Positions 1 through 64,000 of a DNA stretch of 64,000 nt are shown here, one piece after another. Under the pieces are notes generated by a model. The model was not told the DNA's origin and did not search any database. It saw nothing but the letters and a program-made list of their open reading frames with translations. The DNA lies in NCBI RefSeq assembly GCF_002926165.1, contig NZ_MAGP01000013.1, positions 1 to 64,000 on the forward strand, in the 5' to 3' direction. Position 1 is the stretch's first letter. Each line of letters begins with the position of its first letter. Source of the stretch: Micromonospora chalcea. Its GTDB lineage: Bacteria > Actinomycetota > Actinomycetes > Mycobacteriales > Micromonosporaceae. Made by a program: the position numbers and the translations under genes.

Positions 1-59
1 GGCAGGAAGTGCATCGTCGCCGGCCCCGGCCCCGGCCCGGCGATCTTGCACTTCCTGCC
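1..59. repeat. Intergenic inverted repeat, GATCTTGCACTT type
   Basis: A perfect 13-bp arm at 1-13 pairs with 47-59, and the pairing continues imperfectly inward around a CCGGCCCC-rich centre. The right arm contains GATCTTGCACTT, which recurs in the repeats near 41.68 and 41.9 kb. It is not inside any gene I can support. The rest of 60-195 is GC-rich DNA in which I see nothing else. Confidence 0.6.
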
Positions 60-195
60 CGGGCAAAGTGCGGAAACCGGTCATCCGAGGGGCAGCAAGT
101 CCATGATCAACGTGAGGGCGGGCCGTCGCGCGGGCATCGAGTTCAAGGTCGGCGGAGGGCACTCGGCGCGGCGGCGAGGGGCGGCTGCGGAAACG

Positions 196-230
196 CGGAC
201 GCCGCCCCCGTGAGGTGGGGACGGCGTCCG
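196..230 (-). terminator. Hairpin downstream of tatC
   Basis: CGGACGCCG (196-204) pairs with CGGCGTCCG (222-230), and a C run faces a G run inside the stem. It lies 18 nt beyond the tatC stop codon, so it is a probable intrinsic-type terminator for the tatA-tatC transcript. There is no U-tract, as is usual in high-GC actinomycetes. Confidence 0.55.
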
Positions 231-247
231 GAGGTGAGCGGGGTCGG

Positions 248-1201
248 TCAGGTCATGTCGTCGTAGCGGCGTTCGATCGGCTTCGGGGCGACGACGGGCT
301 CGGGCGCGCCGATCGGCACGGACGCCTCGATCCGGCCCCCGGCGGGCACCGGCTCGGTCGACAGGTCCAGCGGTGACACCTCGTCGTCGGCGATGCCGGC
401 GTAGACCTCACGCCCGCGACCGCGCCGCTTGTCGTTGATGAACGCCACCCCCACCGCGGCGAAGTAGAGCGCGCAGAGGCAGATCGCCAGCGCGGTCATG
501 CCGAACGGGTCGGGTGTCGGCGTGACCACGGCGGAGAACGCGAAGAACACGAACACCGCCACCCGCCACCAGCTGAGCAGCCGCTTGGCGCTGGCCAGGC
601 CGACGAAGTTGAGCATCAGCACGATCAGCGGGAACTCGAACGCCACCCCGAACAGCATGATCAGGTTCGTGACGAACGAGATGTAGCGGGTCACCTCGAG
701 GGTGGTCGCGATGTCGTCGCCGGAGATGTCGAGCAGGAACTCGAGTCCCTTGGTGGTGACGAAGAACGCCAGCACCGCGCCGGCCGCGAACAGCGGGGCC
801 GCCAGGGCGGTGAAGACATACGCGTACCGCCGCTCGTGCCGGTGCAGGCCGGGCGCGATGAACGCCCAGAGCTGGTAGAGCCAGATCGGCGCCGCGATGA
901 TCAGACCGACCCAGAGACCGATCTTGAGGTTCAGCAGGAAGACGTCGGCGACACCGAGCTGCACGAAGTTGCACTTGCCGGTGTCGGGGTCGAGCGACTG
1001 CGGCAGCTCGCAGTAGGGCTTCGACAGCAACTCCCGGACCGGCTCGGCCAGCCAGATGCCGAAGCCGAAGCCGACCAGGATCGCCAGCGACGCCCGGAAC
1101 AGCCGGTTGCGCAGCTCACGGATGTGCTCCATGAGCGTCATCGAGCCGTCGGCGGCCCGCGCGAAGTTGCTCGGGCCGCGCTTCTTCAACCCGAAGGCCA
1201 C
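248..1201 (-). CDS. tatC: Sec-independent protein translocase subunit TatC
   Basis: TatC is the multispanning receptor of the twin-arginine export pathway. It binds the RR signal peptide and recruits TatA to move folded proteins across the cytoplasmic membrane. The 317-residue product has the family hallmark near the N-terminus (MTLMEHIRELRNRL, then a first helix) and about six hydrophobic segments. A charged C-terminal tail of about 70 residues is longer than in E. coli TatC. The start is GTG. The gene follows tatA on the same strand, so the two probably form one transcript. I see no separate tatB, which is usual where TatA does both jobs. Confidence 0.97.
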   Translation of the reverse strand: MAFGLKKRGPSNFARAADGSMTLMEHIRELRNRLFRASLAILVGFGFGIWLAEPVRELLSKPYCELPQSLDPDTGKCNFVQLGVADVFLLNLKIGLWVGLIIAAPIWLYQLWAFIAPGLHRHERRYAYVFTALAAPLFAAGAVLAFFVTTKGLEFLLDISGDDIATTLEVTRYISFVTNLIMLFGVAFEFPLIVLMLNFVGLASAKRLLSWWRVAVFVFFAFSAVVTPTPDPFGMTALAICLCALYFAAVGVAFINDKRRGRGREVYAGIADDEVSPLDLSTEPVPAGGRIEASVPIGAPEPVVAPKPIERRYDDMT

Positions 1202-1222
1202 GGTGGTTGGGGCCCTCTCGGA

Positions 1223-1552
1223 TCAGTTCTCGCGGACGCGCTGCACCGGGTCGGCCGGCGGCGCGACCGGCTGCTGCGGCTGCGGCGCGTACGGCTGCTG
1301 CGTGTACGGCTGCTGCTGCGCGTACGGCTGCCCCTGCACCGGTTGCTGCGGCGGGAGCGGCTGGTAGCCGGCCTGCGCGTCCGCCTTCTCGGCGAGGTTA
1401 CGGTCGTCGTCCTGCAGGCTCTTGGTCTCGGCCTTGATGATCCGCAGGGATCGGCCCAGCGAGCGGGCCGCGTCGGGGAGCCGCTTCGCGCCGAACAGCA
1501 GGATCAGCACGACCACGAGTACGGCGATGTGCCACGGCTTGAGGGCACCCAT
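1223..1552 (-). CDS. tatA: Sec-independent protein translocase subunit TatA
   Basis: TatA forms the export conduit of the Tat system. The 109-residue protein has the standard plan: a short N-terminal transmembrane helix (residues about 6-20), the hinge FGAKRLPDAARSLG at 20-33, an amphipathic helix, then a low-complexity tail rich in Gln, Pro and Tyr (about residues 60-100). The tail is made of GQPYAQQQPYTQQ-like repeats. The gene lies 21 bp upstream of tatC. In mycobacteria the same tatA-tatC pair follows pafB-pafC, as it does here. Confidence 0.96.
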   Translation of the reverse strand: MGALKPWHIAVLVVVLILLFGAKRLPDAARSLGRSLRIIKAETKSLQDDDRNLAEKADAQAGYQPLPPQQPVQGQPYAQQQPYTQQPYAPQPQQPVAPPADPVQRVREN

Positions 1553-1768
1553 GGGAAGCTCCAGTCGCTCTGTGTCGGTGAGGGTGGGTCGCCGCCCATC
1601 GTACGTGCGTCGCAGCGGCTTGCCACCCCGGTGGGCCTGCTGGTGCGAGCCCGATCGGTGAAGTTTCGACCAACCCGAAGTGTCCCGTCAACCGTCCAGG
1701 TCCGCGCATTTCTGCGCGCAACCGCCCGGTTACGCGCAAACGACGCTCACCGGGCCGGGGGCCGTCGA

Positions 1769-2017
1769 TCAGTCGCCGCGCTTGGCCTTGATCAACGTCA
1801 TCCGCTCCTGCGCGACGACGATCCGTTCCTGGAGCGACTCGGCCCGCGCCTGCAGCTGTTCGGCGGCGGTACGCAGCGACTCCGCCTCGGCCGCCCGGCG
1901 CTGCAACGCCAGCGCGGAACGGCGCAGCCCGGACAGGCGGCTCACCACCGGACGGACCGCCAGCGCCAGGACGACAAGCGCGAACAGCACGACCCCGAGC
2001 ACGATCCACATCACCAC
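1769..2017 (-). CDS. Small membrane-anchored coiled-coil protein
   Basis: The 82-residue product has one N-terminal transmembrane helix (about residues 3-22). A heptad-rich Ala/Leu/Glu/Arg helix follows, predicted to form a coiled coil, and the tail ends in KAKRGD. I do not recognise a family. It lies between pafC and tatA on the same strand, so it may be co-transcribed with either. The start could be the GTG at the 5' end or the ATG two codons later. It could be a scaffold or membrane tether, but nothing in the sequence fixes a function. Confidence 0.7.
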   Translation of the reverse strand: MVMWIVLGVVLFALVVLALAVRPVVSRLSGLRRSALALQRRAAEAESLRTAAEQLQARAESLQERIVVAQERMTLIKAKRGD

Positions 2018-2026
2018 GCGGTCAGC

Positions 2027-3034
2027 CTATCGGGTGACGCCGGCGGCCGCCGGGTCGGCGGTGCCGGCCGGGGTCGCATACGCGTCGAGCGCGGCCACGG
2101 CCTGGGCGCGTACCTGCTCGGCCAGCTCGGCCGGGGCGACCACCGTCACCTCCGGGCCCAGCCCGAGCACGAACCGCCGGGCCCACCCGAGGTCGGTGAC
2201 GCGCAGCGACACCAGCCACTGCTCGCCGTCGGCCTCGACGCGCTCGCACGGATAGTATTCGGTGATCCACCGCTCGCCCCGGCCGATCCGCAGCGTGATC
2301 AGCGGCAGGTCGGCCGACGGGCGGAACACGCCGTCACTGAGGTCGTGCGGGCGGGCCTGCGGCGGCACGACCGCCTGCTCCGGCAGCTCGGCCACCGCGT
2401 CGATCCGGTCGGCCCGGAACAGCCGCACCGCCTCGGCACGGCGGCACCACGCCTCCACGTACGCCCGGCCGCCGACCATCAGCATCCGCAGCGGGTCGAT
2501 GGTGCGCTCGGTGGTCTCGTCCCGCGCCGCGGTGTAGTAGGTGATCCGCAGCGCCCGGCCGCGCTCGACGGCGGCGCGCAGCTCGCGTACCCGGGCGCTG
2601 TCGCCGGGCAGGCGGACCTCCACCGGCGCGCCGGCCAGGTCACCGGCGGCGTTCTCGATCTTGGCGAGCGCCCGCTCGACCGCCTCCCGGTTGGCCACCC
2701 CGGGCGTCTCGGCGATCATCCGCAACGCCACCACCAGGGCCAGCGCCTCGTCGGGGGTGAGCCGCAGCGGCCGGTCGATGCCGGCGTCGTAGGTGATGGT
2801 GACCCGGTCGCCGTCGAACGCCATGTCGATCAGGTCACCGGGGCCGTAGCCGGGCAGCCCGCACACCCAGAGCAGTTCCAGGTCCTCCCGGAGCTGCTTC
2901 TCGGTCACCCCGAGGTCGTGCGCCGCCTCGGCGATCTCGATGCCGGGGCGGGCCAGCAGGTAGGGCACCAGGTTGAGCAGCCGGGCCAGCCGGTCGGCGG
3001 AGGCACGGCCGGCGCGGGCGGCCGGGCGGGTCAC
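2027..3034 (-). CDS. pafC: WYL-domain transcriptional regulator PafC
   Basis: PafC and PafB together activate the LexA-independent DNA-damage regulon in mycobacteria. The 335-residue product has a winged-helix region at the N-terminus (residues about 10-60, with LGVTEKQLREDLELLW) and a WYL domain in the middle with a C-terminal extension. I placed the start at GTG 3034 because it overlaps the pafB stop codon by 4 bp (GTGA). The open frame extends further upstream, but only as antisense-like reading inside pafB. The tight overlap implies translational coupling and equal dosage of the two halves. Confidence 0.93.
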   Translation of the reverse strand: MTRPAARAGRASADRLARLLNLVPYLLARPGIEIAEAAHDLGVTEKQLREDLELLWVCGLPGYGPGDLIDMAFDGDRVTITYDAGIDRPLRLTPDEALALVVALRMIAETPGVANREAVERALAKIENAAGDLAGAPVEVRLPGDSARVRELRAAVERGRALRITYYTAARDETTERTIDPLRMLMVGGRAYVEAWCRRAEAVRLFRADRIDAVAELPEQAVVPPQARPHDLSDGVFRPSADLPLITLRIGRGERWITEYYPCERVEADGEQWLVSLRVTDLGWARRFVLGLGPEVTVVAPAELAEQVRAQAVAALDAYATPAGTADPAAAGVTR

Positions 3035-4035
3035 CGGGCACCCCCCGCGGTCGCCAGCTCGTCGTGCCGGGCGGCGACCCTCTTCAGCCGCTGGATGACC
3101 GCCTCCCGTACCTCCGGTGGCTCCAGGACCCGCACGTCCGGGCCGTACCCGACGATCTGGCCGGCGAGGTAGTCGGCGTCGGCGTACGGCAGCACCAGCC
3201 GGTCGCCGTCCGGACCGGCCTGGCACTCCACCGCCCAGCGGCGCAGCCCGGCGGCGCGGCCCGGAGTGGCCAGCACCGTGGCCCGGCCGGTGCGCTCCAC
3301 CGGCCCGGACCAGCGGGCCACGTGGCTGATCAGGTCGACGCCGACGGGCGGCTCGTAGGCGCCCGGCTCGCCGGTCGCCCGGACCGTGCCGACCACCCGG
3401 GACAGCCGGAAGCAGCGGGTCGCCGCGCGGTCCAGGTCGTGACCGACCACGTACCACCGGCCGCGCCAGCAGACCACGCCCCACGGTTGCACCCGGCGGC
3501 GGGTGGGCGCGTCCCGGTCCGGCACCCGGTAGTCGAAGCTGACCTCGCGGCGGTCCCGCGCAGCGGCGGTCAGCGGCGCGAACGCCGGGTCGACGGTGAC
3601 CATCGGCTCCAGGCCCAGCGTGGCCTGCGGGTCCACGTCGATGCCGGCGGCGCGCAGCTTCGCCAGCCCGGACGACGCGGCAGCGGCCAGCCCGGCGTGC
3701 TGCCACAACCGCGCGGCGATGCCCACGGCCGCGGCCTCGTCCGGTTCGAGCGGGATGTCGGGCAGCGCGTACGCGCGCGGCGCGATCCGGTAGCCCGGCT
3801 CGGCGTCGAAGACGCTGGCCGTGCCGGTCTCCAACGGCACGCCCAGCTCACGGAGCTCGGCCTTGTCGCGCTCGAACTTGCGCTGGAACGCCTCGTGGTC
3901 CTTGGCGTCGTCCGGGTCGTGCTCGTAGCCGGGCACGGTCGCGGCGATCTGCGCGGCGGTCAGGAAGCGTCGCGTCGACAGCAGGCAGATCACCAGGTTG
4001 ACCAGGCGTTCGGTACGGGTCCGGGACACGTGCAA
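3031..4035 (-). CDS. pafB: WYL-domain transcriptional regulator PafB
   Basis: PafB is the partner of PafC in the transcriptional response to DNA damage. The 334-residue protein starts MHVSRTRTERLVNLVICLL, a helix-turn-helix segment typical of PafB. A WYL domain follows at roughly residues 140-230 (YRVPDRDAPTRRRVQPWGVV), with a C-terminal WCX-like region. In mycobacteria pafA, pafB and pafC form one operon. Here pafA lies about 4.2 kb away with five unrelated genes between, so pafBC must have its own promoter, probably in the short gap 4036-4133. Confidence 0.93.
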   Translation of the reverse strand: MHVSRTRTERLVNLVICLLSTRRFLTAAQIAATVPGYEHDPDDAKDHEAFQRKFERDKAELRELGVPLETGTASVFDAEPGYRIAPRAYALPDIPLEPDEAAAVGIAARLWQHAGLAAAASSGLAKLRAAGIDVDPQATLGLEPMVTVDPAFAPLTAAARDRREVSFDYRVPDRDAPTRRRVQPWGVVCWRGRWYVVGHDLDRAATRCFRLSRVVGTVRATGEPGAYEPPVGVDLISHVARWSGPVERTGRATVLATPGRAAGLRRWAVECQAGPDGDRLVLPYADADYLAGQIVGYGPDVRVLEPPEVREAVIQRLKRVAARHDELATAGGAR

Positions 4036-4133
4036 ACGCTAGCAGCCCGCGCATGGCGCGCGGGCACCCGCGCGGCGCGGCGCGGAGGTCTTCCCGACCG
4101 GCGACGGGCATCGACCGGTCATAGGGTGAGCGC

Positions 4134-5123
4134 ATGGTGGAAGCGGAGGTCAAGACCGAGAGCGTCGGCACGGTCGTGGTGGCCGGCGCGGCGAACCTCG
4201 CCATCGCCGTCGCCAAGCTGGTCGCGGGCCTGATCTCCGGCTCCGCGGCGATGCTCTCCGAGGCCGCCCACTCGCTCGCCGACACCACCACCGAGGTGCT
4301 GCTCTATCTGGCGCTGCGCCGGGGCGCGCGGCCCGCCGACACCCGGCACCCCTTCGGGTACGGCAAGGAGAGCTACGTCTGGGCGTTCCTCGCCGCGCTG
4401 TTCACCTTCGTCGCCGGGGCCGGCTTCGCCATCACCCACGGCGTCACCACCATCCTGGTGCACGAGCACAGCGGCGAGTACCTCGTCGCGTACGTGGTGC
4501 TGGCGGTCTCGTTCGCCATCGAGTCGGTGTCGCTGGCCCGGGCGGTGCGGCAGGTGCGCGGCGAGTCGCGCCGCTGGGGCACCACCCCTCGCCGCTACCT
4601 GCGCCTGACCGCCGACACCACGGTCAAGGCGGTCTTCCTGGAGGACAGCGCCGCGCTGGTCGGCCTGCTGATCGCCGCCGCCGGGCTCACCCTGTCCCAC
4701 CTCACCGGCGACGAGCTGTACGACGGGATCGCCTCGATCCTCATCGGCGTGCTGCTGCTCGTGGTCGCCGTCGTGCTGGCCCGCAGCAACATCTCGCTGC
4801 TGGTCGGCCGTTCCGTCTCCGACCGCCTGCACCGGCGCATCGAACGGGAGCTCGCGGACGTGCCGACGGTGGACCGGATCGACACGCTGATGACCATGTT
4901 CCTCGGCCCCGACGACATCCTCGTCGCCGCCAAGGTCGACTTCCACGACGACGCCACCGGCGCCGACATCGAGGCCGCCGCCGACGAGGCCGAACGCCGG
5001 CTCACCGGGCGCTTCCCGGAGATCGCGTACGTCTTCCTCGACCCCACCCGCTCCCGCACGGCCGGGCGGCCCGCCCGCACCACCCAGGACGAGACGGGTC
5101 GCCCGCTAGACGGCGACACCTGA
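4134..5123 (+). CDS. Cation diffusion facilitator (CDF) family transporter
   Basis: CDF proteins export divalent metals such as Zn, Co, Fe or Mn in exchange for protons. The 329-residue protein has the family plan. Helices 1 and 2 carry the metal-site pattern SEAAHSLADTTTE with His46 and Asp50, next to RHPFGYGKE. Further membrane spans follow, then a cytoplasmic C-terminal domain from about residue 215. The H-x3-D pattern fits Zn- or Fe-type members, but I cannot choose the metal. The gene is transcribed divergently from pafB. Confidence 0.92.
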   Translation: MVEAEVKTESVGTVVVAGAANLAIAVAKLVAGLISGSAAMLSEAAHSLADTTTEVLLYLALRRGARPADTRHPFGYGKESYVWAFLAALFTFVAGAGFAITHGVTTILVHEHSGEYLVAYVVLAVSFAIESVSLARAVRQVRGESRRWGTTPRRYLRLTADTTVKAVFLEDSAALVGLLIAAAGLTLSHLTGDELYDGIASILIGVLLLVVAVVLARSNISLLVGRSVSDRLHRRIERELADVPTVDRIDTLMTMFLGPDDILVAAKVDFHDDATGADIEAAADEAERRLTGRFPEIAYVFLDPTRSRTAGRPARTTQDETGRPLDGDT

Positions 5124-5167
5124 CCCGCCCCCGGCCCGCCCGCACCCCGGCCGATACCGTGCACCGC

Positions 5168-6253
5168 ATGGTGCGATGGCGGTCCGGCACGGTTACGGCG
5201 GTACGGCGACGATGGGCCGGCGCCGTCGAACTCGACGTCGACCTGCCCGACGGCGTCCGGATGCGCGCCCTGGCCTACCCGGCGCTGGTCGGCGAGCCCG
5301 AGCCCGGCGACCGGGTGCTGCTCAACGCCGGGGCGCTGCTGATGGGCCTCGGCACCGGCGGCTACGCGCTGGTCGTCGCGCTGCCCGACCGGCTGCCCGC
5401 CGACCCGCCGCAGGCCGGCGACAGCCGCGACGCCGGGCACCTGGTCAAGGCCCGCTACACGCCGCTGCAGCCGATCCTGCTGGGCGTGGACGAGGAGGCG
5501 TCGCCGCACCACGAACTGCTCGCCGCCGCCGAGTCGGTCGACGGCATGCCGGTGGTCACCGCCGACCTGCACTCCGCGCTGCCGGCGATCCTGGCCGGGG
5601 TACGCGCCGCCGCGCCCGACGCCCGGGTCGCGTACGTGCTCACCGACGGCGGGGCGCTGCCCGCCTGGTTCTCCCGCACCCTGGCCGGCCTGGCCGGGCA
5701 CCTCGTGGGCACGGTGAGCGTGGGTCAGGCGTTCGGCGGCGACCTGGAGGCGAGCACGCTGCACAGCGGCCTGCTCGCCGCCCGGCACGTACTCGGCGCG
5801 GACCTGACGATCGTCGCCCAGGGCCCCGGCAACCTCGGCACCGGCACCCGCTGGGGCTTCTCCGGCGTCGCCGTCGGCGAAGCCGTCAACGCGGTCGCCA
5901 CGCTGGGCGGGCGCCCGGTCGGCTCGCTGCGCATCTCCGACGCCGACGCCCGGCCCCGGCACCGTGGCGTCTCCCACCACAGCCTGACCGCGTACGGCCG
6001 GGTCGCGCTGGCCCCCGCGGAGCTGGTGGTGCCGGACGGCCTCGACCCCGCCCTCGCGGCGGAGGTCGCCGCGGCGCTCGCGCCGCTGGCCGACCGGCAC
6101 ACGATCGTCACAGTGCCCACCGACGGCCTCGACGCGGCGCTGCGGGCCGGCCCGGTCGGCCTGTCCACGATGGGCCGGGGCCTGGACGCCGACCACGCCT
6201 ACTTCCTGGCCGCCGCTGCCGCCGGCCGCCACGCGGCCCGCCTGCTGGGCTGA
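5168..6253 (+). CDS. DUF3866 family protein
   Basis: This 361-residue protein matches the actinobacterial DUF3866 family, known from gene neighbourhoods near the Pup-proteasome locus. Its biochemical role is not established. It is soluble, rich in Ala/Gly/Leu, and has Gly-rich turns (VAQGPGNLGTGTRWG) and the conserved RPRHRGVSHHS. I chose ATG 5168 (MVRWRSGTV) over the GTG three codons upstream because family members begin at this point. It follows the CDF gene by 44 bp on the same strand. Confidence 0.88.
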   Translation: MVRWRSGTVTAVRRRWAGAVELDVDLPDGVRMRALAYPALVGEPEPGDRVLLNAGALLMGLGTGGYALVVALPDRLPADPPQAGDSRDAGHLVKARYTPLQPILLGVDEEASPHHELLAAAESVDGMPVVTADLHSALPAILAGVRAAAPDARVAYVLTDGGALPAWFSRTLAGLAGHLVGTVSVGQAFGGDLEASTLHSGLLAARHVLGADLTIVAQGPGNLGTGTRWGFSGVAVGEAVNAVATLGGRPVGSLRISDADARPRHRGVSHHSLTAYGRVALAPAELVVPDGLDPALAAEVAAALAPLADRHTIVTVPTDGLDAALRAGPVGLSTMGRGLDADHAYFLAAAAAGRHAARLLG

Positions 6254-6265
6254 GCCCCGCCGCCC

Positions 6266-6850
6266 TCAGATCGCCAGGTAGCCGTTCGCGACCAGGTGGT
6301 CGGCGGCCCGCGCGAACACCTCGGGATCCTGCGGCGTCCACGTGCCCAGCCCGTCGACGTAGCGGTTGAACATGCAGAACGCCGCCGCGATCAGCACCGT
6401 GTCGTGGATCTCCAGGTCGGTGGCGCCCTCCGCGCGTGCCGCTTCCACCAGCTCGGTGGTGACCTCCCGGCCGCTGCGCCGGACCGCGGCGGCGATGTGC
6501 AGCAGCGCCCGCAGCTTCGCGCCGACCGGCGCGGTCGCCACGTCCGCGCGCACCCGGTCGACGAACTCCATCCCCGCGGGCAGCTGCGCGGCGGCGAACG
6601 CCGCGTGTGACGAACAGCAGAAGTCGCAGTCGTTGAGGCCGGAGACGTACGCCGCGATCAGCTCCCGCTCCCCCGGCGTCAAGGTGGGATGCGGAGCGCG
6701 CAACAGCACCTCCGCCAGCTCGCCCAGCGGCTTCGCCGTCTCCGGACGGAACCGCAGCGGCCCCTGGATGCCCGGATAGGCCTTCTCGTCCAGCCCGAGA
6801 TCGATGTGTGCGATGACGTCACGCTCCCCTGTCCGTGCCGGCCCGGTCAC
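6266..6850 (-). CDS. Carboxymuconolactone decarboxylase (AhpD-like) family protein
   Basis: The 194-residue protein belongs to the alkylhydroperoxidase D/CMD fold and resembles the group annotated as peroxidase-related enzymes. It carries CDFCCSSHA, with the redox CxxC (Cys-Asp-Phe-Cys) and the downstream His of AhpD active sites, followed by helical repeats. Such enzymes reduce peroxides with a thiol partner, and in mycothiol producers the reductant is not settled. It converges on the DUF3866 gene with only 12 bp between them. The start is taken as GTG 6850. A start a few codons later is possible. Confidence 0.85.
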   Translation of the reverse strand: MTGPARTGERDVIAHIDLGLDEKAYPGIQGPLRFRPETAKPLGELAEVLLRAPHPTLTPGERELIAAYVSGLNDCDFCCSSHAAFAAAQLPAGMEFVDRVRADVATAPVGAKLRALLHIAAAVRRSGREVTTELVEAARAEGATDLEIHDTVLIAAAFCMFNRYVDGLGTWTPQDPEVFARAADHLVANGYLAI

Positions 6851-7038
6851 GCCGGCGACCCGCCGTCCAGAGTGCCGCCACCCCCGCCGCCCGGGCCAGA
6901 CACCGGAGACAGGTCAGCATGGTCGAAGAACCAGGGCCCTGCGCGGCCTCCCCATACTGTCCGGGAAATCGACTCCGGCCATCCCGTCACCGCCGTCCGC
7001 GCCAGGCAGCCGCGCGGGAAACGCGGCTGGCCGCCGTT

Positions 7039-7044
7039 AGGAGG
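7039..7044 (+). promoter_or_regulatory. Ribosome binding site fixing the start of the 7.05-kb membrane gene
   Basis: AGGAGG at 7039-7044 lies 9 nt before ATG 7054. It argues that the 70-odd codons of open frame upstream are not translated. Confidence 0.8.
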
Positions 7045-7053
7045 CGACCCCCC

Positions 7054-7998
7054 ATGGCACTGCGACAACTCCCGAACGCGGCCCCCGACGCCGGGATCTC
7101 CACCCACCGCCCGCCGCATCCCCTCCGACTCGCCCTGATCAGCGCGGCAGCCGGCGTGCTGCTGGCCGTCCTGTGGTCCTTCGAGCTCGTCGACAAGGTC
7201 ATCGGCGACAACGTCGCCAACACCGTGCTCGGCCACGACGCCAAGGAGACCGCCATCACCGGCGCCGTCGCCGGGATGCTCTTCGCCTTCGTCTCCGGCT
7301 TCGCCGGCACCTTCACCGCCTGCAACATCGCCGTGGCGGCCTCGGTCGGGCCGATGAGCCAGGTCTCCGGCGCCGACCCCGCCGGCGGCACCCGGTCCGC
7401 GCTGCGCGCCCTGCTGCGCCCGGTCGGCTGGCTCGCGCTCGGCGTGGTCGTCGTCTCGGCCGCCTACGGCATCATCGGCGTCCTGCTCGGCGACCGGCTG
7501 CCCCAGCTGTCCACCGAGACGGTCGGCACCGTCCCGGTACGCCTCATCCAGTCCTCGGTCGTCTTCGGCGTCATCGGACTCGCCCTCACCTACCTCGGGC
7601 TCGCCGCGCTCAAGCTCGTGCCGGACATCTTCGCGCACCGGCCCGTCGCCCGGGTGATCACCATCGGCGCGCTCGTCGGCGGGTTCCTCGTCGGCCGCCC
7701 CTACCCGATGTTCAACAAGCTGTTCCACTGGGCCGTCGACACCGGCAACCCGCTCTACGGGGCGCTGGCGTTCACGCTGCAGTCCCTCGGGAACATCCTG
7801 CTCGTCACGGCCGTCTTCGCCCTGGCCGTGGCGATCAGCCGCGGACGCTTCCTCGCCTGGATGGCGGACCCCCGCCGCGCCGCCGCCGTCACCGGAGCGC
7901 TGCTCGTCGCGCTCGGCGTCTTCACCGTCATCTACTGGGACATCCGGGTGCCGGCCATGTTCGGCTTCGGCTGGTTCCCCCGGATGCCGTACAACTGA
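7054..7998 (+). CDS. Polytopic membrane protein, possibly of the CcdA/LysE-like transporter group
   Basis: The 314-residue product has about seven or eight hydrophobic segments. A conserved-looking TACNIAVAASVGPM at the start of one helix recalls the Cys/Pro-containing helices of DsbD/CcdA proteins. A second landmark is GRPYPMFNKL in a later loop. I cannot assign a substrate. The start ATG 7054 is set by a strong AGGAGG. The 203 bp upstream separate it from the divergent CMD-family gene, and both promoters should lie there. I saw no riboswitch in that gap. Confidence 0.75.
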   Translation: MALRQLPNAAPDAGISTHRPPHPLRLALISAAAGVLLAVLWSFELVDKVIGDNVANTVLGHDAKETAITGAVAGMLFAFVSGFAGTFTACNIAVAASVGPMSQVSGADPAGGTRSALRALLRPVGWLALGVVVVSAAYGIIGVLLGDRLPQLSTETVGTVPVRLIQSSVVFGVIGLALTYLGLAALKLVPDIFAHRPVARVITIGALVGGFLVGRPYPMFNKLFHWAVDTGNPLYGALAFTLQSLGNILLVTAVFALAVAISRGRFLAWMADPRRAAAVTGALLVALGVFTVIYWDIRVPAMFGFGWFPRMPYN

Positions 7999-8005
7999 GC
8001 CGAAC

Positions 8006-8224
8006 TCAGCCGAGCAGCAGGATCAACGCCAGCCACCCGCCGACGATCAGCACCAGCGCCGCCGCCAGCACCCACGTCGGGACCGTGTAGTCACCGCGCC
8101 GGTTGCGCTCGATCTCGGCCCGGATCTTCTCCCGGCGGCGATCGATCCAGTTGAGCTTCTCGCCGCCGTCGCGGCCGGAGGACGTCTCACGGTCGGGGCG
8201 ACCGGCGGATTCGGAAGTGTTCAT
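8006..8224 (-). CDS. Small membrane protein, hypothetical
   Basis: A 72-residue product with a charged N-terminal half (LNWIDRRREKIRAEIERNRR) and a single C-terminal transmembrane helix (about residues 50-70). It is probably tail-anchored. I do not know the family. It lies between the convergent membrane-protein gene and pafA, on the pafA strand but downstream of the pafA terminator hairpin, so it probably has its own promoter. Confidence 0.65.
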   Translation of the reverse strand: MNTSESAGRPDRETSSGRDGGEKLNWIDRRREKIRAEIERNRRGDYTVPTWVLAAALVLIVGGWLALILLLG

Positions 8225-8246
8225 CGCGACGACAGCCTACCCGTGC

Positions 8247-8281
8247 CACGGGCGGCCGGTGCCGGGCACCGGCCGCCCGTG
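8247..8281 (-). terminator. Terminator hairpin after pafA
   Basis: A 17-bp perfect stem pairs 8247-8263 with 8265-8281. It sits just past the pafA stop codon at 8287 and probably ends the proteasome transcript. Confidence 0.75.
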
Positions 8282-8286
8282 GGCGG

Positions 8287-9645
8287 TCACATGCTGGCGA
8301 TCAGGCGCTCCACCCGCTCGTCGTAGGCCCGGAACGGGTCCTTGCACAGCACCGTGCGCTGCGCCTGGTCGTTCAGCTTCAGGTGCACCCAGTCCACCGT
8401 GAAGTCACGCCGCTTCTCCTGGGCGTGCCGGATGAACTCGCCGCGCAGCCGCGCCCGGGTGGTCTGCGGCGGCGTCTCCTTCGCCTCGAAGATCTCCGGG
8501 TCCGTGGCCACCCGGTCCACCTCGCGGCGACGCTCCAGCAGCCCGTACAGGCCGCGCCCGCGCCGCAGGTCGTGGTACGCCAGATCCATCTGCGCCACCC
8601 GCGGGTGCGACAGCGGCAGGTCGTGCTTGCGCTGGTACCGCTCGATCAGCTTCAGCTTCGTGACCCAGTCGATCTCCCGGGCCACCGGGTCCAGATCGCC
8701 GGTCTCGACCGCGCGCAGCACCCGCCCCCACAGATCGACCACCCGCTTCGCGGTCTGGTCACCGCCCCGGCGCTCCACGAACTCCGTCGCCTTGGCCAGG
8801 TATTCCTGCTGGATCTCCAGCGCCGAGACCTCCTTGCCGGCCGCCAGCCGCACCTTGCGCCGGCCGGTGATGTCGTGCGACACCTCGCGGATCGCCCGGA
8901 TCGGGTTCTCCAGCGTGAGGTCCCGCATCACCACGCCCGCCTCGATCATCCGCAGCACGATGTCGGCGGTGCCGACCTTCAGCAGCGTGGTGACCTCGTT
9001 CATGTTCGAGTCACCGACGATCACGTGCAGCCGGCGGTACCGCTCCGCGTCCGCGTGCGGCTCGTCCCGGGTGTTGATGATCGGCCGGCTGCGGGTGGTC
9101 GCCGACGAGACGCCCTCCCAGATGTGCTCGGCCCGCTGCGACAGGCAGTAGACCGCGCCGCGCGGCGTCTGCAGCACCTTGCCCGCGCCGCAGATCAACT
9201 GCCGGGTGACCAGGAACGGGATGAGCACGTCGGCGAGCCGGCCGAACTCGCCGTGCCGGGACACCAGGTAGTTCTCGTGGCAGCCGTACGAGTTGCCGGC
9301 CGAGTCGGTGTTGTTCTTGAACAGGTAGATCTCACCCGCGATGCCCTCGTCGTGCAGCCGCTTCTCCGCGTCGACGAGCAGCCCCTCCAGGATCCGCTCA
9401 CCGGCCCGGTCGTGCGCCACCAGGTCGGTCACCGAGTCGCACTCCGGCGTCGCGTACTCCGGGTGCGAGCCCACGTCCAGATAGAGGCGGGCGCCGTTGC
9501 GCAGGAACACGTTGCTCGACCGGCCCCACGACACCACCCGCCGGAACAGGTACCGCGCGACCTCGTCGGGGGACAGTCGACGTTGCCCGCGATAGGTGCA
9601 GGTGACGCCGTACTCGGTTTCGAGGCCGAAGATTCGCCGCTCCAT
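8287..9645 (-). CDS. pafA: Pup--protein ligase PafA
   Basis: PafA joins the C-terminal glutamate of Pup to substrate lysines with ATP, marking proteins for the proteasome. The 452-residue length is standard. The N-terminal [10 protein letters not shown] holds the Mg/ATP-binding Glu9. [11 protein letters not shown] carries Asp57, the position of the catalytic base in the M. tuberculosis enzyme. The fold is that of the carboxylate-amine ligases. The gene is downstream of prcA on the same strand, with a hairpin in the gap, so it may be partly uncoupled from the core genes. Confidence 0.98.
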
Positions 9646-9749
9646 GATGAGACATTAGCCGCCCGGAGCCTCCGATGGGCATCGCCGACGCTCACCGCTT
9701 GCGATCTCCCCCACGCGGACCGGGAAGCCGGCGGCCTCACGTACGCGAA

Positions 9750-9782
9750 AGACCCCGCCACCGCGGCGCGGCGACGGGGTCT
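9750..9782 (-). terminator. Hairpin after prcA
   Basis: AGACCCCG (9750-9757) pairs with CGGGGTCT (9775-9782), with further GC pairing inside. It lies between the prcA stop and pafA, so it may attenuate transcription into pafA. Confidence 0.55.
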
Positions 9783-9793
9783 GAGCGCAGGTG

Positions 9794-10627
9794 TCACTCG
9801 GCGGGCTTGTCCTCCGCGTTGCCCTCCAGATCGGCCGAGCCCGCCGACGTGGTCGGCTTCTTCGCCTCCTCCGTCGGCACCGTCGGCGTCTTCGCCCGGC
9901 CCGGCGCCGGCGCGGTGTCGGCCTCCGCGTCACCGTCCAGCAGCGCGGTCAGCGCCGCGCCGGTGACCCGCCGGAACGTACGCCCCACCCGGCGTCGGTC
10001 CAGGACCGCCACCTCCAGCTGGTTCGCGGCGATGGTACGGGCCGCCCCGCCCTCGCCGCCGACGCTGCTCAGCGCCTTCATGGCGGCGCGGACCGCCTCC
10101 GACAGCGACATCTCCGGCCGGTGCTCGTTCTTCAGCACCCCGCTGATCGCCTCGGCCTGGCCGCCCATCGCCATCCGGCCCGGCTCGTCGTTCACCGAGC
10201 CGTCGTAGGTCACCCGGTAGAGGGAGTCGTCCTCGGGCGTGGCGCCCACCTCGGCCACGCAGATCTCCACCTCGAACGGCTTCGACTGCTCGGTGAAGAT
10301 CGCGCCCAGCGTCTGCGCGTACGCGTTCGCGAGCGCCAGGCCGGTCACGTCCCGCCGGTCGTAGCTCAGGCCGTTGAGGTCGGCCATCCGCACGCCCGCG
10401 CGGCGCAGGTTCTCGAACTCGTTGTACCGGCCGACGGCGGCGAAGCCGATCCGGTCGTAGATCTCGCTGACCTTGTGCAGCGTGCTGGACAGGTTCTCGG
10501 CGACGAAGAGCACCCCGCCGGCGTAGCTCAGGACCACCGCGCTGCGGCCCCGGGCGATGCCCTTGCGGGCCAGCTCGGAGCGGTCGCGCATGATCTGCTC
10601 GGGCGAGGCGTAGAACTGCATGGCCAC
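9794..10627 (-). CDS. prcA: Proteasome subunit alpha
   Basis: PrcA builds the outer gated rings of the 20S proteasome, onto which the ARC ATPase docks. The 277-residue protein starts [19 protein letters not shown], matching the actinobacterial alpha-subunit N-terminus that forms the gate. The proteasome-fold core follows. The last 45 residues or so are an acidic/Ala/Pro tail that looks disordered, as in other actinobacterial alpha subunits. The gene follows prcB with a 63-bp gap on the same strand. Confidence 0.98.
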
Positions 10628-10690
10628 GGCGGCGGTTCTCCTTCGGACCTGATGGTGCGGGACTGCTGAGTCGGTGGACGGGAAGCGGGA

Positions 10691-11530
10691 TCAGCCGCCG
10701 GGGTTCTCCATCCGGCCGGCCACCACGCTCTCCGCGATCGCCGCCGTCTCGGCGTCGGTGAGCCGGTGCGTGCCCTCGGCGGTCGCGGTCATCACGACCG
10801 GGTAGATCCGCCGGGTCAGGTCCGGACCGCCGGTGGCGGTGTCGTCGTCCGCCGCGTCGTAGAGCGCCTCGACCGCCAGCCGCGTCGCGTCCTCGACCGA
10901 CAGGCCGGTCCGGAACCGCTTCTTCAGCGCCGACTTGGCGAACAGCGAGCCGGAGCCGATCGCGTCGTAGCCGGTCTCCTCGTACGGGCCGCCGGTCACG
11001 TCGAAGCTGAAGATCCGCCCGGCCCGCGCCGGATCGCTCGCCGCCAGGTCGAAACCGGCGAACAGCGGGACCACGGCCAGGCCCTGCATGGCCGCGCCCA
11101 GGTTGCCGCGGATCATCGAGGCGAGCCGGTTGGCCTTGCCGTCGAGCGAGAGCATCGCGCCCTCGATCTTCTCGTAGTGCTCCAGCTCCACCTGGAACAG
11201 TCGCATCAGCTCGATGCCGATGCCCGCGGTGCCCGCGATGCCGACCAGCGAGTACGCGTCGGCCGGGTGCACCTTCTCGATGTCGCGCTGGGCGATCAGG
11301 TTGCCCATCGTGGCGCGCCGGTCGCCGGCCATGACCACGCCACCGGCGGCCGAGATGGCCACGATGGTGGTCGCGTGCGGCGCCATGTCGGCGGCCATGC
11401 CGGGCGGCAGCGGCCGACGGCCGGGCAGCATCTCGGGGGCCACCTTGCTCAGGAACGCTGTGAAGGAGGACGTCCCCGCGTTGGTGAACACATCTGGAAG
11501 ACGCCCGGATGGATCAAAACCCGCTGCCAC
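10691..11530 (-). CDS. prcB: Proteasome subunit beta (proteolytic)
   Basis: PrcB forms the inner catalytic rings. The predicted 279-residue precursor has a propeptide of about 53 residues, then HATTIVAIS. Self-cleavage before the first Thr would expose the N-terminal threonine nucleophile. GDRRAT and the later Gly-rich GSGS segments fit the family. I placed the start at GTG 11530 because it is preceded by GAGAGG and matches the family N-terminus ([14 protein letters not shown]). The open frame upstream lies inside the endonuclease gene. The first 82 bp overlap the 3' end of that gene, so translation may be coupled. Confidence 0.96.
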
Positions 11531-12126
11531 GTGGTTCCTCTCAGGTACGTGATCGCCCTGGCCAGGACTTCGGCGTTGTCCTTGAACTGGCCAAGACCAC
11601 CGTTGCAGTTGAAGCAGAGTATCCCGCGCACCCATCCGGTGCGATGATCGTGGTCCAGATGTTCCGGATCGGGGCGCCGACAGATCGCGCACACGCCGCC
11701 CTGCTCGGTCAGGAGCTCCTGGAACTCCTTCTCCCCGACCCCGTAGCGGCGGCGCAGGTGGTACTCGCGATTGCCACCGTAGAGCCGCTGCTTCGTCTCG
11801 TTACCGCGGGCGATGTGGCACGGCTTGCAGTAGCTGTGCCGACCGCTGGCGTTGGTCGTTCGGGGGAAATCGTCAACGGGCTTGATCTGCTCGCAGTCGG
11901 GGCACCACTTGAGGCCGTCCGCTACCGGCACGGCAGCCCTTCGCTGCGGCGCGATGCCACGTTTCCGGCGACTCGCCTCTGAGCGAGCAGCGGCACACGT
12001 CTTGCAGTAGAACGCCAGCCCGTCTGGACGACGCCGATTACGGTGGAACGCCGACGCGGGAAGCGAGCGGCGGCACTGGGGGCAAAGCTTGTCCGAAGCC
12101 TCCGGCAAATCGGACATAAGCCTCAT
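11449..12126 (-). CDS. Endonuclease VII (HNH-type) family protein within the proteasome operon
   Basis: The 225-residue protein has two zinc-ribbon-like pairs of CxxC motifs (Cys15/18/41/44 and Cys75/78/100/103). A recombination endonuclease VII domain follows: Cys146/149, [12 protein letters not shown] with the catalytic Asp-His, then Cys171/174. T4 endonuclease VII resolves branched DNA, but the substrate here is unknown. Translation probably begins at ATG 12126, which overlaps the pup stop by 4 bp (ATGA). The last 27 or so residues overlap prcB. Endonuclease VII genes beside pup and prcB occur, as far as I recall, in other Micromonosporaceae. Confidence 0.88.
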
Positions 12127-12329
12127 TGACCCCCCTTCTGCACATATCCCCTCACGAACTCCTCTGCGTTCTCCTCCAGGACGGAGTCGATCTCGTCGAG
12201 CAGGTCGTCGACGTCCTCGGTGATCTCGGCGTGCCGCTCGGCCACCTCGGGGTTCGCCTCCGCGGTGACCTCGTCGACCTCCTCGCGGGACTTGCCGGAC
12301 TGGGTCTGCCCACCCTCTTGGGTCGCCAT
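12123..12329 (-). CDS. pup: Prokaryotic ubiquitin-like protein Pup
   Basis: Pup is the small disordered tag that PafA attaches to proteins. The 68-residue product is acidic and has the conserved helical segment (EDVDDLLDEIDSVLEENAEEFVR) that binds the ARC coiled coil. It ends in GGQ, so the C-terminal Gln must be deamidated to Glu by Dop before ligation. I chose ATG 12329, preceded by GGAGGAGG, over longer open-frame starts. It heads the pup-endonuclease-prcB-prcA transcript. Confidence 0.97.
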   Translation of the reverse strand: MATQEGGQTQSGKSREEVDEVTAEANPEVAERHAEITEDVDDLLDEIDSVLEENAEEFVRGYVQKGGQ

Positions 12330-12381
12330 GGTGGTGCCTCCTCCACGATCGCCTGCGATCAACTTACCTCGCGGGAGCGAC

Positions 12382-12426
12382 GAAAGGCCCGCCGCGCGCC
12401 CGGTTCCGGCACCCGACGGGCCTTCC
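12382..12426 (-). terminator. Hairpin between dop and pup
   Basis: AAGGCCCG (12384-12391) pairs with CGGGCCTT (12417-12424), with GC-rich sequence between. It sits just beyond the dop stop codon, so pup is probably transcribed from its own promoter near 12330-12380. Confidence 0.55.
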
Positions 12427-12436
12427 GGCATCCGGG

Positions 12437-13954
12437 TCACCCGCCGGTGAGCGTCTCCAGCAGATCCTTGGCGCTCTCGCAGCGGTCGAACAGCTCACCG
12501 ACGTGCGCCCGGGTGCCCCGCTCGGGTTCCATCATCGGCACCCGCACCAGCGACTCCCGGCCCACGTCGAAGATGACCGAGTCCCAGCTCGCGGCGACCA
12601 CCTCGGAGGCGTACTGCGCCAGGCAGCGGCCCCGGAAGTAGGCCCGGGTGTCCTCCGGCGGCTCGGTCATCGCGGCGCGAGTCTGCTCGTCGCTGAGCAT
12701 CGTCTTCATCGAGCCACGCTGCACCAGGCGGTGGTAGAGGCCCTTCTCCGGCCGCACGTCGGAGTACTGCAGGTCGACCAGCTGCAGCTTGTGCGAGCCC
12801 CAGCCGAGCTTCTCCCGCTCCCGGTAGCCCTCCAGCAGCCGCAGCTTCGCCACCCAGTCCAGCTCGTCTGCGCACTCGAACGCGTCGCGGCCGAGCCGGT
12901 CCAGCACGCTCTCCCAACGGCGCAGCACGTCGGCGGTCTGCGCGTCCACGTCCTTGCCGTAGCGGTCGTCCACGAAGGAGCTGACCCGTTCCAGGTACGC
13001 CCACTGCACGTCCAGCGCGGTGAGCTTGCGGCCGTCGCGCATCCGCATCAGGTGCTTCAGCGACGGGTCGTGGCTGACCGCGCGCAGCTCCCCCACCGGG
13101 TCGGCGATGCCCAGGTCCGCGCCGAGCGCCTTCTCCTCGATCATGGTGAGGATCAGCGCGGTGGTGCCGACCTTGAGGAACGTGGAGATCTCGGAGAGGT
13201 TGGCGTCGCCGATGATGACGTGCAGCCGGCGGTACTTGTCGGCGTCGGCGTGCGGCTCGTCGCGGGTATTGATGATGGGCCGCTTGAGCGTCGTCTCCAG
13301 CCCCACCTCGACCTCGAAGAAGTCGGCCCGCTGGGAGATCTGGAAACCGGTCTGGCCGCCGTCCTGGCCGATGCCGACCCGCCCGGCGCCGCAGACGATC
13401 TGCCGGGTGACGAAGAACGGCGTCAGGTACGCCACGATGTCGGCGAACGGCGTCTGCCGGCGCATCAGGTAGTTCTCGTGCGCGCCGTAGCTGGCGCCCT
13501 TGTTGTCGGTGTTGTTCTTGTACAGGTGGATCGGCTGGGTGCCCGGGATGGTCGCGGCCCGCCGGGCCGCCTCGGCCATCACCCGCTCCCCCGCCTTGTC
13601 CCACCGGACCACGTCGAGGGGGTTGGTCACCTCGGGCGTGGAGTATTCCGGGTGGGCGTGGTCGACGTAGAGCCGCGCGCCGTTGGTGAGTATGACGTTG
13701 GCGAGGCCGAGGTCCTCGTCGGCGAGCGCCTCGGCCGGGTCGTACGCGGCGCCGGAGTAGGTGAACCCGCGCGCGTCGCGCAGTGGCGACTCCTCCTCGT
13801 AGTCCCAGCGGGCCCGGCCGCCCCGGTTGAGTTCCGGCCGCGCCCCGTAGGCGTTTACCACCTGGGAGGAGGTGACCATCGGGTTGGCTCCGGCCTGACC
13901 GGGCACGGAGATGCCGTACTCGACCTCGGTGCCCATGATCCTTCTGACGCTCAT
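12437..13954 (-). CDS. dop: Pup deamidase/depupylase Dop
   Basis: Dop converts the C-terminal Gln of Pup to Glu and also removes Pup from substrates. The 505-residue protein is a homologue of PafA with the Dop-specific insertion near residues 60-85. It has GTEVEYG (Glu10) and [14 protein letters not shown] with Asp98 at the catalytic position. The start ATG 13954 gives [14 protein letters not shown]. An internal ATG six codons on is also possible. It lies between arc and pup, and hairpins on both sides suggest it is a separate unit. Confidence 0.97.
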
Positions 13955-14074
13955 CGACCTGCCCGCTCCCGCTCGCCGTCCCGGTCCCCGTCATGTCGAG
14001 CGTAGTCGGCGTGACGCGCCGAGGGGGCGTGGCGGCAGCGCCGGGTCCGGTGTGGCGGCTTCCCTGCGTACGCG

Positions 14075-14108
14075 CGAAGGCCCGTGGCGGGTGCGCCACG
14101 GGCCTTCG
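14075..14108 (-). terminator. Terminator hairpin after arc
   Basis: A 15-bp perfect stem pairs 14075-14089 with 14094-14108 around a GGTG loop. It is placed just after the arc stop codon and before dop. Confidence 0.75.
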
Positions 14109-14121
14109 TCGCAGGGTCGGA

Positions 14122-15903
14122 CTACAGGTACTGGCCGGTGTTGCTGGCGGTCTCGATGGACCGTCCGGCCTCGGCGCCCTTGCCGCCGGAGACGAGCGTG
14201 CGGATGTAGACGATCCGCTCGCCCTTCTTGCCGGAGATGCGGGCCCAGTCGTCGGGGTTGGTGGTGTTGGGCAGGTCCTCGTTCTCCCGGAACTCGTCGA
14301 CGCAGGCGTCGAGCAGGTGCTGCAGGCGCAGCCCCTTGCGGCCGGAGGTGAGGAACTCCTTGATGGCCATCTTCTTGCCCCGGTCGACGATGTTCTGGAT
14401 CATCGCGCCGGAGTTGAAGTCCTTGAAGTAGAGGACTTCCTTGTCGCCGTTGGCGTAGGTGACCTCGAGGAAGCGGTTCTCCTCGGTCTCGGAGTACATC
14501 CGCAGGACCACCGCGTCGATCATCGCCGCGACGGTGGCCTGGGCGTCGCCGCCGTGTTCGGCCAGGTCGTCGGCGTGCAGCGGCAGGCCGGCGAGGATGT
14601 ACTTGGAGAAGATGTCCTTCGCCGCCTCGGCGTCCGGCCGCTCGATCTTGATCTTCACGTCGAGCCGGCCGGGACGCAGGATCGCCGGGTCGATCATGTC
14701 TTCCCGGTTGGAGGCGCCGATGACGATGACGTTCTCCAGGCCCTCCACGCCGTCGATCTCGCTGAGCAACTGCGGGACGATGGTGTTCTCCACGTCCGAG
14801 GAGACGCCGGAGCCGCGGGTGCGGAACACGGAGTCCATCTCGTCGAAGAACACGATCACCGGAGTGCCCTCACCGGCCTTCTCCCGCGCCCGCTGGAAGA
14901 TCAGCCGAATGTGCCGCTCGGTCTCGCCGACGTACTTGTTGAGCAGCTCCGGGCCCTTGATGTTGAGGAAGAAGCTGGTGTGCCGCTCCTTGCCCTCCCG
15001 CTCGGCGATCTTCTTGGCCAGCGAGTTGGCCACCGCCTTGGCGATCAGCGTCTTACCGCAGCCGGGCGGACCGTAGAGCAGGATGCCCTTCGGCGGCCGG
15101 AGCTGGTGCTCACGGAACAGGTCGGAGTGCAGGAAGGGCAGCTCCACCGCGTCGCGGATCTGCTCGATCTGCGCCTGGAGGCCGCCGATGTCCTCGTAGT
15201 TGACGTCGGGCACCTCCTCCAGGACCAGTTCCTCGACCTCGCTCTTCGGGATCCGCTCGTAGGCGTACGCCGAGCGGGGCTCGATCATGAGCGAGTCGCC
15301 GGCCCGGATCGCGCTGCCGATCAGGGTCTCGGCGAGGTGCACGATCCGCTCCTCGTCGGAGTGCGACACCACGAGCGCCCGGTCACCCGGCGCGCCGTCC
15401 GGGCCCGCCAGGATCTCCTTGAGCATCACGACCTCGCCGACCCGCTCGAAACCGAACGCGTCGACGATGTTGAGCGCGTCGTTGAGCAGGACCTCCTGGC
15501 CACGGCGCAGCTCGTCGGCCTCCAGCGACGGCGAGACCGCCACCCGGAGCTTGCGCCCGCCGGTGAACACGTCCACCGTGCCGTCGTCGTGCTTGGCCAG
15601 GAAGACGCCGTAGCCACTCGGTGGCTGGGCGAGCCGGTCGATCTCCTCCTTGAGCGTCACGATCTGCGCGCGAGCCTCCTTGAGGGTGCTCACGAGCCGT
15701 TCGTTGTTCTCGGTCAGCCGCGCCAACTGGGCCTGGGTGGCCGCCAGCCGCTCTTCGAGCTGCCGGACGTGTCGAGGGCTTTCGGTCAACTTGCGCCGCA
15801 CCAGAGCGAGTTCCTCTTGCAGGAACGCGACCTGCGTGGAGAGATCGTGGGCTTCCTTTTCCCACCGTGCGGCGCGCGAGTCCGCGTCGTCGCTGCGTGC
15901 CAC
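14122..15903 (-). CDS. arc: Proteasome-associated AAA+ ATPase ARC/Mpa
   Basis: ARC (Mpa in mycobacteria) is the hexameric unfoldase that recruits pupylated proteins and threads them into the 20S core. The 593-residue protein has an N-terminal coiled coil (about residues 20-80), two OB-type domains, then an AAA+ domain with Walker A GPPGCGKT at 278-285 and Walker [10 protein letters not shown]. It ends in GQYL, the C-terminal motif with a penultimate Tyr that docks into the alpha ring. I chose GTG 15903 because of GGAGG upstream and the family N-terminus. A longer open frame upstream reads through the ferredoxin gene antisense. Confidence 0.97.
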
Positions 15904-16080
15904 GTCCCACCTCCCCGGGGGGCTTGAACGTTCTGACCTAACACTAGCCGCTATGAGCCCGATTCGGTCCACAGCAACGCGCTCGTCACCGAAGCTTGAT
16001 CGCGAAGGGCTGGTCGCGGGGTGGGTACGGGCGTTCGGGTACCGTCGGAGCGTGGGACGGGAGAACATGGGGGGTGCTTC

Positions 16081-16374
16081 GTGACCGACGTCGCGACCGA
16101 CCAGTTGCAGGTCTGGGTCGACCAGGACCTCTGCACCGGTGACGGGCTCTGCGTGCAGTACGCGCCGGAGGTCTTCGAGTTCGACGTCGACGGCCTGGCG
16201 TACGTCAAGGGCCCCGACGGCGAACTGCGGCAGGCCCCCGGCGCCCGGGTGGACGTGCCGGAGCACCTGCGCCTCGAGGTGATCGACTCGGCGAAGGAGT
16301 GCCCGGGCGAGTGCATCCACGTCGTGCGCGGCAGCGACGGCGTCGAGGTGGCCGGCCCGGAGGCCGACGACTGA
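16081..16374 (+). CDS. Small ferredoxin, divergent from arc
   Basis: The 97-residue protein is a short ferredoxin of the [3Fe-4S]/single-cluster type used as an electron donor. It has CTGDGLC (Cys-x5-Cys) near the N-terminus and CPGEC near the C-terminus, with [12 protein letters not shown] typical of the P450-associated ferredoxins. The start is GTG 16081 after a GGGGGG stretch. It is divergent from arc across a 177-bp gap that must hold both promoters. A ferredoxin beside arc is common in actinomycetes, but a role in proteolysis is not shown. Confidence 0.88.
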
Positions 16375-16390
16375 GGCCCGGACAGCTGCA

Positions 16391-16425
16391 CGACGGGCCG
16401 GGGACCACACGTCCCCGGCCCGTCG
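16391..16425. terminator. Bidirectional terminator
   Basis: A 15-bp perfect stem pairs 16391-16405 with 16411-16425 around a 5-nt loop. It lies between the convergent ends of the ferredoxin gene and the next hypothetical gene. Confidence 0.8.
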
Positions 16426-16435
16426 TTCGTCCGCC

Positions 16436-17008
16436 TCAGAGCAGGGGCCGGCCGACCACCGAGGCGACCAGCCGGGCGAACTCCTCCAGCCGGGCGATCT
16501 GCCCCGCCCCGCCGTCGTCGAGGGTCTTGCCGAAACGCAGCGCGTCGTGCCGGGGCGCGCCCGCCACCTCGTCGCTGGGCGGCGCCTCGTCCAGGGAGCT
16601 GAGCAGCAGGTACACGTCGATGCTGTCGACCCGTACGGTGCCGTTCTCGGCCCGCATGAGCCGCCGCCGGCAGCCGACCTCGGTGACGGTGGACAGCGGC
16701 ACCACCCGCAGCGACGAGGTCATCGCGCCGGGCGGCCCCTCCCCCGGTGGCACGTCCTCGCCGTGCCAGAGCACCAGCCGGCTGCCGTCGCAGACGACGA
16801 CCTCCTGCCACACGCCGTTCACCTCGTTGACGAACCGTTCCAGCGTGAAGCCGAGCACGGAGGCGCCGCGCAGCACGCCGTCGAGCGCCTCCAGCGCGAT
16901 GTCCGGGTCGCGCAGGTACGCGCGGGCGGCCGACTCCAGGTCGGTGTAGGGCGACCAGTCCGGGAAGACGGCGGGCAGGTCACCGTTGCCGTAGCCGGGG
17001 TTGCTCAC
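16436..17008 (-). CDS. Conserved hypothetical protein
   Basis: A 190-residue soluble protein I do not recognise. It begins [18 protein letters not shown] and has a mixed alpha/beta composition with no membrane segment. The C-terminal helix resembles a packing helix rather than a catalytic motif. I chose GTG 17008, preceded by GGGAGG, over an ATG 12 codons upstream. It is downstream of trmI on the same strand after a gap of about 175 bp. Confidence 0.75.
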
Positions 17009-17183
17009 GCCGCCTCCCACCGGGCCGCGCCGCCGTGCTGCCACCGGTCCAGGTCACCGGCACGGGCGCGCCGCCCGACGCGCGCCCCGATCCGCTCGCT
17101 CATGCCACCGTCTCCACCCGCTCAGGTGTCGTGCCCACCGGCACACATGATCCGCCCGTACGCGCGCGCCCGCGCGTCGGGGG

Positions 17184-19277
<2,094 letters not shown>

Positions 19278-19385
19278 CTACGTGAGCGTGCGCGGCGGGC
19301 CGCCGCGGTCACTGAGAGGGAGATCCGATCATGCTCCGGTGCGGCGACGGTGGCGGTGTCACAGGCGTGGCCTAACCTTCCGGGC

Positions 19386-20300
19386 ATGACGGCGGAACCG
19401 ATGATCGACAGCCACGGCGACCAGACGGCACCGGCGCCGGTCACGGTGCGGGCGTCGCTGTCGCCGTCCCGGGCGGCCGACTTCAAGACCTGCCCGCTGC
19501 TCTACCGGTTCCGCAGCATCGACCGGCTGCCCGAGCGGCCGACTGTCGAGCAGGCCCGGGGCACGCTCGTGCACGCCGTGCTGGAGCGGCTGTTCGACCT
19601 TCCGGCCGCCGCGCGCACCCCGGAGTCGGCCGGTGATCTGGTCGCGCCGCAGTGGGACCGGCTGGTCACCGAGGAGCCGGAGCTGGCCTCGCTGTTCGCC
19701 GACGGCGACACCGCCGGTCCGCAGGAGTTCCTCCGGTCGGCGACGGCGCTGCTGGACGGCTACTTCGCGGTGGAGGACCCGCGCCGGCTGGAGCCGGCCG
19801 AGCGCGAGGCGCTGATCTCCGCGGTGGTGGACGACGAGCTGCTCATCCGGGGTTATCTCGACCGGCTCGACGTGGCGCCCGACGGCGCGCTGCGAGTGGT
19901 CGACTACAAGACCGGCGGCGCGCCGCGCGAGGCGTTCGAGGCGCGGGCGCTGTTCCAGCTCAAGTTCTACGCCCTGGTGCTGTGGCGCACCCGGGGCGTG
20001 GTGCCGCGGGTGCTGCGCCTGCTCTACCTCAAGGACGCCGAGGTCTGCGACTACGCCCCCGACGCCGACGAGCTGGTGCGCTTCGAGCGCACAGTGGTGG
20101 CGCTGTGGCGGGCGATCGAGCAGGCCACCGCCCGGCAGGACTTCCGGCCCCGCCCGAGCCGCCTGTGCGACTGGTGCAGCCACCAGGCGCTGTGCCCGAG
20201 CTACGGCGGCACGCCGCCGCCGTTCCCGGTGGCCGCCGCCGCGCCCGACCCGCTGGTGGACGCCCGCTCCCGCCCGGTGGCGCCCGGCGCCGACGAGTAA
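19386..20300 (+). CDS. RecB-family (PD-(D/E)XK) exonuclease with Fe-S cysteines
   Basis: A 304-residue nuclease of the PD-(D/E)XK/Cas4-AddB type. Core motifs are RGTLVHAVLERLF (about 58-70), Asp159/162 in GYLDRLD and VVDYKTGG with Asp173 and Lys175. Cys36 plus Cys261, Cys264 and Cys270 match the four-cysteine iron-sulfur staple of AddB/Cas4 nucleases. No CRISPR array or helicase partner is nearby. Stand-alone actinobacterial RecB-like nucleases of this size are common. It is transcribed divergently from the M50 protease gene. Confidence 0.92.
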   Translation: MTAEPMIDSHGDQTAPAPVTVRASLSPSRAADFKTCPLLYRFRSIDRLPERPTVEQARGTLVHAVLERLFDLPAAARTPESAGDLVAPQWDRLVTEEPELASLFADGDTAGPQEFLRSATALLDGYFAVEDPRRLEPAEREALISAVVDDELLIRGYLDRLDVAPDGALRVVDYKTGGAPREAFEARALFQLKFYALVLWRTRGVVPRVLRLLYLKDAEVCDYAPDADELVRFERTVVALWRAIEQATARQDFRPRPSRLCDWCSHQALCPSYGGTPPPFPVAAAAPDPLVDARSRPVAPGADE

Positions 20301-20639
20301 CCTCCGGCCCCAGCCGTCGAGTATTCGGCGCTGGCCGGAGGGCGCCCGGGCTGACGCCTGGCCGGACCGCCCCGGACCGGCGGGCCATTCCGCGCATGAC
20401 CGGCGCGCAGACCGCCCGCTATCCCGCGCGGACCCGGCGCGCAGAGCGCCTGCGATCCCGCGCGGGCCTGAGCGCGCGGAGCCCGGCCAACCTGCGGGAT
20501 CGGGGCGGCCTGATCGGCGACCGCGCGACCGGTGACCTCTACGGTGGTTACCGCGGCCCGGCTCACGCCGGGCGGATCGCGCGCGTGCCGGCGCCGACGG
20601 GTCCCGGCCGGACCGCCGCCCGGACGACGAGGGGGACGC
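20301..20639. other. Intergenic region with direct repeats, upstream of the response regulator
   Basis: These 339 bp hold no supportable gene. They contain the two 31-bp direct repeats listed separately and an alternating GC-rich tract. The promoter of the response-regulator gene must lie here. Confidence 0.7.
20401..20465. repeat. Two 31-bp imperfect direct repeats
   Basis: Unit 1 is 20401-20431 and unit 2 is 20435-20465, identical at 28 of 31 positions and separated by 3 bp, so the period is 34 bp. Each carries CGGCGCGCAGA and ATCCCGCGCGG. They lie 175-240 bp upstream of the response-regulator start and could be paired binding sites or the remains of a local duplication. Confidence 0.7.
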
Positions 20640-21323
20640 ATGACCGACGGCGCCGTGTCCCGGCCGGTGCGGGTTCTGCTCGCCGACGACCAGCCGCTGC
20701 TGCGTACCGGATTCCGGATGGTGCTGGGCGCGGAGGACGACCTGGACGTGGTGGGTGAGGCCGGCGACGGCGCGGAGGCGGTGGACCTGGCGCGGCGGCT
20801 GCTGCCCGACGTGGTGCTGATGGACATCCGGATGCCGCGGATGGACGGGGTGACCGCGACGCGCGCGATCGTGTCCGCGCGGCTACCGGTTCGGGTGCTG
20901 GTGCTCACCACGTTCGAGCAGGACGAACACGTCGTCGGGGCGCTGCGGGCCGGCGCCAGCGGGTTCCTGACCAAGGATGTGCCGGCCGAGGACCTGGTCG
21001 CGGCCATCCGCACGGTGGCGGCCGGGGACGCGGCGATGTCCCCGCGCATCCTGCGCCGACTGCTGGACCGCTTCGCCGAGTTGCTGCCCGACCCGGCCGC
21101 AGCGCCGGCGCGGGCGCTGGACCCGCTGACCGACCGGGAGCGGGAGGTGCTCACCCACATGGCGCGCGGTCTGTCCAACGCGGAGATCGCCCGGGTGCTG
21201 TCGGTCAGCGAGACGACTGTGAAAACCCATGTCGGGCACGTGCTGACGAAGCTACGGTTGCGCGACCGGGTTCAGGCGGTCGTGCTCGCGTACGAGACGG
21301 GTCTGGTTCGTCCGGGGCGGTGA
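20640..21323 (+). CDS. NarL/FixJ-type response regulator
   Basis: A 227-residue two-component regulator. The receiver domain (about 9-125) has the acidic pair ADD (Asp16, Asp17), phospho-acceptor Asp62 in VVLMDIRMP and the usual Thr and Lys positions. A C-terminal LuxR-type helix-turn-helix follows (LTDREREVLTHMARGLSNAEIA, then SVSETTVKTHV). No histidine kinase is adjacent, so it is an orphan within this window. Its position directly before an ABC exporter suggests it may control it. ATG 20640 follows GAGGGGG at a good distance. Confidence 0.94.
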   Translation: MTDGAVSRPVRVLLADDQPLLRTGFRMVLGAEDDLDVVGEAGDGAEAVDLARRLLPDVVLMDIRMPRMDGVTATRAIVSARLPVRVLVLTTFEQDEHVVGALRAGASGFLTKDVPAEDLVAAIRTVAAGDAAMSPRILRRLLDRFAELLPDPAAAPARALDPLTDREREVLTHMARGLSNAEIARVLSVSETTVKTHVGHVLTKLRLRDRVQAVVLAYETGLVRPGR

Positions 21324-21584
21324 GGTGGCGCGGGTCACCTACCGTGACCAGCGGCGGGGCTGATGTGTTGACCATCACGCCGGGTGAGGCTCTAGCGTCG
21401 GCGTCGCCGGCCGGTCAGGGGCCACCCTGAGCCCGGATGGGGGTCGACCCTCACCGGAAGATCGGCACGGATTCCACCCCAGGTCGGAGGGCTTTCGGGC
21501 TCGCGACCCCGAGGATGGATTCCGCCGCACCGACCAGCGGGGGCGGTGCGGCGTTGAGAACGACAGACGGAAGAGGTACATGAC

Positions 21585-22349
21585 GTGACCGCGACGGTAG
21601 GCCAAGAGCAGGCCGCGGCCCGGGCGAACGATGTGTGGAAGGTGTACGGCAGCGGCGAGGCGCAGGTCGCCGCGCTGCGGGGGGTGAGCGCCGAGTTCGA
21701 GCGCGGCCGGTTCACCGCGATCATGGGGCCGTCGGGTTCCGGGAAGTCCACACTGATGCACTGCCTCGCGGGTCTGGACACGGTGACCAAGGGCACCGTG
21801 ATGATCGGCGACACCACTGTGACCGGTCTCAACGACGCCGGTCTGACGAAGCTGCGCCGGGACAAGGTCGGCTTCATCTTCCAGCAGTTCAACCTGCTGC
21901 CGACGCTCACCGCGCAGGAGAACATCCTGCTGCCGCTGTCGATCGCCGGGCGCAAGCCCGACCCGGCCTGGTACGACGTCGTGATCGACACGGTCGGCCT
22001 GCGGGACCGGCTCGGGCACCGTCCGGCGCAGCTCTCCGGTGGCCAGCAGCAGCGCGTGGCGTGCGCCCGGGCGCTCGTGGCCCGCCCCGAGGTGATCTTC
22101 GCGGACGAGCCGACCGGCAACCTGGACTCCCGCTCCGGCGCCGAGGTGCTGAAGTTCCTGCGCAACTCGGTACGCGAGCACGGCCAGACCATCGTCATGG
22201 TCACGCACGACCCGACCGCCGCCGCGTACGCCGACCGGGTGGTCTTCCTCGCCGACGGGCAGATCGTCTCGGAGTTGATCGAGCCGACCGCCGAGACGGT
22301 GCTGGACACGATGAAGAAGCTGGACGCCCCGGTCGAGGTGGGCAACTGA
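21585..22349 (+). CDS. ABC transporter ATP-binding protein (MacB/LolD type)
   Basis: The 254-residue ATPase has Walker [10 protein letters not shown] at 48-56, the Q-loop in [11 protein letters not shown], signature [15 protein letters not shown] and Walker [14 protein letters not shown]. The PTGNLDS form and the FQQFNLLP segment mark the MacB/LolD/FtsE branch, which powers mechanotransmission rather than classical transport. It starts at GTG 21585 after GAAGAGG. Its stop overlaps the permease start, so the two are made together. Confidence 0.96.
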
Positions 22350-24898
22350 TGCTGCGGGCAACGCTCAAGAGCCTGCTGGCGCGCAAGCTGCGCCTGCTGC
22401 TGTCCGGGCTGGCGGTGGTGCTCGGCGTCATGTTCGTCTCCGGCGCGTTCGTGCTCACCGACACGCTCGGGCGTTCCTTCGACGCGGTCTTCGCCGACGC
22501 GTACGCCGAGGTCGACGTGAGCGTCGAGGCCAAGCCGAAGATCGACGTCTCCACGGCGGAGGGGATGCCGCTGAGCACTCCGATGCCGGCGTCGGTGCTG
22601 GACCGGGTCAAGGCGGTGCCCGGCGTCGCCGACGCCGCAGGCGTGGTGGCCGCCGAGGGCGCCCGGATGATCGGCAGCAACGGCAAGGTGGTCACCTCGT
22701 TCGGCCCGCCGCAGCTGGGCCAGAACTGGCTCGGTGAGAGCGACCTGCTGGAGCTGCGCGAGGGCCGCGGCCCGCAGGCCGACGACGAGATCGTGATCAA
22801 CGCCGCGCTGGCCGAGGCGGGCAAGGTCAAGGTCGGCGACCGGGTCGGCGTGCTGACCCTCGCACCGAAGAAGGAGTTCACGCTCGTCGGCGTGTTCGGC
22901 TACAGCGGCGGCCGGGACTCGATCGGTGGCGCGAACGAGGTCTACTTCACCACCCCGGTGGCGCAGCAGCTGATGCTGGGCAAGCCGGACGTGTTCAGCA
23001 ACATCAGCGTCCAGGCCGCCGACGGCACCACGCCGGCCGCGCTGCGCGACGAGCTGGCCCGCACGCTGGGCGCCGACTACCAGGTCAAGACCGGCGAGCA
23101 GCTCGCCGCCGACGCCTCGGCCGGCCTCAAGGAAGGGCTGTCGTTCTTCAACAAGATCCTCCTCGGGTTCGCCGCGGTGGCGCTGCTGGTCGGCACGTTC
23201 CTGATCCTCAACACGTTCTCGATCATCGTGGCGCAGCGCACCCGTGAGCTGGCCCTGATGCGCGCGATCGGGGCCAGCGGCAAGCAGGTCATCGGCTCGG
23301 TGGTGCTGGAGGCGCTCGCGGTCGGCCTGATCGCCTCGGTGCTGGGGCTCGCCGCCGGCATCGGCGTGGGCGCGCTGCTGGCGTACCTGTTCGGTCAGCT
23401 CGCCGGGGGTCTCACCCTGGCCGGGCTGGGCGTGCCCGCCTCGGCGGTCTTCGGCGCGTTCGCGGTCGGCATGCTCATCACTGTGGTCGCCGCGCTGCTG
23501 CCCGCGCTGCGCGCCTCGCGCATCCCGCCGATCGCCGCGATGCAGGACGTCGCCACGCCGGACCGGCCGCTGACCAAGGTCACCATCGGCGGTGCCGTGG
23601 TCACCGGCATCGGCGCGGTGCTGCTGTTCCTCGGTCTCGGCGGGCACGCCGGCGACAGCACCCTGGCGACCATCCTCGGCGGCGTGCTGTTCGCGTTCAT
23701 CGGGGTGGCGCTGCTGACCCCGATCATCAGCCGGCCGGTGGTCTCGCTGCTCGGCGCGATGTTCTCCTGGTCGGTGCCGGGCAAGCTGGGCCGGCTCAAC
23801 TCGGGCCGCAACCCGCGCCGTACCGCGATCACGGCCGCCGCGCTGATGGTGGGCATCGCCCTGGTCACCGGCGTGACGGTGATCCTGGACTCGGCCAAGG
23901 GCAGCATCGGCGCGCTGGCCGAGGACACCATCAAGGCGGAGCTGGTGATCTCCGGGTCCACGTCCGGGCCGCGTCCGGCGAGCTTCGACCCGGCGGTGCT
24001 GGAGAAGGCCGCGGCGATCCCGGGCGTGCAGATGGTCGACGGCGAGTACGGCGACATGGCAGTGGTCGGCGGCCAGCGGACCTGGGTGGCCGTGTCGAGC
24101 AACGTGGCCGCGCTGCAGCAGATCTTCGGGGCGAAGGCCGCCGCCGGTGACATCAGCAAGCTGGCGCCGGACCAGATGCTGGTCAGCTCGGACACCGCGA
24201 AGGCACGCAACCTCAGCGTCGGTTCGACGGTGCCGGTGCAGCTGTCCCGTGGCGACGCCCGCACCTACACGGTCAGCGGCATCTACGAGAGTTCTCAGCT
24301 GACCAACCCGGTGACGCTGCCGCCGCAGGCAGCGGCGGACTTCGCCATCCCGCAGCCGATCCAGGGTTTCCTGCAGCTCGCCCCCGGCACGTCGGTGGAC
24401 GCGGTGCAGCCGCAGATCGAGCGGCTGCTGGCGGACAGCCCCGAGGTGTCGGTGGCCGACCGGGCCGGGTTCATCGAGCAGCAGACCGGTCAGCTGGACT
24501 CCCTGCTCCAGATGATCCAGATCCTGCTGGCGCTGGCCATCGTGATCGCGGTGCTGGGCATCATCAACACGCTCGCGCTGTCGGTGCTGGAACGCACCCG
24601 GGAGCTGGGCCTGCTGCGGGCGATCGGCCTGCGCCGCGCCCAGACCATGCGCATGATCACGGTCGAGGCGGTGGTGATCTCCATCTTCGGCGCGCTGCTC
24701 GGCGTGGTGGTCGGCACCGGTCTCGGCGCGGCGGTGGTGGAGGCGCTCAAGGACGAGGGCATCACCGACCTGATCCTGCCCTGGGGTCAGATGGTGACGT
24801 TCCTGATCCTCGCCGCGATCATCGGCGTGGTCGCCGCGGTGCTGCCGGCGATCCGCGCCGCGCGGATCAACGTCCTGGGCGCCATCGCCCACGACTGA
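22349..24898 (+). CDS. FtsX-like ABC transporter permease
   Basis: The 849-residue permease has the duplicated FtsX/MacB layout. A first transmembrane helix (about residues 15-38) is followed by an extracytoplasmic MacB-PCD-like domain and a three-helix FtsX domain. A fourth helix group starts the second half, then a second periplasmic-type domain and a final three-helix FtsX domain ending [25 protein letters not shown] and [17 protein letters not shown] are the paired coupling helices. ATG 22349 overlaps the ATPase stop (TGATG). Likely cargo includes peptides, lipids or antibiotics, but none is shown. Confidence 0.94.
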
Positions 24899-24906
24899 CA
24901 CAGCAG

Positions 24907-24940
24907 GAAGGGGCCCCTCTCGGTCGAGAGGGGCCCCTTC
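24907..24940. terminator. Bidirectional terminator
   Basis: A 16-bp perfect stem pairs 24907-24922 with 24925-24940, followed on the plus strand by a short pyrimidine run. It sits between the convergent ABC permease and HAD phosphatase genes. Confidence 0.85.
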
Positions 24941-24941
24941 G

Positions 24942-25604
24942 CTACCGGTTGAGCAGCGCCGCGAGCAACTCCAGGTCCGCCCCGAGCAGGCTCTCCATCT
25001 GGTGTACGCCGTCGGCGGGCGCGAGCGGCACCTCGGCCGGTACGGCCAGCACCGCCGCACCGGCGGCGAGGGCGCTCGCCACGCCGGTCGGTGAGTCCTC
25101 GATCGCCACGCACCGCTCGACCGGCACGCCCAGCAGACGCGCGGCGGTCAGGTACGGCTCCGGGTGCGGCTTGGCCGCGTCCACCTCGTCGCCGCAGACC
25201 ACCGCGTCGAAGCTGTCCCGGCCCAGCGTGTCGAGGGCCACCTCGACCAGGGACCGGCCGCTGGAGGTGACCAGCGCGGTGGGGATGCCGGCGTCCCGTA
25301 CCGCCCGCAGCAGCGCCAGCGCGCCCGGACGCCAGCGCAGCCCGGTGCGGAACAGCTCCAGGATCCGGGCGCTGATCCAGTCGGCGCTTTCCTGCACGTC
25401 CCGCTCCGGCTGGCCCAGGTCGTCGTGCACGATCCGCATGGCGTCGGCCATCCCGGTGCCGACGATCGCGCGGCGGGCGTCGTCGGACAGGACACCGCCG
25501 TACACGGCGGCCAGTTCCTGCAACGCGACGTCCCACAGTTTCTCGCTGTCGACCAGGGTGCCGTCCATGTCGAAGAGCACGGCGGCGGGGTGCTTGCTGC
25601 TCAG
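24942..25604 (-). CDS. HAD-superfamily hydrolase (beta-phosphoglucomutase/phosphatase-like)
   Basis: The product is a HAD phosphatase of about 220 residues. Motif I is [10 protein letters not shown] with the nucleophile Asp and acid-base Asp, motif II is ALVTSSGRS, and motif IV is [11 protein letters not shown]. The cap region resembles the beta-phosphoglucomutase/GS1 group, so the substrate is probably a small sugar phosphate. The usual GTG at 25580 would leave only two residues before motif I and has no well-spaced ribosome site. A CTG at 25604 has AAGGAGG 6 nt upstream and adds SSKHPAA. I therefore favour the rare CTG start, with moderate confidence. Confidence 0.88.
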
Positions 25605-25695
25605 CGGGGGCCTCCTTCGATACGGGTACCCCGCCGATCCTGCCAGCCGCGCCGGGCCCGCCCGTCACCGTCCCCGCCCCTGGTGACCCGCGGCA

Positions 25696-26439
25696 TCACC
25701 CGAGACCGCACGCGCCCAGCGACTTCTCGTATCCCCGGAAGAACGAATCGCTGCGCTGCTCGGCGGTGCCGTGCGAGCCCTCGGCGAACCACGGCTGGTC
25801 GGGGTCGTCGCCGACCGCCAGCAGCCCTTCCCGGAACTCCTCCAGGTCGCCGTCCTCCAGCTCCAGCACCCCGGCGCGCACGCTGTCCCCGAGGTACGCC
25901 CCGGCCATGCAGTCGGCCTGTAGCTCCTGCTGGATGGTGAAGTTGTAGCGGATGCCGAGCCGCACCTGCATGCCGTGGGCGTACTCGTGGCCGAGCAGGT
26001 AGAACAGGAACGCGTCGCCGATCTGCCGGAACGCCGCCACCGACCAGTTCACGTCGTAGGCGATGAAGTCGCCGGCCGAGCAGTACACCGCGTTGTTGCG
26101 CGGCAGGCCCTGCCCGGCACAGGCCACCTCGCCCTCCCGGCTGTAGGCCACCACCCGCCGGATCGGGGTGAACCGCTGACCGGAGGCGCGGAACTGCTGC
26201 GCCCAGTACCGTTCGGCCAGCCGGACCGCGTCCTCGATGTCCTGCTTGAACTCGGCGACGCTCGTGGTGCCGTCCGCCCGGGTGGTCTGCGACTCGGGCT
26301 GCGCGCTGCGCGGGGGTGCGGGCTGCTGCGGCTCGCCCTGGTCGACGCCGCCGGCCATGCAGCCGGCCGCGACCAGCGCGGCCACCACCAGCCCGACGAT
26401 CGGCCCGCGCCCCTGACGTCCCGCCCTGTCCCCCACCAT
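25696..26439 (-). CDS. Neutral zinc metallopeptidase lipoprotein (YpfJ-like)
   Basis: The 247-residue protein begins with a signal helix and a lipobox ending in Cys27 (LVAAGC), so it is probably lipid-anchored outside the membrane. A Pro/Gln-rich linker follows (about 35-60), then a putative neutral zinc metallopeptidase domain with GHEYAHGMQ (His151, Glu152, His155) and the third ligand region QELQADCMAGAYLG near Glu172. Paired cysteines may form disulfides. Its substrate is unknown. It is upstream of the HAD gene on the same strand with a gap of about 90 bp. Confidence 0.9.
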   Translation of the reverse strand: MVGDRAGRQGRGPIVGLVVAALVAAGCMAGGVDQGEPQQPAPPRSAQPESQTTRADGTTSVAEFKQDIEDAVRLAERYWAQQFRASGQRFTPIRRVVAYSREGEVACAGQGLPRNNAVYCSAGDFIAYDVNWSVAAFRQIGDAFLFYLLGHEYAHGMQVRLGIRYNFTIQQELQADCMAGAYLGDSVRAGVLELEDGDLEEFREGLLAVGDDPDQPWFAEGSHGTAEQRSDSFFRGYEKSLGACGLG

Positions 26440-26601
26440 GACCTCCCGGTTTTCGTACCCGTGTCCCGCAGCAGTACCCCCGGCGGACGCCGGTGATGCT
26501 CACCGGCTCACACGCACGGCCGCCGGGAAACGTTCACCGGGCGACGGCGTCCCGGGCGCCCGCGCCGGTCACGCTGGATCGGCCCGGGTACCGTCGCCGG
26601 G

Positions 26602-26967
26602 ATGGAGCCGCACCCGTCGTACGCCGGAATTGTCTACTGGCGACGTAGCCTCTGGAACGGCCTGCGGTGCGTGCCGGTGCTGATGACCCTCGACGAGGGC
26701 CGGCTGGCGGCCGGCGACCGGCGCGGCGCGGAGGTGTTCGCCGCGCCCGTCGGGCAGGTCGAGGCCCGGGGAACGATCTTCGGCACGATGCTGCTCACCG
26801 TCGGCGGCCACCGGTACGCCCTGGTCGGCGTGGGCGCCACCGTCTCACCGTCACCGAGCAGGGAACAACTGCGGCGGCTGGACGAGCTCACCGCCCGCGC
26901 CGAGCCGGTGCCCGACCTCGCGTCCTGGTGGGAGACGCTGGCGCGGGCCGGCGTGACGGTGCGCTGA
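26602..26967 (+). CDS. Conserved hypothetical protein
   Basis: A 121-residue soluble protein beginning MEPHPSYAGIVYWRRSLWNGLRCV. It has beta-strand-like segments (GTIFGTMLLTVGGHRYALVGVG) and a C-terminal helix. There is no motif I recognise and no signal peptide. It lies alone between a divergent metallopeptidase gene and a convergent small gene. The frame has strong GC bias at third positions, which supports real coding. Confidence 0.65.
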   Translation: MEPHPSYAGIVYWRRSLWNGLRCVPVLMTLDEGRLAAGDRRGAEVFAAPVGQVEARGTIFGTMLLTVGGHRYALVGVGATVSPSPSREQLRRLDELTARAEPVPDLASWWETLARAGVTVR

Positions 26968-26976
26968 GCGGCGTGG

Positions 26977-27156
26977 TCAGTCCAGGCCGCGCATGATGTG
27001 CGGTTCGCCGTCGTCGTCGCCGAAGCAGCGGTGCAGCACCTGGGCACGCGCCCACAGGTCCAGGCTGCTCGGCGGTCCGACCGGCCCGGTGCCGGCGGGC
27101 GCGCTCAGCACGGGAGCCGGGTCCGGCGGGACCTGCGACGTCACCTCGTCGGTCAT
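26977..27156 (-). CDS. Small hypothetical protein
   Basis: A 59-residue product starting MTDEVTSQVPPDP, with a Pro/Gly-rich first half and a C-terminal helix (SLDLWARAQVLHRCFGDDDGEP). I chose ATG 27156 over an upstream start because TCGTACGAAAGG-like purine sequence precedes it and the extra residues look unlike coding. The family is unknown to me. It ends 10 bp from the convergent 26.6-kb gene. Confidence 0.5.
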   Translation of the reverse strand: MTDEVTSQVPPDPAPVLSAPAGTGPVGPPSSLDLWARAQVLHRCFGDDDGEPHIMRGLD

Positions 27157-27413
27157 GTCCGCCCCTTTCGTCGTACCCATGCTCGCCCTCGGGCGTTTCC
27201 GCCACGTCAACGCCGACGGCGGGGGCGTGGACGCCGCGCCTGATCCGGCGTCGGCCCGTACTCCGGTGACGGTAGTCCGCCGGGCCGCCGAGCACAGCCG
27301 TATTCCCGACGTCGCCGCAGGTGGCGGCCGGTGATCACGCCTGCGGACCGGGCGGGCCGCAGGTGTCGCCGCGCCGGGCGTCGCGACCCTCGCGCCCGGC
27401 TACGGTCTGACGC

Positions 27414-27749
27414 ATGACTGTCGTCCGGTCCATCCTGCTGTTCCTGCTCGCCGCGCTCGCCGAGATCGGCGGCGCCTGGCTGGTGTGGCAGGGCTGGCGG
27501 GAGAACCGCGGCCTGCTCTGGATCGCCGCCGGGGTGATCGCGCTCGGCGCCTACGGATTCGTCGCCACGTTCCAGCCGGACCCGAACTTCGGCCGCATCC
27601 TCGCCGCCTACGGCGGCGTGTTCGTCGCCGGGTCGCTCGCCTGGGGCATGGTCGTCGACAAGTTCCGGCCCGACCGCTACGACCTCGCCGGCGCGGCCAT
27701 CTGCCTGGTCGGCGTCGCGATCATCATGTACGCGCCGCGCGCGAGCTGA
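27414..27749 (+). CDS. UPF0060 (YnfA) family membrane protein
   Basis: A 111-residue protein with four transmembrane helices, matching UPF0060/YnfA, which resembles small multidrug transporters. Landmarks are [21 protein letters not shown] at the N-terminus and the [13 protein letters not shown]-terminus. Its substrate is not established. It stands alone between non-coding DNA of about 200 bp and the sigma-factor gene. Confidence 0.93.
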
Positions 27750-27821
27750 CGGCGCGGTGATGAGTTTCCGCGCCCGTTCCCGTCACACAGACGACGGGAC
27801 ACGACGACGCGGGAGGATGAC

Positions 27822-28823
27822 GTGATGGGTGCGGAGCCACGGCGGGCGGAGCTGGGCGTACGCGATCTGGGTGAGGTCGACGAGCCGGCGTTCGCCGGGC
27901 TGGCGCAGCGGCACCGGCGGGAGCTGCACGTGCACTGCTACCGGATGCTCGGATCGTTCGAGGACGCCGAGGACACCGTCCAGGAGACGTTCCTGCGCGC
28001 CTGGCGGCGGCGCGAGACGTTCGCCGGCCGCTCCACGTTCCGGGCCTGGCTGTACCGCATCGCCACGAACGCCTGCCTGGACCTGCTGGCCAAGTGCCGG
28101 CCCGAGCCCGCGACCGGCGGCGAGGTGCGGTGGCTGCAGCCCTACCCGGACCGGCTGCTCGACGAACTGCCCGCGGCCGGCGCGGACGAGCCGGAAGCCG
28201 TCGCGGTGGCGCGGGAGACGATCGAGCTGGCGTACCTGGTCGCGGTGCAGCACCTCGCGCCACGCCCGCGTGCCGTGCTGATCCTGCGCGACGTACTCGG
28301 CTGGCCGGCCAAGGACGTCGCGGAACTCCTGGGCGACTCGGTCAACTCGGTGAACAGCGCGTTGCAGCGCGCCCGCGCCGGCATGCGGGAACACCTGCCC
28401 GCGCAGCGGCAGGACTGGACCGGCGACGAGACCGACACCCGCACCCGCGAGCTGGTACGCCGCTTCACCGACGCCGCCGTCGCCAAGGACGTCGCCGCTC
28501 TCGCCGCCATGATGCGCGACGACGTGCGCTGCTCGATGCCCCCCACCCCGGGGCTGCAGATCGGCCGGGACGCGGTGGTCGCCGACTGGGTCGCGGACGG
28601 CTTCGAGAGCCTGGGCAGCATGCGGGCCGTGCCCACCGCCGTGAACCGGCAGCCCGCCGTCGCGTTCTACCTGTGGCAGGAGAGCGACGGCGCGTACCTG
28701 CCGCTCACCGTCGACGCCCTGCGCGTCACCGGCGGGGCGATCACCGAGATCGTCACGTTCCACGCCGACCAGTTCCCGCGCCTCGGGCTGCCCGAGCGCC
28801 TGCCGGCCGACCGTACCCCGTAG
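27822..28823 (+). CDS. ECF sigma factor with C-terminal SnoaL-like domain (SigG/TIGR02960-like)
   Basis: The 333-residue protein has sigma region 2 (about 30-100, with HCYRMLGSFEDAEDTVQETFLRAWR) and region 4 (about 150-205, RAVLILRDVLGWPAKDVAELL). A SnoaL/NTF2-like domain follows from about residue 215, as in the SigG-type ECF group, where that domain may replace an anti-sigma factor. It starts at GTG 27822 (or the ATG just after), with GGAGG 5-8 nt upstream. The downstream gene begins inside its stop codon, so expression is coupled. Confidence 0.93.
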   Translation: MMGAEPRRAELGVRDLGEVDEPAFAGLAQRHRRELHVHCYRMLGSFEDAEDTVQETFLRAWRRRETFAGRSTFRAWLYRIATNACLDLLAKCRPEPATGGEVRWLQPYPDRLLDELPAAGADEPEAVAVARETIELAYLVAVQHLAPRPRAVLILRDVLGWPAKDVAELLGDSVNSVNSALQRARAGMREHLPAQRQDWTGDETDTRTRELVRRFTDAAVAKDVAALAAMMRDDVRCSMPPTPGLQIGRDAVVADWVADGFESLGSMRAVPTAVNRQPAVAFYLWQESDGAYLPLTVDALRVTGGAITEIVTFHADQFPRLGLPERLPADRTP

Positions 28824-29509
28824 TGCCGGTGCGGACGCTCGCGCTGCCCGGCGGCGCGCGCGTCGCGGTGGTCGCGGCCCAGTGGCAGCACGCGTACGGC
28901 GTGGTCACACGCGGACGGGTGCAGCTGGAGCTACGCGACGGCGCGCCCGGGCCGGTCCTGCGCCGCGACGCCGGTTTCTGGCTGCGCGACACCGGAGTAC
29001 GCGCGCTGCGCAACCCCGGCCGTCGTACCGCGACGGTACGAGTCCTGACCCCCGACTTCTGGAGGAGCGACATGATCAGCAGCACCGGCACCGGCGTGGG
29101 CTCTCGCCGTTCGCACGGCTTCCGGCGGCTCGCCGTCACCGGCGTCGTCGCCACACTCGGCGCGATGACTGCAACCACGCTCGGCGCGGCGCTCGCGCGG
29201 GCCGCCGGCGTCGACTTCGCGATCCCGGACGGCGGTGACGAGGCCATCCCGCTCGGCGGCTTCACCGTGGTGACCGGATTCTTCTCCCTCGTCGGGGTCG
29301 TCATCGCCGCCGTACTGCTGCGGTTCAGCGCGCGTCCCGCGTCGCGGTTCGTGTGGACGGCGGTGGCGCTGACCGCGCTGTCGCTGGCGCCGCCGTTCCT
29401 CGTCGGGGCCGCCGCCACGACGAGCGTCACGCTGGTCGCGCTGCACCTGGTCGCGGCGGCGGTGATGATCCCCGCCCTGACGCGAAGCCTGGGCGCGAGG
29501 ACCGACTGA
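28823..29509 (+). CDS. Cupin-like segment joined in frame to a DUF6069-like membrane protein
   Basis: The GTG at 28823 overlaps the sigma-factor TAG (TAGTG), and the frame runs 228 residues without a stop. Residues 1-82 look like a small cupin-type beta domain (RGRVQLELRDG, then GFWLRDTGVRALRNPG). From residue 84 the sequence becomes a four-helix membrane protein resembling DUF6069. A strong GGAGGAG lies before an in-frame ATG at 29072, so two proteins may be made: a fusion and a shorter 145-residue membrane form. I cannot tell which is used. The sigma factor next door may control both. Confidence 0.7.
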   Translation: MPVRTLALPGGARVAVVAAQWQHAYGVVTRGRVQLELRDGAPGPVLRRDAGFWLRDTGVRALRNPGRRTATVRVLTPDFWRSDMISSTGTGVGSRRSHGFRRLAVTGVVATLGAMTATTLGAALARAAGVDFAIPDGGDEAIPLGGFTVVTGFFSLVGVVIAAVLLRFSARPASRFVWTAVALTALSLAPPFLVGAAATTSVTLVALHLVAAAVMIPALTRSLGARTD

Positions 29510-29655
29510 CACTCCGCTCCCGGTGAGTGGGCTGGGCCACAAAACATTCTCGATTCGCAGGGTTCGATCGAAGACGTGCGGGCACTCCGATATGGACCGA
29601 ACGCCGGGCGCCGCCAGTCGGCGCCCGGCGCCACGTTCGACCGAGAGGTGACACC

Positions 29656-30057
29656 ATGACCTTCCGCGCCAGGCTCGTCGGAGCCGCACTCGCCGGGACG
29701 CTCGCCGCCGGTGCATCGGCACTGGCTGGGGCCTCCGCGGCCAGCGCGCAGGCCGAACCCTGCGTTCAGCGCATCGCCGTGGTGAACAACGCCGCCTTCG
29801 TGATGTCCTTCAGCGTTCAGGCGAGCAACGGTCTGGAGACGGCGAACACCGACAACTACCCGATCAACCAGTCGCGGACGATCGATCTCACCACCACGGC
29901 GCTGCCGGTCGGCGCCGACGTCCGCCCGGTGGTCGACGCGGTGGCCGGCGCGACGCGGACCCCGAGCAGCTTCGTGTCGTACTGCGAGAACGGGCAGACC
30001 GCCACGTACTCGGTGACCGGGACGACGTACGACTACTCGGTCACGCTGATCGGCTGA
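29656..30057 (+). CDS. Secreted hypothetical protein
   Basis: A 133-residue protein with a clear signal peptide (residues about 1-32, cleavage after ASAASAQA). The mature domain is about 100 residues of beta-rich sequence with two cysteines (CVQRIAVVNN and SYCENGQ) likely to pair. I recognise no catalytic motif. ATG 29656 has GAGAGG upstream. It stands alone and is followed by a hairpin. It could be a small extracellular binding or spore-surface protein, but this is a guess from topology. Confidence 0.72.
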   Translation: MTFRARLVGAALAGTLAAGASALAGASAASAQAEPCVQRIAVVNNAAFVMSFSVQASNGLETANTDNYPINQSRTIDLTTTALPVGADVRPVVDAVAGATRTPSSFVSYCENGQTATYSVTGTTYDYSVTLIG

Positions 30058-30075
30058 CCGGCACGTCGACGCTTC

Positions 30076-30104
30076 GGGGCGTCCGCCGCCATGGCGGGCG
30101 CCCC
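30076..30104 (+). terminator. Hairpin after the secreted-protein gene
   Basis: GGGGCG (30076-30081) plus CCGCC pairs with GGCGG and CGCCCC (30099-30104) around a 5-nt loop. It lies 19 nt past the stop codon at 30057. Confidence 0.65.
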
Positions 30105-30128
30105 GCGCTCGTACGCTACTTTGACCGG

Positions 30129-30530
30129 GTGCCCGTACCCCGGCTGATTCCCATCGCGCACGAGCCCGGCCACCGGACGGACACGATCGGCCGCTACGAC
30201 GAAGGGCTGTTCCTCGCCTCGGCGTGGGACCACCACGCGTACGTGCACCTGTTCGACCACGACGGGACGTACCGGAACTCGACCATTACGCGGGTTCCGC
30301 ATCGAGGCGCGCTGAGCGAGGCGCTCGACGGGCTGCTCGCGAGCCTGCCCGGCAGGTCGTACGGCGACATCGCCGTACGACCGTTCCAGACCCGTCAGGA
30401 CGGCGTCGTGTTCGGTCTGGTCGACGAGTCCGGCGACCGGGCAGGCGACGGCAGCCACGTCGACTGGGTCGAGCTGTATCCGGATCGCCTCGGATTCCAC
30501 GAGCCATGGGACGGCCTCTACGACACGTGA
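30129..30530 (+). CDS. Hypothetical protein at the left edge of the mobile island
   Basis: A 133-residue soluble protein beginning with GTG (MPVPRLIPIAHEPGH). It has a regular alpha/beta composition, strings of Asp/His (SAWDHHAYVHLFDHDGTYRN) and no membrane helix. I do not recognise the family. Base composition is still close to the chromosome, so I place the island boundary just after it. Confidence 0.62.
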   Translation: MPVPRLIPIAHEPGHRTDTIGRYDEGLFLASAWDHHAYVHLFDHDGTYRNSTITRVPHRGALSEALDGLLASLPGRSYGDIAVRPFQTRQDGVVFGLVDESGDRAGDGSHVDWVELYPDRLGFHEPWDGLYDT

Positions 30531-30667
30531 CGGTTGGCGTTGTGGTCCTCACAGGTCGGAGCTCCGCCAACCGCTCGTTGACGCCGACCCGTTCGTCTTG
30601 CCGGTCAGGGTGCGAGGAAGAAGTACGCCACGACACCCTTGTGATCGGAGTTCGTGTCCCCGGCGGT

Positions 30668-30799
30668 GCGGGCGAGAACATCAAGGCGCTGTCCCTGTAC
30701 CTCGACCACGCCGACCTAAGCTTCACGCTGCGGGTCAACACCTACCTACTGCCGACAAGCGAGGACCGCGCCCGCCGAGTGATTGAGCTTCTGCCGTGC
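30668..30799 (+). pseudogene. Tyrosine recombinase (integrase) C-terminal remnant, left edge
   Basis: Reading frame +2 here encodes ENIKALSLYLDHADLSF, then TLRVNTYLLPTSEDRARR. This is recognisably the C-terminal segment of actinomycete phage/AICE integrases (compare YLGHSDPGFTLRTYTHLMPSS), including the His-x-D and the Tyr of the catalytic HxxR...Y region. The N-terminal 300 or so residues are missing and no integrase start precedes it. It is a scar of a former integrative element. Confidence 0.7.
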
Positions 30800-30962
30800 C
30801 GGGTAACCATCGGTCACACATCGGGCATGGTGACCGCTTCGGTGTGAACTGTCGGCGAGCCGGTCGGATCAGATCCGATGCGACGTCAGGCAGCCTGTTG
30901 GTGTACTGCTCGGCCGGGTTCGGCTGGCACGGTTGCTGTACTTCGCTGCTGTACTGCTGGCC

Positions 30963-31136
30963 TCAGATCAGACGCTGGATGCGGACCTTCGGGCGCTCAT
31001 TTCTGAGGTGGCCTTGCTTGTGCTGGCGGACCTGCTCCTCCCAGACCTCCTGGTCGTAGTCCAGGTCCGGCGGGGTCCACCTGTGGGAGCCGTCGCTGTA
31101 GTGGAACTTTTCGTCGCCGGGTCGCAGGATGCTCAT
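30963..31136 (-). CDS. Small protein of an integrative-element gene trio
   Basis: A 57-residue product (MSILRPGDEKFHYSDGSHRW, ending RIQRLI) that is hydrophilic and charged. ATG 31136 overlaps the stop of the preceding gene by 4 bp (ATGA), which strongly supports translation. The family is unknown, but such short proteins lie at the end of a conserved trio in actinomycete integrative and conjugative elements. No membrane helix is seen. Confidence 0.6.
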   Translation of the reverse strand: MSILRPGDEKFHYSDGSHRWTPPDLDYDQEVWEEQVRQHKQGHLRNERPKVRIQRLI

Positions 31137-31351
31137 CGGGTCCAGCCGAGAAATCGGTGGTGCAGGTGGCCGGCGGGAACGTGGGCCAGGTCCTGGGCGG
31201 CGTCGACGAGCTGGGCGGCAAGGTAGAGGGCCAGCGACACGGGGGCGCGGTCATAGTCAGCGCGCAGTTCCCGCCGCCGAGTTTGGCAGGGCCACTCTCC
31301 CGCACAACCGCCGCAGGTCCAGGCCGGTTTGATCGGGTGGTGGGTCGTCAT
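31133..31351 (-). CDS. Small CxxC protein of AICE type (often called flavin reductase)
   Basis: A 72-residue protein, MTTHHPIKPAWTCGGCAGEWPC, with paired cysteines (CGGC, then WPC) that probably bind zinc. A helical segment follows (APVSLALYLAAQLVDAAQDL) and the end is RFLGWTR. This pattern is common on actinomycete integrative and conjugative elements, where databases often label it flavin reductase without evidence. The start overlaps the upstream gene stop by 4 bp. Confidence 0.72.
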   Translation of the reverse strand: MTTHHPIKPAWTCGGCAGEWPCQTRRRELRADYDRAPVSLALYLAAQLVDAAQDLAHVPAGHLHHRFLGWTR

Positions 31352-31536
31352 CGCGGGCCGTCCTGGCTGGGCCAGTGGCCGCGGTTGATCGGGATGCGGT
31401 GGCGGCTTCGGCAGGGCAAGCTGCTTCCGCAGCGGCAGACGTGCTGCCAGTGCCGCCATGACCAGACGGGCCGATGACGGCGGGCGAGGGTGAGCGCCAC
31501 CGCCGGGACGTACTCGTCATAGGAGACGCGCTTCAT
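31348..31536 (-). CDS. Small Arg/Trp-rich protein, first of the AICE trio
   Basis: A 62-residue product beginning MKRVSYDEYVPAVALTLARR, with RPVWSWRHWQHVCRCGSSLPC. Two or three cysteines suggest a small zinc-binding motif. It overlaps the next gene by 4 bp. ATG 31536 has only a weak ribosome site, so translation may begin elsewhere in the open frame, but the C-terminal 55 residues look genuine. It is transcribed divergently from the GntR gene across a 222-bp gap (31537-31758) in which I see no gene. Confidence 0.62.
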   Translation of the reverse strand: MKRVSYDEYVPAVALTLARRHRPVWSWRHWQHVCRCGSSLPCRSRHRIPINRGHWPSQDGPR

Positions 31537-31758
31537 CGGCTTGCCGGAGCCGTTGGGGCGACTCTTCGCCGCGTCATGGGATCGGAAGGGAGCACTGCCG
31601 TCTCCTCGTGCCGCAGGTGTCCGGGGGCGTGGATGCCCGATCACGGGGGATGCGCCGGACATCCACGCCGGTGAGGACGGCCCACAGCGCCAACCGGGGG
31701 AATCGACCTCCTCGGCAACCTCCCACAGGTACCGTTGGGTAGTCAAGGGCTGACGTAG

Positions 31759-32001
31759 GTGGTCTACTCGTGTTGCCAACCGAGGGGAACACCGTGCCAC
31801 CGCTACGAGCAGATCGCCGACGACCTCGCCGAACGCATCGCTACCGGCGAGTTCCCGCCGGGCTCCAAGCTGCCCAGCCGTCGAGAGTTGATCGAGCACT
31901 ACGGCGTAACGGAGCCCGTGATCGACCGCGCCATGCAGGTGCTACGGATCAAGGGCATGACCGAGACCCTGCCGGGCGTAGGCGTCTTCGTCGCCGAATA
32001 A
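31759..32001 (+). CDS. GntR-type HTH regulator, DNA-binding domain only
   Basis: An 80-residue protein consisting almost only of a GntR winged helix: RYEQIADDLAERIATGEFPPG, then KLPSRRELIEHYGV and a wing ending LPGVGVFVAE. No effector domain follows. Short GntR proteins of this type regulate transfer and replication genes in actinomycete integrative elements. The GTG start is uncertain, as the first 12 or so residues (VYSCCQPRG) look unlike the family. It is divergent from the small-gene trio. Confidence 0.8.
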   Translation: MVYSCCQPRGTPCHRYEQIADDLAERIATGEFPPGSKLPSRRELIEHYGVTEPVIDRAMQVLRIKGMTETLPGVGVFVAE

Positions 32002-32165
32002 TCGCCCAAGGTCCGCCAGCCGGCCTGGACCCCTCGCTTGTAAGTTCTGGGCGCTTCGTCTGGTGGCGTCCATCCGCGTACGCGACCTCGGGCGACTGTC
32101 CGCGCTCGGCAGCCGGCGGCCGTCCTCGTTCATCCCGTTGCTGTCACCGTTGCTGTCGCCGGCCG

Positions 32166-32327
32166 CTATGCCTCCGACTCGGGAGTCATAGTGTCGAAGC
32201 CCGCTTGCTCGGTGTAGAGGATCGCAGCCCACCGGTCGAAGGTGAGCCTGTGAATGGCTCGCACGATCGCCCAGTCCAGCAGGTAGCCAGACGTAGCGAC
32301 CTCCGCGAGCGTGTCACAGAAGGTCAG
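32166..32327 (-). CDS. Short coding segment overlapping the preceding gene (CTG start or frameshift)
   Basis: In this frame the sequence reads LTFCDTLAEVATSGYLLDW, then a helix ending in TPESEA, 53 residues in all. The composition looks like true protein (alternating hydrophobic and charged positions). There is no ATG, GTG or TTG in frame. A CTG overlaps the TGA of the upstream gene (CTGA). It may be a coupled CTG-start gene or the C-terminus of the upstream protein in another frame. Confidence 0.4.
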   Translation of the reverse strand: MTFCDTLAEVATSGYLLDWAIVRAIHRLTFDRWAAILYTEQAGFDTMTPESEA

Positions 32328-32623
32328 GTCAACGGGCCCCCTTGGTCAAGCCCGTGATCGATGGCGCTCTTGACGGCATCGGGTTGGGTAACCAAACGCA
32401 GGACAATAGGAGACGTTTGCTCGCCGGCGGCCACGGCCGTCGGATATCGGTCGCGGGCTTCCGCAACAACGTCGCGGTCGCTGGACAGCTCGTACGATGC
32501 CCAACCGACACCATCCCCAGCCGGCGTAGCAGCCACCACCGGGTACCGCCTTCGAATCTCCGCGACCAGCTCGTCCAGGAGGCGCTGCGCCACTGGCTCG
32601 CCGGACCGCATGAACAAGGTCAT
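32324..32623 (-). CDS. Hypothetical protein of the mobile island
   Basis: A 99-residue soluble protein (MTLFMRSGEPVAQRLLDELV, ending DHGLDQGGPLT), alternating helix and strand, without a recognised motif. The start could be any of several codons near 32623-32671. I chose the ATG that begins sequence with a protein-like pattern. Its stop overlaps the next short coding segment in another frame. It may be an element-borne accessory protein, but nothing shows its role. Confidence 0.55.
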   Translation of the reverse strand: MTLFMRSGEPVAQRLLDELVAEIRRRYPVVAATPAGDGVGWASYELSSDRDVVAEARDRYPTAVAAGEQTSPIVLRLVTQPDAVKSAIDHGLDQGGPLT

Positions 32624-33314
32624 CACTTCCGCCACGCAGACATCCTTGCTCAGCCTGCACACCACTGGCACGCAGACGAACCCACCCTCAGCTTGGGAAT
32701 CCGGTTGAGTCGCCGCTCATGGTCCCGGTAAAGGCTGGTCGTGGGTGCTCGGGCGGTCCGACCCAGCGCTGCGACGGACCTCCGCTGGCCCGTGTTGACC
32801 GCTGTATCGGGCACGTATCGGGCACAGACTCAGGTGAAGCCATGCTTGAACCTCTGTCTTGCAAAGGCTGCTCGGGACCATGGAGGCTCGGCAATCGATG
32901 TCAAGGACTGACTGTGAGCATGGTGGGGCCGGCTCGGAAGTGGTGAGCTGCTAGTCGGCAGCGGTAGGGGTGACTCTAGGTCTGACTGGCTTTATCTTCA
33001 GGGACTTTGCTGTCCTGAACCAGCGGGCTGGTGTGCCGTTGTCGAACTTCTCGCCGACTTCCGCTGTCTGGCGACCGCCAGTCGCCCATCCCCCGGCCGA
33101 ATCCCGCCGGGGTTGCGGACTGCACTTTTCGACCACTGCTGATGGCTGGCGACCCTCGTCGATGAGCAGATGCGGGGCACCGTTGGTTCACCCTGAGGGC
33201 CGGCCACATCGAGGCTCATGCTGCCTCCCTGCTGCATCGCTGCACGACGCCTAGCTGCTTACAGCTGCGGTTCCCACTATGCTGACCCTCTCAGGGTGCG
33301 TGGGAGGGATGAGG
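32624..33314. other. Non-coding or decayed stretch of the island
   Basis: About 690 bp in which I can support no gene. Open frames exist on both strands but lack codon bias, ribosome sites and recognisable motifs. An 11-bp tandem duplication lies at 32804-32825. The sequence is less GC-rich than the core genome. Confidence 0.55.
32804..32825. repeat. Tandem 11-bp duplication
   Basis: GTATCGGGCAC occurs twice in immediate succession (32804-32814 and 32815-32825) within the island. It could be part of an old attachment or regulatory site. This is inferred only from position. Confidence 0.6.
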
Positions 33315-33536
33315 ATGGACTGGCTTTTTCAAGGCCTCGGAACGCTGCTCGTGGGCATCATCCTCGGGGCTACCGGTGATCGGTTGTACATTAACGCAAG
33401 TCGCAAGAAGAGCCTACGGATGACCCAAAAGGCGGGCCGCAACTCAAACCTGTCCCAGGTTGGGCGTGACTCTTACACGTCCGTAGATCCCCAGTTTCAA
33501 AGGTCGGGCGGAAGTGAGCAAGATAGCGAGGTTTAG
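33315..33536 (+). CDS. Small single-helix membrane protein, partner of the LPO_1073-like gene
   Basis: A 73-residue product with one N-terminal hydrophobic helix (WLFQGLGTLLVGIILGATG) and a polar C-terminal tail. The tail contains RNSNLSQVGRDSYTS, a pattern of the Gln-x-Gly-Arg-Asp type seen at the start of several bacterial conflict-system effectors. I chose ATG 33315 because GGAGGG lies 6 nt upstream. It ends 2 bp before the next start codon, so the two genes are almost certainly one operon. Confidence 0.65.
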   Translation: MDWLFQGLGTLLVGIILGATGDRLYINASRKKSLRMTQKAGRNSNLSQVGRDSYTSVDPQFQRSGGSEQDSEV

Positions 33537-33538
33537 GA

Positions 33539-34576
33539 GTGGGGGATCGCCTAGTTCAGCGAGGGGGAGACAATTCCACACTCTATCAGGCAAGCGTTGC
33601 CCACTATGGGATTTCATACGCAGACGCAAAAGAGATCGCGCTCGACGTCTTTCAAAAGAACTTCCTTCAACTATCGGAAGAGGCTGCCGAAGTGGCGGCG
33701 CGTCGAGCCGAGGCGGCCACCGAAGCCTTTTTTAAGCAATTGCAAAGCAAATATCCTGAGGCTATCGCGGCAGCACGTGAGCCAGGCTTCCAGCGAGCGC
33801 TATTCTCAGTGCAACTCAATGCCGCATGTTCAGAAGACGGAGCAATGGATGGGCTGCTAGTAGAGGTCTTAGTAGAACGCGCAAACGAGATTGGGAAATC
33901 GCTCCGACGCATCGTCCTCGACGAAGCCCTCCTCACTATCCCCAAGATTACCACAGCCCAGATGGAGACGCTGTCACTATGCTTCTACCTGAAACAAGTT
34001 GCACACTCGGGCTTCTCGCACTCGCATGACAGTGCACTGGAAGCCTTGCACCAGATGCTTAGGATCTGCGTTGCACCCTTCCAAGATGCTGCAATTTCTC
34101 TGAAGGAACTTCGCCACTTACAGTACGCCGGGTGTATTTCTATATCCGCTGGCTCTTCCACTGTCGGCGAGACGTATGCGAGAACGTATCCTGGCTTGTT
34201 CTGCAATCCCATTAATCCCCATTCCGTCAAGGACGTACTGCGGCCTGCCTTTATTCCACATCCCGAACATCGTGCCAGCCTTCGAATACCGGTTGTCAAA
34301 CGCGAGGATCTCGACCCCTACCTTGAAGGAAAGGGCATGATCGAGCATCGTTCCGACATCGAAAGCATTCTGTCCGCGAACTCAATGCCCCACAATCTTG
34401 TTCTCGACAAGTTGTGCGAGGCGGGCGGAGCGGTGGAGACAGTCCTTCGGAAATGGGAAGCCGACCCCCGCAACATGAGCTACGTTGAGCTAACGTCCGT
34501 AGGCACAGCGATCGGTCACGCCAATCTGGTACGTGCGACCGCATTCTCAACGCCGTTAGAAGTTTGGATTCCCTGA
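33539..34576 (+). CDS. LPO_1073/Vpar_1526-like family protein
   Basis: A 345-residue soluble protein. The N-terminus GGDNSTLYQASVAHYGISY, a long helical middle rich in Ala/Glu, and a C-terminus ending TAIGHANLVRATAF...LEVWIP resemble what I remember of the LPO_1073/Vpar_1526 family, often found on mobile or variable loci. Its molecular function is not known. Lower GC and relaxed codon use mark it as transferred. It follows a small membrane protein by 2 bp. The IS element begins at or inside its stop codon, so the native 3' end may be altered. Confidence 0.68.
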   Translation: MGDRLVQRGGDNSTLYQASVAHYGISYADAKEIALDVFQKNFLQLSEEAAEVAARRAEAATEAFFKQLQSKYPEAIAAAREPGFQRALFSVQLNAACSEDGAMDGLLVEVLVERANEIGKSLRRIVLDEALLTIPKITTAQMETLSLCFYLKQVAHSGFSHSHDSALEALHQMLRICVAPFQDAAISLKELRHLQYAGCISISAGSSTVGETYARTYPGLFCNPINPHSVKDVLRPAFIPHPEHRASLRIPVVKREDLDPYLEGKGMIEHRSDIESILSANSMPHNLVLDKLCEAGGAVETVLRKWEADPRNMSYVELTSVGTAIGHANLVRATAFSTPLEVWIP

Positions 34577-35456
34577 GAGGACGTCTGATTCGCGTATTTT
34601 GCATGTGTTGTGGTTTTAGGGGTTCTCGCCGGGTTGGGGTGGTTTCGGTGGTGAGGCGTTTGGCGAGGTTGTCGATCATGGCGAGGGTGATCATGCTGGC
34701 GGAGTTGTCGGGGCGGGTTTCGTAGTCGCGGACGAGTCGGCGGTGGTGCATGAGCCAGCCGATGGTGCGTTCGACGACCCATCGGCGTTTGACGACGCTG
34801 AAGCCTTTGATCTGTGGGTCTTTGGTGACGATCTCAACGTCGACGCCGAGGGCGGCGCCGTGTTCGACGACACGGTTTTTGAAGCCGGCGTCGACCCAAG
34901 TTTTGGCCAGGGTGGGGTAGGTGGTGGCCTGGTCGAGCAGGTCGATGCCGATGGTGTTGTCGCTGGCGCTGGCGGCGGTGACGATGACGGCGAGGAGCAG
35001 GCCGAGGGTGTCGGTGATGATGCCCCGTTTGCGGCCGACGATCTTCTTCCCTGCGTCGGTGCCTTGGGTGGACAGTGGGACGTTGGTGGAGGTCTTCACA
35101 CTTTGGCTGTCCATGATGGGTGCGATGGTGCGGCCGTGGTGGTCGCGGACGAGGCCGGTGAGCTGGTAGTTGAGTTCGGTGAAGATGCCTTCCTTGCTCC
35201 AGGCGGCGAAGTAGCCGTAGACCGTCGCGTGGGGCGGGAAGTCGTGGGGCGGGAAGTCGTGGGGCAGGTAGCGCCAGGCGATGCCGGTGCGGTTGACGTA
35301 CAGGATGGCGTTGAAGATGTCGCGCAGGTCGTGGCTGGGGGCGCGGCCGCTGACGCCGGCGTCGGTGCGGGCCTGCCGCCAGGCGGTCAGGCGGGGTGCG
35401 ATCAGCGCCCACCGGGCGTCGGACAGGTCGGACGGATAGGGTCGCCGTGCGGTCAT
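34296..35456 (-). CDS. IS5-family DDE transposase with read-through C-terminus
   Basis: The first 294 or so residues match IS5-family transposases: RPYPSDLSDARWALI near the start, IMDSQSVKTS carrying the first Asp, TLAKTWVDAGFKN with the second, and RRWVVERTIGWLMHHRRL with the catalytic Glu. The frame then runs about 92 residues past the element end, antisense to the neighbouring gene, so the extra tail is not native. A 15-bp tandem duplication near the N-terminus repeats HDFPP. Both oddities make activity uncertain. Confidence 0.85.
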   Translation of the reverse strand: MTARRPYPSDLSDARWALIAPRLTAWRQARTDAGVSGRAPSHDLRDIFNAILYVNRTGIAWRYLPHDFPPHDFPPHATVYGYFAAWSKEGIFTELNYQLTGLVRDHHGRTIAPIMDSQSVKTSTNVPLSTQGTDAGKKIVGRKRGIITDTLGLLLAVIVTAASASDNTIGIDLLDQATTYPTLAKTWVDAGFKNRVVEHGAALGVDVEIVTKDPQIKGFSVVKRRWVVERTIGWLMHHRRLVRDYETRPDNSASMITLAMIDNLAKRLTTETTPTRREPLKPQHMQNTRIRRPLRESKLLTALRMRSHVPDWRDRSLCLRTLAQRSSCCGGRLPISEGLSPPLRPPRTTCREQDCGALSSRTECFRCRNDARSCPFLQGRGRDPRV

Positions 35457-35488
35457 GACTCAGGCGTACGGTGCCGGGACGCGGGCTC
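34575..35488. mobile_element. IS5-family insertion sequence (ends tentative)
   Basis: The element contains the transposase reading leftward. A possible left end GAGAGGACGTC (34575) and right end GAGCCCGCGTC (read inward from 35488) share GAG....CGTC. This is weak support for terminal inverted repeats. No clear target duplication is visible. The left end coincides with the stop codon of the LPO_1073-like gene. Confidence 0.6.
35231..35260 (-). repeat. 15-bp in-frame tandem duplication inside the transposase
   Basis: GGGGCGGGAAGTCGT is present twice in direct succession (35231-35245, 35246-35260) and a third partial copy follows. It inserts five residues (HDFPP repeated) relative to the family pattern WRYLPHDFPPHATVYGYF. 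Replication slippage is the likely cause. Confidence 0.85.
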
Positions 35489-35648
35489 GACGGACTTCAT
35501 GTCCGTCGATGTCGGGGTAAAAGTGAATTAGACACGATCGCGGGCGGAATGCGCTGATTCCGGTCAGGGATGAATCGACCGGGATGCATCATTTCCCGGT
35601 CAAGTCGGGCACTTGCACCCCTCGATTACTCGAGACGCAAATCGGCCG

Positions 35649-35873
35649 CTACTGACGTGAAGATGAAGCAAACGTCCAGTAAGGGGTGCGGGCGGCGAAG
35701 TCGGCGCGGAGGGCGATGTAGACGTCGCGGACGATGTAGCGCCTGAGGTAGCGGAGGAATTCTTGCTTGTTGAGGCCTTCGGTGATGCGTCACTGCTGGT
35801 AGGCGTGAGTGCGTGGGTCGTAGCGCAGGCGGTAGAGGGCGATGGTGTGCAGGGCGTGGTTGGTGCCGCAGTC
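35649..35873 (-). pseudogene. IS110-family transposase C-terminal fragment with an in-frame stop
   Basis: The minus strand reads DCGTNHALHTIALYRLRYD, then an in-frame TGA, then TEGLNKQEFLRYLRRYIVRD and VYIALR. This closely follows the C-terminal end of IS110-family transposases (NHALHTIALVRLRYDPRTQAY...RRTAEGKTKKE). The catalytic RuvC-like half is absent and the internal stop breaks what remains. It abuts the right-hand integrase scrap. Between the IS5 element and this fragment (35489-35648) I see only a small hairpin, GACGGA/TCCGTC. Confidence 0.75.
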
Positions 35874-35954
35874 GCCTCCTCCGGATCGTGCAGCCGGGCC
35901 GGCAACGGAAGATCATCAACGGGCACGCCGATGAGGGTAGTCCGGGGTAAGCCT

Positions 35955-36137
35955 CCGAGCACCACGCTGCGCGTCTACACCCACCTCCTGCCGAGCAGCG
36001 AGGACCGCACCCGCCGAGCGATCGACGCCGCCTTCGGGCACGGCCCGACCGACCCCGACGGCCTGGCGACGGCCCAGCCGGGTGCCGGAAGAGTGTTTGC
36101 GCAGCTCAGGAAGGGTGACGGCGTCACTTGGCGTTGA
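35955..36137 (+). pseudogene. Tyrosine recombinase C-terminal remnant, right edge
   Basis: The frame reads STTLRVYTHLLPSSEDRTRR, then AIDAAFGHG, the very C-terminus of an actinomycete integrase with its catalytic Tyr. Everything before it is missing or replaced by the IS110 fragment. It overlaps the last codons of metH on the other strand. Its DNA closely resembles the left-edge remnant near 30.7 kb, in the same orientation. Confidence 0.78.
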
Positions 36138-39100
36138 AGTAGCTCGCCTCCGGGTGGTGCACCACGATCGCGTCGGTGGCCTGCTCCGGCACCAACTGGA
36201 ACTCCTCCGACAACTGCACCCCGATCCGCTCGGCCCCCAGCAGCTCCACGATCTTCGCCCGGTCCTCCAGGTCCGGGCAGGCCGGGTAGCCGAACGCGTA
36301 CCGGCAGCCCCGGTAGTCGGTGCGCAGCAGACCGGCCAGGTCGGCCGGGTCGTCGTCGGCCACGGTGCCGCCGCCGGGCAGCACCAGCTCGGCGCGGATC
36401 CGCCGGTGCCAGTACTCCGCGAGGGCCTCGGTGAGCTGCACCGACAGGCCGTGCACCTCCAGGTAGTCGCGGTACTCGTTGCCGGCGAACATCTTCGCCG
36501 TGTACTCGCTGATCGGCTGCCCGACGGTGACCAGCTGCAACGCCACCACGTCGAGCTGGTCGCCCTTGGGCCGGAAGAAGTCGGCCAGGCACAGCCGCCG
36601 CTCCTGCCGCTGCCGGGGGAAGGAGAACCGGGCCCGCTCGCTGTGCCCGTTCTCGTCCAGCACCACCAGGTCGTTGCCCTCGGAGTACGCGGGGAAGTAG
36701 CCGTACACCACGGCCGCCTCCAGCACCTGGTCGGAGATCAGGCGGTCCAGCCAGTACCGCAGCCGGGGCCGGCCCTCGGTCTCGACCAGTTCCTCGTACG
36801 ACGGGCCCTTGCCGCCGCGGGCGCCGCGCAGCCCCCACTGGCCCAGGAACGTGGCCCGCTCATCCAGCAGCGCCGCGTAGTCGGCCAGCGGCACGCCCTT
36901 GACGACGCGGGTGCCGAAGAACGGCGGCTTCGGCACCGCCACGTCCACCGCCACGTCGGAGCGGACCGAAGCGTCGTCCAGTTCGGGCAGGGCCTCGCGC
37001 ACCTGCGCGCGCTGCCGCTCGCGGCGCTCCCGGCGGGCCGCCAGCGCCGCCTCGCGCTCCGGGTCGACCACCGGCGCGCCGCCGCGCTTGGCCCCCATCA
37101 CGCGGTCCATCAGGGACAGCCCTTCGAACGCGTCGCGGGCGTAGTGCACCTGACCCGGGTAAATCGACCGCAGGTCGTCCTCCACGTACGCGCGGGTCAG
37201 CGCCGCACCGCCGAGCAGCACCGGCCAGCGCTCGGCCACGCCGCGGGAGGCCATCTCGGCCAGGTTCTCCTTCATGATGACGGTGCTCTTGACCAGCAGG
37301 CCGGACATGCCGATCGCGTCGGCGCGGTGTTCCTCGGCCGCGTCGAGGATCGCGTTGATCGGCTGCTTGATGCCGATGTTGACCACGTCGTAGCCGTTGT
37401 TGGACAGGATGATGTCGACCAGGTTCTTGCCGATGTCGTGCACGTCGCCCTTCACCGTGGCGAGCACGATCCGGCCCTTGCCGTCGTCGTCGGTCTTCTC
37501 CATGTGCGGCTCCAGGTACGCCACCGCGGTCTTCATCACCTCGGCGGACTGGAGCACGAACGGCAACTGCATCTGGCCGGAGCCGAACAGCTCGCCGACC
37601 ACCTTCATGCCGTCCAGCAGCAGGTCGTTGATGATGGACAGCGGCGTACGCCCCTGCGCCATCGCCGTGTCCAGGTCGGCCTCCAGGCCGTTGCGCTCAC
37701 CGTCGATGATCCGCCGCTTGAGCCGCTCGTCCAGCGGCAGCGCGGCCAGTTCCTCGGCCCGGGTGGCGCGCGCCGCCGCCGCGTCCACGCCCTCGAACGC
37801 CTCGATGAACCGCTGCACCGGGTCGTATCCCTCGCGGCGCCGGTCGTACACCAGGTCGAGCGCCACCTCGCGCTGCTCGTCCGGGATCCGCGACATCGGC
37901 AGGATCTTGCTGGCGTGCACGATCGCCGAGGTCAGCCCGGCCTGGGCGCACTCGTGCAGGAACACCGAGTTGAGCACCTGCCGGGCCGCCGGGTTGAGGC
38001 CGAACGAGACGTTGGAGATGCCGGCGGTGAAGTTGACGCCCGGATAACGGGCCGCGATCTCCCGGATCGCCTCGATCGTCTCGATGCCGTCGCGGCGGGT
38101 CTCCTCCTGCCCGGTGGCGATCGGGAACGTCAGCGCGTCGATGAGGATGTCCTCCCGACGCATCCCCCACCGGCCGGTCAGGTCGTCGATCAGCCGGGAG
38201 GCCACCCGTACCTTCCATTCGCGGGTGCGGGCCTGGCCCTCCTCGTCGATGAGCAGCGCCACGACGGCGGCGCCGTGCTCCTTGACCACCGGCATGACCC
38301 GCGCGTAGCGGGAGTCGGGGCCGTCGCCGTCCTCGAAGTTGACCGAGTTGACCACGCACCGGCCGCCGAGCATCTCCAGGCCGGCCTCGATCACCGCCGG
38401 TTCGGTGGAGTCCAGCACGATCGGCAGCGTCGACGCGGTGGCGAACCGGCCGGCCAGCTCCCGCATGTCCTGCGTGCCGTCGCGGCCCACGTAGTCGACG
38501 CAGAGGTCGAGCAGGTGCGAGCCGTCCCGGGCCTGGCTGCGGGCGATCTCCACGCAGGCCTGCCAGTCCCCGGCGAGCATGGACTCGCGGAACGCCTTCG
38601 AGCCGTTGGCGTTGGTCCGCTCCCCCACCATCAGGATGCTGGCGTCCTGGGCGAACGGCACGTGGTGGTAGATCGAGGAGACCCCGGCCTCCGGCTTCGG
38701 CTCCCGCGCCACCGGCGCCCGCCCGCCGAGGCGCTCCACCAGCACCCGGATGTGCTCCGGGGTGGTGCCGCAGCAGCCGCCGATCAGGCCCACGCCGTAG
38801 TCGGTGAGGAACTGCTCCAGGGCGTCGGCCAGCTCGTCCGGGCTGAGCGGGAAGTACGCCCCGTCGGCCGTGAGCACCGGCAGGCCCGCGTTCGGCATCA
38901 CCGAGATCGGGATGCGCGAGTGCTGCGCCAGGTAGCGCAGGTGCTCGCCCATCTCCGCCGGGCCGGTCGAGCAGTTGAGCCCGATCAGGTCGACGCCGAG
39001 CGGCTCGATCGCGGTCAGCGCCGCGCCGATCTCGCTGCCCAGCAGCATCGTGCCGGTGGTCTCCACCGCCACCTGACAGATGATCGGCACGTCCCGGCCC

Positions 39101-39639
39101 GCCTCGGCGCGGGCCCGCTTCGACCCGACCACCGCCGCCTTGACCTGGAGCAGGTCCTGGCAGGTCTCGATGATCAGCGCGTCCGCCCCGCCGGCGATCA
39201 GGCCGGCGGCGTTCTCCTGGTACGCGTCGCGCAGCGAGGCGTAGGTCGCGTGCCCGAGCGTGGGCAGCTTGGTGCCCGGGCCCATCGCGCCGAGCACGAA
39301 CCGGGGGTGCTCCGGCGTCGCGTACTCGTCGGCGGCCTCCCGCGCGATCCGCGCGCCCGCCTCGGACAGCTCCCGGATGCGGCCGGGGATGCCGTACTCG
39401 GCGAGGTTGGGCAGGTTCGCGCCGAACGTGTTGGTCTCCACGCAGTCCGCGCCGGCGGCCAGATAGGCGTCGTGCACGCCGCGGACCACGTCCGGCCGGG
39501 TCACGTTGAGGATCTCGTTGCAGCCTTCGAGGCCGTCGAAGTCGTCAAGGGTGAGATCGGCGGCCTGGAGCATCGTCCCCATCGCGCCGTCCGCGATCAG
39601 GATCCGATCGGCCAGCAGGTCACGCAACGAAATAGGCAC
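36124..39639 (-). CDS. metH: Cobalamin-dependent methionine synthase MetH
   Basis: MetH transfers a methyl group from methyltetrahydrofolate through cobalamin to homocysteine. The 1171-residue protein has all modules in order: a homocysteine domain with zinc ligands Cys223, Cys289 and Cys290; a pterin domain (GERTNANGSKAF); a cobalamin cap and Rossmann domain with the DxHxxG box, lower ligand His734 in GDVHDIGKN; and a reactivation domain near the end (PACPDLEDR). GTG 39639 starts the family N-terminus. I saw no cobalamin riboswitch upstream. The 3' end overlaps the island edge. Confidence 0.97.
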   Translation of the reverse strand: MPISLRDLLADRILIADGAMGTMLQAADLTLDDFDGLEGCNEILNVTRPDVVRGVHDAYLAAGADCVETNTFGANLPNLAEYGIPGRIRELSEAGARIAREAADEYATPEHPRFVLGAMGPGTKLPTLGHATYASLRDAYQENAAGLIAGGADALIIETCQDLLQVKAAVVGSKRARAEAGRDVPIICQVAVETTGTMLLGSEIGAALTAIEPLGVDLIGLNCSTGPAEMGEHLRYLAQHSRIPISVMPNAGLPVLTADGAYFPLSPDELADALEQFLTDYGVGLIGGCCGTTPEHIRVLVERLGGRAPVAREPKPEAGVSSIYHHVPFAQDASILMVGERTNANGSKAFRESMLAGDWQACVEIARSQARDGSHLLDLCVDYVGRDGTQDMRELAGRFATASTLPIVLDSTEPAVIEAGLEMLGGRCVVNSVNFEDGDGPDSRYARVMPVVKEHGAAVVALLIDEEGQARTREWKVRVASRLIDDLTGRWGMRREDILIDALTFPIATGQEETRRDGIETIEAIREIAARYPGVNFTAGISNVSFGLNPAARQVLNSVFLHECAQAGLTSAIVHASKILPMSRIPDEQREVALDLVYDRRREGYDPVQRFIEAFEGVDAAAARATRAEELAALPLDERLKRRIIDGERNGLEADLDTAMAQGRTPLSIINDLLLDGMKVVGELFGSGQMQLPFVLQSAEVMKTAVAYLEPHMEKTDDDGKGRIVLATVKGDVHDIGKNLVDIILSNNGYDVVNIGIKQPINAILDAAEEHRADAIGMSGLLVKSTVIMKENLAEMASRGVAERWPVLLGGAALTRAYVEDDLRSIYPGQVHYARDAFEGLSLMDRVMGAKRGGAPVVDPEREAALAARRERRERQRAQVREALPELDDASVRSDVAVDVAVPKPPFFGTRVVKGVPLADYAALLDERATFLGQWGLRGARGGKGPSYEELVETEGRPRLRYWLDRLISDQVLEAAVVYGYFPAYSEGNDLVVLDENGHSERARFSFPRQRQERRLCLADFFRPKGDQLDVVALQLVTVGQPISEYTAKMFAGNEYRDYLEVHGLSVQLTEALAEYWHRRIRAELVLPGGGTVADDDPADLAGLLRTDYRGCRYAFGYPACPDLEDRAKIVELLGAERIGVQLSEEFQLVPEQATDAIVVHHPEASYFNAK

Positions 39640-39880
39640 ATGGCCCAGGTTAGTGCGCCCGAGTACGCCAGACTCACCCGAACCGGGCCTTCCCACATAC
39701 TGCCCGGCCGACCGGCGTACGCCTTTGCGCCGGTTCGCCCGGGTGGTCACCCTCGGCGACCGGCGCGGCCGACGGGCCGGCCCCGTCGGCGGCACGTAGG
39801 CTGGCGGACGTGAAGGACAACAGGGGTGCGACAGTGCGACGGAGCGACGCCGCGCCCGACGAGCAGGGTGAGGTGACGGC

Positions 39881-40750
39881 GTGACCGAGTTCGACGGGCT
39901 GCCGGTACTGCGCTCGCCGGTCGCCATCGCGGCCTTCGAGGGCTGGAACGACGCCGCCGACGCCTCCACCGCCGCCGTGGAACACCTGGAGCAGGTCTGG
40001 CAGGCCCGGCAGGTGACCGAGCTGGACCCGGAGGACTTCTACGACTTCCAGGTCAGCCGTCCGACGATCACCATGGCCGACGGGGAGACCCGGCGCGTCG
40101 AGTGGCCCACCACGCGGTTCATGGTGGCCAGCCCGGAGGGCACCGAGCGGGACGTGGTGCTGATCCGGGGCATCGAGCCGAGCATGCGCTGGCGGACGTT
40201 CTGCGAGCAGGTGCTGGAGATCTGCCACAGCCTGGAGGTCGAGCGGGTGGTGCTGCTCGGCGCGCTGCTGGCCGACGTGCCGTACACCCGGCCGCTGCCG
40301 ATCAGCGGCAGCGCGTCGGACGCCGACGCCGCCAAGCGCTACCAGCTCACCCCCACCCGGTACGACGGGCCGACCGGCATCGTCGGCGTGCTGCACGACG
40401 CCTGCACCCGCGCCGAGGTCGACGCGGTGTCGTTCTGGGTGCACGTGCCGCACTACGCCAACAACCCGCCCTGCCCGAAGGCCACGCTGGCGCTGCTGCA
40501 CCGGGTCGAGGAGGTGCTCGACCTGCCGGTGCCGATGGCCGACCTGGCCGAGGAGGCCGCCGAGTGGGAGCAGCGGGTGCGCAGCGCCGCCGAGCAGGAC
40601 GCGGAACTCGGCGAGTACGTGCGTGAGCTGGAGGAACGGGTCGGCGACGCCGGCATCACCCCGTTGACCGGGGACGAGATCGCCCAGGAGTTCGAGAAGT
40701 ACCTGCGTCGCCGCGGCGGTTCCGCCGGGCCGACAGCGGGTTCCTGGTAG
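39881..40750 (+). CDS. PAC2 family protein
   Basis: The 289-residue protein matches PAC2 (proteasome assembly chaperone-like) proteins, which in actinobacteria are conserved beside mshC but whose role is not established. It has the PAC2 opening VAIAAFEGWNDAADAS, the central VVLLGALLADVPYTRP and FWVHVPHYANNPPCPKAT. The C-terminal 70 residues are helical and charged. It starts at GTG 39881 with GAGGTG upstream, divergent from metH. The word proteasome in the family name does not prove a link with the locus at 9-16 kb. Confidence 0.9.
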   Translation: MTEFDGLPVLRSPVAIAAFEGWNDAADASTAAVEHLEQVWQARQVTELDPEDFYDFQVSRPTITMADGETRRVEWPTTRFMVASPEGTERDVVLIRGIEPSMRWRTFCEQVLEICHSLEVERVVLLGALLADVPYTRPLPISGSASDADAAKRYQLTPTRYDGPTGIVGVLHDACTRAEVDAVSFWVHVPHYANNPPCPKATLALLHRVEEVLDLPVPMADLAEEAAEWEQRVRSAAEQDAELGEYVRELEERVGDAGITPLTGDEIAQEFEKYLRRRGGSAGPTAGSW

Positions 40751-40762
40751 CCGTTTTCCGTC

Positions 40763-40794
40763 GAAGCCGGGTCCCCCTGCCGGGGCCCGGCTTC
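40763..40794 (+). terminator. Hairpin after the PAC2 gene
   Basis: GAAGCCGGG (40763-40771) plus CCCC pairs with GGGG and CCCGGCTTC (40786-40794), with one bulged T. It follows the stop codon by 12 nt. Confidence 0.7.
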
Positions 40795-40834
40795 TGCGTG
40801 TCCGGGGTGGCGCGGTCACACCCTCTAGGGCATC

Positions 40835-40846
40835 CTAGGAACCTAG
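40835..40846 (+). promoter_or_regulatory. Likely GntR operator palindrome
   Basis: CTAGG and CCTAG flank AA (40835-40846), 20 bp upstream of the GntR gene start. A second CTAGG lies 10 bp before. GntR proteins often bind their own promoter at such palindromes, so autoregulation is likely. This is inferred from position only. Confidence 0.5.
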
Positions 40847-40865
40847 CTGTTCTGAGGAGGCCCGG

Positions 40866-41657
40866 ATGCAGATCAACCCCGGCGCGGCCGAGTTCCCGCA
40901 CCGGCAGATCGCCGCGCAGCTCAAGGCCCAGGTGCGCCGCGGCGACTGGGGTCCCGGCGAGCGGCTGCCGTCCATCCCGGCCATCGCCGAGATGTTCGGC
41001 GTGGCGAAGCAGACCGTGCAGCGCGCCGTCGACCAGCTGCGGGTCGAGGGCATCCTGATCACCAAACCCGGCTCCGGTACGTACGTCCGGGGCACCCGGC
41101 GCCGCCTCAACCGCCTGTCCCGGGGCCGGTACGGCGGCTTCCGCGGCTACCACACCGACCTGGCCGCCCGGTACCGCCAGCAACTCGTCTCGGTCGGCCG
41201 CTCCCCCGCCCCGGCCGAGGTGGCCGACGCGTTCGGCGTCGCCGACGGCACCGAACTGCGCCGGCGCCGGCACCTGGTACGCACCGACGACTCCCCGGTC
41301 GAGGTCGGGGCGTCCTGGTTCCTGCCCGCCGACACCGCCGGCACGTCACTGGAGCGGGCCGAGGCGTTCGGCCGGCCGCTCTACCAGGAGGCCGAGGAGG
41401 TCACCGGCCGGCGGTACGTCACCGCCACCGACACGATCAGCGCACGCCAGCCCAGCCGGGAGGAGGCGGAGATCCTCCAGATCCGACCCGACACGCCGGT
41501 GCTGCACCTGCTGCACGTGGCGTACGACGAGCGACGCAAGCCGATCGAGGTCGCGCAGGCGACCTGGCCCGGCCCGATGACCACGCTCACCGAGGAGTAC
41601 AGGATCCCCGCCCCGGCTCCCGACCAGGACCCCGACCCCGGCCTGGTCCTGGGCTGA
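40866..41657 (+). CDS. GntR/HutC-family transcriptional regulator with UTRA domain
   Basis: The 263-residue protein has an N-terminal GntR winged helix (about 15-80: HRQIAAQLKAQVRRGDWGPGERLPSI, later GSGTYVRG). A C-terminal UTRA ligand-binding domain follows (about 100-250: DTISARQPSREEAEILQI, then LHLLHVAYDERRKPIEVAQ). UTRA domains sense small molecules such as sugars or amino acids. The likely operator overlaps its promoter, so it may repress itself. No obvious target operon is adjacent. Confidence 0.93.
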   Translation: MQINPGAAEFPHRQIAAQLKAQVRRGDWGPGERLPSIPAIAEMFGVAKQTVQRAVDQLRVEGILITKPGSGTYVRGTRRRLNRLSRGRYGGFRGYHTDLAARYRQQLVSVGRSPAPAEVADAFGVADGTELRRRRHLVRTDDSPVEVGASWFLPADTAGTSLERAEAFGRPLYQEAEEVTGRRYVTATDTISARQPSREEAEILQIRPDTPVLHLLHVAYDERRKPIEVAQATWPGPMTTLTEEYRIPAPAPDQDPDPGLVLG

Positions 41658-41674
41658 CCGCTTTGCCCCCGCCC

Positions 41675-41749
41675 CGGCGATCTTGCACTTTCCGCCCCGG
41701 CAGACGGCGCATTTCCGACGCTCCAGGGGCCGCGAGTGCAAGATCGCCG
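41675..41749. repeat. Intergenic inverted repeat, GATCTTGCACT type
   Basis: Fifteen-bp perfect arms at 41675-41689 (CGGCGATCTTGCACT) and 41735-41749, 45 bp apart. The arms are nearly those of the repeat at 1-59 of the window. Confidence 0.8.
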
Positions 41750-41897
41750 AGGCGTGCCGGCCGGGCCGGCGCACACATGCTCCCGGAACGGCCACGCCCG
41801 GGCGGAGCCCCCGAGTCGCGTCGTGCCGGGTGGAACACCGTGGGTGTCAAACCGCCCTCGAGACACCCGTCACGTTCCACCCGCCCGCTGAGCGACG

Positions 41898-41966
41898 CGA
41901 TCTTGCGGTTTCGGACCCCGCAAACTGGGGCGAAACGGCGATAACGTGGGCCGCAAGTGCAAGATC
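41898..41966. repeat. Intergenic inverted repeat, degenerate copy
   Basis: GATCTTGC (41898-41905) pairs with GCAAGATC (41959-41966). Flanking bases pair partly. It is a weaker relative of the 41.68-kb element. Confidence 0.6.
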
Positions 41967-41969
41967 GGC

Positions 41970-42016
41970 GAGGCGAGGCGAGGCGAGGCGGGAGCGAGGC
42001 GAGGCGGGAGCGACGC
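41970..42016. repeat. GAGGC-type microsatellite
   Basis: Runs of GAGGC and GGAGC pentamers repeat for about 45 bp next to the GATC-arm repeat. It is prone to slippage, so its length probably varies among relatives. Confidence 0.75.
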
Positions 42017-42088
42017 GAGGACGAGGCGCGGCGCGGGGGCGGGGACGGGTGAGCGAGGGACGGGTGCGCGGGCGGCCGGGCGGAACGG

Positions 42089-43327
42089 CTACAGGGCGAT
42101 GCCCAGGAGCGCGTCGACCGTGTCGGTGAACAGCACCGGGGCCTCCGGGTCGTCCGTGACGCCGTTCAACGCTCCGTCGGCCCAACGGTCAGCCGCCGCC
42201 AGAGCGCCCGGCGTGTCCAGATCGTCGGCCAGGCGCTCGCGTACCTCGGCCAGCAACGCCGCCCCCGACGGCCCGGCCGGCGCGGCGGCGGCCCGCCGCC
42301 AGCGGCCCAGCCGCTCCCGCGCCTCGGTGAGCAGATCCTCGGTCCAGGAGCGGTCGCTGCGGTAGTGACCGCTCATCAGCGCCAGCCGCACGGCCATCGG
42401 GTCGACCTTGTCGGCCCGCAGCCGGGACACGAAGACCAGGTTGCCCTGGGACTTCGACATCTTCTCGCCGTCCAGGCCGATCATGCCGGCGTGTACGTAG
42501 TGGTCGGCGAACGGCGCCTCGCCGGTGAGCCGCTCGGCGTGCGCGGCGGAGCACTCGTGGTGCGGGAAGATCAGGTCGTTGCCGCCGCCCTGCACGTCGA
42601 TCCGGTCGCCGAGCAGGTTCAACGCGATGACCGTGCACTCGATGTGCCAGCCGGGACGGCCCGCGCCCAGTTCGCCGCCGGGCCAGGACGGCTCGCCCTC
42701 GCGGGCGCCGCGCCACAGCAGCGGGTCGAGCGGGTCGCGCTTGCCGGCGCGCTCCGGGTCGCCGCCGCGCTCGGCGAACAGTTCCAGCATCTCCTCGCGG
42801 GACAGGTTCGACTCGTAGCCGAAGCGCGGGGCGGCGGAGATGTCGAAGTAGACGTCGCCGGTACCGTCGTCGAGCCGGTACGCCGCGCCGTCCTTGAGCA
42901 GCACCAGCACCTTCTCGGCAATCTCCGGGATCGACTCGACAGCGCCGACGTAGTGCGCCGGCGGGATCATCCGCAGCGCCTCCATGTCCTCGCGGAACAG
43001 CGCGGTCTCCCGCATGGCCAGGACCTTCCAGTCCTCGCCGTCGCGCTCGGCGCGTTCCAGCAGCGGGTCGTCGATGTCGGTGACGTTCTGCACGTACCGC
43101 ACGTCCAGGCCGGCGTCGCGCCACATCCGCTGCACCAGATCGAACGCGATCATGGTGGCGGCGTGCCCCAGGTGCGTGGCGTCGTACGGGGTGATGCCGC
43201 AGACGTACATCGAGGCCGCGCCCTCGGGCCGGCTGGGATGGGCGCCCTGCCGCGCCGAGTCGTACAACCGCAGCGGCACGCCCTCGCCGGGCAGCCGCGG
43301 CACCTCGTGTCCCGCCCAAGACTCCAT
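42089..43327 (-). CDS. mshC: Mycothiol ligase MshC (cysteine:GlcN-Ins ligase)
   Basis: MshC joins cysteine to glucosaminyl-inositol in mycothiol synthesis, the major thiol of actinomycetes. The 412-residue protein is related to cysteinyl-tRNA synthetase: [19 protein letters not shown] includes the zinc/Cys site and HIGH-like motif, and KMSKSQGN is the KMSKS loop. The N-terminal [12 protein letters not shown] and the shorter length compared with CysS mark it as MshC. It is the last gene of the minus-strand conserved cluster mshC, SCO1664, DUF3090, MSMEG_4193. Confidence 0.96.
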
Positions 43328-43394
43328 GACCGCCAGCCTAACGATCCGTCAGACGCTCGGGTGCCGCCCTACGGGTGATCAACGCGACAGCGGC

Positions 43395-44213
43395 TCACAT
43401 CGGCGGCCAGGGCATCGCCGGCCACTCCTCGGGAGGCAGCGGGAACCGGCCGGTCCCGCGCAGCCGCCGTACCCGGGTCGCCAGCGCTGCCGTCTCGCCG
43501 ATCGTCAGGTGCTCGGCCAGTTCGTCGCCGAGCGGGCCGCGGAGCTGACCGGCCAGCCCGTCGAGCATCTCCACCGCGTCCGGCGGCAGCTCGCGGCCGG
43601 CCCAGCCCCACAGCACCGTACGCAGCTTCTCCTCGACGTGGAAGCTCACGCCGTGGTCGACGCCGTAGATCCGGTCGTCCGGGCCGACGAGCACGTGACC
43701 GCCCTTGCGGTCGGCGTTGTTGATCACCGCGTCGAGCACGGCGAGCCGGGCCAGACGCGGGTCGTCGGCGTGCGCCAGCGCGTACGCGGCGCCGTCGTCG
43801 TCGCGGGCCGCGGCCACCGGGAACCAGCGCGGCGGGATCTCCCGCGCCGGCACGAACCCGACCAGCGGCTCGGCGTCGTCCGGCTCGTCGATCCAGAGCT
43901 GGCAGGAGCCGGGGCCGAACGGGCCGTCCCGCAGCACCGTGGGGGGCACCAGGTCCCAGCCGGTGGCCCGGGACACCAGGTAGGCGGCCACCTCGCGGCC
44001 GGCGAGCGTACCGTCCGGGAAGTCCCACAGCGGGCGCTCACCGCGTACCGGCTTGTAGACACAGTGGGCGGTGACGTCGCCGAGCGCGACGACGGCGCGC
44101 AGCGTGGCGTTGGAGGCGTCGACAAGCCGCCCCTCCAGGGTCAGCTCACCGTCGGCGAGCAGCCGCAGCGCCTCGGCGCCGTCCTGTCGGGGCTGCAGTT
44201 CCGACGACGTCAC
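43395..44213 (-). CDS. SCO1664 family protein
   Basis: A 272-residue member of the actinobacterial SCO1664 family, which has a kinase-like fold related to phosphatidylinositol 3/4-kinases but unknown substrate. Landmarks are HCVYKPVRGERPLWDFP at the nucleotide-binding part, LDAVINNADRKGGHVLV and GVDHGVSFH, resembling the HxDxxxxN and DHG catalytic loops. GTG 44213 overlaps the DUF3090 stop by 4 bp, so the two are coupled. Confidence 0.92.
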   Translation of the reverse strand: MTSSELQPRQDGAEALRLLADGELTLEGRLVDASNATLRAVVALGDVTAHCVYKPVRGERPLWDFPDGTLAGREVAAYLVSRATGWDLVPPTVLRDGPFGPGSCQLWIDEPDDAEPLVGFVPAREIPPRWFPVAAARDDDGAAYALAHADDPRLARLAVLDAVINNADRKGGHVLVGPDDRIYGVDHGVSFHVEEKLRTVLWGWAGRELPPDAVEMLDGLAGQLRGPLGDELAEHLTIGETAALATRVRRLRGTGRFPLPPEEWPAMPWPPM

Positions 44214-44797
44214 CGGTGATAGCCGTTGTTCCGGGGGCAGAGGTGACCGGCCGGGTCCAGCGGCTGCCCGCACAACGGGCAGGGGGGACGGCCGGCGTTG
44301 ACGACGCGCTTGGCCCGCTCGATGAACTCGCGGGTCGCCTCCGGGGTCAGCCGGACCCGGAGCCGGTCGAGGTGGTCGTCCGGCTCGTCCGGTTCCTCGT
44401 CGGCGTCGTCGTCCGCGTCGCCCAGCTCGACCTCGACCTCCGCCTCGCCCACAGCGATCGCCTCGATCACCACTGTCGCGGTGTCCACGTCGAAGGCCAG
44501 GCCCAGCGTGCCGACGCGGAACTCCTCGTCCACCGGGGTGTCGAGCGGCTCGTTGTCGCCGCCCGTCGGCGGCGCGGCCTCCGGCAGCTGCACGCCGAAG
44601 CGGCGCTGCTCCTCGGCGAGCAGCTCTTCGAGCTTCTCGGCGAGCAACGACACCTGGACCTTCTCCAGCGACACGCTGACCAGCCGGCCGCCGCCGCGCG
44701 CCTGGAGGAAGAACGTGCGCTCCCCCGGCGGGCCGACCGTACCGGCGACGAACCGCTCCGGCGGCTCGAAGGCGTGCACCTGGTGCGTCATACCCAC
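44210..44797 (-). CDS. DUF3090 family protein
   Basis: A 195-residue protein conserved in actinobacteria between the MSMEG_4193 and SCO1664 genes. It is an acidic beta-rich protein with a central Asp/Glu run and a C-terminal zinc-ribbon-like CPLCGQPLDPAGHLCPRNNGYHR. Its function is unknown. Conserved coupling to the kinase-like neighbour suggests that the two proteins act together. Confidence 0.93.
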   Translation of the reverse strand: MGMTHQVHAFEPPERFVAGTVGPPGERTFFLQARGGGRLVSVSLEKVQVSLLAEKLEELLAEEQRRFGVQLPEAAPPTGGDNEPLDTPVDEEFRVGTLGLAFDVDTATVVIEAIAVGEAEVEVELGDADDDADEEPDEPDDHLDRLRVRLTPEATREFIERAKRVVNAGRPPCPLCGQPLDPAGHLCPRNNGYHR

Positions 44798-44877
44798 GAC
44801 CCTATCCGGCGCGTGGAAGTGCCGCGCAGCCCACCGACGCCGAATCCGCCCAGAGCGAACGCGCCGCGCCGGGCCGG

Positions 44878-45582
44878 CTATCCGGCCGCGCCCGCGCCCC
44901 CGCCGACCGCCGCGTCCGACTCGGCCGGCCGCGCCGCGCGCCGGCGCCGCTTGCGCGGCGGCGGGACCAGCGCCGACAGGTCGCCGCCGGTGTCGTTGAG
45001 CCGGACCAGGAACGGCCGCAGCGGCGTGTAGCGGATCGCGGTCACCGACGCCGGGTCGGCCACGATCCGCTGAAAAAGATCAAGGTGTACGCCGAGCGCG
45101 TCCGCCACGATCGCCTTGATCACATCACCGTGGCTGCACGCGAGCCAGACCGCCTCCGGTCCGTGCTCGGCGGTGACCCGCGCGTCCCACGCCCGTACCG
45201 CCGCCACCGCGCGCGCGGACATCGCCGCCATCGACTCCCCGTGCGGGAACGCGGCGGCGCTCGGGTGCTGCTGCACCACCGGCCAGAGCGGCTCCTTCGC
45301 CAGCTTCTTCAGCGACTGCCCCTCCCAGTCGCCGTACCCGCACTCGATCAGCCCGTCGTCCACCACGGGCTCGGCGTCCGGCAGCGCCAGTTCGAGGGTC
45401 TGCCGGCAGCGGATCAGCGGGCTGGTCACCACCGCCGCGAGCGGCAGTCCGGCGAGCCGCCCGCCCACCGCCGTCGCCTGCGCCCGGCCGGTGTCGTCCA
45501 GCTCGACCGGTTGCCGCCCGGCCAGGCCGCCGTCGGCGTTCGCGGTGGTCCGGCCGTGTCGCAGAAGCAGAAGGGTCGCCAC
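44878..45582 (-). CDS. MSMEG_4193-family phosphomutase-like histidine phosphatase
   Basis: A 234-residue histidine-phosphatase-superfamily protein. LLLRHGRTTANA holds the catalytic RHG, HDxGR-like segments follow, and WLACSHGDVIKAI carries the second catalytic His. MSMEG_4193-type proteins occur next to DUF3090 in many actinobacteria, and their substrate is unknown. I chose GTG 45582 (VATLLLLRHG) over the GTG three codons upstream, because family members start immediately before the LLLLRHG strand. Confidence 0.92.
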   Translation of the reverse strand: MATLLLLRHGRTTANADGGLAGRQPVELDDTGRAQATAVGGRLAGLPLAAVVTSPLIRCRQTLELALPDAEPVVDDGLIECGYGDWEGQSLKKLAKEPLWPVVQQHPSAAAFPHGESMAAMSARAVAAVRAWDARVTAEHGPEAVWLACSHGDVIKAIVADALGVHLDLFQRIVADPASVTAIRYTPLRPFLVRLNDTGGDLSALVPPPRKRRRRAARPAESDAAVGGGAGAAG

Positions 45583-45722
45583 GCAGACCACCCTAGGCGG
45601 TACGCCCCGACCGTGATCGTCCCGCCACGACGCCGACCTTTCCCGCCCTCACACCCCGTCCGCGTCGATCGTGATCGCCCGTCGCATTGCGCAGCTCGTT
45701 CGTCTCGCGCGGCACTCCGCCA

Positions 45723-45774
45723 GAGATCTTGGAAGATTTGGGCCCCTATGAGAGCCATTTCCTTCCAAGATCTC
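45723..45774. repeat. Inverted repeat, GAGATCTTGG type, copy 1
   Basis: Thirteen-bp perfect arms GAGATCTTGGAAG (45723-45735) and 45762-45774, with a 26-bp centre. Confidence 0.82.
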
Positions 45775-45792
45775 CTGAGGAAGCGGCGCACG

Positions 45793-45850
45793 CCGGAGAT
45801 CTTGGTACGTTCCCGCCCTTGTAGGGGCCGTTCCGTACCAAGATCTCCGG
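45793..45850. repeat. Inverted repeat, GAGATCTTGG type, copy 2
   Basis: Seventeen-bp perfect arms CCGGAGATCTTGGTACG (45793-45809) and 45834-45850. The arm shares GGAGATCTTGG with copy 1, 20 bp away. Confidence 0.85.
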
Positions 45851-45881
45851 CCAGCCCTGCCGTCGGCGACCCGACCTCCCA

Positions 45882-45942
45882 GTTGATCATGAGGTTGACG
45901 GCGACAAAACGGACACGAGGTGCCGCCAACTTCATGATCGAC
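45882..45942. repeat. Inverted repeat, GATCATGAGGTTG type, copy 1
   Basis: Twenty-bp arms 45882-45901 and 45923-45942 pair at 17 positions. The motif GATCATGAGGTTG is shared with the repeat at 62.84 kb. Confidence 0.8.
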
Positions 45943-46420
45943 GCGGCAGGGAAGCCCGGGCGTTGGCGGACGCGACGTGGGCGCGACGTAAGCGGGCGCT
46001 ACGTGAGCGGGGCGGAGATGGGCGTGCGCAGGTGGAGCGGTCGGCGGAGTGGGCCGGATGCGTCGGAACGAGAGAGCGGGGCGTGTCGGGGAGGGCGTGT
46101 CCGTTTGCGTCGGGTGTCTGATTTCGGGGTGGTCGGGGGACACCCGCACGGCGGAATCGCCTGCGGGGCCGGGGCGTTATACCTGGTGAACGACCGCAGC
46201 AGCGCCCCCGCAGCCCGAGAAGGCGGGCGGCAGCGTCCGGGAATGATCCCGGGCCGGCGGTCGTTGGACATGTCTCCGGCGCGACCAGCGAGCCCCGCAC
46301 GCCACCCCCGGCGTCCGCGGTCCGTGTGAGCAGACGCCGGATCCCCCCAGACTTTTTGAGCGCCTGACGGTGCCCACGCACTCGCCCCCGGGTGCGTCGA
46401 CCCCCGAATGGAGCCCCCTC

Positions 46421-47014
46421 ATGAACACGATCCTGCGTAAGAGCATCCTCGGTATCGCCGGTCTGACCGTCGCCGGTGGCCTCGCCGCCGGCCCCCTCAA
46501 CCACGACACCAGCACCCCCACCACCCGCACGGCCGCCGCGGTCACCACCTCCCAGGCCGCCGCGAAGCTGGACAGCGCCGCGCTGATCCCGCACGGCGTG
46601 CAGGGCACCCAGTCCCGCATCGACCTCGACGACGAGCAGACCGCCAACGTCAAGGCCATCATCGCCGCCACGAAGAAGGCCGGCATGGACGAACGCGCCG
46701 CCGTCGTGTCCATCGCCACCGCCCTGCAGGAGTCGAAGCTGGAAAACCTCGGCCACCTCGGTGACCGCAACGACCACGACTCGCAGGGCCTGTTCCAGCA
46801 GCGCCCCTCCAGCGGCTGGGGCACGGTCGAGCAGATCACCGACCCCGAATACTCGACCATGGCGTTCCTGAAGGGTCTGAAGCAGGTCGACGGCTGGCAG
46901 GACATGCCGCTGACCGTCGCCGCCCAGACCGTCCAGGTGAGCGCGTACCCTGACCACTACGCCCAGTGGGAGCAGCAGGCCGCCGACCTGGTCGCCGAGC
47001 ACTGGAACAGCTGA
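46421..47014 (+). CDS. Secreted lysozyme-like (transglycosylase-fold) protein
   Basis: A 197-residue exported protein. A signal-type helix covers residues 5-25 (ILGIAGLTVAGGLAAG), then a Thr/Ala-rich linker, then a compact domain of lysozyme-like type. ATALQESKL has the putative catalytic Glu104, and GDRNDHDSQGLFQQRPSSGWG is the typical actinomycete loop. It probably binds or cuts peptidoglycan outside the cell. ATG 46421 lacks a strong ribosome site. The gene interrupts the usual succession from MSMEG_4193 to uppP, and a perfect hairpin follows it. Confidence 0.85.
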   Translation: MNTILRKSILGIAGLTVAGGLAAGPLNHDTSTPTTRTAAAVTTSQAAAKLDSAALIPHGVQGTQSRIDLDDEQTANVKAIIAATKKAGMDERAAVVSIATALQESKLENLGHLGDRNDHDSQGLFQQRPSSGWGTVEQITDPEYSTMAFLKGLKQVDGWQDMPLTVAAQTVQVSAYPDHYAQWEQQAADLVAEHWNS

Positions 47015-47019
47015 GACAA

Positions 47020-47061
47020 GCGAAAGGCCGGCACCCCGAACATCGGGTGCCGGCCTTTCGC
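47020..47061. terminator. Bidirectional terminator
   Basis: A 17-bp perfect stem pairs 47020-47036 with 47045-47061 around an 8-nt loop. It lies between the convergent lysozyme-like gene and uppP. Confidence 0.87.
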
Positions 47062-47070
47062 ATGACAGCG

Positions 47071-47907
47071 TCAGGTGGCGCTGATCGTGCCGGTGGCCAG
47101 CAGGCAGATCACCAGGCTGCCCAGCGCGACCCGGTAGAGCACGAAGACGTACAGCGTGTGGTGTGCGACGTAGCGCAGCAGCCAGGCGATGGCCGCGTAC
47201 CCGACGGCGAACGCGATCAGCGTCGCCACCACCATCTGCGCCACGCTCGGCGCGGCGGTGCCGGGCGCGGACGGCTCGAAGACGTCCGGCAGGCTGAACA
47301 CGCCGGAGATCACCACGGCCGGGATGGCCAGCAGGAACGAGTAGCGGGCCGCGGTCTCCCGGGTCAGGTTGAGCAGCAGGCCCGCGGTCAGCGTGCCGCC
47401 GGAGCGGGACACGCCTGGTACGAGCGCCGCGGCCTGGGCGAAGCCCATCACCACGCCGTCGCGCATCCGGAAGTTCTCCAGCGTACGGGTCTGCCGGCCC
47501 CAGTACTCGGCGAAGGCGAGCAGTACCGCGCCGATGATCAGCGTGCAGGAGATCAGCCAGAGGTTGCGGCCGGCGGTGCGGATCTGGTCCTTGAAGATCA
47601 GTCCGAAGATGCCGATCGGGATGGTGCCGACGATGACGTACCAGCCCATGCGGTAGTCGAGGCTGGAGCGCACCGAGCGGTCGAACAGGCCCAGGCACCA
47701 GGTGCGGACGATCCGCCAGATGTCCTTGGCGAAGTAGATCAGGACGGCGGCCTCGGTGCCGAGCTGGGTCACCGCGGTGAACGACGCGCCCGCGTCCCGG
47801 CCGAAGAACAGCTCCGAGGTGATCCGCAGGTGCCCGGACGAGGACACCGGAAGGAACTCGGTCAGCCCCTGGACCAGGCCCAGGACGATGGCCTCGATCC
47901 AGGTCAC
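47071..47907 (-). CDS. uppP: Undecaprenyl-diphosphate phosphatase
   Basis: UppP (BacA) recycles the lipid carrier of cell-wall synthesis by removing phosphate from undecaprenyl pyrophosphate, and gives bacitracin resistance. The 278-residue membrane protein carries [22 protein letters not shown] with the catalytic Glu and Ser-rich loop, and PGVSRSGGT with the phosphate-binding Arg. About eight helices follow. GTG 47907 overlaps the LLM oxidoreductase stop by 4 bp (GTGA), so uppP is translated from that upstream gene's message. Confidence 0.95.
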
Positions 47908-48956
47908 TCCCCGACTCCGGACAGCTCCAGCGCCTCGGCGACGGTCCGCAGGGTCTGCACCCCGCTCTCCCGGTCGGCCACGAACAGCGACACCGACAGC
48001 GTGGTCACGCCCGCGGCGGCGTACTCCCGCATGCGCTCGGCGATGCGCTCCTTCGGGCCGAGCAGCGAGGTGCGGTCGATGAACTCCATCGGTACGGCGG
48101 CGGCCGCGTCGCGCTGCCGCTTGGCCAGGTAGAGGTCCTGGACCTCGCGGGCCGCGTCGCCGTAGCCCATCCGGGTGGCGAGCTGGTTGTAGAAGTTCTG
48201 CTTGCGGCTGCCCATGCCGCCGACGTACAGCGCGGCGTACCAGCGGACCAGCTCGGCGCAGGTGGCGACGTCGTCGCCGACCACCACCGGCACGGACGGC
48301 ACCACGTCGAAGCCGGCCAGTTCCTTGCCGGCGGCGGCGCGGCCAGCCCGGACCGAGGCGAGGTGCTCCTCGGCGAACTCCGGGGAGTAGAAGACGGCCA
48401 GCCAGCCGTCGGCGATCTCGCCGGCCAGCTCCAGGTTCTTCGGGCCGACGGCGGCCAGGTAGATCGGGATGTGCTCGCGCGGCGGGTGGAAGCCCAGCCG
48501 CAGCGCCTTGCCCGGGCCGTCCGGCAGCGGCAGCGTGTAGTGCTCGCCGTCGTACGCGACCTCCTTGCGGGCGACCGCCAGCTTGACGATGTCCACGTAC
48601 TCCCGGGTGCGGGCCAGCGGCTTGGCGAACCGCACGCCGTGCCAGCCCTCCGAGACCTGCGGGCCGGACACGCCCAGGCCGAGCCGGAACCGGCCGCCGG
48701 AGATCGTGTCGATGGTCGCCGCGGTCATCGCGGTCATGGCGGGCGAGCGGGCCGGGATCTGCATGACCGCCGACCCGACGTCGATCCGCTCCGTCTGTCC
48801 GGCGATCCAGGACAGGATGCTCGGCGAGTCCGAGCCGTACGCCTCCGCGGCCCACACCACCGAGTAGCCGAGCCGGTCCGCCTCCTGGGCCAATGCCAGG
48901 TGGTCGAACGGCGTGCTCCACGCCGTTTGGTATCCGAGGTTGAGCCCGAGTCGCAC
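47904..48956 (-). CDS. LLM-class F420-dependent oxidoreductase
   Basis: A 350-residue member of the luciferase-like monooxygenase superfamily, of the type that uses cofactor F420. It starts [11 protein letters not shown] and has [21 protein letters not shown] and the [14 protein letters not shown] strand-turn. The TIM-barrel ends with [24 protein letters not shown] 48956 is preceded by GGAGG at the right distance. The substrate is unknown. The 4-bp overlap with uppP is conserved in actinobacteria as far as I recall. Confidence 0.92.
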
Positions 48957-49119
48957 TGATCCTCCCGCCATCCGCACCACAGGTCGCATCAGGTTACGCA
49001 ATGAGCGTGGCGCCCTCGACGTCCGGCTCACCCGAACATGTCACACCGGTCTGATGTCGCGCGGGAACTTGACTGCGGCGAGGATATCCGTGACGCCGGG
49101 TTCGAAATAAGGTTCACGC

Positions 49120-50088
49120 ATGCAACAGCGACCGCTCGGCCGAAGCGGGCTGGCGGTATCGCGGCTCGCGCTCGGCACCATGACCTGGGGACGCGACACC
49201 GACGCCGACGACGCGGCCGCCCAGCTGAAGAGTTTCCTCGACGCGGGCGGCAACCTCGTCGACACCGCGGACGTGTACGCCGACGGCGACGCCGAATCGG
49301 TGATCGGCTCGCTGCTGGGCAGCCTGGTGGACCGCGACGAGCTGCTGATCGCCACCAAGGCGGGGCTGCGGCCGGGCAGCCGCCGCCGGGACGGCTCGCG
49401 CGGGCACCTGCTGCGCACGCTCGACGCCTCGCTGCGCCGGCTGGGCACCGACCACGTCGACCTGTGGCAGGTGCACGGGTACGACCCGGACACGCCGCTG
49501 GAGGAGACGCTCTCGGCCCTCGACCATGCCGTGTCGAGCGGGAAGGCCCGCTACGTCGGCGTGTCGAACTTCTCCGGCTGGCAGACCGCCCGCGCCGCCG
49601 CCTGGCAGGCCGCCTGGCCGGGGCGCGCCCCGGTGGTCGCCGCGCAGGTGGAGTACTCGCTGCTGGAGCGCGGCGTGGAGCGGGAGGTGCTGCCCGCCTG
49701 CGCCGGGATGGGGCTGGGCGTGCTGCCCTGGTCGCCGCTGGGCCGGGGCGTGCTGACCGGCAAGTACCGCAACGGCCGCCCGGCCGACTCGCGGGCGGTG
49801 TCGCCGCACTTCGAACGGTTCGTCGCCACCTACCTGGAGCCGCGCTGCTCCAGCATCGTGGAGGCGGTCGCCATCGCGGCCGGCGGGCTCGGCGTGTCGC
49901 CGCTGGAGGTGGCGCTGGCCTGGGTGCGGGACCGGCCCGGCGTGGCCGCGCCGATCCTGGGCGCCCGGACCGTCGGGCAACTGCTCGGCGCGTTGCAGGT
50001 GGAGCGGATGACGCTGCCGGAGGAGATCGTCACGGCGCTGGACGACGTGTCGGCGGTGCCGGTGGGCTACCCGGAGCGCGACGGCTGA
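49120..50088 (+). CDS. Aldo/keto reductase
   Basis: A 322-residue NADPH-dependent reductase of the AKR barrel family. The catalytic tetrad is Asp48, Tyr53, Lys80 and His119 (LVDTADVYADG, LIATKAG, LWQVHG). The cofactor-binding end is near GARTVGQL. The start MQQRPLGRSGLAVS matches the family exactly. It is divergent from the LLM oxidoreductase gene with a 163-bp gap, and both may be detoxification enzymes. Confidence 0.94.
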   Translation: MQQRPLGRSGLAVSRLALGTMTWGRDTDADDAAAQLKSFLDAGGNLVDTADVYADGDAESVIGSLLGSLVDRDELLIATKAGLRPGSRRRDGSRGHLLRTLDASLRRLGTDHVDLWQVHGYDPDTPLEETLSALDHAVSSGKARYVGVSNFSGWQTARAAAWQAAWPGRAPVVAAQVEYSLLERGVEREVLPACAGMGLGVLPWSPLGRGVLTGKYRNGRPADSRAVSPHFERFVATYLEPRCSSIVEAVAIAAGGLGVSPLEVALAWVRDRPGVAAPILGARTVGQLLGALQVERMTLPEEIVTALDDVSAVPVGYPERDG

Positions 50089-50158
50089 GCCGCGGCGGGG
50101 CGGTCCGGGTCACCGTCAGGGGGTGGCGGAGGGCCCGCGACCTGGGCAGCATAGGGGC

Positions 50159-50350
50159 ATGGACTACGAATACGCGCCGCTGCGGTTGCCTTCGAACGTC
50201 GATCGGCTGACCGCCGCGGCGCAGCTGGCGATCCAGGCCGAATTCTCCGGTTGGGAGCTGGCCCGGGTGCGGCTCTACCGGGACGGCACGCGGCAGGTGG
50301 TGCTGCGGCGCCGCCTGGTGAACAAGCCGCAGCCGGGCCTGTCGTACTGA
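50159..50350 (+). CDS. DUF5703 family small protein
   Basis: A 63-residue protein of the actinobacterial DUF5703 family, MDYEYAPLRLPSNVDRLTA and RVRLYRDGTRQVVLRRRL. It is predicted to be a mixed alpha/beta domain. Its function is unknown. It stands between the aldo/keto reductase and a strong terminator. Confidence 0.85.
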   Translation: MDYEYAPLRLPSNVDRLTAAAQLAIQAEFSGWELARVRLYRDGTRQVVLRRRLVNKPQPGLSY

Positions 50351-50356
50351 CGGGCC

Positions 50357-50396
50357 CGTCCCCGGGGCCGCGCGACGCGGCGCGGCCCCGGGGACG
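50357..50396. terminator. Bidirectional terminator
   Basis: A 16-bp perfect stem pairs 50357-50372 with 50381-50396 around an 8-nt loop. It lies between two convergent genes. Confidence 0.85.
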
Positions 50397-50404
50397 CGCA
50401 CGGC

Positions 50405-51058
50405 CTAGTGCGCGTGGTCGTGCTCCTCGTCGAGCTCCATGAACGGGTGCTCGTCGAGCCGGCCGACCAGCCGGTCGTCGGCGGCGGGCTGGAACGGCCC
50501 GACCGGGTCGTCGTCGTCGAACGACTCCAGGTCGACCGGGGTGCCGACCTCGCTGACCATGACCACGCCGTCGAGCGGCTCCAGCTCCGGCACGTCCAGC
50601 GCGGACAGCGAGCCGTCGCCGCTCTGCAGCAGCTCCAGCACCGCCTCGCCGACGCCCTCCACCGGGGCCGGCTCGTCGTCCTCCGGGGTGCCGTCGCGGC
50701 GGGCCGCCTCGGCGGCACGCAGCAGCGCGGCGACGCTCGGCACCCGGTAGTCGCGCCGCTGCCGCACCGAGATGACCCGCGGGTGCGGGTCGGTGGGCTC
50801 GCCGCCCTCCACGGCGCCGAAGCGCTCGTCGGCCTCGTCCGGGTCGATCGACTCCACGTCCCAGGGCGTCACCTCGCCGAACGCGTCGAGCAGCTGCTCG
50901 TCGTAGGCGAACGAGGCGTTGTTCAACGCGACGTACGCCTGCCAGACGGCGTCGTCGTCGATCCGGCCCTGAGCGGCCCGGACGGCGGCCAGGTGGGCGC
51001 GAGCGGCGTCGATCACCCGCTCGAGGGCGGCATCCAGCTCACCGTGCTGGTCGGTCAT
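50405..51058 (-). CDS. Conserved acidic hypothetical protein
   Basis: A 217-residue, strongly acidic protein starting MTDQHGELDAALERVIDAAR. It has a helical N-terminal half (NNASFAYDEQLLDAFGEVTPW), then a segment YRVPSVAALLRAAEAARR and an Asp-rich C-terminus (FDDDDPVGPF, EEHDHAH). I see no catalytic motif. Homologues are, I believe, widespread in actinobacteria but uncharacterised. It precedes the terminator at 50.36 kb. Confidence 0.8.
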   Translation of the reverse strand: MTDQHGELDAALERVIDAARAHLAAVRAAQGRIDDDAVWQAYVALNNASFAYDEQLLDAFGEVTPWDVESIDPDEADERFGAVEGGEPTDPHPRVISVRQRRDYRVPSVAALLRAAEAARRDGTPEDDEPAPVEGVGEAVLELLQSGDGSLSALDVPELEPLDGVVMVSEVGTPVDLESFDDDDPVGPFQPAADDRLVGRLDEHPFMELDEEHDHAH

Positions 51059-51120
51059 GTGTGGCAGTCCCTTCGCGATGGGGGGAGGGTTCCGTGCCGA
51101 CGGCGCCGCTGTGGGCGCGG

Positions 51121-52449
51121 TCAGCAGGTACGCAGGAAGCGGTCCAGAACCCGCACGCCGAACTGTAGTCCGTCCAGCGGAACCCGCTCGTCGATGCCGT
51201 GGAACAGGCCGGAGAAATTGAGGTCGGCGGGCAGCCGCAGCGGCGCGAAACCGAAGCAGCGGATGCCGAGCCGGGAGAACGCCTTGGCGTCGGTGCCGCC
51301 GGAGAGCATGTACGGCACCGAGTGGGCGCCCGGGTCCTCGGCGCGCAGCGCGGCCGACATGCCCGCCACCAGGTCACCGTCGAACGTGGTCTCCAGGGCC
51401 GGCTGGCGCTGGACGTACTCGATGGCGATGTCCGGTCCGACCAGCTCGCGCAGCTGCCGTTCCAGCTCCTCGCTCTGCCCGGGCAGGCTGCGGCAGTCGA
51501 TGGTGGCGGTGGCCCGGCCGGGGATGACGTTGTCCTTGTAGCCGGCGGCCAGCCGGGTCGGGTTGGCGGTGTTGCGGATGGTCGCGCCGATGATGTTGGC
51601 GATCGGGCCGAGCTTGGCGATCGCGGTCTCCGGGTCGTCCGGGTCGATCTCGATGCCGAGCACGTCGGACACCTCGGCCAGGAACGCGCGTACGGTGTCG
51701 GTCATCACCACCGGGAAGCGGTGCCGGCCGATCCGGGCGACCGCCTCGGCCAGCGCGGTGACCGCGTTGTCGTCGTGCATCATCGAGCCGTGGCCGGGCC
51801 GGCCCTTGGCGTGCAGGCGCAGCCAGTCGATGCCCTTCTCGGCGGTCTCGATCAGGTAGAGCCGGCGCTGCTCGTCCACGGAGTAGGAGAAGCCGCCGAC
51901 CTCGCCGATCGCCTCGGTGCAGCCGTCGAACAGGTCGCGGTGCCGCTGGGTGAGGAAGTGCGCGCCGTAGTCGCTGCCGGCTTCCTCGTCGGCGGTGAAC
52001 GCGAGCACGATGTCGCGCCGGGGCCGGACGCCGGCGCGCTGCCAGCCGCGGACCACGGCGAGGACCATGGCGTCGAAGTCCTTCATGTCGATCGCGCCGC
52101 GGCCCCACAGGTAGCCGTCGCGGATCTCGCCGGAGAACGGGTGCACCGACCACTCGTCCGGGTCGGCGGGTACGACGTCGAGGTGGCCGTGCACGAGCAG
52201 CGCGTCGCGGCCCGGCTCGGTGCCGGGGATGCGGGCGACCACGTTCGCCCGGCCGGGGGCGGATTCGTGGATCTCGGCGTCGACGCCGGCCTCGGCGAGC
52301 TTCTCCGCCTCGTGCCCGGCGGCGCGCCGCTCCCCCACGCTGGTGTCGTTGTCGCCGGTGTTCGTGGTGTCGATGCGCAGCAGGTCGCGGCAGAGGTCCA
52401 CGACCTCGTCGGTGGCGTCGGGCCGGGCGGGGAGGGCGTCGCTCGTCAT
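51121..52449 (-). CDS. M20/M25/M40 family metallopeptidase
   Basis: A 442-residue dinuclear zinc hydrolase of the M20 family (dipeptidase, acetylornithine deacetylase or succinyl-diaminopimelate desuccinylase type). It has LLVHGHLDVVPADPDEWSV with the first metal His and catalytic Asp, GRGAIDMKDF with the bridging Asp, and AFTADEEAGSDYGA with the catalytic Glu-Glu. A dimerisation domain sits in the middle (about 190-300). I cannot choose the substrate. Confidence 0.94.
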   Translation of the reverse strand: MTSDALPARPDATDEVVDLCRDLLRIDTTNTGDNDTSVGERRAAGHEAEKLAEAGVDAEIHESAPGRANVVARIPGTEPGRDALLVHGHLDVVPADPDEWSVHPFSGEIRDGYLWGRGAIDMKDFDAMVLAVVRGWQRAGVRPRRDIVLAFTADEEAGSDYGAHFLTQRHRDLFDGCTEAIGEVGGFSYSVDEQRRLYLIETAEKGIDWLRLHAKGRPGHGSMMHDDNAVTALAEAVARIGRHRFPVVMTDTVRAFLAEVSDVLGIEIDPDDPETAIAKLGPIANIIGATIRNTANPTRLAAGYKDNVIPGRATATIDCRSLPGQSEELERQLRELVGPDIAIEYVQRQPALETTFDGDLVAGMSAALRAEDPGAHSVPYMLSGGTDAKAFSRLGIRCFGFAPLRLPADLNFSGLFHGIDERVPLDGLQFGVRVLDRFLRTC

Positions 52450-52576
52450 CGCTTCCTTATATCAGCAGGCGGGGTCGTCGCGGCCGTCGGTGCGCGCCGC
52501 GGTTTCGTGGATCTCCCGGCCGGGTACCGGCGGAGGCGCCCGGGACATCGACCCCGGCCGTCACGAGGAGGGCCCC

Positions 52577-53194
52577 ATGACCGTCCCGCTGCCGCCGCTG
52601 CCGCCCGCCGCCGACGACGCGTACCGGCCGGGTGGGCGAAGCGTGGCCGACCTCGTGGACACCGAGCACCGGGCGCTGCTGGGGCTGGCCGACCGGGTCA
52701 GCGACGCGGCGCTGGCGGCGGCCGAGCGGCGCGACGTGCTGGACGTGCTGACCGCCGCGGTGTCCCGGCACCTGTCGGCCGAGGAGCAGTATCTGTTCCC
52801 GGCGGCCCGGGCCGCCATGCCGGACGCCGTCGAGCTGGTGGAGCGGGAGATCGAGGCCGACGCCGGGCTGCTGACCGCGCTCAAGGAGCTGTCCGGCGCG
52901 GACGACCCGGCGGTCGCCGACGTGGCCGAGCGGGTGCGCCGGCACGTCAGCCGCGTCGCCGCGCTGGTCACGCCGTTGCGGGAGGTGGCGAGCGACGCGG
53001 AGCTGATCCGGCTGGGCAACCGGTGGGAGATCGCGGAGGAGGCGGCGCCGACCCGGCCGCACCCCGGCACGCCGGCCACCCCGCCCTGGAACAAGATCGT
53101 CGAGCCGGCGGTCGGGGTGCTCGACAAGGTGCGCGACGCGGTCTCCGGACGGCGTACCCGGCTGAGTGACCTGGAACACCGCCGCCAGAGCTGA
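52577..53194 (+). CDS. Hemerythrin-like (HHE) domain protein
   Basis: A 205-residue protein with the four-helix HHE cation-binding bundle: DTEHRALLGLADRV, VSRHLSAEEQYLFPAARA and RRHVSRVAAL give the spaced His/Glu ligands for a di-iron site. Such proteins sense or store oxygen, nitric oxide or iron. The C-terminal 50 residues are Pro-rich and end in a charged helix. ATG 52577 follows GAGGAGGG. It is divergent from the M20 gene. Confidence 0.88.
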   Translation: MTVPLPPLPPAADDAYRPGGRSVADLVDTEHRALLGLADRVSDAALAAAERRDVLDVLTAAVSRHLSAEEQYLFPAARAAMPDAVELVEREIEADAGLLTALKELSGADDPAVADVAERVRRHVSRVAALVTPLREVASDAELIRLGNRWEIAEEAAPTRPHPGTPATPPWNKIVEPAVGVLDKVRDAVSGRRTRLSDLEHRRQS

Positions 53195-53241
53195 GCCGAT
53201 CGCCCCTTTCGCGTATCGGTTCGTGGTCCTACCGTCACGGT

Positions 53242-54228
53242 ATGGATCTGGAGCTGCGACACCTGCGTGTGGTCTGCGCGATCGCGGAGACGGGGAGCGT
53301 CACCAAGGCCGCCTCGGCGCTCGGCCTGGCCCAGCCGGCGTTGACCGCCCAGCTTCAGCGGATCGAACGGGCGCTGGGCGGGCCGCTGTTCGAACGGGAC
53401 CGCCGCGGCGCCCGCCCGACCGCGCTGGGCGAACTGGTGCTGGACCGGGCGCGGGTGCTGCTGCCGGCGATGAAGGGCCTGCGGGACGAGGCGGCCCGGA
53501 TGGCCGGCGCGGGCGACCCGCTGCGCCGCTACCGCTTCGGCGGGGTGAACAGCCCGATCATGGGCCGGCTGGTGCACCGGCTCGCCGCCGAGCGGCCGGA
53601 CGCGCAGATCACCACGTACGCCTCGTGGTCGGTGGACGAGCTGGCGCAGATGGTGGCCGGCGGCCGGCTCGACTTCGCCCTCACCGGGGTGTGCGGCGAC
53701 TCGACGCCGTCGGCGGGGTTCGGGCTGAGCTGGCGGGAGGTGGCGGTGGAGCCGATCTGCGTGCTGCTGCCGCAGAGCCACCCGCTGGCCGGTCGCGCCG
53801 AGATCGACCTGGTCGACCTGAGTCACGAGCGGTGGGTGGCCGCGCCGGGCGACGGCTGCTTCGGCGACTGCTTCGCCGCCGCGTGCGCCCGCGCCGGCTT
53901 CACCCCCAAGAAGGTGTACGAGGCGGACGTGCGGGCCGCCCTGGAGCTGGTGGACGCGGGCGAGGCGGTGGCGTTGTGCCAGGCCACGTTCCGGCCGGTC
54001 GCCGGGCTGGTCACGCGGCGGCTGGCCGGTTCGCCGCTGCGCTGGCGGCTGCTGCTCGGCTGGCACCCGGACGTGCCGGCGGCCGCGGTGGCCGACCCGG
54101 TGCTGGCGGCGGCGGTGGCGGCGTACACGGACGCGCTGGCCAACCATCCCGACTATCTGGGCTGGTTGCTGGCGCACCCGGAGTTCGGCGTGCAGCCCAA
54201 CGGCACCGGCGGGGTGCGAATCGCCTGA
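53242..54228 (+). CDS. LysR-family transcriptional regulator
   Basis: A 328-residue LysR regulator. The winged-helix domain (about 1-60: ELRHLRVVCAIAETGSVTKAA, AQPALTAQLQRIE) is followed by an effector domain (about 88-300). LysR proteins usually control the gene next to them, but the neighbours are a hemerythrin gene on the same strand and a small gene, so the target is not obvious. The start ATG 53242 gives the standard N-terminus. Confidence 0.94.
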   Translation: MDLELRHLRVVCAIAETGSVTKAASALGLAQPALTAQLQRIERALGGPLFERDRRGARPTALGELVLDRARVLLPAMKGLRDEAARMAGAGDPLRRYRFGGVNSPIMGRLVHRLAAERPDAQITTYASWSVDELAQMVAGGRLDFALTGVCGDSTPSAGFGLSWREVAVEPICVLLPQSHPLAGRAEIDLVDLSHERWVAAPGDGCFGDCFAAACARAGFTPKKVYEADVRAALELVDAGEAVALCQATFRPVAGLVTRRLAGSPLRWRLLLGWHPDVPAAAVADPVLAAAVAAYTDALANHPDYLGWLLAHPEFGVQPNGTGGVRIA

Positions 54229-54248
54229 ACCCGGGTAACACCGGCGAC

Positions 54249-54485
54249 ATGACTGATCTGTATCCGGCCGCCGACCAGCGGGAGCTGCTGCGTCAGGCGG
54301 CCACCGCGCACACCACCGCCGCCGCCGAGGTGGAGGCGTTCCTGCGACGGCTGCCGGAAGTGCCGGACCCGGCCGACGTCACCGAGTACGCCAACCTGCT
54401 CAGCCGTGCGGAGCGGGCCCGGGACGACCTGCTGGCCGCGGCGGACGCGGCCGGGCTGCGGCTGCCCAGCCTGGAGTCGGAGTAG
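54249..54485 (+). CDS. Small hypothetical helical protein
   Basis: A 78-residue acidic, all-helical protein (TDLYPAADQRELLRQAATAH and VTEYANLLSRAERARDD). It is predicted to form a helical hairpin. No family is recognised. ATG 54249 lies 20 bp after the LysR gene, so they are probably co-transcribed. Confidence 0.65.
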   Translation: MTDLYPAADQRELLRQAATAHTTAAAEVEAFLRRLPEVPDPADVTEYANLLSRAERARDDLLAAADAAGLRLPSLESE

Positions 54486-54526
54486 ACGCCGGCGCCCGGG
54501 TGGGTGACCCGCCCGGGCGCCGGCGT
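54486..54526. terminator. Bidirectional terminator
   Basis: A 15-bp perfect stem pairs 54486-54500 with 54512-54526, starting just after the stop codon of the small helical protein. It lies between convergent genes. Confidence 0.82.
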
Positions 54527-54532
54527 ACCGGC

Positions 54533-54883
54533 TCATCGTTCGATCAGGACGTCGTGGCCGAGGTCGAGCAGGGCGTGCCGCCACTCGTCGTCGGCGTTGC
54601 CCCGGCGTGGCCGCTGCGCGGTCAGCTCCCGGATCCGGGTGATCGCCTCGCGCATCACCTCGATGTCCTCCGGCGTGAGGTCCACCTTGCGCTTGCGCAG
54701 CACGGCGAGGATCTGCCGGCCGGGTTCGGGCAGGTCGAGGTCCGGGCCGGGGCCGAACGCCTCCTCCCCCGAGCCGCGGGTCAGCAGCCACTGCCGCAGC
54801 GTCTCGGAGGACACGTTCACCTCGGCGTGGAAGTCGTCCCAGATCACCTCGACCTCGGGGTCGAGTCGCGCCTCGCGTGCCAT
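54533..54883 (-). CDS. DUF3140-like small protein
   Basis: A 116-residue protein (MAREARLDPEVEVIWDDFHA) resembling the DUF3140 family, whose members are uncharacterised. The N-terminal part contains a helix pair with SSETLRQWLLTRGS, like a DNA-binding helix-turn-helix, and the C-terminal part holds VMREAITRIRELTAQRPR. I chose ATG 54883, which overlaps the upstream TGA (TGATG). A GTG one codon earlier is possible. Confidence 0.8.
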   Translation of the reverse strand: MAREARLDPEVEVIWDDFHAEVNVSSETLRQWLLTRGSGEEAFGPGPDLDLPEPGRQILAVLRKRKVDLTPEDIEVMREAITRIRELTAQRPRRGNADDEWRHALLDLGHDVLIER

Positions 54884-55053
54884 CACGCCTCCTCTGCCGG
54901 CGGCGGCCCGGATGCCGGCTCGCCCTCGTTCGGTGTGTGCTGCTTCAGGCCCTCCGGCGGCACCCGCACTCGGGACGGGTTCGCCGTCGGGGCCGCCTCG
55001 ATCGGCTCACCGGCCCCGATGTCGCCGTCGGGGACCTCCTCGGGTTCGGTCAT
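54883..55053 (-). CDS. Small acidic hypothetical protein coupled to the DUF3140-like gene
   Basis: A 56-residue Pro/Glu-rich product (MTEPEEVPDGDIGAG) that looks disordered. ATG 55053 follows AAAGGGCGG. Its TGA overlaps the next start. Coding is supported by this coupling and the position in an operon with DUF3140, but the protein itself shows no motif. Confidence 0.6.
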   Translation of the reverse strand: MTEPEEVPDGDIGAGEPIEAAPTANPSRVRVPPEGLKQHTPNEGEPASGPPPAEEA

Positions 55054-55115
55054 GTCCGCCCTTTCGATCCGTCGGTGACGAGGCGGTCCGGCCCGTGGGA
55101 ACGGACCGTCGCCGG

Positions 55116-57668
<2,553 letters not shown>

Positions 57669-57777
57669 CGTCCTCCGCAGTCGGTCGGCACGACCGGTAC
57701 CCGGCACGCGCGGCACGGTCGGCGGTGGCTACCCGGCGGTCGGCGCGACAAACGCGACCGGATGGCAGGCTGAGGGC

Positions 57778-58155
57778 ATGGAGAGCAGACCGCTGCTGGT
57801 CGTGGACGGCGCGAACGTGGTGGGCTCGCGCCAGGACGGCTGGTGGCGGGACCGGGCCGGCGCGGCCGCCCGCCTGCGCGACGCGCTGGCGTCCGTCGGG
57901 GAGGCGGGCCTGCCGCCGGAGCTACCCCCGCCGGTGCAGGTGGTGCTGGTGGTGGAGGGCGCGGCCCGGCACGTCACCTCGGCGCCCGGCGTCGAGGTGG
58001 TGTCCGCGCCCGCCTCCGGCGACGACACGGTGGTGGAGCTGGTGGCCGCCGCGCCGCAGCGGCGGCGGGTGGTGGTCACCGCCGACCGGGAGCTGCGCGA
58101 GCGGGTGACCGCGCTCGGCGCGGAGGTACGCGGCCCGCGCTGGCTCGGCCGCTAG
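57778..58155 (+). CDS. NYN/PIN-like domain protein
   Basis: A 125-residue protein with the NYN nuclease-type core: LLVVDGANVVGSR at the N-terminus (acidic Asp and Asn), DGWWRDRAG, VVVSAPASGDDTVVEL and VVVTADRELRERV with the other acidic residues. Such domains process RNA. It lies alone, divergent from the Clp gene with a gap of about 110 bp. No partner toxin or antitoxin is evident. Confidence 0.85.
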   Translation: MESRPLLVVDGANVVGSRQDGWWRDRAGAAARLRDALASVGEAGLPPELPPPVQVVLVVEGAARHVTSAPGVEVVSAPASGDDTVVELVAAAPQRRRVVVTADRELRERVTALGAEVRGPRWLGR

Positions 58156-58329
58156 ATCATCCGGTTCCGTCAACGGGACCGGCGGGCTCGCCGACGGGAC
58201 CGGCGGCGAGGTCTTCGCGCACGTCAGGGGCACAACCGGACACGCGGGCGACAACCGCCTGAGGGTGGATGCTCGCCCACTCGTTCCGATGGGTTGTAAT
58301 GGAGATCTCTTTTGCCCCCAGGAGGTTCC

Positions 58330-58590
58330 GTGGCGAGCGTCGCCGAGCTGAAGGCCGCCATCGATGTCGCGCTCCAGCAGATCGGTGACGGCCAGACAGC
58401 GGTGCAGGCAGCGGGCGAGAAGCTGGCCGAGGCACAGCAGACCCTGGCCGGCGCGCTGGAGGGCAGCGGCCACGAGACGGTCGAGGCGGCCCAGGCCTCG
58501 CTGACACAGGCCAGCCAGGAGCTGGAGGAGTGTCTCGCCGCGACACTCGTCGCGGTCGAGCAGGCGCAACTCTACGTCGCGACGCTCTGA
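58330..58590 (+). CDS. Small helical protein of DUF6244 type, first gene of the FtsK operon
   Basis: An 86-residue protein, predicted as a two-helix hairpin (SVAELKAAIDVALQQI, SLTQASQELEECLAATLV). It has no signal peptide. The length and architecture recall WXG100 secreted substrates, but there is no WXG turn. GTG 58330 has GGAGG 4 nt upstream. It begins a four-gene run in which the spacing is 9 bp or less throughout. Confidence 0.78.
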   Translation: MASVAELKAAIDVALQQIGDGQTAVQAAGEKLAEAQQTLAGALEGSGHETVEAAQASLTQASQELEECLAATLVAVEQAQLYVATL

Positions 58591-58599
58591 GGCCGGGCC

Positions 58600-59478
58600 G
58601 TGTCCATCGTCGAGGACATCGGCGCCCAGGTCCGCGCCGCCGCCGAGGACCTGCCCCTCGCCCAGCTCGCCGCCGCGCTGGAGAAGCTCGGCCAGGCGCA
58701 GGAGCGGCTGCGCTGGGTACGCCAGGAGTCGGCCGACCCGATGGGGGTGCCGGAGCTGTCCTCGGCCACCGAGCACGCCGAAACCGCCGGCTACGCGATG
58801 CGCGTGGCGCAGGAGCAGCTCACCGCGTACCTGGCCGCGATCGGGCTGGCCCCCGACGGCGCGCCGCCGGCCCCGCCGGGCGAGCGGCCACCCAAGCACG
58901 ACACGCCGCGCGGCGAGGCGCCGCCCGCGCCGGGCGCCGCGCCCGAGCCGGGCGAGCAACCCGCGGTACGGCGCTGGTGGGCGGTACGGGTGGCGGAGCT
59001 GACCGGCGGCCGGGAGGGATCGCCCGACGAACCGGACGAGCGCGTCGGGGACTCCCGGGAGCTGCTGCGCCGGGTGGTCGCCGGGGTCCGCTCCGGTGAC
59101 CGGGACCGCCTGCACCGCGACCTGCGCGGCGCGCACGCCGACGTGGGGCTGGGGCTGGCCGCGATCGCCCCGCCGCTGCTGCGCGAGCTGGCCGGTGAGC
59201 TGCTCGGCCACCCGCCCCGCGCGGACGACCTGCCCCGGCTGCGCGGCGCGCTGGAGTCCCGGGTCCGTGACCTGCTGCCCGGCCTGCCGCGGCCGGTGCT
59301 GGACACGCTGCTGACCCGGGTGTGCCGGATGCCCCCGCCGCGCCGCGACGACGACGCGGAGCAGCCGCACGCGGCCGACCCGGCGGTCACCGCCGGCGTG
59401 CTCACCGGGGTGCTGCTCGACCGGCTCGGCCGGGACCTGCCGAAGGACACCGACGAACGGGAGACGTCCCGTGGCTGA
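58600..59478 (+). CDS. Hypothetical protein of the FtsK operon
   Basis: A 292-residue protein with a helical N-terminal third (SIVEDIGAQVRAAAEDLP, AAALEKLGQAQERLR), a Pro/Gly/Arg-rich linker (about 85-130) and a C-terminal helical domain (about 140-285). There is no catalytic motif I can name. It begins 9 bp after the small helical gene, and its last 8 bp overlap the FtsK start, so it is part of one transcript. It might be an adaptor between the pump and a cargo. Confidence 0.72.
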   Translation: MSIVEDIGAQVRAAAEDLPLAQLAAALEKLGQAQERLRWVRQESADPMGVPELSSATEHAETAGYAMRVAQEQLTAYLAAIGLAPDGAPPAPPGERPPKHDTPRGEAPPAPGAAPEPGEQPAVRRWWAVRVAELTGGREGSPDEPDERVGDSRELLRRVVAGVRSGDRDRLHRDLRGAHADVGLGLAAIAPPLLRELAGELLGHPPRADDLPRLRGALESRVRDLLPGLPRPVLDTLLTRVCRMPPPRRDDDAEQPHAADPAVTAGVLTGVLLDRLGRDLPKDTDERETSRG

Positions 59479-62143
59479 CGTCCGCACGCAACTGGTGACG
59501 CGGGTCCGGGGGATGCTCTCCGAGGCGCTGGGCGCCACCCGTACCCGGCTCGCCGCCGCCGAGGCGGAACTGACCGCGAGCCGGGAGCGGCTGGCGCGTA
59601 CCCGCAAAGCCGCCGCCGCAGTGCCCGCCCGGGTGGGCGCGGCCCGCGACCGGCGCCTGGCCGAGATCGACGCCCGGCACACCGCCCGCCTCGCGGAGCT
59701 GGCCCGCCGGGCCGCCGCCGCGGCGCAGCGGGAGGCGCCGGGCGCGGCGTCCGCGCCCTGGGACCGCTGGCAGGCCACGCCCGCCGGCCGGTCCGAGCCG
59801 CCCGGCGCGCTGCGGGTGGGCACGGTACGCCTGGACGGCGCCGAGCCGGTGCCGGCGCTGGTCCCGCTGCTCGACGCCGGGCACGCGCACCTGGCCGGCG
59901 GCGACCGGGACGGCCTCGCGGCGGTGGTGCCCGCGCTGCTGCTGCGCTCGGTCGGCCGCGCGGACCCGGGCGCGGTGCGGCTGTACGGCTACGACCCGGA
60001 GCACCTGGGCGGCGGGCTGGCCGGATTCGCCCCGCTCGGCACCGCCGGGCTGCTCACGTTCGTCGGACCGGGTGGCCTGGGCCGGCTGCTGGACGACCTG
60101 GTGGAGCAGATCCGCCGGATCAACGCCACGGTGCTGGCCGGTGAGTACGCCTCGCTGCGCGACCTGGCCGCCGCGACCGGACGCCGCCCGGAGCCGTGGC
60201 GGGTGGCGGTGCTGCTCGGCGGTGACGAGCTGTCCCGGCACGAGCGCGGCCAGCTCGACCGGGTGGTACGCACCGGCGCCGCGTGCGGCGTGCACCTGGT
60301 GGTCCGCGGCATCGAGCTACCAGGCGACCCGACCGTCACCCGGATCGTGGTCGAGCCGGACGACGCCCGGGTGGCCGGGCTGCCGGTGCGGCTCGACGCG
60401 CCGCCGCCACCCGCGCTGGTCACCGAGACCTGCCGCGCGGTTGCCTCCCGGGTCGCCGCCGGCCCTCCCCCGACGCCGTTCACCGACCTGCTCCCGCCGC
60501 CGGACGAGTACTGGCGGGAGGACTCGTCGCACGGGCTCAGCGCGCCGGTCGGCGAGGGCCCGCACGGGCGGCAGGTGCTGCTCACGCTCGGCGACTACCC
60601 GCCGCACGCGCTGATCGGCGGCCCGTCCGGCACCGGCAAGACCAATCTGATCTTCGCCTGGATCGGCGCGCTCGCCGCCCGCTACTCCCCCGCCGAGCTG
60701 GAGTTCTATCTGCTGGACTTCAAGGAGGGCGTGTCCTTCGCCCGGTTCGCGCAGGGCCGGCGCGACCCGAGCTGGCTGCCGCACATGCGGCTGGTCGGCA
60801 TCAACGTCAACACCGACCGGGAGTTCGGCCTGGCGCTGCTGCGCTTCCTCGCCGAGGAGCTGCGCCGCCGCGCCGACGCGGCGAAGAAGCACGAGGTCAC
60901 CAAGCTCGCCGAGCTGCGCGCGGTGGACCCGGACGGGCACTGGCCACGCATCGTGGCCGTGGTGGACGAGTTCCAGGCGCTGCTCGCCGGCCGGGACGTG
61001 GTCGCCCGGGAGGCCGCCGACCTGCTGGAGGACCTGGCCCGGCGGGGCCGGTCGCAGGGCATCCACCTGGTGCTCGCCTCGCAGGACGTACGCGGCATCG
61101 AGGCGCTGTGGGGGCGGCCCGCGCTGGTCGCCCAGTTCACGCTGCGGATCGCGCTGCCGAAGGCGCTGCGCATCCTGGCCGAGCGCAACGACGCGGCGCA
61201 GTCGCTGCCCCGCCACCACGCGGTCATCAACGCCGAGTCGGGCCTGGCCGAGGGGAACGAGGTGGCCCGCATCCCGTCGGCCAGCGACTGGGAGACGTGG
61301 AGCGAGCTTCAGCACCGGCTGTGGCGGATGCGCCCGCAGGACGCCGCGCCGGCCCGGCTGTTCGACGGCGACGCGATCCCGACGCTGGCCGACGCGCCGG
61401 ACTTCCGCGCGCTGACCGCGCCGGAGCAGGGCGTCCCGCGCAACCCGGTGGCGCTGCTCGGCGAGATCATCGACGTGCAGGCCCGCTCGGCGGCGCTGCG
61501 GCTGCCCCGCGCCCCGGGCCGCAACCTGGCGGTGCTGGGCACCCGGGTGGACGAGGCGTGCGCGGTGCTCGACGCCGCCGCCCGCTCGCTGGCCCGGCAG
61601 TACCCGCCCGGCGCGGCCCGCTTCTCCATCGCCTGCCTGGACCCGGACGCCGACCCGGCCGCCCGCGCGCTCTACGAGGACCTGGCCGGGGACGCCTCCT
61701 GGTACGACGAGGAGACGGTGCCGGAGCTGATGGCCGAGGCAGGTGACGGGCTGGGCGCGCCGGGCGCGTCGCGTACCCCGCACTTCCTGCTGCTGTACGC
61801 GGTGGACGCGGCCGCGGCGGCGCTGGCCGGCAAGGCCGGTACGCGCACCGGGCTGGAGCAGCTGCGCCGGATCCTGCACGACGGGCCGGAACGGCGTACG
61901 CACGTGCTGGCGTGGTGGCGGGGCGTGGCCCGGATGCGGGCCGACCTGGGCGGCGCGGGCGCGCGCACGGATCAGATCGGCGCCTGGGTGGCCCTCGACG
62001 TGCAGGGCGGTGAGCTGGGCTCCTCGCTGTATCCGGGCAGCGGCGGGCCGGACTGGTATCCCCGGCCGTGGCGCGGTCTCTACTTCGACCGGGCGGTGCA
62101 CCGCACCGGACAGGTGATCATCCCTTATGGTCCGTCCCGATGA
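59471..62143 (+). CDS. FtsK/SpoIIIE-domain ATPase
   Basis: An 890-residue protein with an N-terminal coiled coil (about 5-80), a central module of unknown fold, then an FtsK/HerA RecA-type ATPase. Walker A is GGPSGTGKT at 383-391, Walker B is VAVVDEFQ with Asp499 and Glu500, and downstream come ASQDVRG and sensor-like segments. I see no N-terminal transmembrane helices and no gamma DNA-binding domain, unlike the cell-division FtsK. Only one P-loop is present, unlike EccC of type VII secretion. It therefore belongs to a separate branch. GTG 59471 overlaps the upstream stop. Confidence 0.88.
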   Translation: MADVRTQLVTRVRGMLSEALGATRTRLAAAEAELTASRERLARTRKAAAAVPARVGAARDRRLAEIDARHTARLAELARRAAAAAQREAPGAASAPWDRWQATPAGRSEPPGALRVGTVRLDGAEPVPALVPLLDAGHAHLAGGDRDGLAAVVPALLLRSVGRADPGAVRLYGYDPEHLGGGLAGFAPLGTAGLLTFVGPGGLGRLLDDLVEQIRRINATVLAGEYASLRDLAAATGRRPEPWRVAVLLGGDELSRHERGQLDRVVRTGAACGVHLVVRGIELPGDPTVTRIVVEPDDARVAGLPVRLDAPPPPALVTETCRAVASRVAAGPPPTPFTDLLPPPDEYWREDSSHGLSAPVGEGPHGRQVLLTLGDYPPHALIGGPSGTGKTNLIFAWIGALAARYSPAELEFYLLDFKEGVSFARFAQGRRDPSWLPHMRLVGINVNTDREFGLALLRFLAEELRRRADAAKKHEVTKLAELRAVDPDGHWPRIVAVVDEFQALLAGRDVVAREAADLLEDLARRGRSQGIHLVLASQDVRGIEALWGRPALVAQFTLRIALPKALRILAERNDAAQSLPRHHAVINAESGLAEGNEVARIPSASDWETWSELQHRLWRMRPQDAAPARLFDGDAIPTLADAPDFRALTAPEQGVPRNPVALLGEIIDVQARSAALRLPRAPGRNLAVLGTRVDEACAVLDAAARSLARQYPPGAARFSIACLDPDADPAARALYEDLAGDASWYDEETVPELMAEAGDGLGAPGASRTPHFLLLYAVDAAAAALAGKAGTRTGLEQLRRILHDGPERRTHVLAWWRGVARMRADLGGAGARTDQIGAWVALDVQGGELGSSLYPGSGGPDWYPRPWRGLYFDRAVHRTGQVIIPYGPSR

Positions 62144-62811
62144 ACGAACCGGTTACCAGTGAGACGTACAGCGCGCAGATCCGCCGGCTCGCCGAGCTGA
62201 CCGCCCGGGTGGCCGCCCAGCGGGCCGAGGCGCACACCTGGTACGACCAGCAGGTGGCCGCCGCGGACCGGGCGGTCACCGAGGCCGCCGAGCAGGTGCG
62301 GCAGGCCGAGACGGAGGTGGCCGAGGCGTCCCGGATGGTGGAGCGGGTCGACGGCGAGGTCACTCACCTGTGGACGCAGTTGCGGGCCCGGCTCGGTGTG
62401 GGCGCCCGGCGGCTGGGTGACCCGCCCGGCCCGGTACGCGGGGCCGCCGGTGACCCGGTGCCGCTGCTGCGCGCGGTCCGGGACCTGCTGGAGCGCACCG
62501 GCGCCCCGGGTGAGCTGCCCGGCTCGGTGAATCCGCTGCTGATCGCCTGCGGCATCGGCGGGGCGCTGGTGGCGTACGCGCTGGGGGTGGCGGCGCGAGC
62601 GCTGGCGGCCGGCGCCAGCGGTGACCTGGCGGTGGGTCTGCCGGTGCTGGCGCTGGTGGTGACGCTGCTCGGCCCGGTGATCGGGCTGGCACCCGCACGG
62701 CTGCTGGCCGACCGCCGCCACGCGGTGCTGACCCCACGCCCGATGATCCTGGTGGCCGTCTCCGGCCTGGCGACGACCCTGCTCCTGCTGACGGTGACCT
62801 ACACCCGCTGA
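62140..62811 (+). CDS. Coiled-coil membrane protein of the FtsK operon
   Basis: A 223-residue protein with an N-terminal coiled coil (about 10-75, alternating Ala/Glu/Arg heptads), a cytoplasmic linker and three C-terminal transmembrane helices (about 125-145, 155-180, 195-220). ATG 62140 overlaps the FtsK stop by 4 bp. It could anchor the ATPase to the membrane, giving a pump without its own membrane part. The operon ends here, followed by a long inverted repeat. Confidence 0.75.
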   Translation: MNEPVTSETYSAQIRRLAELTARVAAQRAEAHTWYDQQVAAADRAVTEAAEQVRQAETEVAEASRMVERVDGEVTHLWTQLRARLGVGARRLGDPPGPVRGAAGDPVPLLRAVRDLLERTGAPGELPGSVNPLLIACGIGGALVAYALGVAARALAAGASGDLAVGLPVLALVVTLLGPVIGLAPARLLADRRHAVLTPRPMILVAVSGLATTLLLLTVTYTR

Positions 62812-62833
62812 CCGCCGCCCCTCACCCGCCGCC

Positions 62834-62888
62834 GATCATGAGGTTGGCGGCGCGACACGCCGTCGCGCCGCCGGTCAACCTCATGATC
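62834..62888. repeat. Inverted repeat, GATCATGAGGTTG type, copy 2; probable bidirectional terminator
   Basis: Arms GATCATGAGGTTG (62834-62846) and 62876-62888 match perfectly, and a second stem pairs 62846-62856 with 62862-62872. It lies between convergent genes and is closely related to the repeat at 45.88 kb. Confidence 0.85.
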
Positions 62889-62894
62889 ATCGGG

Positions 62895-64000
62895 TCAGGC
62901 GGGAACCAGGACTGCCTCCTTGAGCAGCCGGCGGGCCAGCACCAGGCGGTCGGCGTCGTCGTCGAGGCCGGGCAGGTCGCCGACCCTCGTCACCTCGCCG
63001 GTGAGCAGCGCGCGCAGCGCCGCCTCGCAGGTGCCGGGCAGGGTGAGCGTGCGGTCGGGCACGCGCAGCGTGACCCGTCCGTCGGCGGCCGGGGTGAGCT
63101 GCCAGCGCAGGCCGCCGCGCACCGCGACCTCGCTGTCCGCGTTCAGCCGGGCCAGCGCCTCGGCTTGGGCCAGCGGCCGGATCGGCGCCGGGCGGGCGGC
63201 CGGCCAGACCCGGGCACGCAGCCGGCCGGCGACCGCCGCCGGGTCGGCCCGCAGCAGCCAGTCGCGCAGCGCCTCGACGGTCTCGGTCAGCTCCGGCTCG
63301 ATCGCGTCCGGGTCGGCCAGGTCCAGCCCGAACGGCAGGCTCGCGCGCAGCCGCGCGTCCTCGGCGGCCAGCGCGAGCAGTTCCTCGACCACCGCGTACC
63401 GGGTCAGCGCCCGGATGCCCACGGTCAGGTGCAGCGAGCTGGACTCCTGCGCCTGGGCGCTGTGCAGCCAGCCGCGCGGCAGGTAGAGCGCGTCGCCCGG
63501 AGAGAGCACCACGTCCAGCTCGGGGCGTCCTTCGGCGGTCGCGGAGACCTCGTCGGCCCGGCCGCCCCACGGCTGGCGCTCCAGCGGGTCGGCCAGCACC
63601 GGCGGGTGGATGCGCCAGTGCTTGCGCCCGTCGACCTGGAGCACGAACACGTCGTGGGTGTCGTAGTGGGTGGCGAAGCCCTGGCTGCCGGCCGGGGTCA
63701 GGTAGGCGTTGACCTGCAACGGCTGGGCCAGCGCGGCGCCCAGGTCGCGGGCGAAGTCGACGATCGCCGGCCAGGTGCGGTGCAGGCCCTGCAACACCAG
63801 CGTCGCGCCGTCGGCGTAGAGCGCCAGCACCTTCTCGTCGAGGACCTGGTCCCCGATCTCGGCGCCCGCGCCACCGCCGCCGGTGTACCGCGCCGCCGGC
63901 ACGAGCCGGCCGTCCTTGGCGACCCGCAGGAACGGAGTACGCAGGCCGCGGCGGCTGAGCAGCTCGTCGGCGTCGGCGGGGCTGAGCAGGTCGGTGAAGC
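62895..64000 (-). CDS. JmjC/cupin-type oxygenase, 5' part beyond the window
   Basis: An iron/2-oxoglutarate-type oxygenase of the cupin-4/JmjC group, related to ribosomal-protein arginine hydroxylases (ROXA-like). Metal ligands are in THYDTHDVF (His-x-Asp) and YLPRGWLHSA (second His). The C-terminal domain is a winged-helix-like arm of these enzymes. The open frame continues to the right edge of the window without a start, so the N-terminus is missing. The true substrate is unknown. Confidence 0.86.
   Translation of the reverse strand, partial: FTDLLSPADADELLSRRGLRTPFLRVAKDGRLVPAARYTGGGGAGAEIGDQVLDEKVLALYADGATLVLQGLHRTWPAIVDFARDLGAALAQPLQVNAYLTPAGSQGFATHYDTHDVFVLQVDGRKHWRIHPPVLADPLERQPWGGRADEVSATAEGRPELDVVLSPGDALYLPRGWLHSAQAQESSSLHLTVGIRALTRYAVVEELLALAAEDARLRASLPFGLDLADPDAIEPELTETVEALRDWLLRADPAAVAGRLRARVWPAARPAPIRPLAQAEALARLNADSEVAVRGGLRWQLTPAADGRVTLRVPDRTLTLPGTCEAALRALLTGEVTRVGDLPGLDDDADRLVLARRLLKEAVLVPA

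Follow-up and report, generated by a model that had tools for sequence, protein, structure and literature searches.

What do two adjacent genes of Micromonospora chalcea, one for a small predicted membrane protein (gene A) and one for a larger protein of an uncharacterised family (gene B), do together? The first-pass annotation of the window, the 64,000-nucleotide stretch of DNA analysed here, had placed them 2 bp apart, and inspection of the open reading frames found both at those positions. The genes lie head to tail, with 2 bases between the stop codon of A and the start codon of B. Gene A runs from an ATG at 33315 to the TAG at 33534–33536 (a second in-frame ATG lies at 33309), and gene B from a GTG at 33539 to 34576. 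The features of the window are as follows.

33315–33536, + strand: gene A, 73 residues, helix and C-terminal motif, likely effector (open reading frame; alignment with 15 upstream partners of other LPO genes)
33318–33407, + strand: predicted helix of A, residues 2–31 (AlphaFold; hydrophobic residues 3–21)
33426–33479, + strand: effector-side motif QKAGRNSNLSQVGRDSYT, A residues 38–55 (motif score and register)
33539–34576, + strand: gene B, 345 residues, LPO_1073/Vpar_1526 protein, likely sensor (profile match, AlphaFold)
33557–33610, + strand: receptor-side motif QRGGDNSTLYQASVAHYG, B residues 7–24, in the disordered N terminus (motif score, AlphaFold)
33608–34570, + strand: LPO_1073 core domain, helical (NCBIfam profile, AlphaFold; no convincing match to a solved fold)
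34296–35456, − strand: transposase-like open reading frame directly 3′ of B (by eye); the frame extends antisense into the end of B
30724–30786, no strand assigned: left copy of a 63-bp repeat, at the end of a tyrosine-recombinase gene (sibling alignment)
35963–36025, no strand assigned: right copy of the 63-bp repeat, beside a metH-like gene (sibling alignment)

Comparison with NCBIfam placed B in the LPO_1073/Vpar_1526 family (NF045477, LPO for short). It scored 224.8 bits against a cut-off of 45 over the full profile (1–257), which bears out the earlier remark that the second protein resembles a family without known function. The family proteins listed number 52, B included. Under the family names, the literature yielded a Veillonella proteome and no functional paper, as far as the available portions of these sources extend. 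The AlphaFold model of B was mostly helical (mean pLDDT 86.8), and residues 1–23, which bear the motif, were the only stretch with a pLDDT below 50. A fold check had been suggested for this 345-residue protein; no housekeeping-enzyme fold was seen, and comparison with the solved structures of the PDB gave no convincing match. No NTPase family was found in Pfam or NCBIfam at E ≤ 1, and no enzyme family was matched. Against PADLOC, B matched PDC-S47 only (E = 0.0027, 15.3 bits), which falls short of membership in a curated model. The family is rare and scattered: it occurred in 2 of 396 Actinomycetota genomes and, within the same taxonomic family, in 3 of 350, the genome studied here included in both counts. 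The full module was present in 6 of 5426 E. coli genomes, and a seventh has only the portal-side end of the query. LPO_1073 is a conserved, uncharacterised family, to which a role is proposed here.

In the AlphaFold model of A, residues 2–31 formed a helix and the remainder was unstructured, at a mean pLDDT of only 59.9. The customary hydropathy threshold for a membrane helix is 1.6 over 19 residues; the best such stretch of A reached 1.53, slightly below it. A belongs to a one-helix membrane type and carries W-L-F-Q-G-L-G as a variant of the N-K-E-W-x-F-S-G-I-G signature. A and its relatives contain almost no sequence beyond the helix and the motif, and A matched none of the PADLOC models. 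When the sequences were shuffled, the observed family-motif score was reached by 2 of 5000 shuffles of the tail of A and by 0 of 5000 shuffles of the first 60 residues of B. The two segments singled out in the first-pass annotation, RNSNLSQVGRDS in A and GGDNSTLYQA in B, were both found; the N-terminal placement holds for B only, as that of A lies in the C-terminal half.

The peptide patterns used to find further genome loci were taken from the LPO core and did not draw on the motif. Open reading frames at these loci were called with our own script from the first possible start, which makes lengths at the N terminus approximate. Directly 5′ of the LPO gene, 36 of 37 genome loci encoded an intact small protein of membrane type; at the 37th (L031:7794-8420), the membrane-protein gene is frameshifted or misassembled. 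The upstream proteins have 56–152 residues, counted from the first possible start, with a hydrophobic stretch and a C-terminal motif. On viral contigs, the upstream partner was present at 10 of 12 loci, and a further one begins at the LPO gene; the viral contig L046 carries the motif on the LPO side, with no membrane partner seen. The pairing spans several bacterial phyla. The tail motif of the membrane proteins reads approximately Q-x-x-G-x-N-S-x-N-x-Q-A-G-x-D-I-x-I, and the N terminus of the LPO protein is a related copy. By pattern, 19 of the 45 pairs compared below, the window included, have the one-helix N-K-E-W-x-F-S-G-I-G protein, and 26 have the other membrane type, often with two hydrophobic stretches.

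Two module copies (L119 and L121) lay, by eye, within apparent integron cassette arrays. NKEW-type membrane starts were fused to further domains at L107:1014-2618 and L109:1411-2142, with PDC-M43A matches of 7e-9 and 8e-71, respectively; the L107 fusion adjoins an HNH gene matching PDC-M68A. A seeming fusion of A- and B-type ends (P0113) was discarded, as it ends in an apparent artefact, presumably from a sequencing adapter.

The motifs of the partners are matched within loci far beyond chance. We compared 45 pairs, namely 43 of the 49 loci, the window, and L052. Left out were L031 (frameshift), L044, L049, and L051 (near-copies), and L046 and L048 (no partner seen; L048 lies at a contig end). 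The LPO pairs L102, L103, and L143, as well as L101, L110, and L142, were later finds and stand outside the 45. Since the score that chose the motif register rewards Q, G, S, and Q at defined positions, these residues are invariant in part by construction; the permutations are unaffected by this bias, since the register was kept fixed. The mean BLOSUM62 sum was 34.2 within loci as compared to 21.9 between loci, and the former was reached in 0 of 20,000 permutations. Motif distances correlated between the two sides (0.64; 0 of 5000 permutations), and the partial Mantel value was 0.48 given the similarity of the LPO core and the membrane part (0 of 5000). The match was also found within either membrane type (one-helix, 3 of 20,000 permutations; the other, 0 of 20,000) and among the 21 loci with cores less than 50% identical (0 of 20,000). 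In 3 of 12 genomes, a profile of the membrane protein also hit the beginning of the LPO gene next to it (E = 3.7e-7, 8e-6, and 0.0014), with weak matches in two more (0.05 and 0.17).

Taken by itself, the window pair is a modest match, agreeing at 6 of the first 13 motif positions. The true partner of A ranks third of 46 receptor motifs, and Leu at motif position 9 occurs in no other of the 45 pairs on either side, but here on both. The same-genus pair L143 has Gln at position 9 on both sides; with the register set by eye, its partner comes no higher than 22nd of 46. Plain BLASTP of A against B misses the motif, the best match being unrelated (E = 0.43). As the window pair alone matches modestly and BLASTP misses it, the case for the motif rests on the family-wide comparison. 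The matched motifs across the family support the earlier view that an Asn-Ser-x-x-x-Gln segment common to A and B is meaningful.

The module is modular: motif and effector differ together between loci. L142, from the same taxonomic family, has an LPO core with a different motif, RSVAAANISGVASTGD (L142:5078-6157), and its upstream 157-residue protein, which does not resemble the NKEW type, has RSIAIGHNSGVASTGD at its end; this matches the LPO-side motif at E = 5e-5. The metagenome LPO relative P0003 has an N terminus similar to that of L142, and the motif type of both reads G-x-R-S/A-x-A ... S-G-V-A-x-T-G-D. At L101, an NKEW-type protein precedes a 461-residue protein with a matching motif (E = 2e-8). 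This genome gave no LPO match, and the 461-residue protein had none in NCBIfam (E ≤ 1), PADLOC (1e-5), or the PDB. At L110 and L118, the two-stretch version of the membrane protein is followed by a 195-residue protein, and the two share a matched odd variant, N-S-x-Q-Y-x-S-x-G (E = 5e-6); a gene for 159 residues comes next, and then a 640-residue ATPase, the first 147 residues of which match LmuB (5.4e-20). P0011, one metagenome protein among the 52 listed relatives, is the reverse case: its residues 1–117 match HNH effectors of CBASS (3e-18) and precede an LPO core without the motif. Pfam gave no HNH match for it at E ≤ 0.05. Because of the swaps at L142, L101, and L110/L118 and the reverse case of P0011, the motif and the membrane protein together appear to stand in for an effector domain that is otherwise built in.

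The stretch L118:4566-7788 constitutes a Lamassu-type operon that opens with motif proteins and not with the usual enzyme-domain LmuA. The N-terminal domain of LmuA is normally an enzyme, according to the accessible part of PMC10586767. Judging from its position, the 195-residue protein of L118, which had no PADLOC match at E ≤ 0.01, would replace LmuA.

The GC content was 0.58–0.62 in the 2-kb steps between 32 and 36 kb, as compared to 0.66–0.78 elsewhere in the window. This drop confirms the lower-GC island reported at first pass, and the reading as a mobile two-gene conflict module is supported. The two copies of the 63-bp repeat are 86–87% identical and flank A and B on either side. Six sibling genomes were compared with the window. 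In two of them (G204 and G1209), both copies align to a single place beside metH, and the DNA between the repeats of the window is unaligned there, except for 80 bp that match at another place in the G1209 stretch. The remaining four siblings gave no alignment left of 35963. The repeat site is the end of a 411-residue frame in G204 (Phage_integrase, 2.2e-17) and of a 158-residue frame in G1209 (Phage_integrase, 2.4e-6). A recombinase-gene end that recurs beside metH (35963–36025) in the siblings points to an integration hotspot at this place. Positions 27001–30667 of the window are also unaligned in the siblings, so the foreign stretch has no fixed left border.

In E. coli, all six full matches extend to a phage portal gene. 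Three contexts were read, and in each the pair is flanked by the replication endonuclease on one side and the portal gene of a P2-like prophage on the other; this position is described as a tested defence hotspot in the available parts of PMC9519451 and PMC9122126. The E. coli membrane protein gave a weak match to a 2TM effector (0.017). Beside the LPO pair of L052, three genes (L052:6690-9440) match PADLOC Hp1, Hp2, and Hp3 over their full length, and L055, where the pair lies at L055:6047-7159, has the same protein accessions. These would correspond to the three-gene P2 system without clear domains that, as excerpted, Rousset and colleagues found to protect against P1 (PMC9519451 / PMC9122126). 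Beside the pair of L054 (L054:3847-5616) lie an RTasHEPN-like gene (1.1e-5) and a gene with a sub-threshold Abi_C match. At L012, a Lamassu pair adjoins the module (LmuA, 3.5e-122; LmuB, 3.8e-232).

Defence neighbours were compared between 113 open reading frames of 11 loci and 106 at 11 control places in the same genomes. Module proteins were removed before the defence scans: three (L006, L012, and L028) and one (L032). The case loci also gave PDC-S66 (2.1e-69) and ThsB (3.8e-40) among the best 25 of 72 families, while the controls reached 4.4e-23 at best, with generic enzymes (best 25 of 33 families). This matched comparison, a small one of 11 loci, points the same way and favours a defence link. 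Of ten proteins scanned singly, three gave matches: the L027 reverse transcriptase and both Lamassu genes. The reverse transcriptase was discounted as probably belonging to a group II intron, and an SspA/DndA match near copies as probably a cysteine desulfurase. Scanned without controls, 108 open reading frames of 25 further loci matched type IIG and type I restriction enzymes and a type II methyltransferase, along with the PDC-S37, MkoA/MkoC, and MADS models (best 25 of 36 families). The candidate defence role put forward at first pass gains support from the E. coli P2 hotspot, the Lamassu and restriction genes near some copies, and the HNH fusion in P0011. The neighbourhood survey proposed with it thus found defence genes near copies, in a controlled count that is small (11 loci).

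On balance, we consider it probable that A and B form a two-gene abortive-infection switch, in which B senses, its motif templates A, and clustering of A in the membrane leads to death or arrest of the cell. The conservation of the pair, the matched motifs, the joint differences of motif and effector, the disordered motif in the model of B, the mobile setting, and the E. coli hotspot are the observations that support it. As we picture it, B would sense infection, with phage infection as the putative trigger, and its N-terminal motif would nucleate and template the related motif on the tail of A. The motifs would bind each other, presumably as a β-arch amyloid. The tails of A would join, the clustered helices may damage the membrane, and the cell would probably be killed or arrested. 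The tail of A would be cytoplasmic, because basic residues follow the helix.

The motifs may instead bind one to one by ordinary docking, for example by strand pairing, which would recruit or release A without a self-propagating amyloid. All the pairing evidence fits docking equally well, and a search of the PDB with the motif profile found no amyloid structure related to the motif. However, near-symmetric copies, richness in Gln, Asn, and Gly, and terminal placement are traits of amyloid signalling motifs as described in the accessible text of PMC7889193 and PMC8086366, and we regard docking as possible but rather unlikely. A toxin–antitoxin pair is a further candidate, with A as a small membrane toxin whose tail is held through the motif by the antitoxin B until infection or loss of B frees it. 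The small membrane gene coming first, the tight spacing, and the mobile setting would suit such a pair. It is nevertheless unlikely, as an LPO core with HNH in place of the motif (P0011) and a motif–membrane unit joined to a Lamassu-type ATPase (L118) suit an effector-driving sensor better.

The first-pass annotation had cast A as a membrane sensor and B as a cytoplasmic effector, a plan in which A could also be an anchor. B is the larger protein and has no known fold, which leaves room for a hidden enzyme, but A and its relatives have almost nothing beyond the helix and the motif, the LPO core stays constant while the effector type changes, and no enzyme family was matched in B. This plan is improbable in our judgement. 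The roles are probably reversed, with the membrane protein as effector and the LPO protein as sensor, because the membrane part is short, shows no sensing domain, and gives way to other types of effector, and because the LPO part, the larger of the two, carries a nuclease in one relative. Copies on viral contigs and prophages would also agree with a prophage or island pair outside defence, serving lysis timing, the phage's own superinfection exclusion, or membrane anchoring. This we hold to be highly improbable, given that a tested defence hotspot lies at the P2 position (PMC9519451, PMC9122126, in the parts available) and that the motif–membrane unit is also joined to a Lamassu-type operon. 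The abortive-infection switch is the reading we prefer.

The module is a candidate answer to a question raised in the 2021 review 'The expanding scope of amyloid signalling' (PMC7889193, in the part at hand), namely whether signalling amyloids act in NLR-independent bacterial pathways. Tentatively, and with less confidence than in the switch itself, we suggest that the motif may be a general plug of bacterial immunity. It would be an NLR-free prion-like adaptor through which LPO_1073, Lamassu-type, and 461-residue sensors drive a separate membrane-killing effector. It would be traded together with the effector and would function in E. coli prophages as well as in single-celled bacteria, and it may have a common origin with the RHIM of animal necroptosis. 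A prediction is that a Lamassu-type effector domain is replaceable by a short motif and a separate membrane protein. Since full copies are present in E. coli P2-like prophages, the module is amenable to testing in laboratory E. coli. In literature searches on bacterial amyloid signalling, the motif strings, and amyloid with phage defence, no title or abstract opening among the matches listed describes the module; subscription papers lie mostly outside this coverage, and the result is weak evidence of novelty. The motif strings returned an unrelated match only, amyloid or RHIM was mentioned in PMC8195603 in the reference list only, and the motif consensus was not found in the accessible portions of PMC12133306 and PMC7885112.

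Several known systems share parts of this design. Lamassu, or ABC-3C, consists of LmuA, LmuC, and LmuB, according to the available text of PMC10586767. L118 resembles it in having a two-helix motif protein, a 195-residue motif protein, a small gene, and an LmuB-like ATPase, whereas the window has no such ATPase. The likeness to CBASS lies in the HNH region of P0011, which matches CBASS endonuclease effectors (3e-18), and in the E. coli membrane protein, which resembles a 2TM effector (0.017); the module, however, shows no cyclase or SAVED part. The core of RHIM resembles I-Q-I-G or I-Q-V-G, and one of these strings occurs in the effector motifs of 4 of the 45 pairs, a likeness to the RHIM/PP/BASS3 group. 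Most module motifs differ from it in reading I-Q-A-G or Y-Q-A-G, and neither the motif profile nor a peptide search matched the RHIM structures in the PDB.

Dyrka 2020 is said to be the source paper of the pairs of bacterial amyloid signalling (BASS). In these, the proposed action is the templating of a Bell-type membrane effector by an NLR (PMC7889193), and the genes are adjacent, with the motif at the end of the effector and at the beginning of the receptor (PMC7889193, PMC8086366; both as excerpted). Window-type pairs are likewise adjacent, and the motifs of the partners are alike, C-terminal in the small membrane-type effector and N-terminal in its partner. In L142, the same LPO core is combined with a motif of a different type and a helical effector. 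A difference is that the receptor is not an NLR or NTPase, B being a 345-residue helical protein with no NTPase family (Pfam/NCBIfam, E ≤ 1). The effector A is predicted to be a single helix with a tail, which would set it apart from a Bell bundle. In addition, the module occurs in single-celled bacteria and in an E. coli prophage. By this analogy, the module appears to work like a BASS pair, but it is not one as described, because its receptor is not an NLR.
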